A DNA stretch of 64,000 nucleotides from Proales similis (Eukaryota > Rotifera > Eurotatoria > Ploima > Proalidae): positions 434,001-498,000 of the forward strand of contig JAGVRJ010000014.1 of NCBI GenBank assembly GCA_019059635.1, in the 5' to 3' direction. Positions 1 through 64,000 of the stretch are shown here, piece after piece; the stretch's first letter is position 1, and the number at the start of each line of letters is the position of its first letter. Both the position numbers and the translations under genes were made by a program. Below the pieces are notes generated by a model. It did no database searches. It had not been told where the DNA came from and saw only the letters and a program-made list of their open reading frames with translations.

Positions 1-3000
1 GCGCCTGGGGCTGCTTTGACGAATTCAACCGCATCTCGGTCGAAGTGCTCTCTGTCGTGTCTGTGCAGGTCAAGAGCATTCAGGACGCCATTCGCGACAA
101 GAAGAAACGCTTCATATTCATGGGCGAGGAGATTGCACTCAATCCGACTGTGGGCATATTCATCACCATGAATCCGGGCTACGCCGGTCGAACCGAGCTG
201 CCCGAAAATCTCAAAGCCCTGTTCAGGTAATTCAACTTAAGAGCCCATTCGCCGTAATTCGCTTACTTGACCTCATCGTTCAGACCGTGTGCCATGGTTG
301 TGCCCGACTTTGAGCTGATCAGTGAAATCATGTTGGTCGCCGAAGGCTTCACTGAGGCTCGTCTGCTCGCCAGAAAGTTCATCACATTGTACACGCTGTG
401 CAGAGAGCTGCTCAGCAAGCAAGACCACTACGACTGGGGTCTGAGAGCGATCAAATCAGTGCTCGTGGTGGCTGGATCGCTCAGAAGAGGCGATCCCGAT
501 CGTCCCGAGGACCAGGTGCTTATTAGAGCCCTTCGCGATTTTAACATTCCAAAGATTGTCACCGACGATCTTCCCGTCTTCATGGGCCTCATCGGCGATT
601 TGTTTCCGTCGCTTGACGTTCCTCGTAAACGGTGAGTTCGACTTGACTCGGCATCTCGGCAAGCTTCTCTTGATGATCTGTTGGCATTTTTTAGTGATCT
701 CGAGTTTGAAAAATCGATCAAACAAGCGACCGTTGATCTCAAACTTCAGCCAGAGGACGGATTTATACTCAAGGTGGTTCAGCTGCAGGAGCTGTTCGAC
801 GTGCGCCACTCGGTGTTCATAGTCGGAAATGCGGGCACTGGCAAAAGTCAAATCTGGAAGGCGCTGAACAAGACATACCAAAACTTGAAGAAGAAGCCAG
901 TGGCGGTGGATCTCAATCCGAAAGCAGTGACAAACGACGAACTGTTCGGCATAATCAACCCGACAACAAGAGAATGGAAAGACGGCCTCTTTTCGGTGAT
1001 CATGCGAGACTTGGCCAACATGACCTCAGACGGACCCAAGTGGATCGTCTTGGACGGAGATATCGACCCCATGTGGATCGAGTCACTCAACACAGTGATG
1101 GACGACAACAAGGTACTCACGCTGGCCAGCAACGAGCGTATCCCGCTCACGCCCAGTATGCGTCTGCTGTTCGAAATTAGCCATTTGCGAACAGCCACGC
1201 CGGCCACGGTGAGCCGTGCGGGCATCCTCTACATCAATCCGGGCGATCTGGGCTGGAATCCGCAAGTAACGAGTTGGATAGACACTCGCGAGGTTCAAAC
1301 AGAGCGAGCCAATCTGACAATTCTGTTCGACAAGTACGTGCCCGCGTGCATGGAAGCGATCAAGAACCGCTTCAAGAAGATCACGCCCATCGTGGAGAAT
1401 GCACACGTGCACATGCTGTGCAATCTGCTCGAGTGTCTGCTCACTCCCCAGAACACGCCGGCCGACTGTCCTAAAGACCTCTACGAGCTCTACTTTGTGT
1501 TTGCGTGCGTATGGGCGTTCGGCAGCGCCTTGTTCCAAGACCAAATATGCGATCACCGAGTCGAGTTCTCCAAGTGGTGGACCACCGAGTTCAAGACAGT
1601 CAAATTTCCGACCCAGGGAACCGTCTTCGACTACTACATCGATCCGGAGAGTAAGAAATTCGAGCCGTGGACCAAGCTGGTGCCCAAATTCGAGCTCGAT
1701 CCAGACATGCCGCTTCAGTCTGCTCTGGTGAACACGAGCGAAACGACACGAGTGCGATACTTCCTCAATTTACTGGTCGACAAGGCGCGGCCAGTCATGT
1801 TGGTGGGCGGCGCAGGCACAGGCAAGACTGTGCTCATAAACGACCGTCTGAATTCACTGTCCGAGGACTGGGTGGTGGTAAACGTTCCGTTCAACTTTTA
1901 CACTACTTCGGAAATGTTGCAGAATGTGCTGGAGAAGCCGCTGGAGAAGAAGGCCGGCCGAAACTACGGTCCTCCAGGCGCCAAGCGACTAATCTACTTC
2001 ATCGACGACATGAACATGCCCGAGGTGGACACCTACGGCACTGTCCAGCCGCACACTCTGCTCAGACAACATATGGACTACAGGCACTGGTACGACAGAC
2101 AAAAGCTTACCCTAAAGGAGATAAACAACTGCCAGTACGTGTCTTGCATGAACCCGACCTCGGGAAGCTTCACCATCGATCCTCGTCTGCAGCGGCACTT
2201 TGCTGTCTTTGCTGTCTCCTTCCCTGGCCAGGTGAGTTGTGGGTCGGCTCTTTGAAACGTTCGTGTTCATGATTACCATTGCAAAATCAGGACGCGCTGC
2301 GAACCATTTACAACAGCATTCTGTCGCAGAATTTGGCCAACGGCTTTGCACAGGTTGTTCAAAAGTACTCAATGAATTTGGTGAATGCGGCACTGGCCTT
2401 GCATCAGCGAGTGAGCACCGCGTTCTTGCCCACCGCCATCAAGTTCCACTACATTTTCAATCTGCGCGACTTGTCCAACATTTTCCAAGTAAGCTCTCTC
2501 TCTCTCTCTCTGCTCTAAGACGAACCGTTCAATCAAGTGGTGCAGGGCATTCTATTCGCCAAAGCGGACACAATCAAAACTGTGAACGACCTGGTCAGGT
2601 TGTACGCTCACGAGTCGGAGCGAGTCTACTGCGACAAGCTGGCCGACAAGGAAGACATTGAGCTGTTTGGCAAAATTCAGCGTGACGTAATCAAAAAGAC
2701 TCTGGAGGATGTGAACGAGGAGGAGTGCTTCAAGAAGCCAAACATATTCTGTCACTTTGCGCAGGGTGTGGGCGATCCCAAGTACAGCCAGATTGAAAAC
2801 TGGCCACAGCTGAGCAAACTTCTGAGCGACGCACTGGACAACTACAACGAGCTCAACGCGGCCATGAATCTGGTGCTGTTCGAGGACGCCATGATGCACA
2901 TTTGCCGCATAAATCGCATTCTCGAGTCGCCCAGAGGCAACGCGCTTCTGATCGGCGTGGGCGGCAGTGGAAAACAGAGTCTGAGTCGACTGGCCGCTTC

Positions 3001-6000
3001 GATCAGCTCTCTTGAAGTGTTCCAAGTCACATTGAGAAAAGGCTACGGCATACCGGACCTAAAGCTTGATTTATCGCAGTTGTACTTGAAAGCGGGCCAG
3101 AAGAACATCGGCGTCGTCTTCCTGATGACCGACGCCCAGGTTGCCGAGGAGAAGTTCCTGGTGCTCATAAATGACTTGTTGGCGTCGGGCGAGATTCCGG
3201 GCCTGTTCGCCGACGACCAGATCGAAGACATAATCAGCTCGATCCGCAACGAAGTCAAGAGTCTGGGCATGGACGACTCGCGTGAAAACTGCTGGAAGTA
3301 TTTCATCGACAAAGTGAGACGCATGCTGAAGGTGGTGCTCTGCTTTTCGCCTGTGGGCGCCACTCTGCGCGTGAGGAGCCGCAAATTCCCGGCCATAATC
3401 AACTGCACCAACATCGACTGGTTCCACGAGTGGCCTGAAGAAGCGCTGAAGAGTGTGGCCAGACGCTTCATTGCCGACGTCGACCTGCTCTCTGCCGACC
3501 TTCAGGAGAGCATATCCAACTTCATGGCCTACGTTCACAAGAGTGTGAACGAAATGAGCGCTTCCTACTTGCAGAACGACAAGCGATACAACTACACGAC
3601 GCCCAAGTCCTATCTTGAGCAGATCTCGCTCTACAAACGCCTGCTGACCCTGAAGAACAAAGAGCTGCAGGACAAGATTGTTCGCCTGGAGAACGGCTTG
3701 GTCAAGCTTCAGTCGACGTCCAAGCAAGTGGACGACCTGAAAGACAAGCTGGCCGCTCAGGAAGTAGAAGTGAAGCAGAAGAACGAGGAGGCAGACAAAC
3801 TGATCAAGATTGTGGGCGCCGAGACAGAGAAAGTGGCAAAAGAAAAGGCGATCGCCGACGAAGAGCAGGTCAAAGTGACGGCGATCAGCATCGAGGTGGA
3901 GAAGAAGAAGACCGAGTGCGAGCGCGACTTGGAGAAAGCGATGCCTGCGCTAAAAGCGGCCCAGGACGCCTTGAACACTTTGGACAAGAACAATTTGACC
4001 GAAATGAAATCTTTCAACAATCCGCCCGAGGCCGTGCTCATGGTCTCCTCGGCTGTGCTCGTTCTTATGGCGCCCAACGGAAAAGTGCCAAAGGATCGTT
4101 CGTGGAAAGCAGCGCGAGCCATGATGGGCAACGTCGACCAGTTCTTGAACGGCCTGATCAACTACGACAAGGACAACATTCACGAGAACTGCCGCAAAGA
4201 AGTGCAGCCCTATCTCAGCAATCCCGGATTCGACCCCGATCAGATCAGAACGAAATCGTCGGCTGCCGCTGGCCTTTGCTCTTGGTGCATAAACATTCTC
4301 AAATACTACGAAGTATTCTGCGAGGTAGCGCCCAAGCGCCAAGCGCTCAACAAAGCCAACGCTGAGCTTCAGGCGGCCAAAGACAAACTGGCCGCTGTGG
4401 AGAAAAAGGTCTCCGACCTTCAGGTCCAACTCAAGGCGCTCACCGACGAGTTCAACGAGGCCAAAGAGGCCAAAGACAAATGCGAGCGTGACGCCCAACA
4501 GACCGCCTACACAATCAACTTGGCCAATCGACTCGTGGGCGGCCTCTCATCGGAAAAAATCCGATGGACCGATTCGGTGGCCAGTTTCCGCTTGCAAGAG
4601 AACTGCTTGCCGGGCAATGTGCTTCTCATCACTGCCTTCATCTCGTATGTGGGATGCTTCACCAAGCCCTACCGTCTGGACTTGATGGACAAGCATTGGC
4701 TTCCGTTCCTTACCACGCTGAAGGTGAGCGACTTTGCGCGCGTTTCGAAAGCTTCCTTCCTTTTCTTATTCATTGTTCTGTGTTGCAGACCCCGATTCCA
4801 GTCACCGAGGGCCTGGACGTCTTGACCATGCTCATTGACGATGCGGACATTGCCCAATGGAGCAACGAGGGCCTGCCAGGCGATCGCATGAGCATAGAGA
4901 ACGCAACCATTCTGACCAACTGCGATCGATGGCCTCTTATGATCGATCCACAGCTGCAGGGCATAAAATGGATCAAGACTCGTTACGGCGAGTCGCTCAA
5001 GGTCATCCGACTCGGCCAGAAGGGCTACTTGGACAAGATCGAGCAGGCGTTGACATCGGGCGATACGCTGCTGATCGAGAACATCGACGAGTCGATTGAG
5101 GCCGTGCTCGATCCGCTCTTGGGCCGTAACACGATCAAGAAAGGCCGAGCGATAAAGATCGGCGACAAAGAAATCGAATACCATCCGAACTTCCGTCTCA
5201 TTCTTCAGACCAAACTGGCCAATCCTCACTACAAGCCGGAAATGCAGGCGCAGACAACGTTGATCAACTTCACTGTGACTCGTGACGGCCTGGAGGACCA
5301 GCTGCTGGCCGACGTGGTTGCCAAGGAACGGCCGGACTTGGAGAAGCTCAAACACGAGCTGACCAGAGAGAACAACGAGTACAAGATCACGCTGAAAAAG
5401 CTCGAAGACTCGCTGCTGGCACGTTTGAGCGCAGCCGAGGGAAATTTCCTCGGCGACGTCGAGCTGGTGGAAAATCTTGAGAACACGAAAACGACGGCGA
5501 TCGGCATCGAGGAAAAGGTCAAAGAGGCCAAAGTGACGTCGGTGAAAATCGACGAGGCTCGCGAGCTCTACCGACCGGCGGCGACTCGCGCATCACTCAT
5601 CTACTTTATAATGAACGACTTGTACAAAATCAATCCGATGTACCAGTTCTCGCTCAAAGCGTTCAAAGTAGTCTTTTCCAAAGCGATCGAGCGCGCCGAG
5701 CCGGCCGAAGAGATCAAGGAGCGTGTGAGCAACTTGATCGACTCGATCACTTACTCGGTGTTCATCTACACCACCCGAGGCCTGTTCGAGAAGCACAAGC
5801 TCATCTTCACCTCCCAGATGGTGTTCCAGATTCTGCTCAACGCCAAGGAGATCGATCCGAAAGAGCTTGACTTTTTGCTGCGCTTCCCGGCCCAGCCGAA
5901 CGTCATCTCGCCGGTCGACTTCTTGAGCGACCTCAGCTGGGGCGGCATCAAGTCGCTCTCCGGCATGAACGAGTTCACCAACCTCGACCGGGACATTGAG

Positions 6001-8013
6001 GGCTCAGCCAAACGATGGAAAAAGTTCGTCGAGAGCGAGTGTCCCGAGAAGGAGAAATTCCCGCAAGAGTGGAAGAACAAGAGCTCGCTGCAGAAGCTGT
6101 GCATGATGAGAGCGCTCAGACCCGATCGAATGCTCTACGCGCTCAGCTTGTTTGTCGAGGAAAAGCTGGGCCGCAAGTACACGGAGAATCGTTCGATTGA
6201 GTTTGCCAAGTCGTTTGAGGAGACCACGCCGTCCACGCCCGTGTTCTTCATCCTCTCGCCGGGCGTCGATCCGTTGAAGGACGTGGAGCAGCTCGGAAAG
6301 AAGCTGGGCTTCACTTTTGACAACAAGAACTTCCACAACATCTCGCTGGGCCAAGGACAAGAAATAGTCGCCGAACAAGCGATGGAAGAGGGCGCCAAGA
6401 ACGGCCACTGGGTTGTGCTGCAAAATGTGCATTTGGTGGCCAAATGGCTGCCAACGCTGGAGAAGAGCCTCGAGCAGCACTCGGAGACCGGACACGAAAA
6501 CTTTAGAATGTTCGTCTCTGCGGAGCCGGCCGGCGATCCTTCCGCTCACATAATCCCGCAGGGAATTCTCGAGTCAGCAATTAAGATCACAAACGAGCCG
6601 CCGACTGGCATGCAGGCCAATCTGCACAAGGCGTTGGACAACTTCAACCAGGACACGCTGGAAATGTGCTCGAAAGAGACCGAGTTCAAGGCGATTCTCT
6701 TCTCGCTCTGCTACTTCCATGCAGTGGTCGCCGAGCGGCGCAAGTTCGGCGCCCAGGGCTGGAACCGCAACTATCCGTTCAACAACGGCGATTTGACCAT
6801 CAGCGTAAATGTGCTGTTCAACTACTTGGAGAACAATGCCAAGATCCCCTGGGACACGTTGCGCTACTTGTTCGGTCAGATCATGTACGGCGGCCACATC
6901 ACCGACGACTGGGACCGTCGCTTGTGCTCGACTTACCTCGAAGAGTACATGAACCCGTCCATGTTCGACGGCGAGCTCTATTTGGCGCCCGGCTTTGTAA
7001 TTCCGCCCAGCACCGACTACAAGGGCTATCACAATTACATTGACGAGAACCTGCCACCGGAGAGTCCGTACCTCTACGGCCTGCATCCGAACGCCGAAAT
7101 AGACTTTTTGACGACGACCTCGGAGAATCTGTTCAGAACGGTGCTGGAGATGCAGCCGCGCGACGCTGGCGCCGGAGCCGGCGGCGAGAGCGATCAGACG
7201 AGAGAAGAGAAAATCAAGCAGAAACTGGACGATATTATGGAGCGGCTGCCCGACGAGTTCCCAGTGAGAGAGCTGATGGCCAAGGCCGAAGAGAAAACGC
7301 CCTACACTGTGGTCGCCATACAAGAGTGCGAGAGAATGAACATACTCACCCGGGAAATAAGACGGTCTCTGAAAGAGCTGAGCCTCGGTCTAAAGGGAGA
7401 GCTGACCATCACGCCAGAGATGGAGGCGCTGCAAGAAGCCCTCTTCCTCGACCAGGTGCCGGCCTCGTGGACCAAACGCGCCTACCCGTCTATGTTCGCT
7501 CTGGGCCAGTGGTACTCTGACCTAATACAGCGAATCAAGGAGCTAGAGAATTGGACCGGCGACTTTGTCCTACCTCCCGCCATTTGGCTGGGCGGCTTGT
7601 TCAACCCTCAGTCGTTCTTGACCGCGATCATGCAGACGACTGCGCGCAAGAACGAATGGCCGCTCGACAAAATGTGTCTGAGCGTGGACGTGACCAAAAA
7701 GAACAGAGAAGAGCTGGGAGGCGCGCCGCGAGAAGGCGCCTACATTTGCGGCCTGTTCATGGAAGGCGCCAGATGGGACACGCAGACCAACCAGATCGCC
7801 GAGTCGAAGCTTAAAGAGCTCACGCCTCTCTTGCCCGTCATATTCATCAAGGCTATTCCGGTCGATCGTCGCGACACCAAGAACATCTACGAGTGTCCCG
7901 TCTACAAGACCAAAATGAGAGGGCCCACTTTCGTCTGGACTTTTAACTTGAAAACCAAAGAGAAGCCGGCCAAATGGGTGCTGGGCGGCGTTTGCTTGCT
8001 CCTTCAGGTCTAA
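1..8013 (+). CDS. DNAH9/11/17: Axonemal dynein heavy chain, outer-arm beta type (5'-truncated by window)
   Basis: This is the C-terminal ~2,570 residues of a dynein motor, an ATPase that drives ciliary bending from the outer dynein arm. The window opens inside AAA1, just after its ATP-binding loop, at the Walker B region (CFDEFNRI). P-loops of AAA2 (GNAGTGKS, about 824), AAA3 (GGAGTGKT, about 1804) and AAA4 (GVGGSGKQ, about 2953) follow. The stalk coiled coils lie near 3640-3960 and 4330-4520, flanking the microtubule-binding tip. AAA5, AAA6 and the C-terminal domain fill the last exon. The ending ([13 protein letters not shown]) and the segments MEGARWDTQ and CPVYKT are typical of the DNAH9/11/17 group. 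Exons: 1-226, 284-631, 695-2231, 2291-2488, 2546-4723, 4789-8013, with introns of 57-65 nt and phases that fit exactly. The 5' half lies outside the window. Which of the three vertebrate paralogues is closest cannot be decided by eye. Confidence 0.95.
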
Positions 8014-10475
8014 CCATTTAGTTTGGCTTCAATTAAACTTTATCTTAATCCGCAGTGCTCTCTATCCGATCCTTTGCGGGTTCAAACCACCGTCTCTGCT
8101 CTTTTCTTTCTCTCTCTCTCCCTCTCTCCATTTTGCTCTCTTTATATTTTCATTTCACTCAAACCAGGCTTGTTTTTTACTTGGCTTCTTTGTATCCACC
8201 CAAATCGGAGCTTGAAATAAATTAAATGATTTCAGTCTACGTTCGCTATTTATCAAGATGGTCTGCCCCCGAACACAAGGCGCAAAAGACGGCGACAAAT
8301 GCTGAATCAACATTTGAGGGCGAATTAGGATGGGTGTGTCAAGCTACAATGCCATACAATTGACGATGTCGATCACGAGTGGGCGCGAAAGTGGCAGTTG
8401 TTGACAAGGCCGCTACTGCCACTGGGTGCCATTCGGCAGAGGCTGCTGTCGATGCCAACAGCCAGCTAGCTGCCGTCTAATGCGATCTCAATGCGACCAT
8501 CCACGCAGGCCTTTTTGCATGAGCCTTCAGTACACTCTACGACGATTACGTAACAACGCCGAGCAAGACAGTGATTAAGAGCGAGTGGTGGCAGAGCGGG
8601 CCGAAAATCGATAGCGCTAGTGCATAATGTCTGTGGGCGCGTGTTTCGTGCGCGCTTCTCACTCAGTGTGGTGTGATCAGAGTTGGCAGCGGCAACAGAT
8701 GCGGCGCAGCTCATGTTGCTCCACAGGCCACATTAAGCGTGTGCTGCGCGAGCCACTCTGATTACATAACATTTTTCGCCTATTATGCAATCGGACGTGC
8801 AATGCTTGGATTCATACTCAAGTTAATTACAACGAGGGCGGTTGCGTTTTGCGTTTGAAGCATTTTTGACATCGAACAGCACAAGCACTTGAGCTTGCAT
8901 TTTCCTCTCTCTTTCTCTTGTACTTTTTTCCAATCGTCTCCTATTTCTTCGTCTCTATTCTTCTTCTCTGCCTATTTACGCTTCTCGTGCAGGCCTCCTC
9001 TCTGTTTATATCGCGCTCATTTGGCCAAATTCAAATTCTCACTCTGACTCGATTCGAAATTTTTTCATTTCTCTTTCAGTGCGCGCCTCAGTCGAACGAC
9101 AATAGTAGGCATTCGGCTCTCATTCTCGCCGCAACAATAAATTCGTCGTCTGCCAGTCACTTGACGCAAATTCCTCATACTTGGCGCACCGCTCTCTTCT
9201 CTCTCTCAAGAGAATTGACGCATTTCGACCTTGACGTTGTCAATAAACAGATTCCTAGTTCTCATTCTCTCTCTTTCCCTCTCAATAGTCACCATTTTGG
9301 CGTTTTTACAAACGAGCCGGCCACGCATTCTTTCCGTCTCTTTTTCAGTGCAAGCGGTCCATTTTCAAGCCGAAAAGCAATCTCGCTCTTGTTGTGCGTC
9401 TGTGTGTGCGTGTGTGTGCTTCTGTGTGTTTAGGTGTGTGTGTGTGTGAAGCGTTTGGACACTCAATTCTGATGAACACTTTGACTCAAATCGATTCAAG
9501 GCCGTTGCTAAGCTGATTTGCCTTAATGCGCTGCTCGCTTGTATGTCTATTATTTCAATTGCGCTCATTATTATTTCTACACTAAGCTATTATTCATCAT
9601 ACAACAAACCATGAAGCGAGAATTGTTACGTAATCGAATTACATAATAGAACGAGAGCGAGCGAATAAACCGTTTTCTTTTTTTTTTTTGTTGTTGAATG
9701 AATTCGCCTTTGCTCTTTATCTTGAGGCCTTCGCAATCGATTGCGCTGAGTAAGCGCCGGTCGTCAGATGCGCGGCCAGTGTTGAGAGCGACGCGGTCGG
9801 CAATTGTAGGGCACAAAGAGGGCGGTCGCGCTTCACAACCGGTTCGACTCTTTGCCTTGTGATTACCTTAATTATGCAATTCTCTGCGCGCCAATTACAA
9901 GCTCGTAGCAAGAGGCGCCCGAGAGGCCTTCTGAAATTGCAAATTATCAAATGCTCGTCTATTATGGCCGGCATTGCGGATTGCATTTGCCTTTCTGCTT
10001 GGCTGAAATTTTCCCGCTCCTGCTTTACCTGTTTGCCTGGGCGGCAATTCGCCTCTCTGTCCCCACCCACTTAGAGCCTCAGTCGGCAATCGTTCACTCG
10101 GCTAACGCTCACTCCGACACGTTTCGCTCATTTTGCCACTTCCTCTAGCCCGATGGCCTGACGGTCTGATGGTGCAACTAATTTTGCTTCTCAATCGTGT
10201 TTCTAGAACTGCTGGAATCCAGACGCACTAAATGGCTCGCACAGCTAGCTAGAGTTGAACGACACTCAACTCAATAAATAACACCAACAGCAACCAGAAG
10301 GCTTGAAGGACAGCAAGAAACGCTGCCCGTTTGAGTCTGTCGATCGGCCCGAGGCCCTAAATCAAAACTAACTTAATCAGCAGCAAAAAGATTGAAGCCA
10401 AGGCCATTTGCCTGCGAGCATCGTTTATTAAATTGAAGCAAGATTGAAGCAAGCAAGAGAACTGTTAGAACAGTG
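8014..10475. other. Intergenic region with pyrimidine-rich stretches and a TG microsatellite
   Basis: No convincing gene is visible in these 2.4 kb. CT-rich runs lie at 8100-8160 and 8900-9350, and a TG-rich tract lies at about 9391-9448. Open frames here translate to low-complexity Ser/Leu/Phe-rich peptides and look spurious. The right part probably contains the promoter and 5' leader of the downstream LIN-41 gene. Confidence 0.6.
9391..9448. repeat. TG-rich microsatellite
   Basis: Imperfect (TG)n runs broken by short interruptions (GCG, CTTC, TTTAGG), about 1 kb upstream of the LIN-41 start codon. Confidence 0.9.
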
Positions 10476-13400
10476 ATGGCTATGAGTGACACGGAAGGCG
10501 AAAAGAAGGCGACCGAAGGATCGTCAGACTGCGCCGCAGCGCAAATATGCAGGCCGAGCAACATGAGCGAGGCTTGTCAACTACCACCGGCCAGCGGTTT
10601 AAAGCTGGACGCCAATCAGCTAGAAGCAAGGCAGCAGATTGAGAAGCACACCAGTAGTGGCCTGTTCAGCTACTCGAGCGAGCCGCTCGCTCTATTTCCC
10701 CAGTTCATGATGTCGGCCAAACTGAACAGTGAGCAGCAAAACACTCAAAACAATGGTGGTGACCTGTTCGCTCAAGGAGCGAGCATGGCACACTTCGACG
10801 CCAACTCGCTCACACACTTCTGCTCGTACTGCTACCAGAGCTCGGCAGTCGAGCTCACAATGCTCGATTGCAATCTGCACCGGGTCTGCGTCGAATGCAG
10901 AGCAGCTCAATCAAAACGAGCGACCAGCCGAAAGAACTCGGACGACAGCACGGCCACTAACCGCCGGGGCAGCATGAACCTTCAGTTCAGCTCGAGCTGC
11001 AGCAACGGCACCAACCTCAGCAGCGAGATGAGCAGCATTGAGTCGTCGTCGGTCTCGTCCTCAGACGAGCTGGCCTTCGAAGATCGCTTCCTCGGCTCCC
11101 TGTTGAGCTTAAAGTGCAAGCTATGCAAAACGGACAGCGGCGTGCTGAGCTTCGGTCCCAAATCGACCAGCGACTCGCCGCAGAGCTTCTTATTCAACGG
11201 TCTAGCGCAAGGCTCGCAGCCACTGGACTTGTTTGCGGCCTCCTCTTACTCGGTGCTCGACACCCTTAAGCATTTGCGTCTCGACCAGGACGATCTTTGC
11301 CCGAGCGGCCATGGTCACACATCGCCCAACAACGGCCTATTTTCATCACTTCACCCGTTTGAATTCGATTCGAACAGCCAAGCACCAAACGACTATTCGC
11401 TCTTTTCTGAGGCCAGTCCGCCGCTCCAAACTGGCTACACCAAAGCAGCCGCAGCGGGCCGATCAGAGCCGTTTGCGAACGCGGCGCCGATCGCTTTCTC
11501 TCAGTCGCTCTCCTCGCCTCAAGCGAACTTCTTCAGGGCGCCAGGCCAACGCCGTGCCAGCGACTGTTTCCAGTCGAATGGTTCAACCAGCAGCCAGTCG
11601 CCAAACATCAGATCCGTGATGGACCTTAAACGAACCGACTGTGTGCTGCCGATCGGCAGCCGCCAGTTTGAGCCGACTGCCGGCCACAACGTGTGCAGTG
11701 CTGTGGCTACTGGGCCGGCGTTTCAAAGCCACCAGGAGAGCGGCTCGAGCAGCTCTTCGAGCCACCGCAGCCCGAGAAGCTCGGTGGTGGTTAGCAAGGA
11801 GGCCATGAAATTGATGGCCAGCTCGTCAGAAGACTTGTTCGGTCGGAGCAGCTTCCTGGAAATGGCCAACGCTTCGAGCTCTCTGTCGGCGTTGTTGGAG
11901 AAGAATTCGCCGCTTGCCTCGACCGCGTCAGTGGGCCATCTGACCAGCAATCAGATGCTCGACACCGACCTGTTCTCGTTGATGAATCAAACGCGACAGG
12001 ACTCGGCGCCGCGCATGGCGCAGGCGAACGCGTTGGCGGGCGTGAATCTGTCGCTCGGCTACCCGAAATGCGGCCTGCACCACGGTGAGGTGTGCGCCAA
12101 GTTCTGCGTGAACTGCCAACTGATCGCCTGTGGCGAGTGCGAGCGTCAGTCGCATTCACAGCATTCAATGCAGAGCCTGCTCGAAGCAATCGGCGAAACG
12201 CGTCACATCACCGACACCTTACTCAACGAATCCGATCAAATAGTCAACGTGTTCAGGGACATATCGAAGCAGGCGGCGCAGACAAGCGCCAAGATCCAGC
12301 GCAAGAGCGAGTCGATCGCCCTCGAGCTAAACCGAGTGCACATGGCCCAAGCCAGAGCGCTCGACGAACGCAAACGCCTGCTGCTTGACAACGTGCGTCG
12401 ACTGGAAGCGATCAAGATCGGCATGCTCAACAAGCAGATAAACGATGTGCAGCTCATATTCCGCGACATCGAGTCGCTCTCCAACGAGATCCGTTACAAA
12501 TGGAAGAGTCTTGCCTGCATGGCGCCGTGTAGCCAGGACGCCGCTCAGCTCCAGATTTTGATCGACTTGCGCCACAAGCTCTTGAAAGAAATTCAAAGTC
12601 TAAAATCGTACCACGCCAAACATTACCACGAGCTGTTGCCACTCTACCAGCCGTGCGAGTCGGACGACTTTTTTTTCGCGCCGGTCGATCTGCCGGCCAG
12701 CGCCACCCAGCTCGGCTATTTGACCAGTTCGGCGTTTGCGCCCAACTGCATTGCGTACGGCGACGGTCTCAAGCAAGCGGTGAAAATGAAAATTGCCACG
12801 TTCGCTGTGCAGAGCGTCGACCATCTCGGCCAGATAAAGCGAACTGGCGGCGACTCGGTCTGCGCTCTCATTCAGACGCCGGACGCCCGCCTGTTCAGAC
12901 TGGACGTGCTCGACAAACACGACGGCAGCTATCTGATAAGCTACTGTCCGCCAATGGACGGCGTCTACTTGCTCTCGGTGTACGTGAACGGCAGTCACAT
13001 TCAAGGCAGTCCGTTCAGCGTGCCGATCAAAAGCGGCCGCTCTTACGAGGCCATGAGCGGCCGCGCCCTATTCACTATCGACGCCGGTGAGGGCAGCGAG
13101 GACGGCCAGTTCTGTCGACCCTGGGGCGTGTGCTGCGACTCGGCTGGCAACATAATTGTCGCCGACCGCTCCAACAATCGCGTTCAAGTGTTCGACAAGA
13201 GCGGCAAGTTTCTCTACAAATTCGGCTCGCACGGCACCAAGCCGGGCCAATTCGATCGACCGGCCGGCGTGGCGTTCGACCACCAGCTGAACCGAATTGT
13301 GGTCACCGACAAGGACAACCATCGAATTCAAGTGTTTCAGCCGGACGGCACGTTCTTGTTCAAGTTCGGCGAGAAAGGAAGCAAACCCGGTCCTTACTTC

Positions 13401-13907
13401 AACTACCCGTGGGATGTGGCTGTTTCGAACGACTCGAGCATTCTCATATCGGACACGCGCAACCACCGCATTCAGCTGTTCGACTCGAAAGGAAACTTTC
13501 TGCGAAAGTACGGCTTCGACGGGCCCCTGTGGAAGCAGTTCGACTCGCCGCGCGGCGTCGCCTTCAACAGCCAGAATCAAATAATTGTTACCGACTTTAA
13601 CAACCATCGTCTGCTGGTCATAAACAGCGACTTTCAAACCGCCAAGTATATGGGCAGCGAGGGCTCCGGCAACGGCCAGTTCTTGAGGCCGCAGGGATGC
13701 GCGGTCGATCACGAGGGCAACATAATTGTGGCCGACAGCCGCAACTACCGCGTTCAAGTATTCAGCCCGAGCGGGGTGTTCAAGCACAAGTTCGGCGCGC
13801 AGGGAACAGGGCCCGATCAAATGGACCGGCCCTCGGGCGTCTGCGTAACACCTGACGGTCAGATTCTGGTGGTCGACTTTGGCAACAATCGCGTCTTGGC
13901 ATTTTGA
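10476..13907 (+). CDS. TRIM71: TRIM-NHL protein LIN-41/TRIM71
   Basis: A single-exon gene of 1,143 residues, a predicted RING E3 ligase and RNA-binding repressor of the heterochronic (let-7/lin-41) pathway. From the N-terminus: a split RING near residues 114-220 (Cys/His pairs HFCSYC, NLHRVCVEC and, after a Ser-rich insert, LKCKLC). A long Ser/Gln/Asn-rich linker follows to about residue 525. One B-box lies at about 529-575 (CGLHHGEVCAKFC), then a coiled coil, a filamin/Ig repeat at about 735-860, and six NHL repeats from about 865 to the end. Blades such as RPWGVCCD, ADRSNNRVQVF and DSPRGVAF are near-identical to LIN-41 and not to other TRIM-NHL proteins. ATG 10476 is used because the preceding in-frame codon is GTG. 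Only one B-box is seen, whereas TRIM71 usually has two. The 3'UTR carries a let-7 seed match (14301) and ends near the AATAAA at 14402. Confidence 0.95.
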   Translation: MAMSDTEGEKKATEGSSDCAAAQICRPSNMSEACQLPPASGLKLDANQLEARQQIEKHTSSGLFSYSSEPLALFPQFMMSAKLNSEQQNTQNNGGDLFAQGASMAHFDANSLTHFCSYCYQSSAVELTMLDCNLHRVCVECRAAQSKRATSRKNSDDSTATNRRGSMNLQFSSSCSNGTNLSSEMSSIESSSVSSSDELAFEDRFLGSLLSLKCKLCKTDSGVLSFGPKSTSDSPQSFLFNGLAQGSQPLDLFAASSYSVLDTLKHLRLDQDDLCPSGHGHTSPNNGLFSSLHPFEFDSNSQAPNDYSLFSEASPPLQTGYTKAAAAGRSEPFANAAPIAFSQSLSSPQANFFRAPGQRRASDCFQSNGSTSSQSPNIRSVMDLKRTDCVLPIGSRQFEPTAGHNVCSAVATGPAFQSHQESGSSSSSSHRSPRSSVVVSKEAMKLMASSSEDLFGRSSFLEMANASSSLSALLEKNSPLASTASVGHLTSNQMLDTDLFSLMNQTRQDSAPRMAQANALAGVNLSLGYPKCGLHHGEVCAKFCVNCQLIACGECERQSHSQHSMQSLLEAIGETRHITDTLLNESDQIVNVFRDISKQAAQTSAKIQRKSESIALELNRVHMAQARALDERKRLLLDNVRRLEAIKIGMLNKQINDVQLIFRDIESLSNEIRYKWKSLACMAPCSQDAAQLQILIDLRHKLLKEIQSLKSYHAKHYHELLPLYQPCESDDFFFAPVDLPASATQLGYLTSSAFAPNCIAYGDGLKQAVKMKIATFAVQSVDHLGQIKRTGGDSVCALIQTPDARLFRLDVLDKHDGSYLISYCPPMDGVYLLSVYVNGSHIQGSPFSVPIKSGRSYEAMSGRALFTIDAGEGSEDGQFCRPWGVCCDSAGNIIVADRSNNRVQVFDKSGKFLYKFGSHGTKPGQFDRPAGVAFDHQLNRIVVTDKDNHRIQVFQPDGTFLFKFGEKGSKPGPYFNYPWDVAVSNDSSILISDTRNHRIQLFDSKGNFLRKYGFDGPLWKQFDSPRGVAFNSQNQIIVTDFNNHRLLVINSDFQTAKYMGSEGSGNGQFLRPQGCAVDHEGNIIVADSRNYRVQVFSPSGVFKHKFGAQGTGPDQMDRPSGVCVTPDGQILVVDFGNNRVLAF

Positions 13908-14300
13908 GTCAGTGCCCGCCCCCCACCGCCCCAGCAGCCAGCAACCAAACTTTACCAAACAAGCAGCCGCCGATCAATCAGCGACCGATCAAGCGTTGAC
14001 CGGTCAAGGCCGCCAAACCTGTGCTCTCGCTTTTTTCTGTTTTAGCCCAGTTTTAGAAATCCGTATTCTGTCATCAACTCGCTCGACCGGTAGGATCCTC
14101 CTTTTAGCGGAGATGCGCGCGTCTTGATGTTCTCTTTTCTCTTTTCATTTAACGATTTTAGACAATTCTAGGCGCCGACTGTGATTGTTGTCGTTTTGCT
14201 TTCTTTTCTCATTTCTATTGGCCAATCACTTTTTGTTCGAACCAAGCACCGAGTAGACAGGTCCGATTTGACTTGAACATATAAAAATTATTTCGCCTCT

Positions 14301-14307
14301 CTACCTC
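14301..14307 (+). promoter_or_regulatory. Candidate let-7 target site in the LIN-41 3'UTR
   Basis: CTACCTC is a perfect complement of let-7 nucleotides 2-8. It lies about 395 nt after the LIN-41 stop and upstream of its AATAAA (14402-14407). A second, offset match (TACTACCT at 14367-14374, pairing let-7 nucleotides 3-10) follows about 60 nt downstream. Known biology: let-7 represses lin-41/TRIM71 through 3'UTR sites in nematodes, flies and vertebrates. A given 7-mer is expected about 0.03 times in 500 nt by chance. Confidence 0.6.
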
Positions 14308-14401
14308 GAGACGAAAGCCGACCGGCCGGCCGCAGTTTTACCTCATCGGTTCTCCGTTGTCATTTGTACTACCTAGTTCAAGTCGGCATTTTCTTCAATT
14401 C

Positions 14402-14407
14402 AATAAA
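14402..14407 (+). terminator. Polyadenylation signal of LIN-41
   Basis: AATAAA about 495 nt after the LIN-41 stop codon, in an otherwise gene-free stretch. The stop of the convergent minus-strand gene begins only about 30 nt further on. Confidence 0.65.
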
Positions 14408-14437
14408 ACGCAAACAATACACGCCAGGCAGCTCGTT

Positions 14438-14443
14438 TTTATT
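14438..14443 (-). terminator. Polyadenylation signal overlapping a stop codon (minus strand)
   Basis: On the minus strand the last codons and TAA stop (14439-14441) of the unidentified gene lie inside an AATAAA hexamer. Its transcript would end inside the LIN-41 3' end, so the two convergent mRNAs should abut or overlap by a few bases. Confidence 0.5.
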
Positions 14444-16200
14444 GTTCGGCTAGTTGGTAGAAACGGTCCGAATCGCGAAAGGTCACTCGACTGGCCTCGC
14501 CGGGCCGCTTGCAAATCGAAAGTGTCTGCGTCGCCTGCGACCTTAGAAATGCTTTGATCGGCAGCAGGGAGACGGGCGAGTCAACAAAGCCGTGCAGTCG
14601 AATGAACACCATCTCGGCGCGAGCTTCTCGCTCGTACAGTCGCCTATAGCAACTCAACTGTTGAACTGCGCGTTCAAGTAATATAAACGTGCGCTCACTC
14701 GATCAAATCGGCAAGTTCAATGAGAATCCAGGAGGGAATGAATCCTTTGAAGCGGAGAACGCTCACTGCTGCAGTCTGCTGGCCAGTGTCCGATCCGAGC
14801 GCCCCGTCCCTTCGATTTCGAGCATTTCAGAATCATTTCAGAGCCGATCGAGAGCAGAGCGAATTGTGCTGCGGGTCTATTTACAGTTTAATGTCGTGCA
14901 CTAACGAGCCGAGAAGCGATTCGACTCGATTCCATTCAGAGTCGGTCTGCAGACGATTCAATAGCGCTTGGCTGTTCAATTGCGACTCGCACACGTGTCT
15001 GACGAAGTGCTCTTCTCGGTTGAGGCAATCGAACACTTTGGCTGCGTTCAAGAGCTTCGTCAAATGCTGCTTCGGCTCGCTGCATTTTGACGACGCGTAG
15101 AAAGTGCTCTCCTTCGACTCGAGCGCCTTGCTCAGACGTTCTAAAACCGACTCTTCGCTTTTGAACAAGTCGACGCGGAATTCTGTGCGCATTCTCGTTT
15201 TACCAGGCCGCGAGGAGAATCGAGATCGTGGAAATCAACTGACCGTAGCGCTTTTGTCCGCTTCTCTCGCAGACCAGGTGATGAGGAAGGGGAAGACGCT
15301 TGGCACGAGACCACTCGGTCTGGATAACGAGCTGTCCGTCAGCGAGCAGGGCCAAGCAGTCGTCGCCGTCCAGACGAGTGTTGAACGAGAGCAGGCAAAT
15401 CGGTTCTAAATGGTGTCCTTAAAAGCTGCGGCTTGTTCACGTCCAAGTGATGCGCTCACCTGAATCCTTAAGTTGTTGAACAAACGCCGGACAGGTCAAA
15501 GTGGACCAGTTTAGCTGCTGAACAAGAAAGTAGCGATTTCGAGCCGATAAATGATCGACAAGTGGCGCGAAATTGCTCTCGTGCGCCGCCAGAATCAAAT
15601 CGACCTGTTTGGACTGAATTTGAAACAGGGAGCAGACGATGCGATCGAAAATCTCTCACTTGGTGAACGAATGCTGGCGGGGAAAGTTTCAACATTTTTC
15701 CGCTCGATTATGCTCGTTTGTTCTCGGTTGAAGTAGCACGCGCTCCAACTATCCGGCCGGAAGAGGCTGGAAATTAGGCAAAACTGAGTCAGAGCTAAAG
15801 CAAATCTATTTAAGAAGGTGATTGCTGCCTGAACAAATGGGCAAATGAGGTCGATTTGCTTTCGGAGCGTTAGAGCTTGAGCAGACTCGAACAGGGCTCT
15901 GGCCATCAGGTTGATGTGGGCGCGCTTTGTTGGGTTTGTTTTGCCCGCAAATAGCAGAAATGGGCGGCGAAATACCCGCACGAATGTGTCGACGGTTCAT
16001 AAGCATATCGAACGAGGTCGAGCAGCGAGACGAGGGGATATCGCCTCCGAAGAGTGCAAGGATCTGGTCATAATTAGAATCGTGCACTTAATCTCTCGGC
16101 CCGTTCGGGGGGCAACAATTCAATTTGAATGGCTCTGCTGCACCTCGAATTCGAGTGAACGGATCAACATTTTCAAATTTAGTTCTCTATGCGACCCAGC
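14439..16200 (-). CDS. Unidentified multi-exon gene (C-terminal part supported, 5' end uncertain)
   Basis: I do not recognise this protein. It is kept because five segments read open across plausible short introns with compatible phase. The last exon is 14439-14643 (ends DSDRFYQLAEQ). A 55-nt intron (14644-14698) precedes an exon with FKGFIPSWILIELADLIE, then an exon ending at 14885 (KVFDCLNREEHFVRHVCESQ), one around 15280-15400 (ICLLSFNTRLDGDDCLALL), and one around 15450-15650 (LILAAHESNFAPLVDHL). Upstream, the frames at 15700-15980 (ARALFESAQALTLRKQIDL) and 16000-16180 (DSNYDQILALFGGDIPS) also look coding, but I could not join them cleanly. It is probably a soluble helical protein with no obvious catalytic motif, signal peptide or membrane helix. 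It is divergent to the syndecan gene and convergent with LIN-41. Exact start and exon number are unknown. Confidence 0.5.
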
Positions 16201-16557
16201 GCTCGCTTTCATTCGGTTTTCAAACACGGGCTTGGCTGCGCGCGTCGCTATCGCATTAGAGCTCGGGTCGGTGCAGTTCAAGCGTTTTGTTAATTGTGTG
16301 GAATGCCACTCGAGTCGGACAGAAAGTGCGCAGTTTACGAGTAGTGATCTGTTGGCCGACGCCAGAGAGCGCTTCGAAAGCTAACGAGAGTGTCGAAGAG
16401 TGGCGACCGTCGTTGATTATATCGATTAAGCAAGCTTGCCGCACGAGAGAGGAATAATTTATTAAAATAGAGCAGTGGGCTTCTGTTTATCCTCGCGTCT
16501 CGTCGATGCTCCGTTCTAATTAACTTGTATTCATTTTGGCAGCCATCGCCTTTAGAA

Positions 16558-16563
16558 TATATA
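16558..16563 (+). promoter_or_regulatory. TATA box of the syndecan gene
   Basis: TATATA 57-62 nt upstream of the syndecan ATG, consistent with a TSS about 30 nt downstream and a short leader. Confidence 0.55.
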
Positions 16564-16619
16564 GAAGGGGAGGGCGCACAGAGCTCTGCACGGCCACAAG
16601 ATCAACCCGAAGCATCACA

Positions 16620-17396
16620 ATGATCAAGTGTTTACATTTACTTTTACTGTGGACGGCGCTGGCCGCCTCCAGTGGCCAATTCGTGCACAAAGATGAGGAT
16701 CCGTATGCGCCAGATGGAAGCGATTCGTACGAGTCGAGCGGCTATCACTTCAAAGAGGACGCCCATTTCTCGGCAGCTTACGCATCCAGCGACCTCAAGA
16801 TCGAATCGGCCAAAACCAAAAGGCTGCCGGACAATTTGCATGTGCCGGCTGAAAAGCTCTCGCCCAGCGACATGTACTACAAGCCGCCGCAGTTCGAGGC
16901 GGGCCGAGGCAACCTGCTCGAGCCGATCAAGGCGCCGGACAATCTGCTCAGCGGCAAACTGCACAATCCGTCTTCTTCTCAATCGCTTGAGATCGGCTAC
17001 CTCAACGGCCTCGACTCGGAGCACAAGAAAGACGACAACGAGCTCTATTACTATTACGACGACACTTACGGCCTGTCGGACAGCAAGGGCGAGATAAAAG
17101 TGGAAGAGCCGGTCTACCAGCCGCCACCGTCGCAGCCCGACGACCCCAAACAAGAGATGAAAAGCAACTACGAATCGTCACGTTCTAAACTCATCTCGAT
17201 AATCACCAAGCCGGGCATCATGGCCGGCATCGTGGGCGGCATTATCATCGGAGTGCTCACCGCCATTTTGCTTGTGATGTTCATCATTTACCGAATGCGC
17301 AAGAAGGACGAGGGCAGCTATGCGCTTGAGGAGAGCAAGAAGCCTCTAAACGCCTACGACTACCGCAACTGTCCGACAAAAGAGTTTTATGCCTAA
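16620..17396 (+). CDS. SDC: Syndecan, transmembrane heparan-sulfate proteoglycan
   Basis: A 258-residue intronless type I membrane protein and cell-surface co-receptor. Start ATG 16620 gives a clean signal peptide (MIKCLHLLLLWTALAASSG). The ectodomain is acidic, with Ser-Gly sites flanked by acidic residues (DSYESSGYHF) suited to glycosaminoglycan attachment, and a Tyr/Asp stretch (ELYYYYDD). The membrane helix is GIVGGIIIGVLTAILLVMF. The cytoplasmic tail is canonical: C1 (RMRKKDEGSYALEE), a variable part, then the C-terminal EFYA that binds PDZ proteins such as syntenin in the family. A TATA box precedes it and AATAAA lies at 17885. A truncated tandem copy follows 0.9 kb downstream. Identification is firm from the tail alone. 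Confidence 0.95.
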   Translation: MIKCLHLLLLWTALAASSGQFVHKDEDPYAPDGSDSYESSGYHFKEDAHFSAAYASSDLKIESAKTKRLPDNLHVPAEKLSPSDMYYKPPQFEAGRGNLLEPIKAPDNLLSGKLHNPSSSQSLEIGYLNGLDSEHKKDDNELYYYYDDTYGLSDSKGEIKVEEPVYQPPPSQPDDPKQEMKSNYESSRSKLISIITKPGIMAGIVGGIIIGVLTAILLVMFIIYRMRKKDEGSYALEESKKPLNAYDYRNCPTKEFYA

Positions 17397-18314
17397 ACGG
17401 CCGCCGCTGCTGCAGCCGCCTTATGTAGAATGGTCGTTTAGAAAGCAAGGCACACAGCCAGATAGTCCTTTCCTCTCTTTCTCAATCGCACACTCACTCC
17501 TCTTCTGGTCGTTAGCCGAGTCGCACCCTCTGTCCCCCTTTCGCCTCATCTCTTCACTTGGCCCTTCTCATTCTCTCTCTCTCTCTCTTTGTCTCTATTC
17601 CCCTTCTCCCTGTCGCTCTGTTTGCTGACCTTGTTAAATTCTGTTTTGATGAAATGATTTCTTTTCGGCCGTTCGATCAAATTGGTCTCGTGTCAGTCAA
17701 CTGTTCAAAGCACTGTTTGTTAGCATCGTGTCCTCAATCTTGAGTCAATACCACAAGTCACCTCCATCACCCCTATTCATACATCTCGCAGAGCTAGTCA
17801 GCTGAATTGTGAGACAACCAAAGCTCTTCTTTAAGAAACCAGTTTTAACCAAGCTACATTTTGCTCTCAAATTTTGTATATATTAATAAATCAATGGGTA
17901 GTCGACGTGCTTCTCTTTTATTTCTCAATGCCGCACTCAAACCTTTTTATCAAGTGCTGTCCGCCCACATCAGAATAGACAGGTCTGAGTTCAATCTCAC
18001 TTGAAATGTTCACGGCGGGCCTTGATGACTAATCTGGCGTTGAATGAGAAGAATTACGCATTCGAAAGAACCCAACCTATCCGCCCGGAGCGACAGCGAG
18101 ATCAAAACCAGAGGAGATGTTAAATTGAAAACACAAGTTTGGCAACTAAATTGAGCAATTTAAATCAGTTGCCTTATCTCATAAAACTCCAATCTCAAAC
18201 AGCCGCTCAAAAATAAGACCTCCATCCGATCAGTTGTTTTTTTATAAGAATTCCCAGTCTCTCTATTATAACACTCAAGTAGCAGTCTGAAGTAACACAC
18301 TAATCGCAGTCAGA
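17397..18314. other. Syndecan 3'UTR and intergenic spacer
   Basis: CT-rich 3'UTR (17460-17620), then an AATAAA at 17885-17890 that probably ends the syndecan transcript. The right end holds the TATAA motifs near 18243 and 18264 that precede the tandem copy. No gene seen. Confidence 0.6.
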
Positions 18315-19070
18315 ATGGTCAAATGTTTGCATATTCTTCTACTGTGGATGGCAATCGGAGCCTCTAGAGGCCAGTTCAATTTGTCAAAGCAAATCGAGCT
18401 TGTTAATCATGAAATTGATTCAGACGAGCCGATTATTGCAAACGGGCATCATGAAAACTCGAACCAGGAGAGCGGAGACCAACTGTCGGCCCTGCAAGAG
18501 CAATCACCGTTGGCGTTGAACAAAGATGCAAGCAACGATATTGAGCCACTCCAAGCAGAGACGGATAGCTTGTGGATCGACTCAGGCACCAATTCGTCTT
18601 CTCTTGTCATCAGCTATTTGGAAAGTATTGAGGAAGACACAGAAAACAGCGATTATTACTATTACGATCTACTCCAGCACACAGAGGAGGAGATGATCCC
18701 AAAGCCACATTTAAATGCTTACAACGCATCGGAGACTATCAAAGCGGCCGATCCGCGGCCGCTTTGGTCTAAGTGGCACACCGGCACCCAACCCAACAGC
18801 ACCCAACTCAACATCACTGTGCAGAACATCACCCGGCACCTGCTTCCTGCAGAGGCTCCGCAACATAAGCTAAACATCACGAATTTCGTTGACCCCGTCG
18901 AGAATGAACGGTCCAGTTTCATCTCCGCCTTGACTAGGCCGGCCATTTTAGCCGGCATTATTGGTGGCTTCGCAATCGGACTGCTTGCAATTATCGCGCT
19001 TGTGATGTTCACCATTTTCCGAACGCGCAAGCAGGACGCAGACAGACCGAGTTCAGGACAAAGCCTTTGA
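18315..19070 (+). CDS. Syndecan-like tandem paralogue lacking the EFYA cytoplasmic tail
   Basis: A 251-residue intronless type I membrane protein, clearly a copy of the upstream syndecan. The signal peptide (MVKCLHILLLWMAIGASRG), the YYYYD stretch, the juxtamembrane ISALTRPAILAG and the helix (GLLAIIALVMFTIFRTRK) align with it segment by segment. The ectodomain has an acid-flanked Ser-Gly (NQESGDQLS) and several N-glycosylation sequons (NSS, NAS, NST, NIT). The cytoplasmic tail is short and has neither the C1 KKDEGSY block nor the C-terminal EFYA, ending DRPSSGQSL. It should therefore not bind syntenin or other PDZ partners. It has its own TATA motifs and an AATAAA at 19162. The frame is fully open, so it looks like a diverged functional gene rather than a pseudogene. 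Confidence 0.85.
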   Translation: MVKCLHILLLWMAIGASRGQFNLSKQIELVNHEIDSDEPIIANGHHENSNQESGDQLSALQEQSPLALNKDASNDIEPLQAETDSLWIDSGTNSSSLVISYLESIEEDTENSDYYYYDLLQHTEEEMIPKPHLNAYNASETIKAADPRPLWSKWHTGTQPNSTQLNITVQNITRHLLPAEAPQHKLNITNFVDPVENERSSFISALTRPAILAGIIGGFAIGLLAIIALVMFTIFRTRKQDADRPSSGQSL

Positions 19071-19495
19071 GTCAGAGACGCAAAATGACTTGAAAAAAAG
19101 GCGTAGATGTTTCTGTTGCCAGAGTTAAAAGGCAAGAGCCGCTTTTGTAAAATCATCTTGCAAATAAATGTCCATGTGAGGTCTCTTAGATTGGGGCTAT
19201 TTTCAATTTCCGTTTATCAACAGCCAGCAGCCAGGCATCTTTTAGAGACACAGTCGGATTCAGAATTCAGGCAAGCGTTAGGACCAGGAGTCGAGATTCG
19301 AGCATTTTATTGCATTTCGATTTAAATAAACTCGATTCGAATCGGCTGGCCATGAACTTTGATCGATGCAAAGCTGGCCAACTTGTCAGATATTGGCTGT
19401 AACGGCTAAAAGACTAAAATAACTAAACGAGCTAAAGAGCGTTTGTCCGCAAATGGCTGCAATCGAGGCCAACTTGCAGCAACGAGCAGAAGCGC
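19071..19495. other. Convergent 3' flanks of the syndecan-like gene and SGSM3
   Basis: AATAAA on the plus strand at 19162-19167 (syndecan-like gene) and TTTATT at about 19306, i.e. AATAAA on the minus strand (SGSM3). No further gene seen. Confidence 0.55.
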
Positions 19496-21994
19496 TCAAT
19501 TGAGATCCCAACTGAATAGATGGTGTTTGACGAGCATGTCCTGGATGCAGTCGTTGAGCGTCGCCTCTTGGCTGAATATTGTCTGTTGGCTGAGGAAGAA
19601 CGAAAACTGGGCAAGTAGACGCAGCTCGCATTTTATCTGCACCCAGCCCGGGCTGCGAATGAACGACCACGGGTGATACCATTTGTCGACCGCCTCCAGA
19701 CTCGAGCAGAGTATCTCCAGCCAAATGTGAAGACACTGCTCATTGAGGCCGGCAGAGATCAGCTCGCGCAGCTTGCTGTCGTGGTCCAGCCTCTGGCGTC
19801 CGCGCTTCAGATTGAGCGTTTGCACTGTTTTGTAGAGGAGCTCTTCGGGGGTCAGCACGCGACTCTCCTCGTCCAGACGAAAGGTTTTACACAACACCAG
19901 GCGAGAATGAACGTTTTCAAAGTCTTTCTCAACCACCTTGAGCACTGCCTCGTTTATAAAGAGCCACGGGTGTGCTGAGCTGCCGATCAGGTTCTTGCTT
20001 CTCAGGCCGTACTCGAATATCGACTTGAGGACAAGGTAGAGCTCGCCGCGGACCAGATCGCCGATCCGGTCGTTGACCAGATCATCGCCTGCCGGCGTGT
20101 ACCAGCGTCCGACACGTTCGTCAATTAGCTGGACAAAGCGACTCGGGAACCAGCCTCGTTGGCCGTCCAGCTCACCGATCCAACAGTGCTCGTCGCGAGT
20201 CGATAGCACATCGACTATGCAGTTCTTTCTCAGACCGAGCTCGTCCTCTTCGTTCTTCTCAAAGTCGAGCAGCACTTTGGCTCGTTTGCGCTCGCTGACT
20301 TGACTGTTCTGGGCGAATATCTCGTAGTCTCTGGAGTGCGACTCGGTCGAATAGTCCGCACTGAACGCGCATGACTCGTAGAGGCCTGGCTCCACGCTCT
20401 GGAAGTGAGTGGCTATTTTTAGCACAACCTCGCGCAAGTTGCCAATCAGCTCGGACTGCATCACATTCTTCAGCTTGGCCTCGGCTTCCTCGTTCGTATC
20501 AGCTGATCGATGCACTGCTGAATCGTTGCTTCGTCTTGAGCCGAAATTCAGCGTCTTCATCAAACTCTTTTTGGACGTGTCTGCGCCGCGCAGCCGCAGT
20601 GTATCTTGTCCTCTGTAGCTGATTGGCACCGAGCCGCTCTGCGCCATCAAATAGGCCTGGTGCTTTTTGCGGGTGGCATCGATCATGCTCGTGCTGACCG
20701 ACGACGCGATCCTGATTGCCGACTCAAGCAGCTGGTCGATGTCGCTCAGCTCGGCCGGAATTTCGCTCAGCTTGGAGAATATCTGCGACGAGCAGTCGGC
20801 GGCCATCAGCGCGCTCTCGTTCAGCTTCAGCATGGCCAGCGTGATTTGAAAGAGCGCCATTGAGCCATCGTAGAACATTATGTCCCAGACACGCAGCAGC
20901 AACTTGACGTGCAGCACGTTCGAGAAGAGAGTCATGAACCAGTTGACGCAGATCAGAGACAAATCGATGTCGAACTTGGCCAGCTGCTGCTCAATGTCCG
21001 GAAGATAGATTGAGATCAACTGACGCAGAACCTTCATGTCTGCTTGCACGCCCAGCAAACTGTGAGAGTAGTAGGAAGAGGGCAAGAGGTCTTCGATGAT
21101 CGAGCGCATCATCCAGAACGCGTCCTCCTCCTCCAAGAACAGAAGCAGAGTGGCCACCACGTTGCCCATGCCCTGGCAGTAGCCGATGCTCGGATAGAGC
21201 CACGCGGTCGCCTGAAGTATTCGCCTAAGACGAGGCACGCCGACGCTCTCATGCGAGCAAAAGCAAGCGTTCGACGGAAGTGTGCGCAGCAGGTCCTTGT
21301 CTATTTGCTTGTAGGAGCCGAAGCCGTCTGTTTCGGCGTTTTTCAATATTTCCGCATAAGTGAAGCTGCTCTCGCTCTTGCGCTTGTAAGCGCCAGTCAG
21401 CCGCATCCAGACAAACGGGCGAAGTGAGTGCGGCACTCCCTGGCCCCTGATCATGTTCTTCAGTCGCTCGCATCTGTCCAGCTGAACAACTTGGCTCCAC
21501 GAGAACGAGCTGCCCACACTGCCGTTGAGCGTAAACTCCAAGTAGGCCACCCAGCGCAGCTTGTGCTTCTCGTCCTCGGCAAACGCGCCTCGGCTCATTC
21601 TCCTCTTTCTTTCGGGCATTGGCGAGAGGCGCACATTCACAAAGCGGTCGCCGTCTGCTTGGCCGCCTTCCTCTGCCGGCTTGTCCAAATCCACTTTAAA
21701 GCCAAACTCGTCGTAATAGAACTCATCAGTCGCCATGTTCGCATTAATCAAATCGAGCGGAAGCATCGAGCTGACTAGAGCACTGAATGCGCTTGTTGCT
21801 CGACTCTTGGCCTCCTCGTGTCGTTTGTTATCGCTGTTGTGGTTGCTGCTGCTGCTGGGTACTGCAAGACTGTCCACTTGTTTGAATTTAGATTGCAAAT
21901 TCATGCTGAGCTCATTTTCTGCTTCGTCAATGAGCGACTCGGCTTTCACGTGCCCTGGCCAGTAGCCGTTCTTTGCCTCTTTTCCCATCGACAT
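19496..21994 (-). CDS. SGSM3: Small G-protein signalling modulator 3 (TBC-SH3-RUN), Rab GTPase-activating protein
   Basis: An intronless 832-residue protein with the diagnostic order TBC, SH3, RUN. The TBC domain (about residues 185-400) has the arginine-finger motif IDKDLLR and the glutamine-finger YCQGMG, so Rab-GAP activity is expected. The SH3 (about 575-630) begins AKVLLDFEKNEEDEL. The RUN domain fills the C-terminus (about 635-825, with SSAHPWLFINEAV and LHIWLEIL). The N-terminal ~130 residues are low-complexity and acidic. In other animals SGSM3 acts on Rab/Rap-dependent endosomal traffic. Length and domain order match the family. Its neighbours STARD7 and RFC2 are on the same strand but functionally unrelated. 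Confidence 0.93.
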   Translation of the reverse strand: MSMGKEAKNGYWPGHVKAESLIDEAENELSMNLQSKFKQVDSLAVPSSSSNHNSDNKRHEEAKSRATSAFSALVSSMLPLDLINANMATDEFYYDEFGFKVDLDKPAEEGGQADGDRFVNVRLSPMPERKRRMSRGAFAEDEKHKLRWVAYLEFTLNGSVGSSFSWSQVVQLDRCERLKNMIRGQGVPHSLRPFVWMRLTGAYKRKSESSFTYAEILKNAETDGFGSYKQIDKDLLRTLPSNACFCSHESVGVPRLRRILQATAWLYPSIGYCQGMGNVVATLLLFLEEEDAFWMMRSIIEDLLPSSYYSHSLLGVQADMKVLRQLISIYLPDIEQQLAKFDIDLSLICVNWFMTLFSNVLHVKLLLRVWDIMFYDGSMALFQITLAMLKLNESALMAADCSSQIFSKLSEIPAELSDIDQLLESAIRIASSVSTSMIDATRKKHQAYLMAQSGSVPISYRGQDTLRLRGADTSKKSLMKTLNFGSRRSNDSAVHRSADTNEEAEAKLKNVMQSELIGNLREVVLKIATHFQSVEPGLYESCAFSADYSTESHSRDYEIFAQNSQVSERKRAKVLLDFEKNEEDELGLRKNCIVDVLSTRDEHCWIGELDGQRGWFPSRFVQLIDERVGRWYTPAGDDLVNDRIGDLVRGELYLVLKSIFEYGLRSKNLIGSSAHPWLFINEAVLKVVEKDFENVHSRLVLCKTFRLDEESRVLTPEELLYKTVQTLNLKRGRQRLDHDSKLRELISAGLNEQCLHIWLEILCSSLEAVDKWYHPWSFIRSPGWVQIKCELRLLAQFSFFLSQQTIFSQEATLNDCIQDMLVKHHLFSWDLN

Positions 21995-22805
21995 GTCCTT
22001 AACTGCTGGCTGCTCGACTATTGTGTCGTGGCATTCAACCAGCGATCGCCTTCGAATGCTCTAAATCTACTCAAAGACCTTCAAGATTAAATGGAAGGTT
22101 TGGTCCCAGATTGACGCAGTCCTCGCCTGATCGTTCGCTTCCACTGCTCGCAGGTAAAACTGCAACCCCGAAGCAAAATGAAAAATAAAAAACAAGCAAA
22201 TTGACACCGCACTCATCTTTCTTATGCATCGAATTTATTCCTGCACGAGAGAGAGAGAGAGGGCTGTCTGGCTTGCGTTTTAGTCTGGCGCTCTTTGTCT
22301 GAATTGCATTATTGCAAAATAATGAATCTCCGCCAACAAACGCGCCTCTCTGCGTCTATTTTGTCCTTTGGCTGGCCTTTGTCGATTCTGTGCCCTCCAA
22401 CTCCGCCCTCCAACTCTGCACCGTCTCTTCTCGGTGCAGCCCTAATCTGCCCTGGGCCAATGGGCGTGCCTGTAGGCTCACGTAGCTTCTGCAGCCTAAA
22501 ACGCCTGCTCTCTTTCAAAAACCCTTGTCCTATTTATCTCTCTCTCTCTCTCTCGCTGCCCTGCTCGGGTCCTAGGTCTGCTTAGTGATTGGCGCAATTG
22601 TTTCCTTTTATTTTTAATGTAGCCTCTTTCGCGCACTTTCGTTTTCTTTTTTCTCGCATTTGTTTTGTGTATTGAAGAAATTTCACTAAAACGAACAAGA
22701 CATCAAGGGCGTGTCGCTGTCGTTTGTCGTATGTACATCGGTCCTTTCTGAGCGGCCACATGCAGCAGCCGGGACAGCAAAACGAAGAAATCGGCTTGAA
22801 GGCGT
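21995..22805. other. Spacer between SGSM3 and STARD7
   Basis: Contains the SGSM3 promoter side and the STARD7 3'UTR; TTTATT near 22609 gives AATAAA on the minus strand. GA/CT microsatellites occur at 22247-22261 and 22537-22553. No gene seen. Confidence 0.55.
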
Positions 22806-24059
22806 TCACGAGTCGGACGCATCGGGCATGGAAATTCGAATGGAATTGAACTGGGCTAATCGATCGGCATTTGAACAGTCGCCCTTTACTTGACGCGAGT
22901 CGAGCGTGGCTTTGTGCACTTTTTTCATAAAGTTGGGCAGACCGGCCGCTGCCATCCATTTGTAGGCTATTTTCGGAATTTTCGCCTTGTTCACGTCGTA
23001 GTACTGCATGACATAGGTGAGGCCGTTCTCGCTCGCATCGCCGTCCGGTATTATGACCATGTTCGACTTGAACTTGTCGACGCGAACAGCGCCTGACGGC
23101 TTCTTGAGATTTTGATTCTCATAGAGCGCAGACGAGATCGAATGTGAGACGAGCACGAACATGTTGCGCTGCTGATCGTAGCCCCAGCGACGCAGGAACA
23201 CGTACTCCCTGGGCGAGAGCGGGTAGGGAAAGCGCATCACCCAGTGGATGAGCTCTGTCTGGGTGGCCTGGTCGGCCTGGATGAGCTCGAGGCCCAGCAC
23301 CAAGTAGTCCCAGGCCGTTCGATATTCTAAATCGATTTGCGTCGCGGCAAACTCCAGGGCGCTCACGTCCTCCATTCGGCCGAGCGCTTTGTACTCGTAC
23401 AGGTCGTAGTCGATCTTCTTTCCGCTCGGGTCGTTCTCCTCGAGTCGAATGTCTCGGCGCCAAATGATCAGATCGCGATCGTTGTAGATCAGCTCCCACT
23501 CGCCGCTTTTCACTTTGCGGCTCAGCTCAAAGTCGACGACCGGCTTGCCTTTCGGATCCACTCGATGCTGGACCATTGACAATATGCTGTTGACTTCGGC
23601 GCTCACGTATTCGTCGTCCATTCGATGCTCATCCCAGCTGAACATGCTCACCGATGACAGAGCGGCCAAATAGAACGGAGCTTTTGGCTTCTTGCCTCCG
23701 CTGCCATTAAATGCGGCGTTCAGTCGCACACACTTGTGGCGTACATTGTGCACAAGAAGCCAGAAGGAGCTGAAGCCGCATTTCCTCAACACGAGCGCCC
23801 GCTTGCTTAGCTCGCTCAAGCGGCTCCTACCCAAATCGATGATTCGCTGTGCCCAGCTGCCGTTGCCCGGGCTGTTGTTGCTGTTGTAGCATGTCTGACG
23901 AGCCGATCCACCGCCAACGCATGTTGACTTGGCCGCTTTTACTCTTCGAATGCCGAGCGATCGGAGAAAAAAGGGCGAGACGCCCAGACGAGATGTCAAG
24001 TACGAGATTGGCCGCTTAATGAAACTGGCCGATTGAGATGCGCCTCCGAGGCCGCTCAT
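22806..24059 (-). CDS. STARD7: START-domain lipid transfer protein 7
   Basis: A 417-residue intronless protein. The basic, Arg/Ser-rich N-terminal region (SYLTSRLGVSPFFLRSLG) resembles a mitochondrial targeting sequence. The START domain covers about residues 165-390 and includes GEWELIYNDRDLIIWRRD, the strongly STARD7-like FPYPLSPREYVFLRRW, and the C-terminal helix region AYKWMAAAGLPNFMKKVHKA. In mammals STARD7 delivers phosphatidylcholine to mitochondria; the same role is inferred. The start is the first in-frame ATG. RFC2 ends 317 bp upstream on the same strand. Confidence 0.92.
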   Translation of the reverse strand: MSGLGGASQSASFIKRPISYLTSRLGVSPFFLRSLGIRRVKAAKSTCVGGGSARQTCYNSNNSPGNGSWAQRIIDLGRSRLSELSKRALVLRKCGFSSFWLLVHNVRHKCVRLNAAFNGSGGKKPKAPFYLAALSSVSMFSWDEHRMDDEYVSAEVNSILSMVQHRVDPKGKPVVDFELSRKVKSGEWELIYNDRDLIIWRRDIRLEENDPSGKKIDYDLYEYKALGRMEDVSALEFAATQIDLEYRTAWDYLVLGLELIQADQATQTELIHWVMRFPYPLSPREYVFLRRWGYDQQRNMFVLVSHSISSALYENQNLKKPSGAVRVDKFKSNMVIIPDGDASENGLTYVMQYYDVNKAKIPKIAYKWMAAAGLPNFMKKVHKATLDSRQVKGDCSNADRLAQFNSIRISMPDASDS

Positions 24060-24376
24060 TTATGCTCTAGAGAAGCAAACGAGTGAATCAATATTAGAAA
24101 TCAAAAGTAAAAATTCAACAGCAACACGGACAATCACGTCCATTGAGAATCAAATTGAACCGATAGAGCGATGTGCGAGTCTGACAGTTGATTTTTACAA
24201 ATTGCGTCTTTTGCGTACTTGCTTCAGTTGCACGAGTGAACCAGAAATACGTGAACGAGAAATAATGAAAAGAAAAGAGAGCGAAGCAAACTGATTGATT
24301 CGATTGACTAGACTGAGGAGAATTGAAAGAAAAAATAAAGAGATTGAATGCATTGAGAGGATTGCTCGTTGAGGAA

Positions 24377-25545
24377 TCAGGCAGCCAAAGTGGGCTTCGG
24401 ACTCTGCACAACTTTGGTCAGCTTGGCGAGCAAGGCATTCAACTGGAGAAGGGAGTTGAGGCCCATGCTGACTCGAGCGTGACACAGGCCGATCTGTTTG
24501 ATGAACTCGAGCTTTAGATACTCGGCCATTCGAGCCGTTTTGCACACTCGAAACGTAACGCTGATTATGTCCTCTGGCGAGTAGCCTAGCTTCCACAGAT
24601 GGCCGAGGATCTTGAGCGCTTCGTCCAGCTTCTCTTCGACGCACAGGTCGAGCATCTGCTGGATGAGCAGCGGATGCGGCTCGTCGCACACCTTGAACAC
24701 GTTCTCGCTGTTTATGTGAGAGAAGCCGTTGTGCGTCGACTGGAGGTTGTTGATGGCCTGACGCATGTCGCCTTGCGATGTGAATATGATCGCCTCGAGG
24801 CCCTCGTCCGTGTAGCTCAGCTTCTCGCTCTCGCATATTTCCATGACCCGCTTGAGCAGCTGCTTGTCGTTCAGCTTGGCGTAGCGCAGAATGGCGCAGC
24901 GCGACTGAATCGGCTCAATGATCTTCTCCGAGTTGTTGCACGCCAGACAGAATCTGGTCGTGTTTGAGTAGATCTCCATTATTCGCCTGAGCGCTTGCTG
25001 GGCGCCGTCGGTCATGCTGTCCGCCTCGTCCAGAATGACAATCTTGTGTCGCCCGGGCGGCAGAGTGACTTTTTTCTGCGCAAACATTTTCACCTTGTTT
25101 CGCACCACGTCGATGCCTCGGTCGTTTGACGCGTTCAGCTCCAGCACGGCCTCTTTCATAAGCTCAGCGCCGAGCAGCTGACGAGACAGGCACAGTATTG
25201 AGGTCGTTTTTCCCGTTCCTTGTTTTCGTGCACATTCGTTCGCGTTAGTTCGAGTTGAAGCAGGTTTTCAGCTCGCCTTACCAGGCGGTCCAGAGATGAT
25301 CAAATTGGGAATGTTGCCTTCGGCGGCAAACACTTTAAGCCGAGCGATCGTCTCCTCGTTGCCCACAATGTCGTCCAGCACCAGCGGGCGAAACTTTTCT
25401 ATCCAAGGCAGATGCGACTTGCTCGCTGGCACTTTTTAATTCAAGCTCAACATCTACCAAATTGAAGGCTGAAGCTAGTTTCTGCCCGCTTACCGTTCGA
25501 ATCAACGCCGCCCTGGTCGACCTCCATTTTGTTCGATGCGCTCAT
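24377..25545 (-). CDS. RFC2: Replication factor C subunit 2
   Basis: A 347-residue AAA+ clamp-loader subunit that helps load PCNA. Exons (transcript order): 25494-25545, 25282-25431, 24377-25218; the second intron splits the Walker A codons (GPPG|TGKT). Further motifs are the RFC boxes [15 protein letters not shown], the DEAD-type Walker B ([14 protein letters not shown]), the sensor SRC ([15 protein letters not shown]), and VCDEPHPLL, which points to RFC2 rather than RFC4 or RFC5. Phases across both introns are exact. It is head-to-head with PPOX, the start codons being 463 bp apart, so a shared bidirectional promoter is likely. Confidence 0.95.
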
Positions 25546-26008
25546 TTCAAATGTGCTTATCAACTTCCAAGCAACGATTGATTGTCTCTTCCTCTTGCCT
25601 TCTACTGCTGCTGCTGCTTCTTAATCGGCCGTTGCTGGTCTTTTTCTGCTTTTGGTTACTTGAACTTTATTATTCTTGTTGCGCGTGCCCGCCAACGATG
25701 CTTTCCCAACTTTTTCTTTGCTCTTGCTGCTCCCCTCCAACTTTTCGCTGCTCCGAGCTCGGTGTTCAACCAACACCACCTTGTTGAAATGAAAAATTGT
25801 TCGATTAAATCATCCAAGAGATGTTCGCTCGATGGCGACCTCCAACAGATCGGTGCTGAAAGGATAGACCAGTTGAGCTTGGCCAAATGCCGCCCAGCTC
25901 GCAGTTCATTGTTAAATTAGTTTGGATTGGTGAATGGGGCCAGGTCTGCTGCATGCGGCAACCAGTTGCTCGTTTTATAAAAACAAATAGAAGAGCAAAG
26001 GCACAGAA
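25546..26008. promoter_or_regulatory. Bidirectional spacer between RFC2 (-) and PPOX (+)
   Basis: A 463-bp head-to-head gap with no supported gene. Both 5' ends face it. No clear TATA box for either gene. Confidence 0.5.
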
Positions 26009-28001
26009 ATGCGGATCGGCATCATCGGAGGCGGAATAACGGGCTTGTCGAGCGCCTACTATCTGAGGAAGCTTGGACTCCCGTTCGACCAGGTGACAAG
26101 GCGCCGATGGACAGTCGCAGTTGGCCATCAAAATTTACTCTCTCTCTCTCTCAAGGTGTTGCTGTTCGAAGCAAGTGAGCGGTTCGGCGGCTGGCTGCGC
26201 ACAGACAAGTTTCAGCTCGACGGCAAACAGGTTCAGTTTGAAAAAGGCCCGAGGACGCTGCGAATCGCCACTCGCGAGTACAAAGAGCTCAATTCACTTC
26301 AGCTTGTAAGCACAACATCAGTGATCTCGGTGGCAACTAGCCGCAACTTGAACTCTTTTGTGACCACCTAGACGCACGAGCTCGGCCTGGCCGATCAAAT
26401 TGACCTGATTGCCAACAGTCATCCGGCGGCCACCAACCGGTACATTTACTTCAACGGAAAGATAAACGCCGTGAGTAAGTCTGACTGCCAGCACAAGATT
26501 GGCCACACCGAATCACCGTCCTGATAGAGCCAAAGCTGTTCGGCAAGAGCCCGATGATGGACAAGACTGCCCTCAGGTATTTGTGGAACGAGTACCGAAC
26601 TGCGCCGAGAGACGCCAGCGTCCAAGACGAGTCGATCCACTCGTTCATCTCGCGCCGCTTTGACAGCTCGATTGCAGACAACCTCGTCGATCCGGTCTTC
26701 AAAGGTGCTCTCATACTCTGCTGCTTCAACATTTCTCCGTTCCATCTTCAACACGATCAAAACCAAAAGGAATATGCGGCGGCGACGTTCGAGAATTGAG
26801 CGCCCGCGCGTTCTTGAACAAACTCTACGACAATGAGCGCGATTACGGGTCGTTGCTCCGAGGCGCATTGAAAAGCCTGAAAAGTAATTCAACTGCCATC
26901 CAGCTGCGTTTCAAACTTCAAATTAGCGACTTTTACGTGGCAAATAGAAAAGCCGGAGAGAATCGCGTATCCCGATTTGGACATCATGGCCGGCGCCTAT
27001 CTAAACAAATCGGTCTGGAGGTTCAAGGACGGTATTCAGCAGCTGTCCGATCGTCTGGTAGAGACCGTCTCCAAACAGGAGGGTGTCACGCTCAATTCAA
27101 GAGAGCCTGTGCGTCAAATCAAGTACAACGAGGCGAGCAAATCGTTTTTGATCGAGACTGACAGCAAGCAAGAACAAGTCGACTACATTATCGGAGCGAT
27201 TCAGGCCAAACGTAACTGACCTTAGTTCCTTAGTTCAGGCCCTCTCATTCAAATTTGAGCCCCAAAGACATGAGCAAGATACTGCCAGCCGAATGGGGCG
27301 AGCTAAAATCGCTGCTGGGCAAAATCGACTCGGTCAACATGGTGGTGGTCAACTTTTACTTTTCAAAAAACGTTCTTCCCGTTCAAGTAAGCCAAGTCAG
27401 TGCAGCTTGACTGTGCGAGACCTTACGGTTTGAATCAAGGGCTTCGGTTACCTGGTGCCAACCAACCAAGAATCGGCCATATTGGGCTGTATTTTCGACT
27501 CGGTCTTTGATCTGCCAAATGCGGACAGCACAGTTCTGACGGTAACGCACTCGATCTGTTTTTGCCTTGCGCTTCAATCTTCTTGAACTTCTTCTCCAAC
27601 CAATCGGACAGGTGATGATGGGTGGCGCTTGGTTCGACAAGTACATTCGATCAAAAGGCCAAGACGAGATCAAACAACTGGCATTCGATCAACTCAAGCA
27701 GCATCTTGGCCTCACAGATCAGCCTGACTTGGTCGACCTCACCATTTTGAACGTAAGTGCTAAAGCGAACTTCACTCTGCGTGCATTGTAAAAAATGACG
27801 CCAATGCAAATCTAGGACGCCATTCCGCAGTACCGAGTCGGACACTTGGACGTTCTGAGTCGTATTGACGAGAGCATTGGCAAACTGGGCGTTGGCCGAC
27901 GTCTTTATCTGGCCGGCTACTCTTACGAGGGCATCGGCGTCAATGACTGCATATTCAACTCGCGCAAGCTGATCGAAAGCATTCTGGAGAACAACTTTTA
28001 G
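26009..28001 (+). CDS. PPOX: Protoporphyrinogen oxidase (one exon junction does not resolve cleanly)
   Basis: A flavoenzyme of heme synthesis that oxidises protoporphyrinogen IX on the outer face of the inner mitochondrial membrane. The N-terminus has the FAD-binding GxGxxG (IIGGGITGLSSAYYL), then ERFGGWLRTD and the substrate-domain signature SHPAATNRYIYF. The C-terminus has GFGYLVP, MMGGAWF and the FAD-closing AGYSYEGIGVNDCI. Exons: 26009-26092, 26156-26305, 26372-26474, 26528-26704, 26770-26883, 26948 to about 27211, about 27234-27386, 27440-27541, 27612-27752, 27816-28001. Phases agree everywhere except exon 6 to 7. VDYIIGAI (27178-27201) and LSPKDMSKILPAEW (from 27255) are both PPOX-like but lie in different frames, and no standard intron joins them without a stop. 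Either a frameshift, an unusual splice or a sequence error is present. AATAAA at 28120. Confidence 0.9.
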
Positions 28002-28222
28002 CTTCGATCCGGCTCACATCGACAGAGTCAAATCGCTTCTATTTATCGGTTTTTGCGTTTCGATTTTTTATTTGTTTCGGAGAGGCATTCAACCTCTCAA
28101 CATTGGAAGAGAGGGCCATAATAAACATAGTGGACGCCGACTCGTTTCGAGCTGAGCAGCAAAGAAGCGAGAAGCAAACAAGAGAGAAGGAGGAGAATGG
28201 AAGGCAATTCCACTCGAATTGA

Positions 28223-29480
28223 TCAATTCTCGGCCAGCAGATACTGCTCGGTCTTGTAGGAAATCTCACGAGCAACCTCAGCGCTCAGTATCTCCCTGAT
28301 CTTAAATCAAGCTGACAAACAATGGTCGGTGATAAAGAGCGGTCACGCCCTGGCTTACTTGGTACGACTGAGACGCCTCATAGGCGAAGAGGATACTCGA
28401 ATCGTAAAGAAGAACGTGATTGGCTGCAAGTGCTTTGATGCAGTTGCAGATTCGACTTATGTTGTCCCGGTCGGACAATTGCACTGGCTTGAAAGTGAAG
28501 ACTGTCGATTGAAGAGTTCAATTTGACGCCTTCAGGTGCATTCACCAACCTTGAGACTTTGGGTGAAGCCTCCGTTCTTGCGACTTGCTTCCTGAATGGC
28601 TGTGGTCGTCACCCAGATGAAGCCGTTGCGGCCTAGGATTATCGAGATTCCGTTGGGCAGTGTGACAAAATGGACTTTTTGTCTCTTGATGAGTTGAGGG
28701 TTCACTTGGACAAGGCATCCTTGGCCAAGCTTTCCGTAATTTAGATTTCTTGTGTGAAGTGCCAGAGAGCCGTCCGAGTGCACGTTTTGCACTTCGGCCT
28801 AGAGTTAATCCGAATCATAATAGGTTGAGACTCAGGTTGACTATTGCCAGACATTCGCTTCTTACCGAAATGAGATCGTTCTCAACGAAAAAGTGCCGCA
28901 TCATTTTCTCGTCCTCTTCTGACCGGCGTCTCTATAGTTTCAAATTAAGTCTCAAATCAAAGCAATCGACTGAAGAGATAGAATAAAAAGAGAGACCAGC
29001 TCGCCGCCGGGCAAGTTAACCGATGTGAGCGGTAGTGAAGCGTCCAGAGTCGAGTTGATGTCCACGCGCCATCGGTTCGACTCGACCATGGTGATGCGAC
29101 CGACAACCACATCGCCAACGTCTCCGATGTATCTAAAGCCATTGAGCCTTTATTCACCGCCTGAGCGAACCTGCTCGCTGCGCTCTACCTTGACTTGATC
29201 GGCTGCACAAGAAACAAATTGTTCACTTTGGTCACGTAGCCGACCACAGACGCAATTTTCTGATTCTCGTTGGTGTATATGCCGTGGCCTCTATTGGATT
29301 CAAATTGAACTTCTTGCTCATTTAAATTGAACACTCAATCCAACAAACCCCATGAAAGCCGGATCGGTAGTGATCAAGTCACCTTGAGAAGCCGATCAGA
29401 TTAGATTGAGCCAGAATACGAGCCGAGCAGAGTGGGGCGAGCTTGCCTGGGGAGCAGACGTTTGAGGGCGAGGGGTCCAT
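28223..29480 (-). CDS. EXOSC2: Exosome cap subunit RRP4
   Basis: A non-catalytic S1/KH cap subunit of the RNA exosome. Eight exons (transcript order): 29447-29480, 29349-29382, 29189-29290, 29097-29132, 28866-28931, 28550-28798, 28359-28487, 28223-28300. The N-terminal domain has PGDLITTD, the S1 domain YIGDVGDVVVGRI and LHTRNLNYGKLGQG, and the KH domain LGRNGFIWV. These match human RRP4 nearly block for block. The first intron starts with GC instead of GT (CCAG|GCAAGC), and splicing there is needed to rebuild the conserved PGDLIT. It is tail-to-tail with PPOX. The minus-strand AATAAA (about 28067-28072) lies upstream of PPOX's own signal in PPOX direction, so the two 3'UTRs overlap. Confidence 0.93.
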
Positions 29481-29801
29481 TCTGATGCTCTGAGAAGGCA
29501 ATATCGGCCTACAAATGGGTCGGGAATATTCGCGTTTTTAAGACCAAGCAATTGCGTTCGATTATTACGCAAAATTTGAGCTCAAACCAAAACAGCATCC
29601 AACCGACTTCTTTTTTTGTTTTGTCGGTAGGTCTCGAACAAAATAGAGAGCGATGATGACGATGATGAGCCACAGAAGCAACCAGAGACGGACACAAAGT
29701 GAAAAAGAAGAAGCAGAAGTAGAAAATGGAGAGGAAACCAAAGGCAACTGGCTAAAAACTGAGTTGGCATTCTGAACAAGGTCTAAGCTGCTTTATTTTC
29801 A

Positions 29802-31047
29802 TCACTGAGAGGGTTTTGACCATTCGACCTTGAGAATAAGATGGTTGTAGCCGAAATCGTTGACGCCCCAGATGGCGCGCTGCGCGTCCTCGCGGTTTGT
29901 GAACGTGACAAAGGCGAATCCTCGCGACGTCTTCTTGGTCTTGTCCTTGGCCAAGAATATGCGGCTGACCGCTCCGAAAGGCTTGAACAGCTCCTTCAGA
30001 TCGTCCTCGGTCGCCTCCTCAGGCAGGTTGCTCACTCTCACGGTCGAATCATCTGTTTGTTTAAAATAAAGCTTTTCGGCGCATTATTCAAGTGCTCGAC
30101 CTATGTACGCACCTTTCATTGTGCCTTTGCCAAAGTCCATTTTTTTGCCAATCGTAGATGCCTGAGTGGCGCCTGCCCGCATAGAAGGCGGCCGATAAGC
30201 ACCTCCAGTCGAGCTGGCTGCACCCTGGGCCATCGGAGCCTCGGTCGCTTTAAGCCAATTAAGCCTTTCGATGAGCCGAAAAGGCGCCTATTAAGGAGAC
30301 AGTACCTTTCATTGCGGCGTCGGACTCGATCAAGTCCTTGTGAGGACACTTGGCGCTCCAATGCTCTCCCTTGCAGATGCGACATTTGATCATGAGAGTC
30401 GATGCAGTCGCTGTGTCTGTCTTTTCCTCTTCCTTGAGTTTGCCCGCTTAGCTGCAGTCAATCACTGCCGTTTGTTGCCAAGCGATCGCACTTACCACTT
30501 TGTTGGTTATGAACTGCATGAACACTTCGTCCGAAATGACCGTGGTCGCTGCGTTCACACCGGGTCCGTCGTTACTTGAATCGCCGAATTTCTTCAGCTC
30601 CTTCAACGATCATGAGCGCCCAAAGCAAGAGACCAAGGCAGAGCAACCGTTCGTACCTTTCGTTCGGCAACCGACTTGGACACGCGGATTTTCTCCACTC
30701 GAAACACATTTGTGATCTAGACGAAGCGAATTTTAAAGTCGAATCGTCGTCTTGGCCAATCATCTCGCTTAACCTTAAACTTTTTTTCCTCGTCGGTGAT
30801 GAACTCGATCACTTTTTTGATTCCGTCTGCGGACTCTTCGACAACTGAAAAGAGTCAGCGATCAGATGAACCAGCAAGACACAAAGCGAGAGAGATATGT
30901 AATTGCCAAATTTGCTTACTTGTCTCCCGCTCGTCAATTTCATTTGCCCAGTTAAGACCGCTTTTCAAATTTTGATTTAAGTGAACATAAGTGACTTAAA
31001 ATGGCGAGCAGAAATCGGAGGACGAACCTTTGCTCGACAATCGGCAT
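29802..31047 (-). CDS. EIF3G: Translation initiation factor eIF3 subunit G
   Basis: A subunit of the eIF3 scanning complex. Eight exons (transcript order): 31028-31047, 30920-30960, 30774-30844, 30657-30716, 30496-30600, 30306-30432, 30113-30247, 29802-30052. The N-terminus (MPIVEQSGLNWANEIDE) matches the family, followed by VFRVEKIRVSKSVAERK, the zinc knuckle CRICKGEHWSAKCPHKD, and a C-terminal RRM (VRVSNLPEEATEDDLKELF, RGFAFVTF). Every splice phase agrees. The first exon is only 20 nt. The gene lies 321 bp upstream of RRP4 on the same strand. EIF3D is also in this window but 17 kb away. Confidence 0.95.
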
Positions 31048-31482
31048 CTTGATGATCGGCGCTTGCTTTTGTCTAAAAAGGTTCAAACTAATGTTCAATT
31101 TGGTTGATTGGTGAAGAGAATGTCGTTCGTTGCCGGCCTTGTAAAACGAGTGGGATACCAGAGTTCGCTTATGGCACAAGTGGCCTCATCACTCCTGCCC
31201 CTTCGAGCCTTGAGAAAACCAGAGCTTGAACCAGAGAGCGAACGATCAAGCAAATCTGCTCGGTGACAGTGAATTCATCGCGTGCAAATTACTTGCTCAC
31301 TCGCGTATGCAATAAGCAGAATCTGGTCGAGCGAGAAGATATTGAATCTGTTTCAAATAAATCTTGACAATTTGACCTGAGTTTCAGTTTTGCTCGTCTG
31401 ATCAAGCTGGTTTCAACTGCGTCCAATTTATTAAAGCCAAACGGAATAGACCAGAAGGGAGGATTATTGCGCAAACTTAAGG
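31048..31482. other. Spacer between EIF3G and the orphan cluster
   Basis: AT-rich, no supported gene. Contains the EIF3G promoter and the 3' flank of orphan gene A. Confidence 0.5.
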
Positions 31483-32396
31483 TCAAAAGAGAAAACGACT
31501 GCCGAAGAATAGAAACAAGAAACTAAGAGCAGATTGCAGCCGAGGACCGAATATTGAAAAGGCCGCATTCATCGCATAAGTGGTGCGGTCGATGTCTTGG
31601 TCGAGCACCGTAACCCGACTCACAGATGTTGTTGTCGCATCGCACAGTGGATAGGCGGTCGGAGTGGCCGTGCCTGCCGAGCCGACCGGATGACACGGAT
31701 TCGGCACCAAGTAGTTGATGGTCAAATTCTTCCTGTAGATGGTCACCCTCGACTCGTAGGATATTTTGTAGTTGTAGTAGCTGTAGGCCGAATTCAAGTC
31801 TTTGCGTTTAAAAGCAAAGATTAAGATCTGGCCGACCGCAAAGAATGCACCTGTCACTTACAAGGAGAAGTGCCCATGAAATAGAAGAAGGTGCCCAGGA
31901 ACGCCAGGGAAAAGAGAAGCGTCAGCAGCCAGATCCAAACTGGACAGAACAAGAGCACCTCGCAGAAGGCGAGCGGCCTGCAGCACTTTTTGCTCAAACA
32001 GTTGCACCAGTGGTATTCGTAGGCTTGTGGAAACTGTCCAGAGTTAGTCTGCTTAGTCTCGCCGTTCTCTCATCAAGATGCTTCACTAGAACAAACCTTT
32101 GAGCAGCATCGATACTTTTTCGGTTCGCGCATGAGCGGCTGCTTGGGACCTTCATGCTCCATTGTGAGCACAAAGGTTTGGGGATGGACTGGCGGCTGGC
32201 GGGAAACTGCATGGACAGCAGGCACAGTGCGAACCACGGAGACGGGTGTCAGCCTTGCGCTGGGCTCTTCGGGCTCTGGGTAAATGTCGTAAGTGGCCTT
32301 GGCTGCCACTTGATTCACCGAGAGCGTTGAGGGAGAATTGAATCGATTCGGATCCACATGTGCTGGATTTATTCGCCGCACCTTGTTCGGCTGCAT
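31483..32396 (-). CDS. Orphan membrane protein A of a three-gene tandem family
   Basis: 262 residues, three exons (32097-32396, 31862-32033, 31483-31799), family not recognised. Layout: a cytoplasmic N-terminal region of ~95 residues rich in Pro/Val; a Cys-rich membrane-entry segment (CNCLSKKCCRPLAFC); one transmembrane helix (WLLTLLFSLAFLGTFFYF) ending at GTSP; then an ectodomain with NLTINY and a conserved PCxP motif (NPCHPV). A Cys-plus-Thr sequence LCDATTTSVS follows, and a hydrophobic C-terminus (ALSFLFLFFGSRFLF) resembles a GPI-anchor signal. The middle exon is 172 nt, the same as in gene B, and ends in phase 1 directly after the helix, as in B and C. ATG 32396 was chosen over the in-frame ATG at 32537, which would start 4 nt after the stop of gene B. 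Confidence 0.75.
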
Positions 32397-32540
32397 CTTT
32401 GGAAGAGTTCGAATTACAGAGAAATGCAAATAAAACGGCCTCAAGTTGATTTGGCTCCTGCGCGACCAGGACAGCCAGCACAAGATAAAATAAAAAATTT
32501 TAGAGCAGATTTGGCTTATTGCAATTATTTTTGGCAATGA

Positions 32541-33297
32541 CTAAACGCGAAAAGTTTGCCCACAAAAGGTGGAAAGAACAGCCAGAGGCAACAAGTAAAC
32601 AAAGATCGGTCTCCTGATGCTCGTCTCTCCGCTAACTGTGTTCGAATCGGACTGCTGATAAATCGAAGAGACGGTCGAGACGCTCGTGGTAGTTGTGTTA
32701 CACAGCGAGGATGTTGTAGAGGTGATCACCGACAGCAAGTAGTTCGGAAAGCAGGGCCCGCCGGCGCCGTAGTAAAACACCGTTTCGTTTATTTGAATGT
32801 TTTCATTGTATCTGGCCACCCGTGTTTCATATTTGGTGAGACTCGGGTTGGAAACTAATTGAAAGCAAGCAAGCAGTCTGATGGAACCGAATCAGCCAAA
32901 TAGAGAGGCCAGCACTTACTCGGCGAGGTGACCATGAAAAATGTGAGCGTTCCGAGGAGCAAGAGAAATATGGCCAAGACAGCGAGAAACAAGTAAACTG
33001 GCGCGCCCCATTGGTCGCCCAGACAGCTGAACGGAACACACCGACATCCGTTGGTGCATGTGCACATGTGCAACTCGTCGACATCCGCCCTCTGCAAAAC
33101 AGGATTAGCAGCTTGAGCCAATTGAGCGAGTCTGTTGGACAAACCTGTGGAAAGCTCTTGTCTCGAATGAAAAACTGATGCTCCGGTGGCGACTCGGGCG
33201 TGTTCAATATCTTGTAGCTCGCCGACTCGTTTTGAAAGGCATTTCGTCCGGCGACCTTGATGGCGTTGCTGGGTGTCGCAACGTTATACACTTGCAT
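32541..33297 (-). CDS. Orphan membrane protein B of the tandem family
   Basis: 212 residues, three exons (33145-33297, 32920-33091, 32541-32854). Family not recognised, but clearly paralogous to A and C. Layout: a ~55-residue N-terminal region, a Cys-rich membrane-entry segment (CTCTNGCRCVPFSC), one helix (YLFLAVLAIFLLLLGTLTFF) ending at VTSP, and an ectodomain with NETV, the GGPCFPNYL motif and LCNTTTTSVSTV. The hydrophobic C-terminal tail (FVYLLPLAVLSTFCG) follows small residues suited to GPI attachment. Predicted topology: N-terminus inside, ectodomain outside, tethered at both ends. Its own TATA box lies at 33379-33386. Gene A starts only 144 bp downstream. Confidence 0.75.
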
Positions 33298-33378
33298 ATC
33301 AGCAAAACAGTTCTATTGTTGTTGTATGCGTGACAGCAGAAACCAAGTGAAACGGGCCTGCAGAGTAGGCAGCAGCAG

Positions 33379-33386
33379 CTTATAAA
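33379..33386 (-). promoter_or_regulatory. TATA box of orphan gene B
   Basis: TTTATAAG on the minus strand about 82 nt upstream of the gene B ATG, suggesting that B has its own promoter and is not only read through from C. Confidence 0.45.
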
Positions 33387-33608
33387 CAGCAGAGAATTAA
33401 TTTAAAAATGCGGAATTCCTCAATGTTTATCAACCTCAAAGTCATGGATCCTAACTTGTTTGGCCGTTGATTCCAACGAATGTCAATAAACATCTCAAGC
33501 AAGCACAATAAGACCGCCATCAACTGTTGTTTCATCCCATTCGTCTTTATTTCTTTTTTTTTTTCAATGCAATTTGAAAACGCGCGTAGGTGCGCACGCG
33601 TTTCGAGT

Positions 33609-34446
33609 TTACACACAAGCTGGAGTGAACATTAGGTTGAAAAACAAGAAGCCAAAGTGAAGAGGCAATTTAGACGCCGAGCTGGCTGCCACCTCCTCAC
33701 GGTTGAATTCGCGATCACTTTCATACACTGAGGTGCTGTTTTTGGTCTCGTTGCAGAGCGGGCCGAAAACGGCCGCATTGTAGGCTTCTATTAGCTCAGT
33801 GGGAAAACAGGGTGTCGGAACCTCGATGATTACTGTTCGGTTGCGCACACGGTTGTTTGTTCGCCTCAATGTTAGATACTTGAAAACCTCGTTGCTCACG
33901 ACTATTAATTGCAAACGCTAAATTTAGCCTGCTCTAATAAAAACAACAACTCGCTTACATGGTGATTTTAGAGCGAAGAATATCAGCAATCCGGTTAGCA
34001 GGAGTAAACTTAGAGCGCTCAGCAGCCAACACCACCAAGGAACCGAAGAAAAGCAGCTGCCAATTCGACCTAATTTGGTTTGCTGGCACGAGACACCAGC
34101 AAAAGAGACTTGAACGACGATTGCAAATGATTAGATTTTGGCTTGCATTTCTACTTGCTGGCTTGACGTCAACTACACTCGGCTCTGTTTGCGCAGGCAT
34201 CATTCGCACTTGAGGCAAAGGCTTCTGAACCGTTTGAATCGGCTGGGTTTGCGCTCGACGAAGGAGGCGAGGCCTACGAATGACCTTGAGGATGCGACCG
34301 GGCGGCTGCTGGCTTATTACTGGACCGAACTTTGGATTAACTGGTCCCATCTGTCCGATCGGCTTTATCGAACTTGGCGAGTTGACGATCGAGCTCAGAC
34401 GCTCATCTCCGCTGTTTACTCTGATTCTCACTGCCTCGGACTGCAT
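33609..34446 (-). CDS. Orphan membrane protein C of the tandem family
   Basis: 244 residues, three exons (34155-34446, 33959-34108, 33609-33901). The N-terminal region of ~95 residues is basic and Pro-rich (RRPRLLRRAQTQPIQTVQ). The Cys/Trp-rich membrane-entry segment is SCFSSVPWWCW, then a helix (LSALSLLLLTGLLIFFALK) ending at SP. The ectodomain has NRTVIIEVPTPCFP and LCNETKNSTSV, matching the spacing in A and B, and a hydrophobic C-terminus (LPLHFGFLFFNLMF) follows AASSAS, a good GPI-attachment context. The intron after the helix is phase 1 as in A and B; the first intron is phase 1 here but phase 0 in A and B. The upstream in-frame TTG is not a start; ATG 34446 is used. Confidence 0.72.
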
Positions 34447-35012
34447 TTCTCTCTTTCGCAATATTGCCTCTACCCGTCTGTTTCTCTTTAATCTGCTTAT
34501 CTTTTCTCAGCCATCACGAGTCTAACCAGACCATTTAGAACTCGGCTCTTGTTGCCTAGTCTCCGAGCTAATATTTTATTTTCAAATATTTGAGAAGCTT
34601 CTCATTTATCCACCAGAATATCCAAACGCTCCTGCTCTCCCTGTCGACTCTTTTTTATTTTCCCAGAGCCAAGACATCCAACATTCAAGTTTGCCTGCCA
34701 CTATTGCTGACTAATTCGCCCTTCTTTTGCAAGAATGCGAGAGAGAGAGAGAGAGAGGCGGGGAGTGTGTGTTGTTTGTGTGTATTGATTTAGAATTGCG
34801 TAGGTATTCAAGAACTCTTTGCTCGCTCTTGAGGTTTTTGGTTTTCTAAACGTCGCATTTACAGCAGCAGTCTTAAATGTAATAAACGAACGAGTGATGT
34901 AGAATAGAGCAGAGGCGGGTGAGCTGTGACACGAAAAGCAATTTACACAAACAAAGAGAGCATTTTCCCAAGAGCTGTTTAAGTGCCCGCAGGTTGGTAA
35001 ATAAGCAACAGC
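34447..35012. other. Spacer between orphan C and the small membrane protein
   Basis: CT-rich and GA-rich low-complexity sequence (GA run at 34739-34757, short TG run near 34770). No gene supported. Confidence 0.55.
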
Positions 35013-35456
35013 TCAATGGTTAAAAGTGACCGACTTTCGCGACAGCTGAGATTGCCTTGAAGTCTGAGGTTTATCGGGCGACAGCGGCGAATGGTTTTCG
35101 TCTTTGAGCAGCGGCTTGACCGGCTGGGCATCTGAGGCGAACGAGGCTCTGAGTATGCTCTTGGAAGGCTTTTTGCTTAAACTGTTTATGGCTCTTTGGC
35201 TATCGAATTCGAACTCTTGAAAGAAAACTGTTTGAGCTTTGCTCCGACTTGAGCCCGAACGACGCGCACGGCTGCTTGTTCTCTGGATTTTTCTGAAGCG
35301 GCGAAGAGTTATGAAGCAAATTATGAACATGTAGAACGTTGTACAGAAGAGAATTATGACGCAAATCACAAGGACGTTGAGAGTAGCCTGGGTGACGTTT
35401 TCACTCGACGGCCACCCGAACAAGCTGTTGTGGGTCTGACTGCTTGGAGTGGACAT
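35013..35456 (-). CDS. Small single-pass membrane protein with a C-terminal PP1-docking-like motif
   Basis: 147 residues, one exon, family not recognised. The N-terminal ~20 residues include an N-glycosylation sequon (NVTQ), then one helix (LNVLVICVIILFCTTFYMFI) followed by basic residues (RRFRKIQRTSSRARR). An N-out, C-in orientation without a cleaved signal peptide is therefore likely. The cytoplasmic part is Ser/Lys-rich with possible kinase sites and ends RKSVTFNH, where KSVTF fits the RVxF docking consensus for protein phosphatase 1. Overall layout resembles small channel-accessory subunits of the KCNE type, but I see no sequence match. It lies just upstream of the orphan cluster on the same strand without sharing its motifs. 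Confidence 0.6.
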   Translation of the reverse strand: MSTPSSQTHNSLFGWPSSENVTQATLNVLVICVIILFCTTFYMFIICFITLRRFRKIQRTSSRARRSGSSRSKAQTVFFQEFEFDSQRAINSLSKKPSKSILRASFASDAQPVKPLLKDENHSPLSPDKPQTSRQSQLSRKSVTFNH

Positions 35457-35776
35457 GACTGGGCCAAACTAAAAGTTATGCGCTTGCAGATTCTGAGCTC
35501 ATTGCGATGCGCTCAATTCGGGCGCCTTTGAAAATGATCTCTGTGGCAAAGCATTGGCTTCAATCAGTGACGTCCCGGAAACCGACTGTTTGCCACTAAA
35601 ACCACAATCCGATTGCGTTCGTGACAAATTTATTATTCATCAGTTTTTATTTTTTAACGTGCAAAGGGCCCAGAGAGGCGAGAAACCAGCAAATGAGAAT
35701 TTCCTCTAGTCGGCATGGTCAGGCAAAGATGGCGCCATGGCCTTGGTTGTTGTGCGCCGTTGCGGTACGAAACGGC
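35457..35776. other. Spacer before DBR1
   Basis: 320 bp with no supported gene; holds the DBR1 3'UTR (plus-strand TTTATT near 35644 gives AATAAA on the minus strand). Confidence 0.5.
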
Positions 35777-36967
35777 TCAGTCTGACTCGTCCAGAAGATT
35801 ATTATAAAGCTGGGTGGCACTCTTGGCAACCAGATCGCTTTTGCCGCGCTGCTCAAGCATTATTCGAATCGGGTCGCGAATACCAAGCATGTCGCAGATC
35901 AAAGTGGTCTGCTCGTTCAAGTAGACATCCTGAGTCTCTGCTGGCGCGTCGCTTTTATGCGCCGGCGCGGTCTGCTTAAAGTTGTTGGGAATCTCAAACG
36001 AATTGGCAAAGTCTTCTTTTAACTCGTCGAGCTCACTTTGACTAATAGTCAGCTTTTCTGCGGCTCCGATCGGCGCTTGCGGATAGCTGTGCACACTCAG
36101 CAGATGATCACTTTTCTTGAGTATGAGCAACCACTCCGGGTCAAGACTCAAGCATTTCGGCCCTTGGACGTCGGCGTCGATATCCAACACTTGAAGGAAG
36201 CGGCGTCTTGGCAGACATTTATCGAGCGCCAGAAACTTGGTCTCTTCGCCGCTGCTGTGTTTGTAAACGCAAGCGAACTTGGCGTGCAAATGAGCACTGA
36301 ACCAGTAGCGCGGTCGAAGGCTGTTTAGCAGCTGTTGATTCACAGGCGATCCCAGCGTGTCCGAGTCTATCTCCTCAGCCATGTAGGGTTTGAATCGCTT
36401 TAGCTGTTCATAGTCGCCGTGTTTGTACACTCCGCACGGCCAATCATGACTGACCACAATGTCCGGCTTTGAGGCCAGCTGGCTCAGGCGAAATACTTCG
36501 AAATTGCGCACGTGGTAGACAGAGTGCAACGAGCCGCTTGAGTAGGGCGCGAGCTCATAGTGACCTTTGTAATAATCGTTCGCCTTGTAGATGCCGCTCA
36601 GACCAGCGATTCGAAGGCCGCCGAATTGAATCACGTTCGCATAGCCCATGTAGTAGATGTTGGGCGCTACCCAGCCACCGTAGGGCAGCTCACTCAGGTA
36701 GTTGGCCGCCTCGTGGTTGCCGCCCACGAACAAGGTGAGCACCGGCGCTTGTTTGATGCCGGCGTAGTATTGCCAGAAATCGGCCATTTCCCGATACTTG
36801 TCGGGCACTGCCATGCTTCGCAGGTCATTCTGGTTGCGCACCGATTGGAAATCGCCGCATATGATCAACAAATCAACCTTTATTTGATTCTCTGCTTCCA
36901 AGTGCTCTAGTGTGGCATAAATCTTGTCCAGCTCTCCATGGCAACACCCTTCGACCGCTATTTTCAT
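35777..36967 (-). CDS. DBR1: Lariat debranching enzyme
   Basis: A 396-residue intronless metallophosphoesterase that cleaves the 2'-5' bond of excised intron lariats in the nucleus. Family blocks, in order: MKIAVEGCCHGELDKIY (metal-site Cys/His), LLIICGDFQSVRN, FVGGNHEA, GGWVAPNIYYMG, VVSHDWPCGVY, and the C-terminal metal site WFSAHLHAKF, then FLALDKCLPRR. The ~120 residues after the catalytic core are acidic and variable, as usual. All metal-binding positions seen in the family are kept. Its presence suits a genome rich in short introns. Confidence 0.96.
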   Translation of the reverse strand: MKIAVEGCCHGELDKIYATLEHLEAENQIKVDLLIICGDFQSVRNQNDLRSMAVPDKYREMADFWQYYAGIKQAPVLTLFVGGNHEAANYLSELPYGGWVAPNIYYMGYANVIQFGGLRIAGLSGIYKANDYYKGHYELAPYSSGSLHSVYHVRNFEVFRLSQLASKPDIVVSHDWPCGVYKHGDYEQLKRFKPYMAEEIDSDTLGSPVNQQLLNSLRPRYWFSAHLHAKFACVYKHSSGEETKFLALDKCLPRRRFLQVLDIDADVQGPKCLSLDPEWLLILKKSDHLLSVHSYPQAPIGAAEKLTISQSELDELKEDFANSFEIPNNFKQTAPAHKSDAPAETQDVYLNEQTTLICDMLGIRDPIRIMLEQRGKSDLVAKSATQLYNNLLDESD

Positions 36968-37790
36968 TCTCTGTACACAACTTCGGGCCTATTTATATTT
37001 CACAATCAGAACCAGTTTCAATCGGCCGCTATTTTCTTATCAACTCGCCCTCCGTCTCAATTCATATTCGAGCGACTAACTCAGTCGCTTTACGTTTAAC
37101 TACCTCAACTTCAATTGGTTCGAGCGCGCGATCGGACTCGAATTTAGTCCTCATCCGGCTCATTTCCTCAGAAATGGGCGTTTGAATGTTCTTTTTTCTT
37201 TGTCTTGGTTAGGTGGGTAGAAGAAAAACTAGAAGAGAGTGTTGCCGATCGTTTGAAGAGAATCCTTTTCAAAAGTTCGATAGAAACGATTCTTTGGTTC
37301 ATGGGCTCTACAGCCAGCCTCGATTCGCTCCTTGCTCGTTCTATTTCATAAGTTGCTTCTTTTTCTTTGCATATTTGCTGCTCACTCGAGTCTCGATTCC
37401 TCGCTTCTTATTTTTTCACTCAAAAAGGTAACGAATTTGTCGCTCTGTTTCTTTATTTCACTTTGCGACACGTTTCGCCTCCATAATTATGAGCAATAGC
37501 CGAATTTGAGGCATAATTCAACGCTGCTCCATCATACTTCTAAATTGCTATTTTATTCTTCGCCAGACTTGACGCGTCAACTGTGACTAGGTGCTCGCTC
37601 AAGCATCTCGTTTCTCTTCAACTTTTCTCCGCGCTCCAGCCGTCTTTTCTAAGATTGCTAAAACACTTTGAGTTTTCCAATTTGAAATCGATCCAGCATC
37701 TCTTGTTCATCTTTTTGAGCTCAACCCTTCCAACATTCAAATTTTGGCGCTGGCCAAACCGACCTGATTGATGTTGATTCTTATTTTAGA
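36968..37790. other. Divergent promoter region between DBR1 and the TGN38 homologue
   Basis: About 820 bp, AT-rich, with no supported coding frame. Two head-to-head promoters are expected. No clear TATA box was picked out. Confidence 0.5.
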
Positions 37791-39595
37791 ATGAAAACGT
37801 TCACTCGTGTCCTCTGTCTTTCTTTATTAATTTCATTGAGCATTTCACTTCCAATCAATGAGAAAGAGGACGCTCTTGTGCACAAGAAGGATCCCGCGTT
37901 TGAAGCAGTCCCGGCAAATAAAGAGCTGCAATTAGCCCCAAATCTGCCTGATGTAGACCAACCTAGTGTGGGCGAGACGGGGCCAGATCCTGCCAAGGAA
38001 GATGAGCCCAGCGCCGACACGATCGTCAGCAACAACTCAACAGCAGACGCTCAAAACTCAGAGAAGCAGCCAGATTCTGAAAAGGAAAATGAGCCCAGCG
38101 CCGACACACTCCTAAGCAGCAACTCGACAGCAGACGCGCTTGGTCAAAATTTAACACAGACGAACGATTCTCAGATCCCTCAAGATAAAGCAGCCGAAAA
38201 ATCTCAGGCGACAAATGACCAAGCCGAACCATCAAACCTGTCATCTAACAATCAAACAAGCAATCTCACCGGCTCTGACAGTGAGAAGAGTGAGTCAAGT
38301 GGGAAAGAGGGATTAAACTCGACTCTTGAAAAGCCAGCAGCTCGAATGGACCCTCAATTACCAGAGGATGTTAAGCTTGACTCGAACGACTCTCGGGCAC
38401 AAGAGGCCGGATCAGAAGACTCAGAGACCAAGCTCGAGAATAATGAGAAGGCGAATAAGAACGATGAAGCAAATCAAGAAGCAAATGACCAAGATGAGAA
38501 CGGAGACGAGCAAGATGATGAACCGGTCCAGCCAAAGCCAGTGAACAATCAGGAAGCGAAAGAAGAGGAGAAAGATAACGGCCAATCAAACGAAATTGAT
38601 AATCAACAAGTAGATCAGAACCAGAAAAAACCTGATGCGGGTGCCCAAGATTATGAGCAAGATGATAATGATGACATGGACGATGCAATCGACTCAAACG
38701 AAAATGACCAAGACTTTCCGTTCAACCGAGGTATGTCCGACTCGCAGCCATTTGCAGCCCAAAGAATAAACATTCTTGCGTGCAGAAAATGCCCAACTCG
38801 AAGAAAAGTTTAGAGACTCAAATGCAAACCACAGAATGGACATGATTGGTAGGTGAATGAGACGATTGTCCATTTTAACTCAGGTTGATGATGCCGCTTG
38901 TAGCTGATGAGCAGATTAGACAACACATCGCCAACATTGAGGCATTCGAGAGCGACGAAAAATCGAGCTACAGCTTTTTGACATTTTTCATGATCTTGTC
39001 CGTAATCTGCGTCAGCTTCTACGTCCTCTACCATCGCCGCAGTAAAGTAAGTTGAGCGTATTTGCCAATTTTCGACTAATCCAACCCGACCCAGCAAGAG
39101 TTGAAGAATGAATGAATTGTTAAACGCTAATCCCGCTAGACTCAGTCCTCTAAGGGCAATCGTCTGTTAACAGTCACTAGATTCATCTGTTAACAGAACA
39201 CTAGATCTCCCTTGATTTCAAGTGAAATCTCGCTCCGTCAGGCTATTAATTAAACGTTTGAAATTCAAGGCAAGACGGGCGGTTGTGATCGAGAGGCGCC
39301 GTTGGTTTTAACCATTAACCAATCGGGCATGTTTTGAGGCACATATTGATTTGCTTGCTATTGCCGCCCTAGCACCTTGCTCAGTTCTTTGTTGAGTGCA
39401 ATTTTAAGCTTCAATGCGTTTAGCAGTTGGTCATCTCGATCATATTTTTAAATGCCTCCTCTGTTGGTTCTCAATTGTTTTCTAATAACTTGCCTCGATC
39501 AGCTTCTCGCCATGGTGCTCGAAGGAAAGCGACCGCGACGATACACTCGTCTCAGGAACGTCGAAGAAGCAATGCCTGGACTCAGAGCCGACTGA
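37791..39595 (+). CDS. TGOLN2: Trans-Golgi network integral membrane protein (TGN38/TGOLN2 homologue)
   Basis: 412 residues, exons 37791-38730, 38786-38848, 38904-39046, 39503-39595. A signal peptide (MKTFTRVLCLSLLISLSIS) is followed by a very long acidic, Ser/Asn-rich luminal domain with many N-glycosylation sites and a partial tandem repeat (EPSADTIVSNNSTADA / EPSADTLLSSNSTADA). Next comes one helix (FLTFFMILSVICVSFYVLY) and a short tail. The tail, KLLAMVLEGKRPRRYTRL, aligns with the TGN38 tail at the invariant VLEGKR and keeps a YxxPhi sorting signal (YTRL). It should cycle between the trans-Golgi network and the surface. The last intron (456 nt) is much longer than the others. Assignment rests on the VLEGKR tail, since luminal parts of this family do not align. 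Confidence 0.85.
39164..39206. repeat. Duplicated palindromic element inside the TGN38-homologue last intron
   Basis: The palindrome CTGTTAACAG occurs at 39164-39173 and 39187-39196, each followed within 2-3 nt by ACTAGAT. The unit is thus duplicated with a 23-bp period in the only long intron seen. Confidence 0.7.
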
Positions 39596-40084
39596 TGCCT
39601 ATTTATTCGCTTACTTTGGCCGTTATTTTTTTCCTCCGACTAGTTTTACGAAATATTTTCTTTCAGATTATTTATTAAAATAAATTTGACAATCGCCCTC
39701 AGATCTCATAATCTGTAACGATCCTCGAATTCGACCATGGACCTACAGCCAAGCAAACAGAGGCGAGTCTGGTGCTCGGCCGCTGGTCGGATCGATTTCT
39801 CTCGTTTCAATTTCTCATCACCGAGCGAATGATGCGCTTCAAAATGCAAACACGAGGCTTAAATAAGTGGAAACGGTGCGAACAATCTTCCGTGCCCTAA
39901 CTGCAGATGGCTTTTGTCATGACGATCATAATTTCTCAATATCGGAGCAACTACGTGCTCTAATTTGCGTTCAATTTCACACACACCCCCCGATCTTTGA
40001 CCCGAATTTATCGTATCCGAGCGTGTACACGAATCGGTTCGGAACCGATTGCGATCTGGATTTTGTCTCAACATTGAAGCAACT
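39596..40084. other. Spacer between TGN38 homologue and dioxygenase gene
   Basis: Holds an AATAAA near 39679-39684 for the TGN38 homologue. The right end carries a perfect dyad (40032-40050) just before the dioxygenase ATG. No gene seen. Confidence 0.5.
40032..40050. promoter_or_regulatory. Perfect 9-bp inverted repeat in the 5' flank of the dioxygenase gene
   Basis: AATCGGTTC-G-GAACCGATT, 35 nt upstream of ATG 40085. It could form a hairpin in the leader or be a dimeric factor site. Confidence 0.5.
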
Positions 40085-41797
40085 ATGCTGGTGAATGTAA
40101 CTTCTCGTCTGCTGAAGCGAGCGGCCATTTGCTCGTCGTTAAACATTGCCAAACGTCGGCTGAATGTAATCGCGTTGCATAACTTAGGAGACGAACTCGA
40201 GCTTGTGGTTGATAACGGAAGTGCCCGCTCTGTGCTAAGGTTTGCTGGCCTTTTCCATTCAAAAATGAAATGAGCTTGAAAAATGTGCGACCTAATGAAT
40301 GATGGTAATGAAGGTTCGACGCTCATTGGCTCCGATTTAACTGTGAGTCTGATCTGAGTCGACAGAGTGGCACTGGACAACGAACCATCGAGTTGGAGAG
40401 CGTTCCGCTTGACCTTGAGATAAGATGCGCCAAAATACTTGACAATGAACTGATCATAGACTGGAACGAAGATGCCGATCAGCCATTCACAAAAATCCCA
40501 CTTGCCAAGCTGCAAAAGCAAAAGCAAATGGAAAGTTGGCGCCACACTGGCAAATATTCTCGATTTGACAGCACTCAGGTTTGCGCCGGGCCGACCCAAT
40601 TATACGAAGGCGAGAACTTTTTAACTCTGATGCAATAGAATATGAGGCACTTTGACTATGCGGAATTGACCAAGAACGGCCGTGATGACTCACTCATTTA
40701 CGAGTAATTCTTTATTCTACGCTCTCACAAACCCTCAATTTCACCCATCACCGACTATCAGATGGCTCAAGCACATGGCAATCTTTGGCTACTGTGTTGT
40801 GACCGGCGCCGGTCGTCAGCCAAACCAGGTCGAGCAGCTGGCAAACTTGATCGGCCCTGTGCAAGAAACGATCTATGGACGCTTGTTTGACGTCAAAGTC
40901 GACTTGAACCCGATCAACATTGCCTATTCAAGCGAGCCGATCGGATTTCACATTGACCTCGCGTATTACGAGTCGCCGCCAGGGCTTCAGTTCCTCCACT
41001 GCGTCAAGTAATTGCCTCTGACCAGACTAATGTAGAAAAGAGGATCGAGCGGCAAGTTCTTACAGATTCGACCAGAACATCAAAGGCGGAGAGTCGATAT
41101 TACTTGACGGCTTCGCCGCCGCCGAGCAGTTTCGTCTCCAAGAGCCGGATGCCTTTTGTGCGCTCACACGGCTGCCCGCCACATTTCAGAAGATCCACTA
41201 CAGCCGTTCGAGGCCTGTCCATATGATCTACCGCCGTCCTCACATTGTGGTCAACAGAAGAGGAGAGGTTCGGTGTGCCGCTATTGTGTCTGAGAAATCA
41301 TTAATCTTATTGCGTCTCTAGATCACTGGTCTGAACTGGGCACCACCTTTCGAAGGGCCTTTATCGCATCTCAACAAGGTCAGCCTCGATTGCTCTGTAT
41401 AGCTGTCGTCGACAAATTTGTCTCATTAAACTTAAAGGAAGAGACAAGGACCTATTACAGGAGCTATTTGAAATTTGCCCGTTTCCTCAACCAGAACGAA
41501 AAAATCGTAAGTGGGAAAAGGTCTCGGCTAGACAGAAGCCAGCGTCAAACCCAACCAACCCAATTCTAATTTAAGGTCGAGTATCGCCTGAGAGAAGGGG
41601 AAGTGCTATGCTTTAACAATCGACGCATATTGCACGGCCGAAAAGGCTTCGAGGCGAGCAGCGGCGAGAGGCATCTAAAAGGCTGCTACTTGAACATAGA
41701 CGAGTTCAAGAGCGAGCTGTTTGCCCTGCGTCATAAACTAAACAGAACAGACGCGGAGCTAGATTTTCTTATCGTCGGCAATCAGGACTGCTTTTAA
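40085..41797 (+). CDS. BBOX1-like: Gamma-butyrobetaine/trimethyllysine dioxygenase-family enzyme
   Basis: 426 residues in eight exons (40085-40239, 40314-40578, 40639-40703, 40762-41007, 41066-41267, 41322-41378, 41438-41506, 41576-41797). An Fe(II)/2-oxoglutarate oxygenase of carnitine synthesis by family. The iron triad is present: HID in GFHIDLAYYE and the distal His in RRILHGRKGFEA. ETIYGRLFDVK, GLQFLHCV and GGESILLDGFAAAEQF are conserved. The N-terminal DUF971-type domain keeps HWLRFNC but has lost the CxCxxC zinc ligands of BBOX1. The first ~25 residues (MLVNVTSRLLKRAAICSS) are Arg-rich and resemble a mitochondrial presequence, as in TMLHE. Whether it acts on gamma-butyrobetaine, trimethyllysine or something else is open. 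Confidence 0.85.
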
Positions 41798-42310
41798 TAA
41801 TCGCCACAATTTGCTCTTGCATCCATCTTACATCACATTTGGTGCTCGTTGATCGCGTCGTCTAGACACAATTAAATATCAAACAGAAATGAACTTTAAC
41901 TGCGGCCGCCTCTGTTCTCTCTCTCTCCGATTTTTTCTTCCATTTTTTTATTTATTCCTTTAGCGCCAAGCGACCCAACAGGCTAAAAGAGATAATTACC
42001 AACGCGGCTAGAGCGTCATCTCAAGCGCATTCTCTGCATCGGCGTATGCCTGCGCGTGAGTGTATGTCGCCCCTGCTGGGCTTAATTGTTCCATTAGGTA
42101 TTTGAGTGAACGTTGTTTAGATCGATTCAAGAATAACTTGAAAGCGCCATACATGCGGCTCAGTGTTTAGATAATCGTGATCCTAATAATAAAAAGATAT
42201 TAAGCAACAGAGAACAAGACTTGCTAAATTTGGCGTTACAGCAAGCTAACAGAAGAGAGGCCCAAGCGAGAGCAGCCGAGCGCCAGAGGGATTTACGAAC
42301 ACAGACAACA

Positions 42311-42350
42311 GAGAGAGAGAGAGAGAGAGGGGGGAAGGAGAGAGAGAGAG
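42311..42350. repeat. GA microsatellite (interrupted)
   Basis: Two (GA)n runs separated by GGGGGGAAGG. Confidence 0.9.
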
Positions 42351-42871
42351 CAGAATGAGAGGAAGACTATGGAAATGAAACGATGGTTGAGCGCAACAGC
42401 CAAGGGAATAGAAAGGAAAAGCAACAACTAAAACAATAACAACATCAATTGAGTGCTATACAGCTGTAGAATGCAATGAGCAAATCGAGCGTCTTAAAAC
42501 TGGTTAACGCTGCTCCTATTAGGTAATCATGTGGAAAAGATGGTTTGTTTCTTGCACGTTTTTTCTTCTTGCATGTTTGTTTATTGAGCGCGTTAGGCCG
42601 GCAGCATCGAGCTCGATTGGGCCCCAAAAAGGCGAAGATTGAGGTGAACAAGAAACGGCGGCAGGCGAACGCACATCAAATCGAATAGCGCTCATAAAAC
42701 TATTAGCTCTTGGCTCAAGGTCTTGATAATTGAACTTTATTTATGCGATACCGTGCGGGCGCCACGATATCCTGCAAAATGCTGTAATCAGATTACGCTT
42801 GAGCAAATAAATTAGACGAGCGAGGTAGCGCCCAACTTGCTTTCCACAGAGTTTAGGCACCGATTCAGAGC

Positions 42872-42908
42872 GATGGATGGATGGATGGATGCCTCAGCTA
42901 AATCGATC

Positions 42909-42940
<32 letters not shown>
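42872..42940. repeat. GATG repeat followed by TG and GA runs
   Basis: (GATG)5 at 42872-42891, then (TG)5 near 42908-42917 and (GA)11 near 42919-42940. Confidence 0.9.
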
Positions 42941-42941
<1 letters not shown>

Positions 42942-43211
42942 AAAGAGAGTGGGCATGCTGCATGTTCACTTTTTGTTGGCCTCGAGCGCAGTCAGAGCAC
43001 CGTATAATAAACAAAATCAATTAATTATTTTCGAACGAGCTTGTGCGTTAAGTAAGAGAAAAGGATGAAAAGAGAATGATTTTGGAAGTGAGAGAGCGAG
43101 AGAGATAGAGAATAGAGAGAGAGAGAGAGTGGAAAAGAGGCAGAGGGGCGAGAGTGATGGAAGGAAAGTGAGATAGAAAAAGTATTTCGGGCAAGCTCTG
43201 CTTCAGCACGC

Positions 43212-43233
43212 TTTAGGTTTAGGTTTAGGTTAG
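43212..43233 (+). repeat. Short telomere-like TTTAGG array
   Basis: Three perfect TTTAGG hexamers followed by TTAG. Confidence 0.7.
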
Positions 43234-43649
43234 CAATGCATCTCAGGGCAAACATGGCACAACAGTATATCCAGTAGAAGCGCTTTAAAAGCAGCCAAAA
43301 GTCTTGAATACTTGCTGCAGACGAGGCGGATTATTTCTCTCTCTCTCTGGAAGCTTTGCCCAACTAATCAGGTTTGATTGATTGCTCCAACTCGACTGCT
43401 CGCTTAACTTACCTCATGTTAAAACACGTTAATTAATTCTATTTTCAAAATCAGGCGCCGTGCCCTCCGCTTCCAAAAGGAAGCCTTTTAATTGTAGACT
43501 TTGAGGGCGGGTTTCAGTTGATAATTATCGATTGTGTATTTTGCCTGTCTAGAATTCGGCTCAGCGACTAAAGAACGCTCGGATGAGGCTGGGCACGCTA
43601 GTTTGAGTTCGGTTGCAAACGAAATAGTGAGCCACGTAAAAACCAGAAC

Positions 43650-46308
43650 ATGAGCATCAGCACGCACGAGCTGAGAGTGCAGCTTCGCGACAGCCGCAAG
43701 CGCATCGAAGATCTTGAACTCTCCATATCGAACCTTAAGCACGAGTTTCTTGTCAAGGAGCGAGACAACGAGCGCCAGATCGCTCAGCTCAAGTCACAAC
43801 TAGCTGAAAAGGATGCCAGCATTGAAGCGAAAGAGACGCGCATATTCGAGCTTGAGCAAGATTTGGCAAATGCATTAAAGACCGCCAGACTCTCAAACGG
43901 TGGCTCGTTCGACGAGGGCTCCAAGCAAAATGAAAACTCGCCTGCTCAGTTCAAGTCGAAGCGAATTGCAATATCCGCTGCTCCAGCCCAGTCGAGGTTC
44001 AATCAAATCAAAGAGCTGCGGCAGACGCTGCGCAAAGTGTCCAAGTCAGAAGAGTAAGCGTAACTTGTTTAATTAAATCAGTTTTCTGTGGTTTCCTTTG
44101 GGCCAATCTCCTCCATATTCTCCATTCTCGACTCGGCCGCTTTGATTCTGTCTGATCGTCGATTCTTACTTATTCTCCTCTACCAAGGACCCAGGAAATG
44201 TTACGCAACGCTATTTATGAGAACGACTTTATGAAAAACTTGGAAGAGGATCAAATTGAGAACATAGTCGCTTGCATGCAGCCCATCTACTACGAAGAGA
44301 ATAAACTGATCATCAGAGAGGGCGACGTAGGCAACGAAGTGTTTGTTGTCGAAGGTGATTGCGACCGAGATTGAAATCAAATTCTTTCCAAATCACATTT
44401 GCTTCTTTTGGCTCATCCCCAACAGAGGGCATCGTGGAAGTGACCAAAAAGTCTCGCGTGCTCTGCACCATGAGCACAGGCAAAGTGTTCGGCGAGCTGG
44501 CAATACTCTACAACTGCACGCGAACGGCATCTGTCCGAGGTAACTGCCTCAAATCAAGCCACAGCCGGCAGTGTTCACGATTATTATTATTATTATTCTC
44601 AAAAGCGTTGACCCACTGCAAACTGTGGATGATTGATCGCGACACGTTCCAGGCCATAATGATGCGATTCGGCATCGAGAAGCACGACGACTACATGGAG
44701 TTGATCAAAAAGTAGCGTCTCATACGAAACAGTTCTCCTGTCTCGTTCTGTTCTAATCTGACCGAAAAAGCATCCCAATTTTCCAGGGTCTACGAGAAGA
44801 TCTTCTTCTCAAGCTTATCGACATATTGGACGAGGTGCGTCGTTTTTGCAGCCTTTTTGTTCACACTTGCACGCTTTTTCTGGTTGTCGCCTGTTTTACC
44901 AAGCAGTTTCACTTGTGCATAGAGCTCTTACGGCAAAGACGAGTTCGTGGTGCGACAGTTCGCCAGAGGTGACACCTTTTACATAATCAGCAAAGGACGC
45001 GTCAGACTCACCAAAGGAGTATCCAAATGGGACGAGCCGAAATTCATTCGCCACATGCATCGGGGAGATTTCTTCGGCGAGAGCGCTCTACTCGAGTGAG
45101 TGCTAGAATTTCAAATCAAACTGAGCACCAACAAGTTTCTAATCGAAAGTAGAGAAGAGACGCGCGAATTCAACGCGATTGCCGACGACGAGAACGGCGT
45201 GACCTGCCTGATTCTGGATCGACAGGCGTACGAGCAGATTCTCAAGGATCCGGAGCTCAAGCACAAGCGTCAAGAGTCAATTAAAATGTACAAACGCGCG
45301 CAAACGCAGCTTCTCAATCAGGACGACGAAGACGAAGAAGAAGAGGAGCTCGCTGAGCTGCGTCTGGGCCAATTGGAAATAATCGGCACACTTGGCGTGG
45401 GCGGCTTCGGCAGAGTAGAGCTCGTCAAGAGCCTGAAGAGTGGACGCACGTACGCGCTCAAGATTCTGAAGAAAAACCACATCGTCAAACTGAATCAACA
45501 AGACCACGTGATGAACGAGCGGAGCATCATGCTCTCGGCGCGCTCCAATTTCGTCAGCCGCTTGTACAAGACGTTCAAGGACAGAAAGTATTTGTACTTG
45601 CTACTCGAGCCATGTCTGGGCGGCGAGCTGTGGAGTTTGCTGAGGATCAAGCGAGTCCTAGAGGAGAACGAGACCAAATTCTACTCAGCCTGTGTGGTAG
45701 AAGCGTTTGCCTACTTGCATGCTCGAGGCATTGTCTACAGAGATCTCAAGCCCGAGAACATCCTGCTCGATTCGCGCGGCTATGCCAAACTGGTCGACTT
45801 TGGTTTTGCCAAAAAGATCGGCCTAGGCGCCAAGACGTGGACGTTTTGTGGCACACCCGAATACGTCGCCCCAGAGGTCATTCTGAACAAAGGCCACGAC
45901 TTGGCCGTCGATTACTGGAGTCTGGGAATCTTGATATTCGAGCTGCTGACCGGAAATCCGCCTTTTGTCGGCCCGGACCCCATGAGCACCTACAACAACA
46001 TCTTGAAGGGCATCGACGCGGTCGAGTTTCCTCGCAAAGTCAGCAAACATGCCGGTGCGCTCATCAAACGCCTTTGCAGAGAGAGTGCAGTCGATCGTAT
46101 TGGCTATCAGCGTGGCGGCTTCCGCGACGTTCAAAAGCACCGATGGTTCGACGGCTTTAGTTGGGAGAATCTTCGCACAGGCGCTCTAGAGGCCCCATTC
46201 ACGCCTGAGCTCAAGAACGAGATTGATCTCAGCTATTTCGACTCTTATCCCGATGACGATTCGAGCGAGCCAGAAGACGACGTCACCGGCTGGGATCAGG
46301 ACTTTTAA
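43650..46308 (+). CDS. PRKG1: cGMP-dependent protein kinase, type I beta-like
   Basis: 727 residues, seven exons (43650-44053, 44188-44354, 44426-44539, 44606-44711, 44771-44834, 44923-45095, 45153-46308). An N-terminal coiled-coil dimerisation helix is followed by the autoinhibitory sequence KRIAISAAP, close to the PKG I-beta KRQAISAEP. CNB-A ([16 protein letters not shown]) keeps Arg and a hydroxyl residue at the cGMP-selective place. CNB-B ([15 protein letters not shown]) keeps the Arg but has Glu where cGMP-selective sites have Thr. The kinase domain has [34 protein letters not shown] and [14 protein letters not shown], and the C-terminus ends TGWDQDF, like other PKGs. It acts in NO/cGMP signalling, homologous to fly foraging and worm egl-4. 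A TTA microsatellite lies in intron 3. Confidence 0.96.
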
Positions 46309-46602
46309 AATCGTCTTTGTGGCTTTCTCCTCCACATCAACTGTACATTTCTTCTCTCGTCGTCAAGGCCATCTGAGCCAGACCTGTTCGAGCAGCTTTT
46401 TCTAATCCAAGAAATCACAGTACGCGCTTATTAATCTTAATCGCCAACTCTTTTCTCCTCTTAAACTACAACTCTCTGCTGACTCAATCTAATTTAACTT
46501 TATTAATTTATTTAAAACGTGAAAATAAATTCAAAGCGAACTGAAACTGATGAAGCGCTAATCTAGGCCAGAGTGAATCAGAATCAGCCTGAATGCTGCA
46601 GT

Positions 46603-48326
46603 TCAGACCAGAACCGGATAACCGGCGAGTGATGCTGCTCTCAAGATAATAAGTCCAGAACAAGATTTCTTTTCATCGCCTGAGTACTCACCGATCCCGC
46701 AGTGGTTATCGCGATTGCGCGCCATTTTGCCAAAACCTTGCTCGCCCCAGCTCTCTCCCCTGTTTTCATCGCGTTTGCATTAACAGCTCAATCGACTGAG
46801 TGAGAGACTGACTGAATGAGAGAAGCAAGCCTACCACGAGTTCTTGATCAGCCAGTAGTCTTCGCCTTCTTCTGTTGTACCATAGCCGACAACAAGCACC
46901 GCGTGGCTGCATGTTCGTTTGGCATTTAGTTTAGCCAACCAGTCAGAGAGAGGCTCGCATTCAAACTTGAAATAAACTTTGACTCACTTCAAATTGGTCG
47001 AACTACATTTCGGCTCGAAATAAACGCCACTCTTGTACAATATGAACGAGCGATGGTTGCCGTCTATGCCTTGGCGATTTATTCTGCTCATCAGAGTCCG
47101 AACGAGGAAGAAGCCGAGCTATTTGGATTACCGACTGCGATTGGTCCGACCGTTTCCACCGCACTCCGCAATGCTTCTTCGCTTACAGGCAAGTTGACGT
47201 AGCCGGCCACGTTGGCCATCGCTTTCGACGAGTCGTAGCGGCAGTCGACCTTTCAAATCTGCTCAAATTTGTATCAATCAAGGTCGGCGAACTGCGCTCA
47301 CAATTCGGCCTTCGTAGGCATAGACCAGATCCGAGTTGATGCCCTTGTTCTCTTTAACGTAGCTGAACGCTTTTCGGAAAACCACGATCTCAATCACTTG
47401 ACGGCGCGCCAGTGAGGAAGTTAGAGATGAGTTACCTTGCGACATTAAGCCACCATCACAGCCCTGGTTGCCGTAGGCTGTCGAACAGTCGATCAGATTC
47501 TGCTCAGAGAACGTTATTTGCTGACCGCGGAGAATGCGCACCTGCGATTCGAGCGCTCCCGTGCTAACAAACGACTATTCTCATATTATTCTCCTCAATC
47601 GGCGTCATCTTCACTTGCGGCCTACATACCCAACACGCGCTGAAAGCTAAATTTTTTAAACAACAGCTGTATGAGAGAGGCCGCAAAACGAATAGATTAC
47701 CCGCAGAGACCCTGGTCTTTCACCGCTGACACAAAGCCTCTCTCGATCCAGTCTAAAAGGTTCGAGGAAACAAGAATCGAAGCTGGGCCACAAGAAAAGC
47801 ATTTACTCATTGAGCCCGAAGCCGAGACTCCTTTGAGTCGAACTGGCAGAGATTTCTGCTCGCTCTGACCAGCATTCAATGCAATTTTCTCCTTCAAACT
47901 CAACTTAAGGCCAAATTTGCCCTGCACAAGCTCGGTGTCTGTCTGTTGCAATAAAGCCAGATGAATACTATTCGAAAATTGTCCAAGTCCCCAGAGTCCT
48001 ACCCGATCGCAAAAAGCGTTCGCGCCCAGCATAAATGAACTGTTGACAGATTCCTGTAGCAAATTGTGCTTCACTATTTCGTTAAAGTTTTTCAGCCAGA
48101 CTTGAAAGCTACAGGAGAATTAAGAGCAAATTAAATTGAATCGTTGATTGAAATGTAACCGGAAATTGTCCTCTCGCTCGTCCGTGTAGACTTTGCCAAA
48201 CTGAAGCTTGTAGTCGTTCCATAGTTGGGACAACGCCGACTCCTTGGTGCTGGTCACATCCAGACCGCAGATGGATGTTAATAAAATAAAACAAGTTGCC
48301 AGTTGGTTCAATCGATTCGTGGCCAT
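46603..48326 (-). CDS. Cathepsin L-like cysteine protease with eleven exons including a 10-nt microexon
   Basis: 367 residues. Exons (transcript order): 48160-48326, 48003-48108, 47701-47942, 47630-47639, 47436-47574, 47302-47369, 47132-47249, 46988-47069, 46835-46906, 46692-46759, 46603-46634. A signal peptide ([17 protein letters not shown]) precedes an I29-type propeptide. The catalytic Cys-Trp is encoded by the 10-nt exon, giving [18 protein letters not shown]. The His ([10 protein letters not shown]) and Asn (IKNSWGESWG) follow, as does the Cys-rich GCDGGLM, so the active site is complete. A ~30-residue insert between propeptide and mature domain ([15 protein letters not shown]) is unusual. 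The other cathepsin L in the window has only three exons. It is head-to-head with EIF3D. Confidence 0.85.
47630..47639 (-). other. 10-nt microexon carrying the catalytic cysteine codon
   Basis: On the minus strand the exon reads C-GCG-TGT-TGG, completing a split Gly codon and adding Ala-Cys-Trp. It is flanked by a 61-nt intron (47640-47700, GT...AG) and a 55-nt intron (47575-47629, GT...AG). Without it the conserved GLCG and SFVSTG blocks are out of frame. Confidence 0.75.
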
Positions 48327-48832
48327 TACGTCAGGTTCAGGCTTTGACGGCAAAAAATTCAATCGAAATGAATCGAATGAAGAGAGCAAGACGAAAACAA
48401 AATGCTTAACCAAACAATGGCCTCTGTCCTGAACTATTTTGGACCTGGTCAGAATTAGACCAGGTCGGTCGAATATGGAACATTTTGTGGAACGCGTCAA
48501 ATTCACTCAAAAATAGGCTCTGATCAGATCGAGATGGGCGACGGGCAATTTTAGCCTAGTGCCAGGTGCTCAAGTCCGCCTACTGTGCAAGCTGGCTGAG
48601 ATGAGCTCTTTATAAGACAAATCGATTGGACAGTTGGCTTTGGTTTTGTGAGTGAGTGTGTAAGTGTGTCGGTTGCATGCATTCGTTGTGAACGCGATTG
48701 CATGGCCTGTGTCTCACGTTTTAACTTTGAGCGCAACTATAGGCTCTACAGACCAAACAGCGCTTGCATCTCATGTGACCTCGTTACCAATGTCATTTAG
48801 AAAGCTACTGAGAGAGACTGAGAGTCGCGCCA
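48327..48832. promoter_or_regulatory. Head-to-head spacer between the cathepsin L-like gene and EIF3D
   Basis: 506 bp with two 5' ends facing each other. No supported gene and no clear TATA box. Confidence 0.45.
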
Positions 48833-51110
48833 ATGAGTGAACAAAACGGTCAAGAGTCATCAGGAATATTTTCGCTGCCGTTGGTGAATGACAACGCCGA
48901 CGGCTGGGGACCTAACAATCAGCCGGAAAAGTTCAAAGAACTGCCCTACCAAAAGTTCTCCAAATCAGATCGTATTGGAAAAGTAATTCACCTGCCTGTC
49001 CAGCTGATGACCAGACTCTAAATTGGAATAAAATAGATCGCCGACTGGACAAACGCTTCTCACGGTGACAAGAAGAACTTCCGCTACCAGCAGCAGTTCT
49101 CGGTCGGCGGAGTTGGCCAGTACGCTTACTTCCACGACGAGGACGAGAACCAGTTCACTCTGGTCGATCAGTCCAAAACTGTTCGAACTTCCTATCAGAA
49201 GAAAATTCGCAGCATTCAGAACGTGAGACTTTTTTTTCAAATCAAATTGGCCAATTCGCTTCACTGTTCGAACTTGAACTGCAGAGAATTAACCGGAAAA
49301 TTGTTCGCACTGTTGAGAACAACAAAACAACCAAGATGGATCGGTAAGTCGCCGTTCGCTTCTCTCGTCTCCTCTCATTTCATCACATTCGGCAAACTTC
49401 AACTGGCATTCCAGAAACAAGACCAAGGGCAGAAAGTTCCAAGTAACTGCTGCATTCTGATTAAGAAAAAAATGCCAAACAGTTTGAAACTGAATTTTAA
49501 ATTAGCCGTCACTCAAGCCACGAGAGCCGTCGGTTAAAATCGGCCAAAATTGGGAGCTCAAGTCTGAAATTGAGTTTTCACGTCTTTCTAAGCTTAGTCT
49601 ACCCGGAGTGAGCGATCCAACTGATTTGTAAGCACAATTTGCGAAAAGGCCGACCAAAGCTGCAATTTCAATTCTAAAAAGGAAAATTTGCGGCTCTTTG
49701 GAATATTACGACAAGACTTACGATCGAATAAATACAAAACTCGGCTCGTCGGCCAACAGCACTCTGAAGCGAATCAATCGCGTCAGGTACAAGGTGACAA
49801 CAACTGACGACCCGATCATTCGCCAGGTAAACCGCTTGGCCCACAAGTATCAAAAGCTTTAACGCAAGCGAACTGCTGAACCGCGTCTAGCTGGCCAGAG
49901 AACAAAAAGAAGGCAACTGGGTTTTTGCCACCGACTCAATCATTTCCACCCTCATGTGCTGCAGTCGATCCGTTTATCCCTGGGATATCGTTGTCTCTGT
50001 AAGTCTTTTCTTCTTCGTTCTACGTCTCCTGTCCTCTTAATCGGACAACAAAAGAAATTCGACGACAAAATTTTCTTTGACAAACGAGACACGTCTGACT
50101 TTGGTAAGAACGAGCTCAACAGAAGCCGTTGAAAAACTTAAAGAGATCAAATCCTGACAGACCTGCTGTCGGTGAATGAGACCGCTGCTGAGCCGCCTCA
50201 AGACGATGAGAAACACGTCAACTCGCCGAAAAACCTGGCGCTCGAGGCCACGTTCATAAACTTTAACTTGTCGCAGCAAGTTTTGCACATGGTAATTGGT
50301 CAAAATAGTTTATCTGGCTACTAGGGACTCTCACTCTGCTGCGAATTGTGTCCAAAGAACAAAGAGCGCTACAAGTTCGACGAACCGAATCCATTCGAGG
50401 AGAACGAAGAACGAGAGAACGCCTCAGTGGCCTATCGATATCGTAAGTGGGACATCGGAGATGGCACTCACTTGGTCATCAGATCCGAAATCGATGCGGT
50501 CACGAGCAGTGCCAATGATGAGCGAATGTTTGTCAACATCAGGGCTCTGAATGAATGGAATTCGAAGGTTTGCCTAATTGAAAAGACTCTTGCCCTTGCC
50601 AAAAATTGACTCTTTTCTGCTGCTTTTTAAAGAGCGGAAGCAGCATCGATTGGCGAACTAAACTAGACTCGCAGTCCGGCGCCGTACTTGCCGCCGAGAT
50701 AAAGAACAACAGCTGCAAGCTAGCCAAATGGACCGTCTGCTCTATGCTGGCCGGCGTCGAGCAGATCAAGTTCGGATTTGTGTCGCGCGTCAACATGAAC
50801 GCCACCGACCGCCACGTCATCCTCGGCATGCAGCAGTTCAAGCCGGTTGAGTTCAGCGCTCAAATCAACTTGAACATGGACAATGCCTGGGGAGTAGTTA
50901 GATGCATCGCCGACTATCTGTTCAAGCAGCCGGACGGAAAGTACATAATCATGAAAGATCCCAACAAGGTGAATAGACCACTACTCCTCTCTTGCTCAAT
51001 TCAATCTAACCATCGAGTTGGACCAATAGGCGATATTGCGAATCTACTCGCTGCCCGAGGACGACCTGTCCGAAGAGGAGACCGAGGAGCAAGATGAGCA
51101 GGACGAATGA
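48833..51110 (+). CDS. EIF3D: Translation initiation factor eIF3 subunit D
   Basis: The cap-binding subunit of eIF3. A multi-exon gene with short introns; the first exon is 48833-48982 and the stop is at 51108-51110. Family blocks in order: [20 protein letters not shown], then [17 protein letters not shown], then [38 protein letters not shown], and [16 protein letters not shown]. The C-terminal half has [40 protein letters not shown] and [12 protein letters not shown]. The last ~15 residues are acidic, as usual. I did not fix every internal exon border, but consecutive blocks fall in the expected order. Confidence 0.94.
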
Positions 51111-51622
51111 AGACGCGGAGATAATTAAGCACACAACGCCGGCTTGTTTTACCCACCATTTTCCAAAAGCTAAAATAAAAGATTCAGACGGTGAAAGAGA
51201 AAACTTGAAGACCTGGGCCTGGTTGGGAGTGAATTTGGCCTGTTGGCGACGATTACAAAAGACGAGTTAAAAATAGACTTGAAGCTTGCAACGGTTTTGA
51301 TCGATTGAGCGTTGAAGCTGTATCAGTCGATTCGTATCGCCGAACGACAGGCTCCATTTCACACAGTTTACGCTCGTTCAACTGAGCAAAAACGAATCGC
51401 TTGGTCAATAGCTCTGTTTGAACTTTATCGCCGCGTCCTGATCGATAAGAGCAATAGAGCAAGAGAATACAATGGAGCTGGATTCGACTCGAATTTTGAT
51501 CTAAATTTAAACCGAGCGAATGCCGTTTTCCCATGCAACGTTAAATAATCAAGTTCGGGTATAAATAAGCCAGAGTGCGAGCCGTAGATCAGCAACTGAT
51601 CCTCTAGCTAACAAGAATCGAC
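51111..51622. other. Spacer and promoter of cathepsin L
   Basis: AATAAA at about 51174-51179 ends EIF3D. The right end holds the cathepsin L TATA box. No further gene seen. Confidence 0.55.
51560..51567 (+). promoter_or_regulatory. TATA box of cathepsin L
   Basis: TATAAATA 56-63 nt upstream of the ATG at 51623, the best core promoter motif in the window. Confidence 0.65.
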
Positions 51623-52734
<1,112 letters not shown>

Positions 52735-53030
52735 GTTCTTCCATAATTCGATCCCAATTTCCATTTCTTTGCAAAAAGCATCAGCGATGAGCTTTTAAAA
52801 TATAAAGCATAGCAAAACAGTTCTAATTAAAAAGCAAGAGCCATTTGACGCTTGTTTGTCAACGGCCTTGAATAAAAAAAAAATACACTTCGTCAAAGTA
52901 AAACAAAACAGCTTCTTTTAAAAGTTTATACTTGCTTGGGATTAATGTTGAAAATGAGAAAGAAAAGTGTGTGGCAAACAAAGCTGGGGAGAAGAGAAAA
53001 AGAGAGTTGAGGAGGAGAGAAAGGCGGCTC
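52735..53030. other. Convergent 3' flanks of cathepsin L and the Cys-rich protein
   Basis: AT-rich with an AATAAA-like run near 52871-52879. No gene seen. Confidence 0.45.
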
Positions 53031-54801
53031 TCAATAGCCGTGATAGAGCGGGTCGCGCAATTCGGACAAAAGTCGTTTTGTTTCGCCTTTTGCTTTTGGA
53101 CTCTTCTTACGTCGATAGATCAACAAGCTGACCAGAGCAACGAGGGCCAGGAAGCCGAGACTTGGTCCGATTATCACCAGATAAAACTGAAATGAACGCG
53201 AGCAAGAGGAGTCGGTGCTTTTTCGAGCATAATAGAAAGGCAGATCGCAATTTACAAACTCTGCACTCCCTTGAGGACAGACGGCTCCGCTTGGACAACT
53301 GCGAGGTGCGCATGAAGAACAAGGACAAAAGAAGCCAGACGGACATAGGCTGCAACCGAGTGCACCCGGCTCTTCGGTAAAAGATCCTCGTGGGCATTCG
53401 TTGCACAACCCAAAGTCTTTGGCGGGCTTGTAAAAGCCAGGTCTACACGGTACGCATTCAATGGCCGCCTCTACCAGACTCTCCGCGCCCGCCTCACAAG
53501 GCTCACACCGCACGCAGCCGGTTTGATTGCAGTGCGAGCCGAGAAAACAAGGACCGCACTGAGCTTGGCCCTGCTTGCTCTGGAAATAGCCGGGCTCACA
53601 CTCCTTGCAGCTGGTCGAGCCGGTCTTGTCCGCGAATTGCCCTGTCAAGCGAGATGAGGAATTGCTTTATCAACTTGGACTCTTATCAAGTCAAACCTTT
53701 TGCACAAGGCTCGCACGAATCAAAACTCGCATTCGATTTGAAGAACCCGGCCAAGCAATCGCTGCAGTTTGTTGACGATTCGCTCCTGTGAAATGATTGA
53801 GAACAAATATTTACGCATTTACTCGTCTGCAAGGCACTCGATCAAGCGGTAAATGTGATTTACAAGGATTCTTGGCCAGCTGGACAGGGAAGGCAATCTG
53901 TTGAGGCATTTGCCGGTTGAAACGAGCCCGTAGGACATGCTCGGCATTTACTCTGTCCGTTCAGATCATTGAACGAGCCGGGCGGGCACTGATCGCAGTT
54001 CCTACACCCCGTACGACTTGAGATTTCAAACTTAAACAAACAGGTTCTGGAGAAAAGAACTGAGGTTTACTTGCAAAAAGTGCCTGCTTGGCATTCATTG
54101 CATTGGGTCTGGCCGAACAAAGGCTGAAAGAAGCCCTCCGAGCAGTTGGTGCAGTTCGGCGCCGCTTCGATCTGATTGAACGATCCAGGTTCGCACAAGT
54201 AACAACTGACGCTCGCGGTGCGATTGGCATACGAGCCTTCCCAGCATTTGTGGCACAATTTAGCTCCTGTGGTGCTTGATTCAACTTCAACCTTTCTGAT
54301 CTTGCTTGGTTACACCATCGAACAAATTTACTTTGAGTAGAAGCCTTTCTGACAAGGCAAGCATTCGCTCTGGTTGAATTTGGCATTGTGAAAGCCTTCT
54401 GCGCACGGGACACAATCTACGCATGTACCAGTCAATGGACAGCAGCCGCATTCGTCGAAGCCTTTCCGAGCAGTTTTTATATTCAGAAAAAGAGGAGCAC
54501 AGCCGAGCATAGCGTGTCTAATTTGATTGATTCTTGCAGCAACAAGTCTGACGCACAGACAGACAAATTCCAATCGACTATTGCTCACAAGTGAACCGAG
54601 CAGCAGCAGCGGCGGCAGCTAACTTTGATTGTAAATGCTTCCCGGAGCACAAAAGTGGCATTGGCTCAGATTGAATGCAGAACAGTTCTGATCAGGGCCG
54701 CTAGTCCACCAGCGTTGGCTAAACTGTTTTGACTGCGAATTGTCAACAACCAGAAAGGCACAAACAAACACGACCACTAAATGCTGAAGCTTGAAATGCA
54801 T
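53031..54801 (-). CDS. Cysteine-rich type I membrane protein with ephrin-receptor-like (GCC2/GCC3) repeats
   Basis: A multi-exon gene. ATG 54801 opens a signal peptide (LVVVFVCAFLVVDNSQS). The ectodomain is a string of about ten modules of the form C-x2-C-x(3)-GxF/Y, for example CEPGSFNQIEAAPNCTNC, CSEGFFQPLFGQTQCNEC, CPPGSFNDLNGQSKCRAC and CRPGFYKPAKDFGLCNEC, like the repeats of ephrin receptors and GCC2/GCC3 domains. Several carry N-glycosylation sequons. One helix (FYLVIIGPSLGFLALVALVS) follows, then a ~30-residue basic tail with a dileucine-type signal (GETKRLLSEL) and a C-terminal DPLYHGY. There is no kinase or death domain. It is probably an orphan cell-surface or endosomal receptor-like protein. 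Internal exon borders are only partly resolved. Confidence 0.7.
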
Positions 54802-54961
54802 TTCTTCAAGGTCGAGATTAGAGGAGACCAACACGAGTTGGAGCACTGCAGCCGAGCTAGAGCTGCATGTTTAAGAAAAAAAGAGGCAAAACACAGAATC
54901 GGCTATCGATTCTGCTTGTCTTGAGCAGCTTGCTAGATTAACAGGGTTTATTGACGATCGA

Positions 54962-57924
54962 CTAGAATGTGACTTTTTGCTTCTTGATTTCGGCCATGAG
55001 ATGGTGAATGCTCATGAGCTCGGCGCGAACGGACATGTTCTTGAAAGCGGGATGCGACAGGAGCTTGTGAAAGCGATGATAGTACTGAATGAGTTGAGTG
55101 AGAGTTGCCTTGAGTGATAATCGATTAGCCAACTCTTCATGCCAGTTGGTGTAGGCAAACTCACCTGATATATGGTTTGGCCGTTCTTGAAATTGGTGAA
55201 CGAGCGCATTATTTCCTGGTTAATCAGATCCACGTTCTTCTTCCATTCGAGCGAGAAGCTTCTCACAATTGTTCCGAGTTGATCTTTAAACACGAACGAC
55301 GTTCATTCAAAGCAAGACCGCCAGGTGAATGCTTGCAAACCTTGACTCGCGTTTACGGGCGCATCTTTTTCGATCGCTTTCTCAACTTCTTTGACGAAGC
55401 AAACCAGACCTCCGAAGTAAGAGGCCAACACTTCTTCGACATAATCAGCTGTTCGTGAGCCGAGCAGTTCGACCAAATTCTGCAGCTCTCTGTTATCCTC
55501 CTTCAGCTTTTCCTTTTTAATAGGGAACCTCGTGAGCAACAGCGACAAGCCAGGCCGGGCCAATTGACTTACGTTCATGACCGAATGAATAAGGTCGTAG
55601 TTGTTTATCAGTGCGACGAGCTGCTCTTTGCGAGATTCGAACTCGGACGCCAATTTAAGAATGAAATTCTGCACCTCAATTTGGAGTTGAGTCAGACTGG
55701 CAGTTACGTTCATCTGCGCAATGGTTTCTCCGATCGCTTGCAGGCCGCTCGAGAACTCGGCATATCTTCTCGTAATCTTCAGTGGTGGTCAGCGGTCGAC
55801 GTCAATTAGAGCTCGAAGAATCAAGCAGACTGAAGCCAGACACTTACATAGTGCGGTCGAGTGTCCAGCGATGAGAGCTTGCGAACGTCAATGGCGGCCA
55901 CACTGTTCAAGTGTAGATGAAGAATCTGCTCAAAGCGGCGCCAAATAATTTCGATCACTGCCTGGTGGTAAGGAATGAGCGGCATTATGCCACGTTGCTT
56001 GGACATGTTTTGATATTTGCAGACGACCATCAGGCAAATACAAAGTCCAATTGCGTCGTAGCACGAATTGGCCATTGTCTCGACATTTTTCTGCAAGCAG
56101 AGCAAATTAGGCGAATGGCGGCGAGCGAGGCAGATGAGCATTTCTCTTACCAGACATTGATTGAGTGTCTTGGAGAAGACTGCGGCGAATAGCTCGTCTC
56201 GGCTTCGGTCCTTCAGCATGAAAAAGTCGCCCAAGAACAAGTACTCGTTGGTGCAGTTGTCCATTAGAGCAAACTGTTCACTGCGGAACACGCTCTCGAG
56301 CGCAAACTAAATTCAAAAAAGCGATTCTTACATCTGAACGGTGAAAAATCTCTCCGCACTGTACCTTGACTTCGCCCTTCTGAGATGCGTGCGGAATAAT
56401 AATGGGCGAATCGAGAGCGTTGGCAATCTCGTCCAGACGAGTGCCCAATGTGAACACAACGCTCTTGTTCTTCATGCTTGGCTTTGAAGAGAAAATACTT
56501 GAACAAAAGAGCTGGTTAAGGAAAAACGTGCAAGGTGAGAAAGGCCTGTTGGAGCAGTCAGCCAAAAAGGATATTAATCTTTTGTTTTTGGTCCTCGAAG
56601 CCGAGCAGGTCGTCTTTGTCGGCCACTTGGTCGCTCTTTTATACGCCAACACTTTAGAGAGGCAGTCAATATGACCAGAGCCGACTGCTCACCTGCACTT
56701 TGCCAAGCTTGGCCTGGTACTCTTTAAAGTACGAGTAGTAGACCTTGCTCATTGTGTTGACGTATTCGTCTCTGCACTCGCGCGCCACCGTCTTGTCGTG
56801 CAGAGTGAGAAATTCGAAAAAGAAACGCGACCTGAGCAGAATGTCTTGGGTTATCTGGTAGTTGGCCATCGGCTTTCTGAACTGCATGATCTTTTGCAGA
56901 ATGAACTCCCTTATCCGGCTAATTGCCTGCCAAATATCAACGAATGTTATTCCCTGTTGGCCCTCTGGCCTCTTGAGTTTTCTTCACCTTAATCTTCAGT
57001 TTGTATAAAATCTCGTGTATTTCATTGAAGCATTTGATTTGCTGCGGCGATTTCTCATACAAGAAGCCGATCTTGTGATTGAGCTCGTGGAGACTTTCGA
57101 GAAAGGCCCGCTCGATCAACGCTCCTTCGGTTAGATTCCTTTCATTTGAAGAATCACACTTTAGGTCTCATGTGGCCTTCAATCGGGCTTTAAACTACTT
57201 GATCATTTGCTCGGGCACGAGCATCTCGTCTATGAACTGACAAAGGTCGCCGCGAACCGACTGGCGATTCTTCAGCTTGATGTTCATATTGACGCTTTGT
57301 TGCTGCAAAAGCTGAATTTCGCTACTGATTGAGGACAAATTGTGCTGAAAGTTCTCGAGCATCGCTTCGATCTGAGCCAGAATATTGTCGGTGTCTCGCA
57401 CTTGGCCGTGCAGTTGGATGATGTTGCTCGACTGCGACAAATCTTATTTCATAAGAAGGAATGCCGTTAAGGATTGAGGCTGCGTTGGCCGAGACTCGCA
57501 CTTACAATCTTTGATTGAAATCTTTTCGAGCTCTGTAAGCTCTTTGAGAACTTCAGTCGAATATTCACGCAAATCGATTCCCTTTTTGTCCATTTTTACA
57601 AAACAGATCTATTTGAAGCAAGGCACGAATCTTACTCGATTCAACGCATCCTGTACGTACGAGTCTTCGAGATTTTTCTCAACATTGCTGTTAAAGATGC
57701 TGATTTCATCCGACTCTTCGTCGACCAGGTAGCCGTGAAGGCTTGAATGCTGTCTATTCAGCTCGAGCAAAATCTCGCTGGTCTGACAGATGTGCAACAA
57801 AGTCGGAAAAGCGGTTGAAACCACAGCGGCTAGCCAAGTAGAGGGCGCATTTAGCACAAACCTGATTGTAAATCTCAGCAGAGCGCTGGATCCGAGCGTC
57901 TTCAGCTTGGGCTGGCTCACTCAT
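54962..57924 (-). CDS. VPS52: GARP/EARP tethering complex subunit VPS52
   Basis: A multi-exon gene for a coiled-coil tether that captures endosome-derived vesicles at the trans-Golgi network. Start MSEPAQAEDARIQRSAEIYN. The N-terminal coiled coil has NLSSISSEIQLLQQQSVNMN and LKNRQSVRGDL. The body has QKIMQFRKPMANYQITQDIL and ARECRDEYVNTMSKVYYSYF, then FTLGTRLDEI, CYDAIGLCICLMVV, LDTRPHYV, SRKEQLVALINNYD and MRSFTNFKNG. The end matches the family (HHLMAEIKKQKVTF). Each block lies on its own short-intron exon in the expected order. The TGN38 homologue in this window would travel on the pathway it serves. Confidence 0.94.
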
Positions 57925-58159
57925 TCTTTGGTCCTGTCAGTGAGAACGTCACTGCGATCTTGTGACTTGCATTCAAGTAATTAGTTATGAGCAATTATTT
58001 TCATTCTGCTGCAGAACCAACTTGACCGAGAAAGAGAGGGAGCCATCAACTCGACTATCGTACTGATCGCTCGGTTTTATCTCAGCTTAAATGGCTCACA
58101 ATTGACATTTAGCAATTTTTATTTCTAAAAAATACGCTTCTTTTTTCAAAAGCGACAAT

Positions 58160-59977
58160 CTAATCTGGATAGGTAATTTTGAAAGAGACGAGATAGGCTA
58201 GAAACGAGAAGAGAGCAGCTAAATAGACTACGATCACTTTAGAGCCGGCAACTTCCATTATTGAGCCGACGAACAGCGATAGAAAAAACTGGGCCACGAA
58301 AACCATGGAGTTTACAAGAGACAGATCGGCGCCCAGGCCCCGTTCCTCAATCCGGTCCGCTCGCGTGTCGCCCTGCTCGCTTTGAACCAAAGAGACCTTG
58401 ACCGGCAAACTCGATGAGAAGAAAAGCAGAAAGGAGAAATCTGGTACTCACCATTTCGGGCGAATGCGAACGAGCGACCAGAAGGAATGGCACTGTGAAC
58501 AACGATGAGTAAATTATACCTGCAGCAAGTGAGGCAATGAAAGCGGTCGTGTGCCAGCGTGTAAGCGCCAATAGAAGTGATCCAAAGCAATAGACCAACT
58601 GACTGAATTGATAAACGCTCTTAACTCCTTTTCGTTTCAAATAAAAGCGTTAGGCTCTAATCAAAGCCAATTTGATCGGTTAATTCACTTACGAAATCTG
58701 GATATCAGCGAGTGAATGAAAAATGAAAACACCGAGCACGAGAGCGAATAGAAGGCCATGCAGAGGCTGCCAAAGCGAACGCCGTAATCGTAAAGACGAT
58801 GACACAACGGCGAACTTGATTCGCATGGCATTCCAGTTGGTCTGCCGGCTAAAAGGCGCAGAAAAGTCAGCTGGTCCGGGTAAATTTTAGTCGCTGGCAG
58901 CCGCTTACCGAATATCTCCTCGCCAACAAAGTCAGTGAAGTAGAGCGAGTAGCAAAGCAGAGACATCCAGCAGAGACAATGAGCCGCACACAGCCAAAGA
59001 ATAGAAGAAGGAAGACTCCTCATCGATTGAAAGTATTTGATCAGGAAATCCACTTTCGACTGCGGCTGCCTTCTTCTCCTATTAGATGTGTGAGCCGATT
59101 GGGACTCTTGGAGTTCGATGTCGTCGCTGGCCAGGTCCATTTGCGAATAGTCCGCACTTGCGGCGTAAAATTCCAACTCGTTTGATCGGATCGGACGCTC
59201 TTTGAAGCTAGTAACCGACACGATCATGCAAACAAAGTAAATGAGGGCAACCAGCGTGAAGAACGACTTTCGACCAGCGCTCGTGTCCTCGACCAAATCG
59301 AATCGGGTCGAGTTTGAGCTGGCCATTGCGCCAATTTGGGACTCTTTCTCATCCCATGGTATGTATCCGAGTACGTAGCCAAGTGCACCGCCCGCACCGG
59401 CCATGAGAGTGAAAGTGCTGAGACCGGTCGAATGGTCTTCTGGATTGCTCACGTCGATGAGAAACGCGCGGGAAGGAGCTTGACAAGCGTCGCAATCGAA
59501 ATCGAGCAGAATTACACCGAATATTATCAGCAGCACTTGGCCTGTCTGGGCGTCTGTAATCATCCAGCTAATAAGCTCGTAGAGAGACGAGTGGTAGCCA
59601 ACCAAGGTCAAGCCGATTAGTATTCCGCTCGAATAGAGTAGAATGAACGGACGGCGTTTGCCCAGTCTTGAGTGAAACTCGTCGGACAGCATGCCCAGAA
59701 TAGGAGTGGCGAAAAAGCCAAACAAGGGGCTGACACACCAGACAGCTGACATGAGACTGAGCGAGAGGCCGCTCTTTTGCAGCGTTGGCGTCACAAAAGC
59801 CGTTTCGGCCGCATAGCATATTTCAATGCCGAACACAACCAGGCTGATTTGAACGAGTTCAAGTCTCGACTTGCGTCTGTTCAACCTCTCTGAATCATCG
59901 GAGTCGAACTGGGTCGAGAAGAGGTTGTGCAAACGAGTCGATACCGATTCGAATAGATTTGAAACGAAACTATTCAT
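58160..59977 (-). CDS. SLC45: SLC45-family sugar/proton transporter
   Basis: A predicted twelve-helix MFS carrier related to plant sucrose transporters. The large first exon covers helices 1 to about 8; further exons end at 58160 (SFKITYPD). Family signatures: CYAAETAFVTPTLQKSGLS in helix 1-2, WCVSPLFGFFATPILGMLSD, and the loop motif RLGKRRPFILL (RxGRR type). DFDCDACQAPSRAFLIDV and GAGGALGYVLGYIPW follow. A cytoplasmic acidic loop lies in the middle. The upstream in-frame TTG at 60043 is not a start; ATG 59977 (MNSFVSNLFESVS) is used. Substrate is probably a sugar with protons, by family inference. Confidence 0.9.
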
Positions 59978-61722
59978 CGCCGAACTGAGAACAGGTTCTT
60001 CTGCTGGCAATGTCCCGTTTAGTGGTAGCACGCTAGCACGCAACTGAATTGAGTCACTACACAGAGCGATGTGTGTGTGTGTGTGTGAGACGGAAATTCG
60101 CTTGAATAATTGGTTTGGAGAGAAAGCAATTGGGCAAATGCGAGGTGGTGAGCGGCGCCGGAATCCAGTCTCACCGGCTTCCTGGAATATTAAAGCGGAA
60201 GTTGTGCTTTCGTCGAATTAAACCCAACGCTACGTGCGTATCCGAAACTAACTAGAGCTGACAGAGAGGCCTGCCGATAATGCCTTGGGACGCAAACAAG
60301 AACATATTGAGTCGATCTAAACCATGCAACTTAATTGCTCGGAGAGAAGCGAATTAATAAAACCGTTCTGTTGGCCAATCGCCTCGTGCTGCAAAATTTC
60401 AGCCGTCTAAAGCCGTCTTGCCTTTGCGACTTGTTACCCAGCGCCGCTAGTTATGTCAGCCCAACAACTTGAACATGTTGAGCACCCAAACGAATTACTG
60501 AAAAGTCCATGAATCATTAATAAGGAGGATTAAATAGCGCACCACCAAGCGAACCATGCGTGTCTAAGCCGCCTTGTCACCAAGAATTCAATTAGGGCCA
60601 ATTTTAACTTGTCTCTCATCCTGGGACGTCTCGTTTAGCAAATTAACCAGCGACAAACATCAGTTCTGAACGTGTCAAAAGAAATCTTCTCTGACTTGTC
60701 CATTGAGCCGTACAAGCAAATTACGATTAACTCGACCAAACTAAAACAGTTTCAAGTTAAACTTCAAGTCGATGTCCTCTTTATATTTAAAACTTGATTC
60801 GAACAATTTGAAAATCAACCGCCTTTTCTTCACGTTATTTTGCCCGTGACGGGTGGGCGGCTGCATATTTGTTCAAGTCAATTTGGAATATGTTTGTTTT
60901 GTTTTTCAAGAATTTTCCTTTCACTTTGTTGGATTCAATTGCGGATAACGTTGAAAAGTTTGAGCATACGAGCACACTGAGTGAATTAAATTGACTGAGA
61001 CCAAACGCCTGTAGGCAGGAAGCATAGTCGATCGGATGGCTAGACACCCTTAATAAGCTAACATTGAGTAATCGGAGCGGCTGTTGAGCGCTCGTTGAGG
61101 AACAAAATCTTATATTTTATGCCAAAATTATGGAAGCAACGCTAAAGGCTGTAACGCCAAATTAAAGCCTGAAGCCAACACAGGCATAATACTTGAAAAG
61201 AAATACCAGATCGCTCAACTTGCCAGACACAGCATCCAAGCCCCCTCCCTCTCCCCTGATGTTCATAGACATGATGAAATATTTTCGCACCAGAGAACGC
61301 CACTCGTCTGACAGCGCGCGCTCTTTCTCTCTCTCTCTCTTCTTTGTATTTGCCTCTTAAATTCCAGCCGAGCTCGCACAATAGCTCATTTGCGCTCATG
61401 GCTTCGAATCGATAAATGAGCTCAAAAATATATTTGCTAGTGCGCGAATCATCAAGCCTTGGTAGACTTGGCCTTCATTAAGATTATGTGTTAGGCGCCC
61501 CAAATCGGTTCGATTTGAGTAAAGCAATGATCGCACCCATTACCTTGGCTGCTCATTCGGAATCTTAATGAAATAGCAATTTTGGTCTACTGGGAATTTG
61601 TTTCTGGCGTGTTAAGTCCACAGTTTACACCTATGAGGCGAAGAATAAAAATTGCCTTCTCCTGTCGTTAGTCAGCTAATTAGATTGAACTTGTGTTTTA
61701 TGTTTGTCTAGAAACAGTTAAA
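59978..61722. other. Divergent intergenic region between SLC45 and SLC6
   Basis: 1.7 kb, AT-rich, with (TG)9 at 60070-60087 and a CT run at about 61322-61342. No coding frame or RNA gene could be supported. Two promoters face each other here. Confidence 0.55.
60070..60087. repeat. TG microsatellite
   Basis: (TG)9 in the SLC45 5' flank. Confidence 0.9.
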
Positions 61723-64000
61723 ATGAGTCTGAGTTGCGATGTGAATAGAGGCACATGGAAGAACAAAGCTGACTTCATATTGGCCCTTGTTTCTTACAGT
61801 GTTGGCTTGGGAAACGTCTGGCGGTAAGTAGTCTGCACACATGCCTTGTCTGGCGCCGTATCTCTCACGCTTTCACTCGCATCAAGATTCCCGTTTCTGG
61901 TCTATTCGTCAGGTGGAGGTATCATGTTTGCTTGAATATTTTGATTTCTCAAGCTCACACTCGACACCAAGGTGCGTTTCTCATCCCGTTTTTGTTCTCA
62001 TCATTCGTGGTCGGAATCCCGTATGCCCTTCTCGAAGTTTCACTCGGACAGTGGATGAGAGAGGGCGGCATCGGCGCCTGGAATCTGACGCCGCTTTTCA
62101 AAGGTAAATTGAAGCCACTTTGTCAGAATAAAATTTTAACTGCTAATGGAACAATTTCAAATAGGAATAGGATTTGCCAACCTCATAATCGTTTTCTTGG
62201 GCAATGTCTATTACGAGGTGATCCTTGCTTGGTCGCTGCGCTATCTGTTCGACTCGTTCAGTTTCGAACTGCCATGGAAATCGTGCTCAAATAGCTGGAA
62301 TACAAAATGTTGCAGTGAAGCTCTTCTGCACGGCTCTCAGCGCAATCAGAGTCTGCCAAGCATCAACTTAACAAACGGCAATTACAGTCTCTATGAATGT
62401 GCTAAACTTGCCGATCCGATCACAGAGTATTGGGAGTGAGTCAAGCAGTAAACACTTTAAATTCGAAGAAAAAATTTCTAAGCCTTGCGAACCGAAATCA
62501 TTTAGACGCAACGTTCTGGGCATTTCGAGCGGAATTGACCAAATCGGGCACATTAAATGGGACCTGTTTCTGGCCCTGCTCGCCGCATGGCTCATTGTTT
62601 ATTTCAGCATATTCAGAGGCATGCAGAACTCTCAATATGTAAGCCCGTTTGCTTTGTCCATCGCCCCCAACGTAACCTAATGCAGCGGCCGCTCATCCTA
62701 AGATTGTTTACACGACTGCGTTCATGCCATATGTCTTTTTATTCATCTTGCTGGTCAGAGGATTGTTCTTGCCCGGCTCTCTGGAGGGAATCATCTATTA
62801 CCTGAAGCCGGATTGGAATAAGCTATTCTCGTTCCAGGTCTGGTCTGATGCCGGCACGCAAGTGTTTTACGCTTACGGCGTTGGCATCGCAGCTCTAGTC
62901 GCACTAGGCAGCTACAATGAGTTTCATCACAACTCTTATCGAGACGTTCTCATCTTCACAATGACAAATACTCTAACAAGCATCCTATCCGGTTTTGTGG
63001 TCTTCTCCTTTCTTGGCTACATGTCACATGTACAAAATGTGGACATTAGCGCTGTGGCTGAAGAAGGCCCTGGCCTGGCTTTCATCGTGTACGAACTCAC
63101 AATCTTTCCTAAAGTTCAATTTAAGCTCAATTCTAACCCCCATTCTTATGAAAGCTATCCGCAAGCGCTCTCTCTGATGCCCCTGAGTCCGCTGTGGGCC
63201 ATTTCTTTCTTCGTGATGCTATTCTTGCTCGGTCTAGGCACTCAGGTAAAGCAGCCGATCCGCTAAATTGGACGCAGCAGCCGAATGAGCAACGCGATCT
63301 TAGATTGTAGCCGCTGAGGCCATCACCACTGCGATTATTGACGAATACATGCCATTAATCAAGCCGTACATTGATTTCAAATATGCCAAAGAGTTCGTCT
63401 CGGCCCTAAACGTGCTCATTTCGTTCTGCTGCGGACTTCCAATGATCACAAACGTAAGCTGCAGTCTTTCCTCTTGCGTAATGCTTTCATTCGTTCGATC
63501 TTTGCCCTCGCCTCGACTTTTAGGGAGGAATGTACATATTCCAAATATTTGACTATTACGCTGCTTCTCGCACACTTCTATTCGTCGGCCTATTTGAGTG
63601 CATTGCAATCGCCTACTTTTATGGTAAGCGAAAACCGCCACTCCTTAGATGGCTCGATAGAAGAGCGCAATTATGAAATTTAGGAGCGGGTCGTTACTGC
63701 AAAAATCTGGAGCTCATGTGGCAAACCAGAGTAGGCTCTTGGCTTAAGTTCACTTGGATATTTGCCACGCCCTTTTTCACCCTGGTAATTAATCATTGCT
63801 CAAGTGGTGATTGCGTCATCAAGTTCGAACCATTTCTACGAATATAGATTCTCATCATATTCACTGTGGCCACGTATGAAGAATTGACCTACAACAGAAC
63901 CTATGTTTACCCGGCGTGGGCTCTCAAGCTCGGCTGGACATTGTCCATCTCGTCGTTCATCTGTATTCCAGCCTACGCAGTTTATCAGTTTTTCTCAGCA
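61723..64000 (+). CDS. SLC6: SLC6 sodium/chloride-dependent amino-acid-type transporter (3'-truncated by window)
   Basis: A neurotransmitter:sodium symporter. Helix 1 is [20 protein letters not shown]; the Asp that monoamine carriers have before LGNVW is Gly here, so an amino-acid-type substrate (GABA, taurine, creatine, glycine or similar) is likelier. SGGGAFLIPF and [16 protein letters not shown] follow. Extracellular loop 2 has the Cys pair ([12 protein letters not shown]) and several N-glycosylation sites. Helix 6 reads [20 protein letters not shown]. Exon 2 is only 32 nt. A 65-nt intron (63090-63154) must be removed to restore [18 protein letters not shown]. The last seen segment is around helix 11; the C-terminus is outside the window. 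Confidence 0.93.

Follow-up and report, generated by a model that had tools for sequence, protein, structure and literature searches.

Three tandem genes of the rotifer Proales similis encode an orphan family of membrane proteins that may be anchored at both ends

Proteins anchored in the membrane by a helix at one end and by GPI at the other are rare, and tetherin (BST-2/CD317), a vertebrate antiviral tether, is the standard example. In the account given in PMC6546079, the tetherin ectodomain is an alpha-helical coiled coil with three inter-chain disulfides, and a helix is depicted as the C-terminal anchor, alongside evidence that some forms carry GPI. Three adjacent genes of P. similis, here termed A, B and C, encode proteins with the same predicted order of elements, i.e. 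an N-terminal tail, a helix, a glycosylated Cys-bearing ectodomain and a hydrophobic, possibly GPI-directing C-terminus. The initial annotation of the locus had called this arrangement tetherin-like, which applies to the order of the anchors at most. Whereas tetherin has a coiled coil with three inter-chain disulfides, the P. similis ectodomains comprise approximately 80 residues with two conserved Cys, and a crude heptad fit over 28 residues gave best scores of 5, 6 and 7 of 8, which were reached by 576, 318 and 233 of 1000 shuffles, respectively, and are thus no better than those of shuffled sequences.

The genes were found in a window of 64,000 nucleotides (contig JAGVRJ010000014.1, positions 434,001 to 498,000 of the forward strand; all positions below are those of the window unless stated otherwise), in which the GC content varies from 43.8 to 57.7% between 2-kb bins. 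P. similis, a monogonont rotifer, has a very small genome, reported as 32,722,929 bases in 15 contigs with 45.51% GC (PMC11954553). Positions 31483-34446 are filled exactly by the three genes, which are arranged in tandem on the minus strand as originally described (genes A and B of the initial annotation are C and B here):

33609-34446, minus strand: gene A; exon 1 starts at 34446 and has an uncertain end (34155 in the model used), exon 2 ends at 33959, exon 3 is 33901-33609; 192-246 aa depending on the model
33902-33958, minus strand: intron 2 of gene A, 57 nt, phase 1 after Ser-Pro
32541-33297, minus strand: gene B; exons 33297-33145, 33091-32920 (172 nt) and 32854-32541; 212 aa
32855-32919, minus strand: intron 2 of gene B, 65 nt, phase 1 after Ser-Pro
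31483-32396, minus strand: gene C; exons 32396-32097, 32033-31862 (172 nt) and 31799-31483; 262 aa
31800-31861, minus strand: intron 2 of gene C, 62 nt, phase 1 after Ser-Pro

The phase-1 intron noted earlier directly behind the helix, at a Ser-Pro, is present in all three genes, and the identical length of two middle exons (172 nt, in B and C) was likewise confirmed. The first introns of B and C are both in phase 0 and start with GTTTGT. A common three-exon structure had been proposed for all three genes; it is well established in B and C alone, since a convincing first intron is lacking in gene A. The candidates for this intron score poorly on a generic splice consensus, and the five that were worked out give proteins of 192-246 aa. 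Of the 12 listed candidates with the best scores, the three highest-ranking ones result in an exon 2 of 124 nt and the fourth in one of 98 nt, and the model used for the alignment and the family searches, with an exon 2 of 150 nt, ranks eighth; exon 3 of gene A and the ectodomain tests are independent of this choice. The stop of A and the ATG of B are separated by 311 nt, and B and C by 144 nt. An AATAAA is found 57 nt past the stop of A and 50 nt past that of C, which suggests that those two genes end there; only variant signals were found for B.

All three proteins contain the PC(F/H)P motif and the LC(N/D) block described previously, with the motif read from the gene models at the following positions:

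33801-33812, minus strand: PCFP motif of gene A
32745-32756, minus strand: PCFP motif of gene B
31687-31698, minus strand: PCHP motif of gene C

The sequons reported alongside these motifs number three, two and one in the ectodomains of A, B and C, respectively, and B has one extra sequon in its predicted cytosolic part. The Cys/Trp-rich segment at the membrane entry, which had been ascribed to all three proteins, is dense in Cys in B and C (five and six to eight Cys near the helix, respectively), whereas A has two or three Cys there and no dense cluster. Cys residues are also present in the C-terminal tails of A and B, and an Arg is found near the tail end in B and C.

The three proteins share 24-36% pairwise identity in the ectodomain, 28-38% in the exon encoding the Cys-bearing segment and the helix, and 19-22% in the N-terminal domain. 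As hydrophobic segments can mimic homology, the helix and the tail were left out of the homology test, in which ectodomain profiles built from two members were used to find the third among 6303 ORFs from a six-frame translation of 264 kb. The left-out member was retrieved with E-values of 2.4e-4 (A), 1.6e-8 (B) and 5.1e-6 (C), while the best unrelated ORF reached 0.95, 2.9 and 0.83, respectively. The three genes are thus a real family, homologous beyond chance.

Searches for relatives outside this family came back empty, in agreement with the earlier description of fast-diverging paralogues of no known family, within the sensitivity of the searches. In Pfam, no matches at E ≤ 10 were obtained for B and C, and none of the three proteins matched the BST-2 or CaKB families; A gave a single weak match to a helix (LRR19-TM, E 0.072, 13.6 bits against a cut-off of 27). 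No NCBIfam family matched any of the three. Profile searches, a check suggested with the initial annotation, were carried out against the PDB as well as the family collections and gave no convincing match: in the PDB, 7 and 3 sequences were listed at E ≤ 10, with E-values of 0.1 and 0.24 at best, and tetherin was not among them. A set of 5.8 billion proteins, which includes rotifer proteins, gave 556 candidates with gene C as query, none at E ≤ 1, and 7995 scored candidates with the three-row alignment, none at E ≤ 10; these searches are word-based at the first step, and orthologues at approximately 30% identity could escape them.

Further copies were also sought in the P. similis genome (32,716,893 bases in 15 contigs, the sole rotifer genome searched), by methods blind to copies more divergent than A. 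The protein pieces encoded by exons 2 and 3 of C retrieved C and B, those of B retrieved B and C, and those of A retrieved A alone. Two consensus queries, for exon 3 and exon 2, found only the three known loci at E ≤ 10, and exon 1 of A as well as the whole DNA stretch matched only themselves. A profile scan of 264 kb similarly returned the three loci only, with the next best matches at E 0.1 (exon 2) and 0.53 (exon 3). The family thus appears to be an orphan and lineage-restricted so far, i.e. with no relatives detected at the present search sensitivity.

As had been predicted, each protein has one strong hydrophobic helix. The part before it comprises 84 and 125 residues in B and C, respectively, and 73-127 in A, depending on the model. 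The helices are located as follows:

33969-34025, minus strand: transmembrane helix of gene A, KD19 2.58
32936-32992, minus strand: transmembrane helix of gene B, KD19 2.74
31902-31958, minus strand: transmembrane helix of gene C (best 19-residue window), KD19 2.34

At 73-127 residues from the start, the helix is too far into the protein for a cleaved signal peptide. The predicted type II orientation is based on the ectodomain sequons and the C-terminal tail, with the additional sequon of B, on the opposite side of the helix, running counter to it. The positive-inside rule gives this orientation no support, as the 20 residues on the N-terminal side of the helix and the 20 on its C-terminal side have net charges of +2 and +3 in A, 0 and +2 in B, and +1 and 0 in C, respectively.

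We tentatively favor a reading in which the locus encodes a tandem family of type II proteins with a palmitoylated Cys/Trp-rich membrane entry, a disulfide-closed loop and a C-terminal GPI anchor. The flanking charges, which do not back the orientation, count slightly against this reading. According to this model, the N-terminal domain, the length of which is given above for each protein, would reside in the cytosol, followed by the strongly hydrophobic signal-anchor helix, and the Cys/Trp-rich entry would probably be S-palmitoylated, judging from its composition. The ectodomain of approximately 80 residues would be glycosylated, be closed by a single disulfide linking PC(F/H)P to LC(N/D), and loop back to the membrane, where the transamidase would exchange the weakly hydrophobic C-terminus for a GPI anchor. 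Fixed to the membrane at both ends, the resulting short loop would act as a surface coat or in recognition, with an outer sequence that drifts fast while the anchors are kept. Such drift with retained anchors would fit a coat or recognition role; a role in adhesion or defence is a guess.

A hydrophobic C-terminus, as first annotated, is found in all three proteins:

33612-33668, minus strand: hydrophobic tail of gene A, KD19 1.51, 0 residues after it
32550-32606, minus strand: hydrophobic tail of gene B, KD19 1.67, 2 residues after it
31486-31530, minus strand: hydrophobic tail of gene C, KD15 1.82, ending at the stop

The best 19-residue tail windows have KD19 values of 1.36-1.67, compared to 2.34-2.74 for the first helices, and are followed by 0, 2 and 6 residues in A, B and C, respectively, so that these weakly hydrophobic segments end no more than six residues from the stop. 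Approximate insertion energies are -1.7 to -4.3 for the first helix and +1.4 to +5.0 for the tail; several transporter segments of the same genome are positive as well. A rule describing a GPI signal (small residue, spacer, hydrophobic tail) fits all three tails and 20 of 494 other ORFs (stop-to-stop, at least 100 aa), but it was drawn up post hoc, after inspection of these tails, and paralogues do not count as independent trials. The genome encodes PIGT (PF04113), with a match over the cut-off, and matches to C13 peptidases (PF01650) were found at two loci, which may represent PIGK and legumain. A C-terminal GPI signal is plausible, with the Arg near the tail end in B and C as a point against it.

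Alternatively, the C-terminus could be a true second transmembrane helix, so that the proteins would be two-helix hairpins with cytosolic N- and C-termini, like auxiliary channel subunits. We consider this reading somewhat doubtful, though it is the strongest of the competing ones. In this genome, the helices of single-pass proteins (two syndecans and a small neighbor of the family) have KD19 values of 2.66-2.93 and those of the genome's own BK-channel beta subunit values of 2.37 and 2.09, while the helices of SNF and MFS transporters range from 1.11 to 2.30. The tails thus overlap with helices of multi-pass proteins, and hydropathy alone does not decide against a second helix. An AlphaFold model of the exon-3 alignment (gene C), of low confidence (mean pLDDT 44.9, pTM 0.19), renders residues 71-103, including the tail, as one helix. 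The general layout is also shared with BK beta subunits (CaKB, PF03185), which are small and glycosylated, have two hydrophobic segments and, in the human proteins, show a similar spacing of a PC motif, approximately 35 residues past the first helix. This spacing made the three proteins candidate BK beta subunits, an assignment rejected with the genome's own CaKB gene as control. The control, a single-ORF BK-channel beta-type subunit (L044 1411-2106, minus strand; G000:C3; 71.3 bits), differs from the family in that 8 residues precede its first hydrophobic window, its ectodomain has many Cys and its second helix is followed by 30 residues; the tail windows of the family, in contrast, stop 0-6 residues before the end and leave almost no cytosolic tail. 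None of the three proteins matches CaKB in Pfam, and comparison with the genome's CaKB gave an hhalign probability of 0.6% and a best BLASTP E-value of 0.78 over 13 residues. A search for TipE gave no match in this genome, but as its 14 control genomes gave none either, this negative carries no weight.

An improbable variant is that of type II proteins with the helix as the single anchor and neither GPI nor a second helix, the C-terminal stretch instead packing into the ectodomain or binding a partner. The weak hydrophobicity of the tails and the Cys residues in those of A and B would be in line with this, but terminal hydrophobicity has been kept in all three proteins in spite of an ectodomain identity of 24-36%.

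Codon bias is weak in all three genes and does not prove that they are coding. In the spliced coding sequence of each gene, the true frame outscores the other two forward frames, at values below those of all 8 training stretches. At the level of single exons, another forward frame scores higher in 3 of 9 and some other frame, antisense included, in 7 of 9; the score passes over stops. That the gene models are incomplete, with exons missing, 3' ends misplaced or one gene of the three being a pseudogene, is the least probable of the alternatives: this codon bias, the missing first intron of A and a donor-like GTAAAC overlapping the stop of A speak for it, while the frames remain open across homologous exons, intron 2 is common to the genes and an AATAAA follows A and C at the distances given above.

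Lineage-specific membrane and surface protein families are common, which limits the interest of the present one, and it is the helix-plus-GPI topology that would be the noteworthy part. We regard it as rather unlikely, at present, that an invertebrate family has reached this double anchor independently of tetherin, with a disulfide-closed loop in place of the coiled coil and a tandem array of diversifying surface recognition or coat proteins as the outcome. If true, double-anchor topology could arise more than once and be useful beyond antiviral tethering, and the family would offer a handle on rotifer surface biology. Nine listed papers contain both "rotifer" and "GPI-anchored", none of them with either term in its title or abstract.

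The other genes in the window are ordinary animal genes, encoding an axonemal dynein heavy chain, an NHL/B-box/filamin protein, a TBC/SH3/RUN protein, DBR1, a kinase, a replication factor C subunit, syndecans and transporters. The DBR1 gene adjoins the family; among the best 120 of 3815 matches listed, the closest named sequence was from Brachionus calyciflorus (67% identity), and another sequence reached 71%. Also beside the family, positions 35013-35468 (minus strand) encode a small single-helix protein with an N-terminal sequon, a KD19 of 2.91 and a basic, Ser-rich C-terminal domain, for which Pfam gave sub-threshold matches only.

Syndecan domains are encoded by two adjacent open frames on the plus strand, 16524-17396 (Pfam E 8.2e-26) and 18291-19070 (2.8e-8). 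Close to their starts, both frames have similar hydrophobic segments that contain KCLH, and the pair probably represents a tandem duplication in this very small genome. A Cys-rich stretch similar to ephrin receptors is encoded at 53031-53666 (minus strand), and a weak syndecan-type match below the threshold lies behind it. The open frames of the axonemal dynein heavy chain, at 636-8013 (plus strand), are very long and seldom interrupted, and the PDB sequences closest to this protein are DNAH17 and DNAH9.
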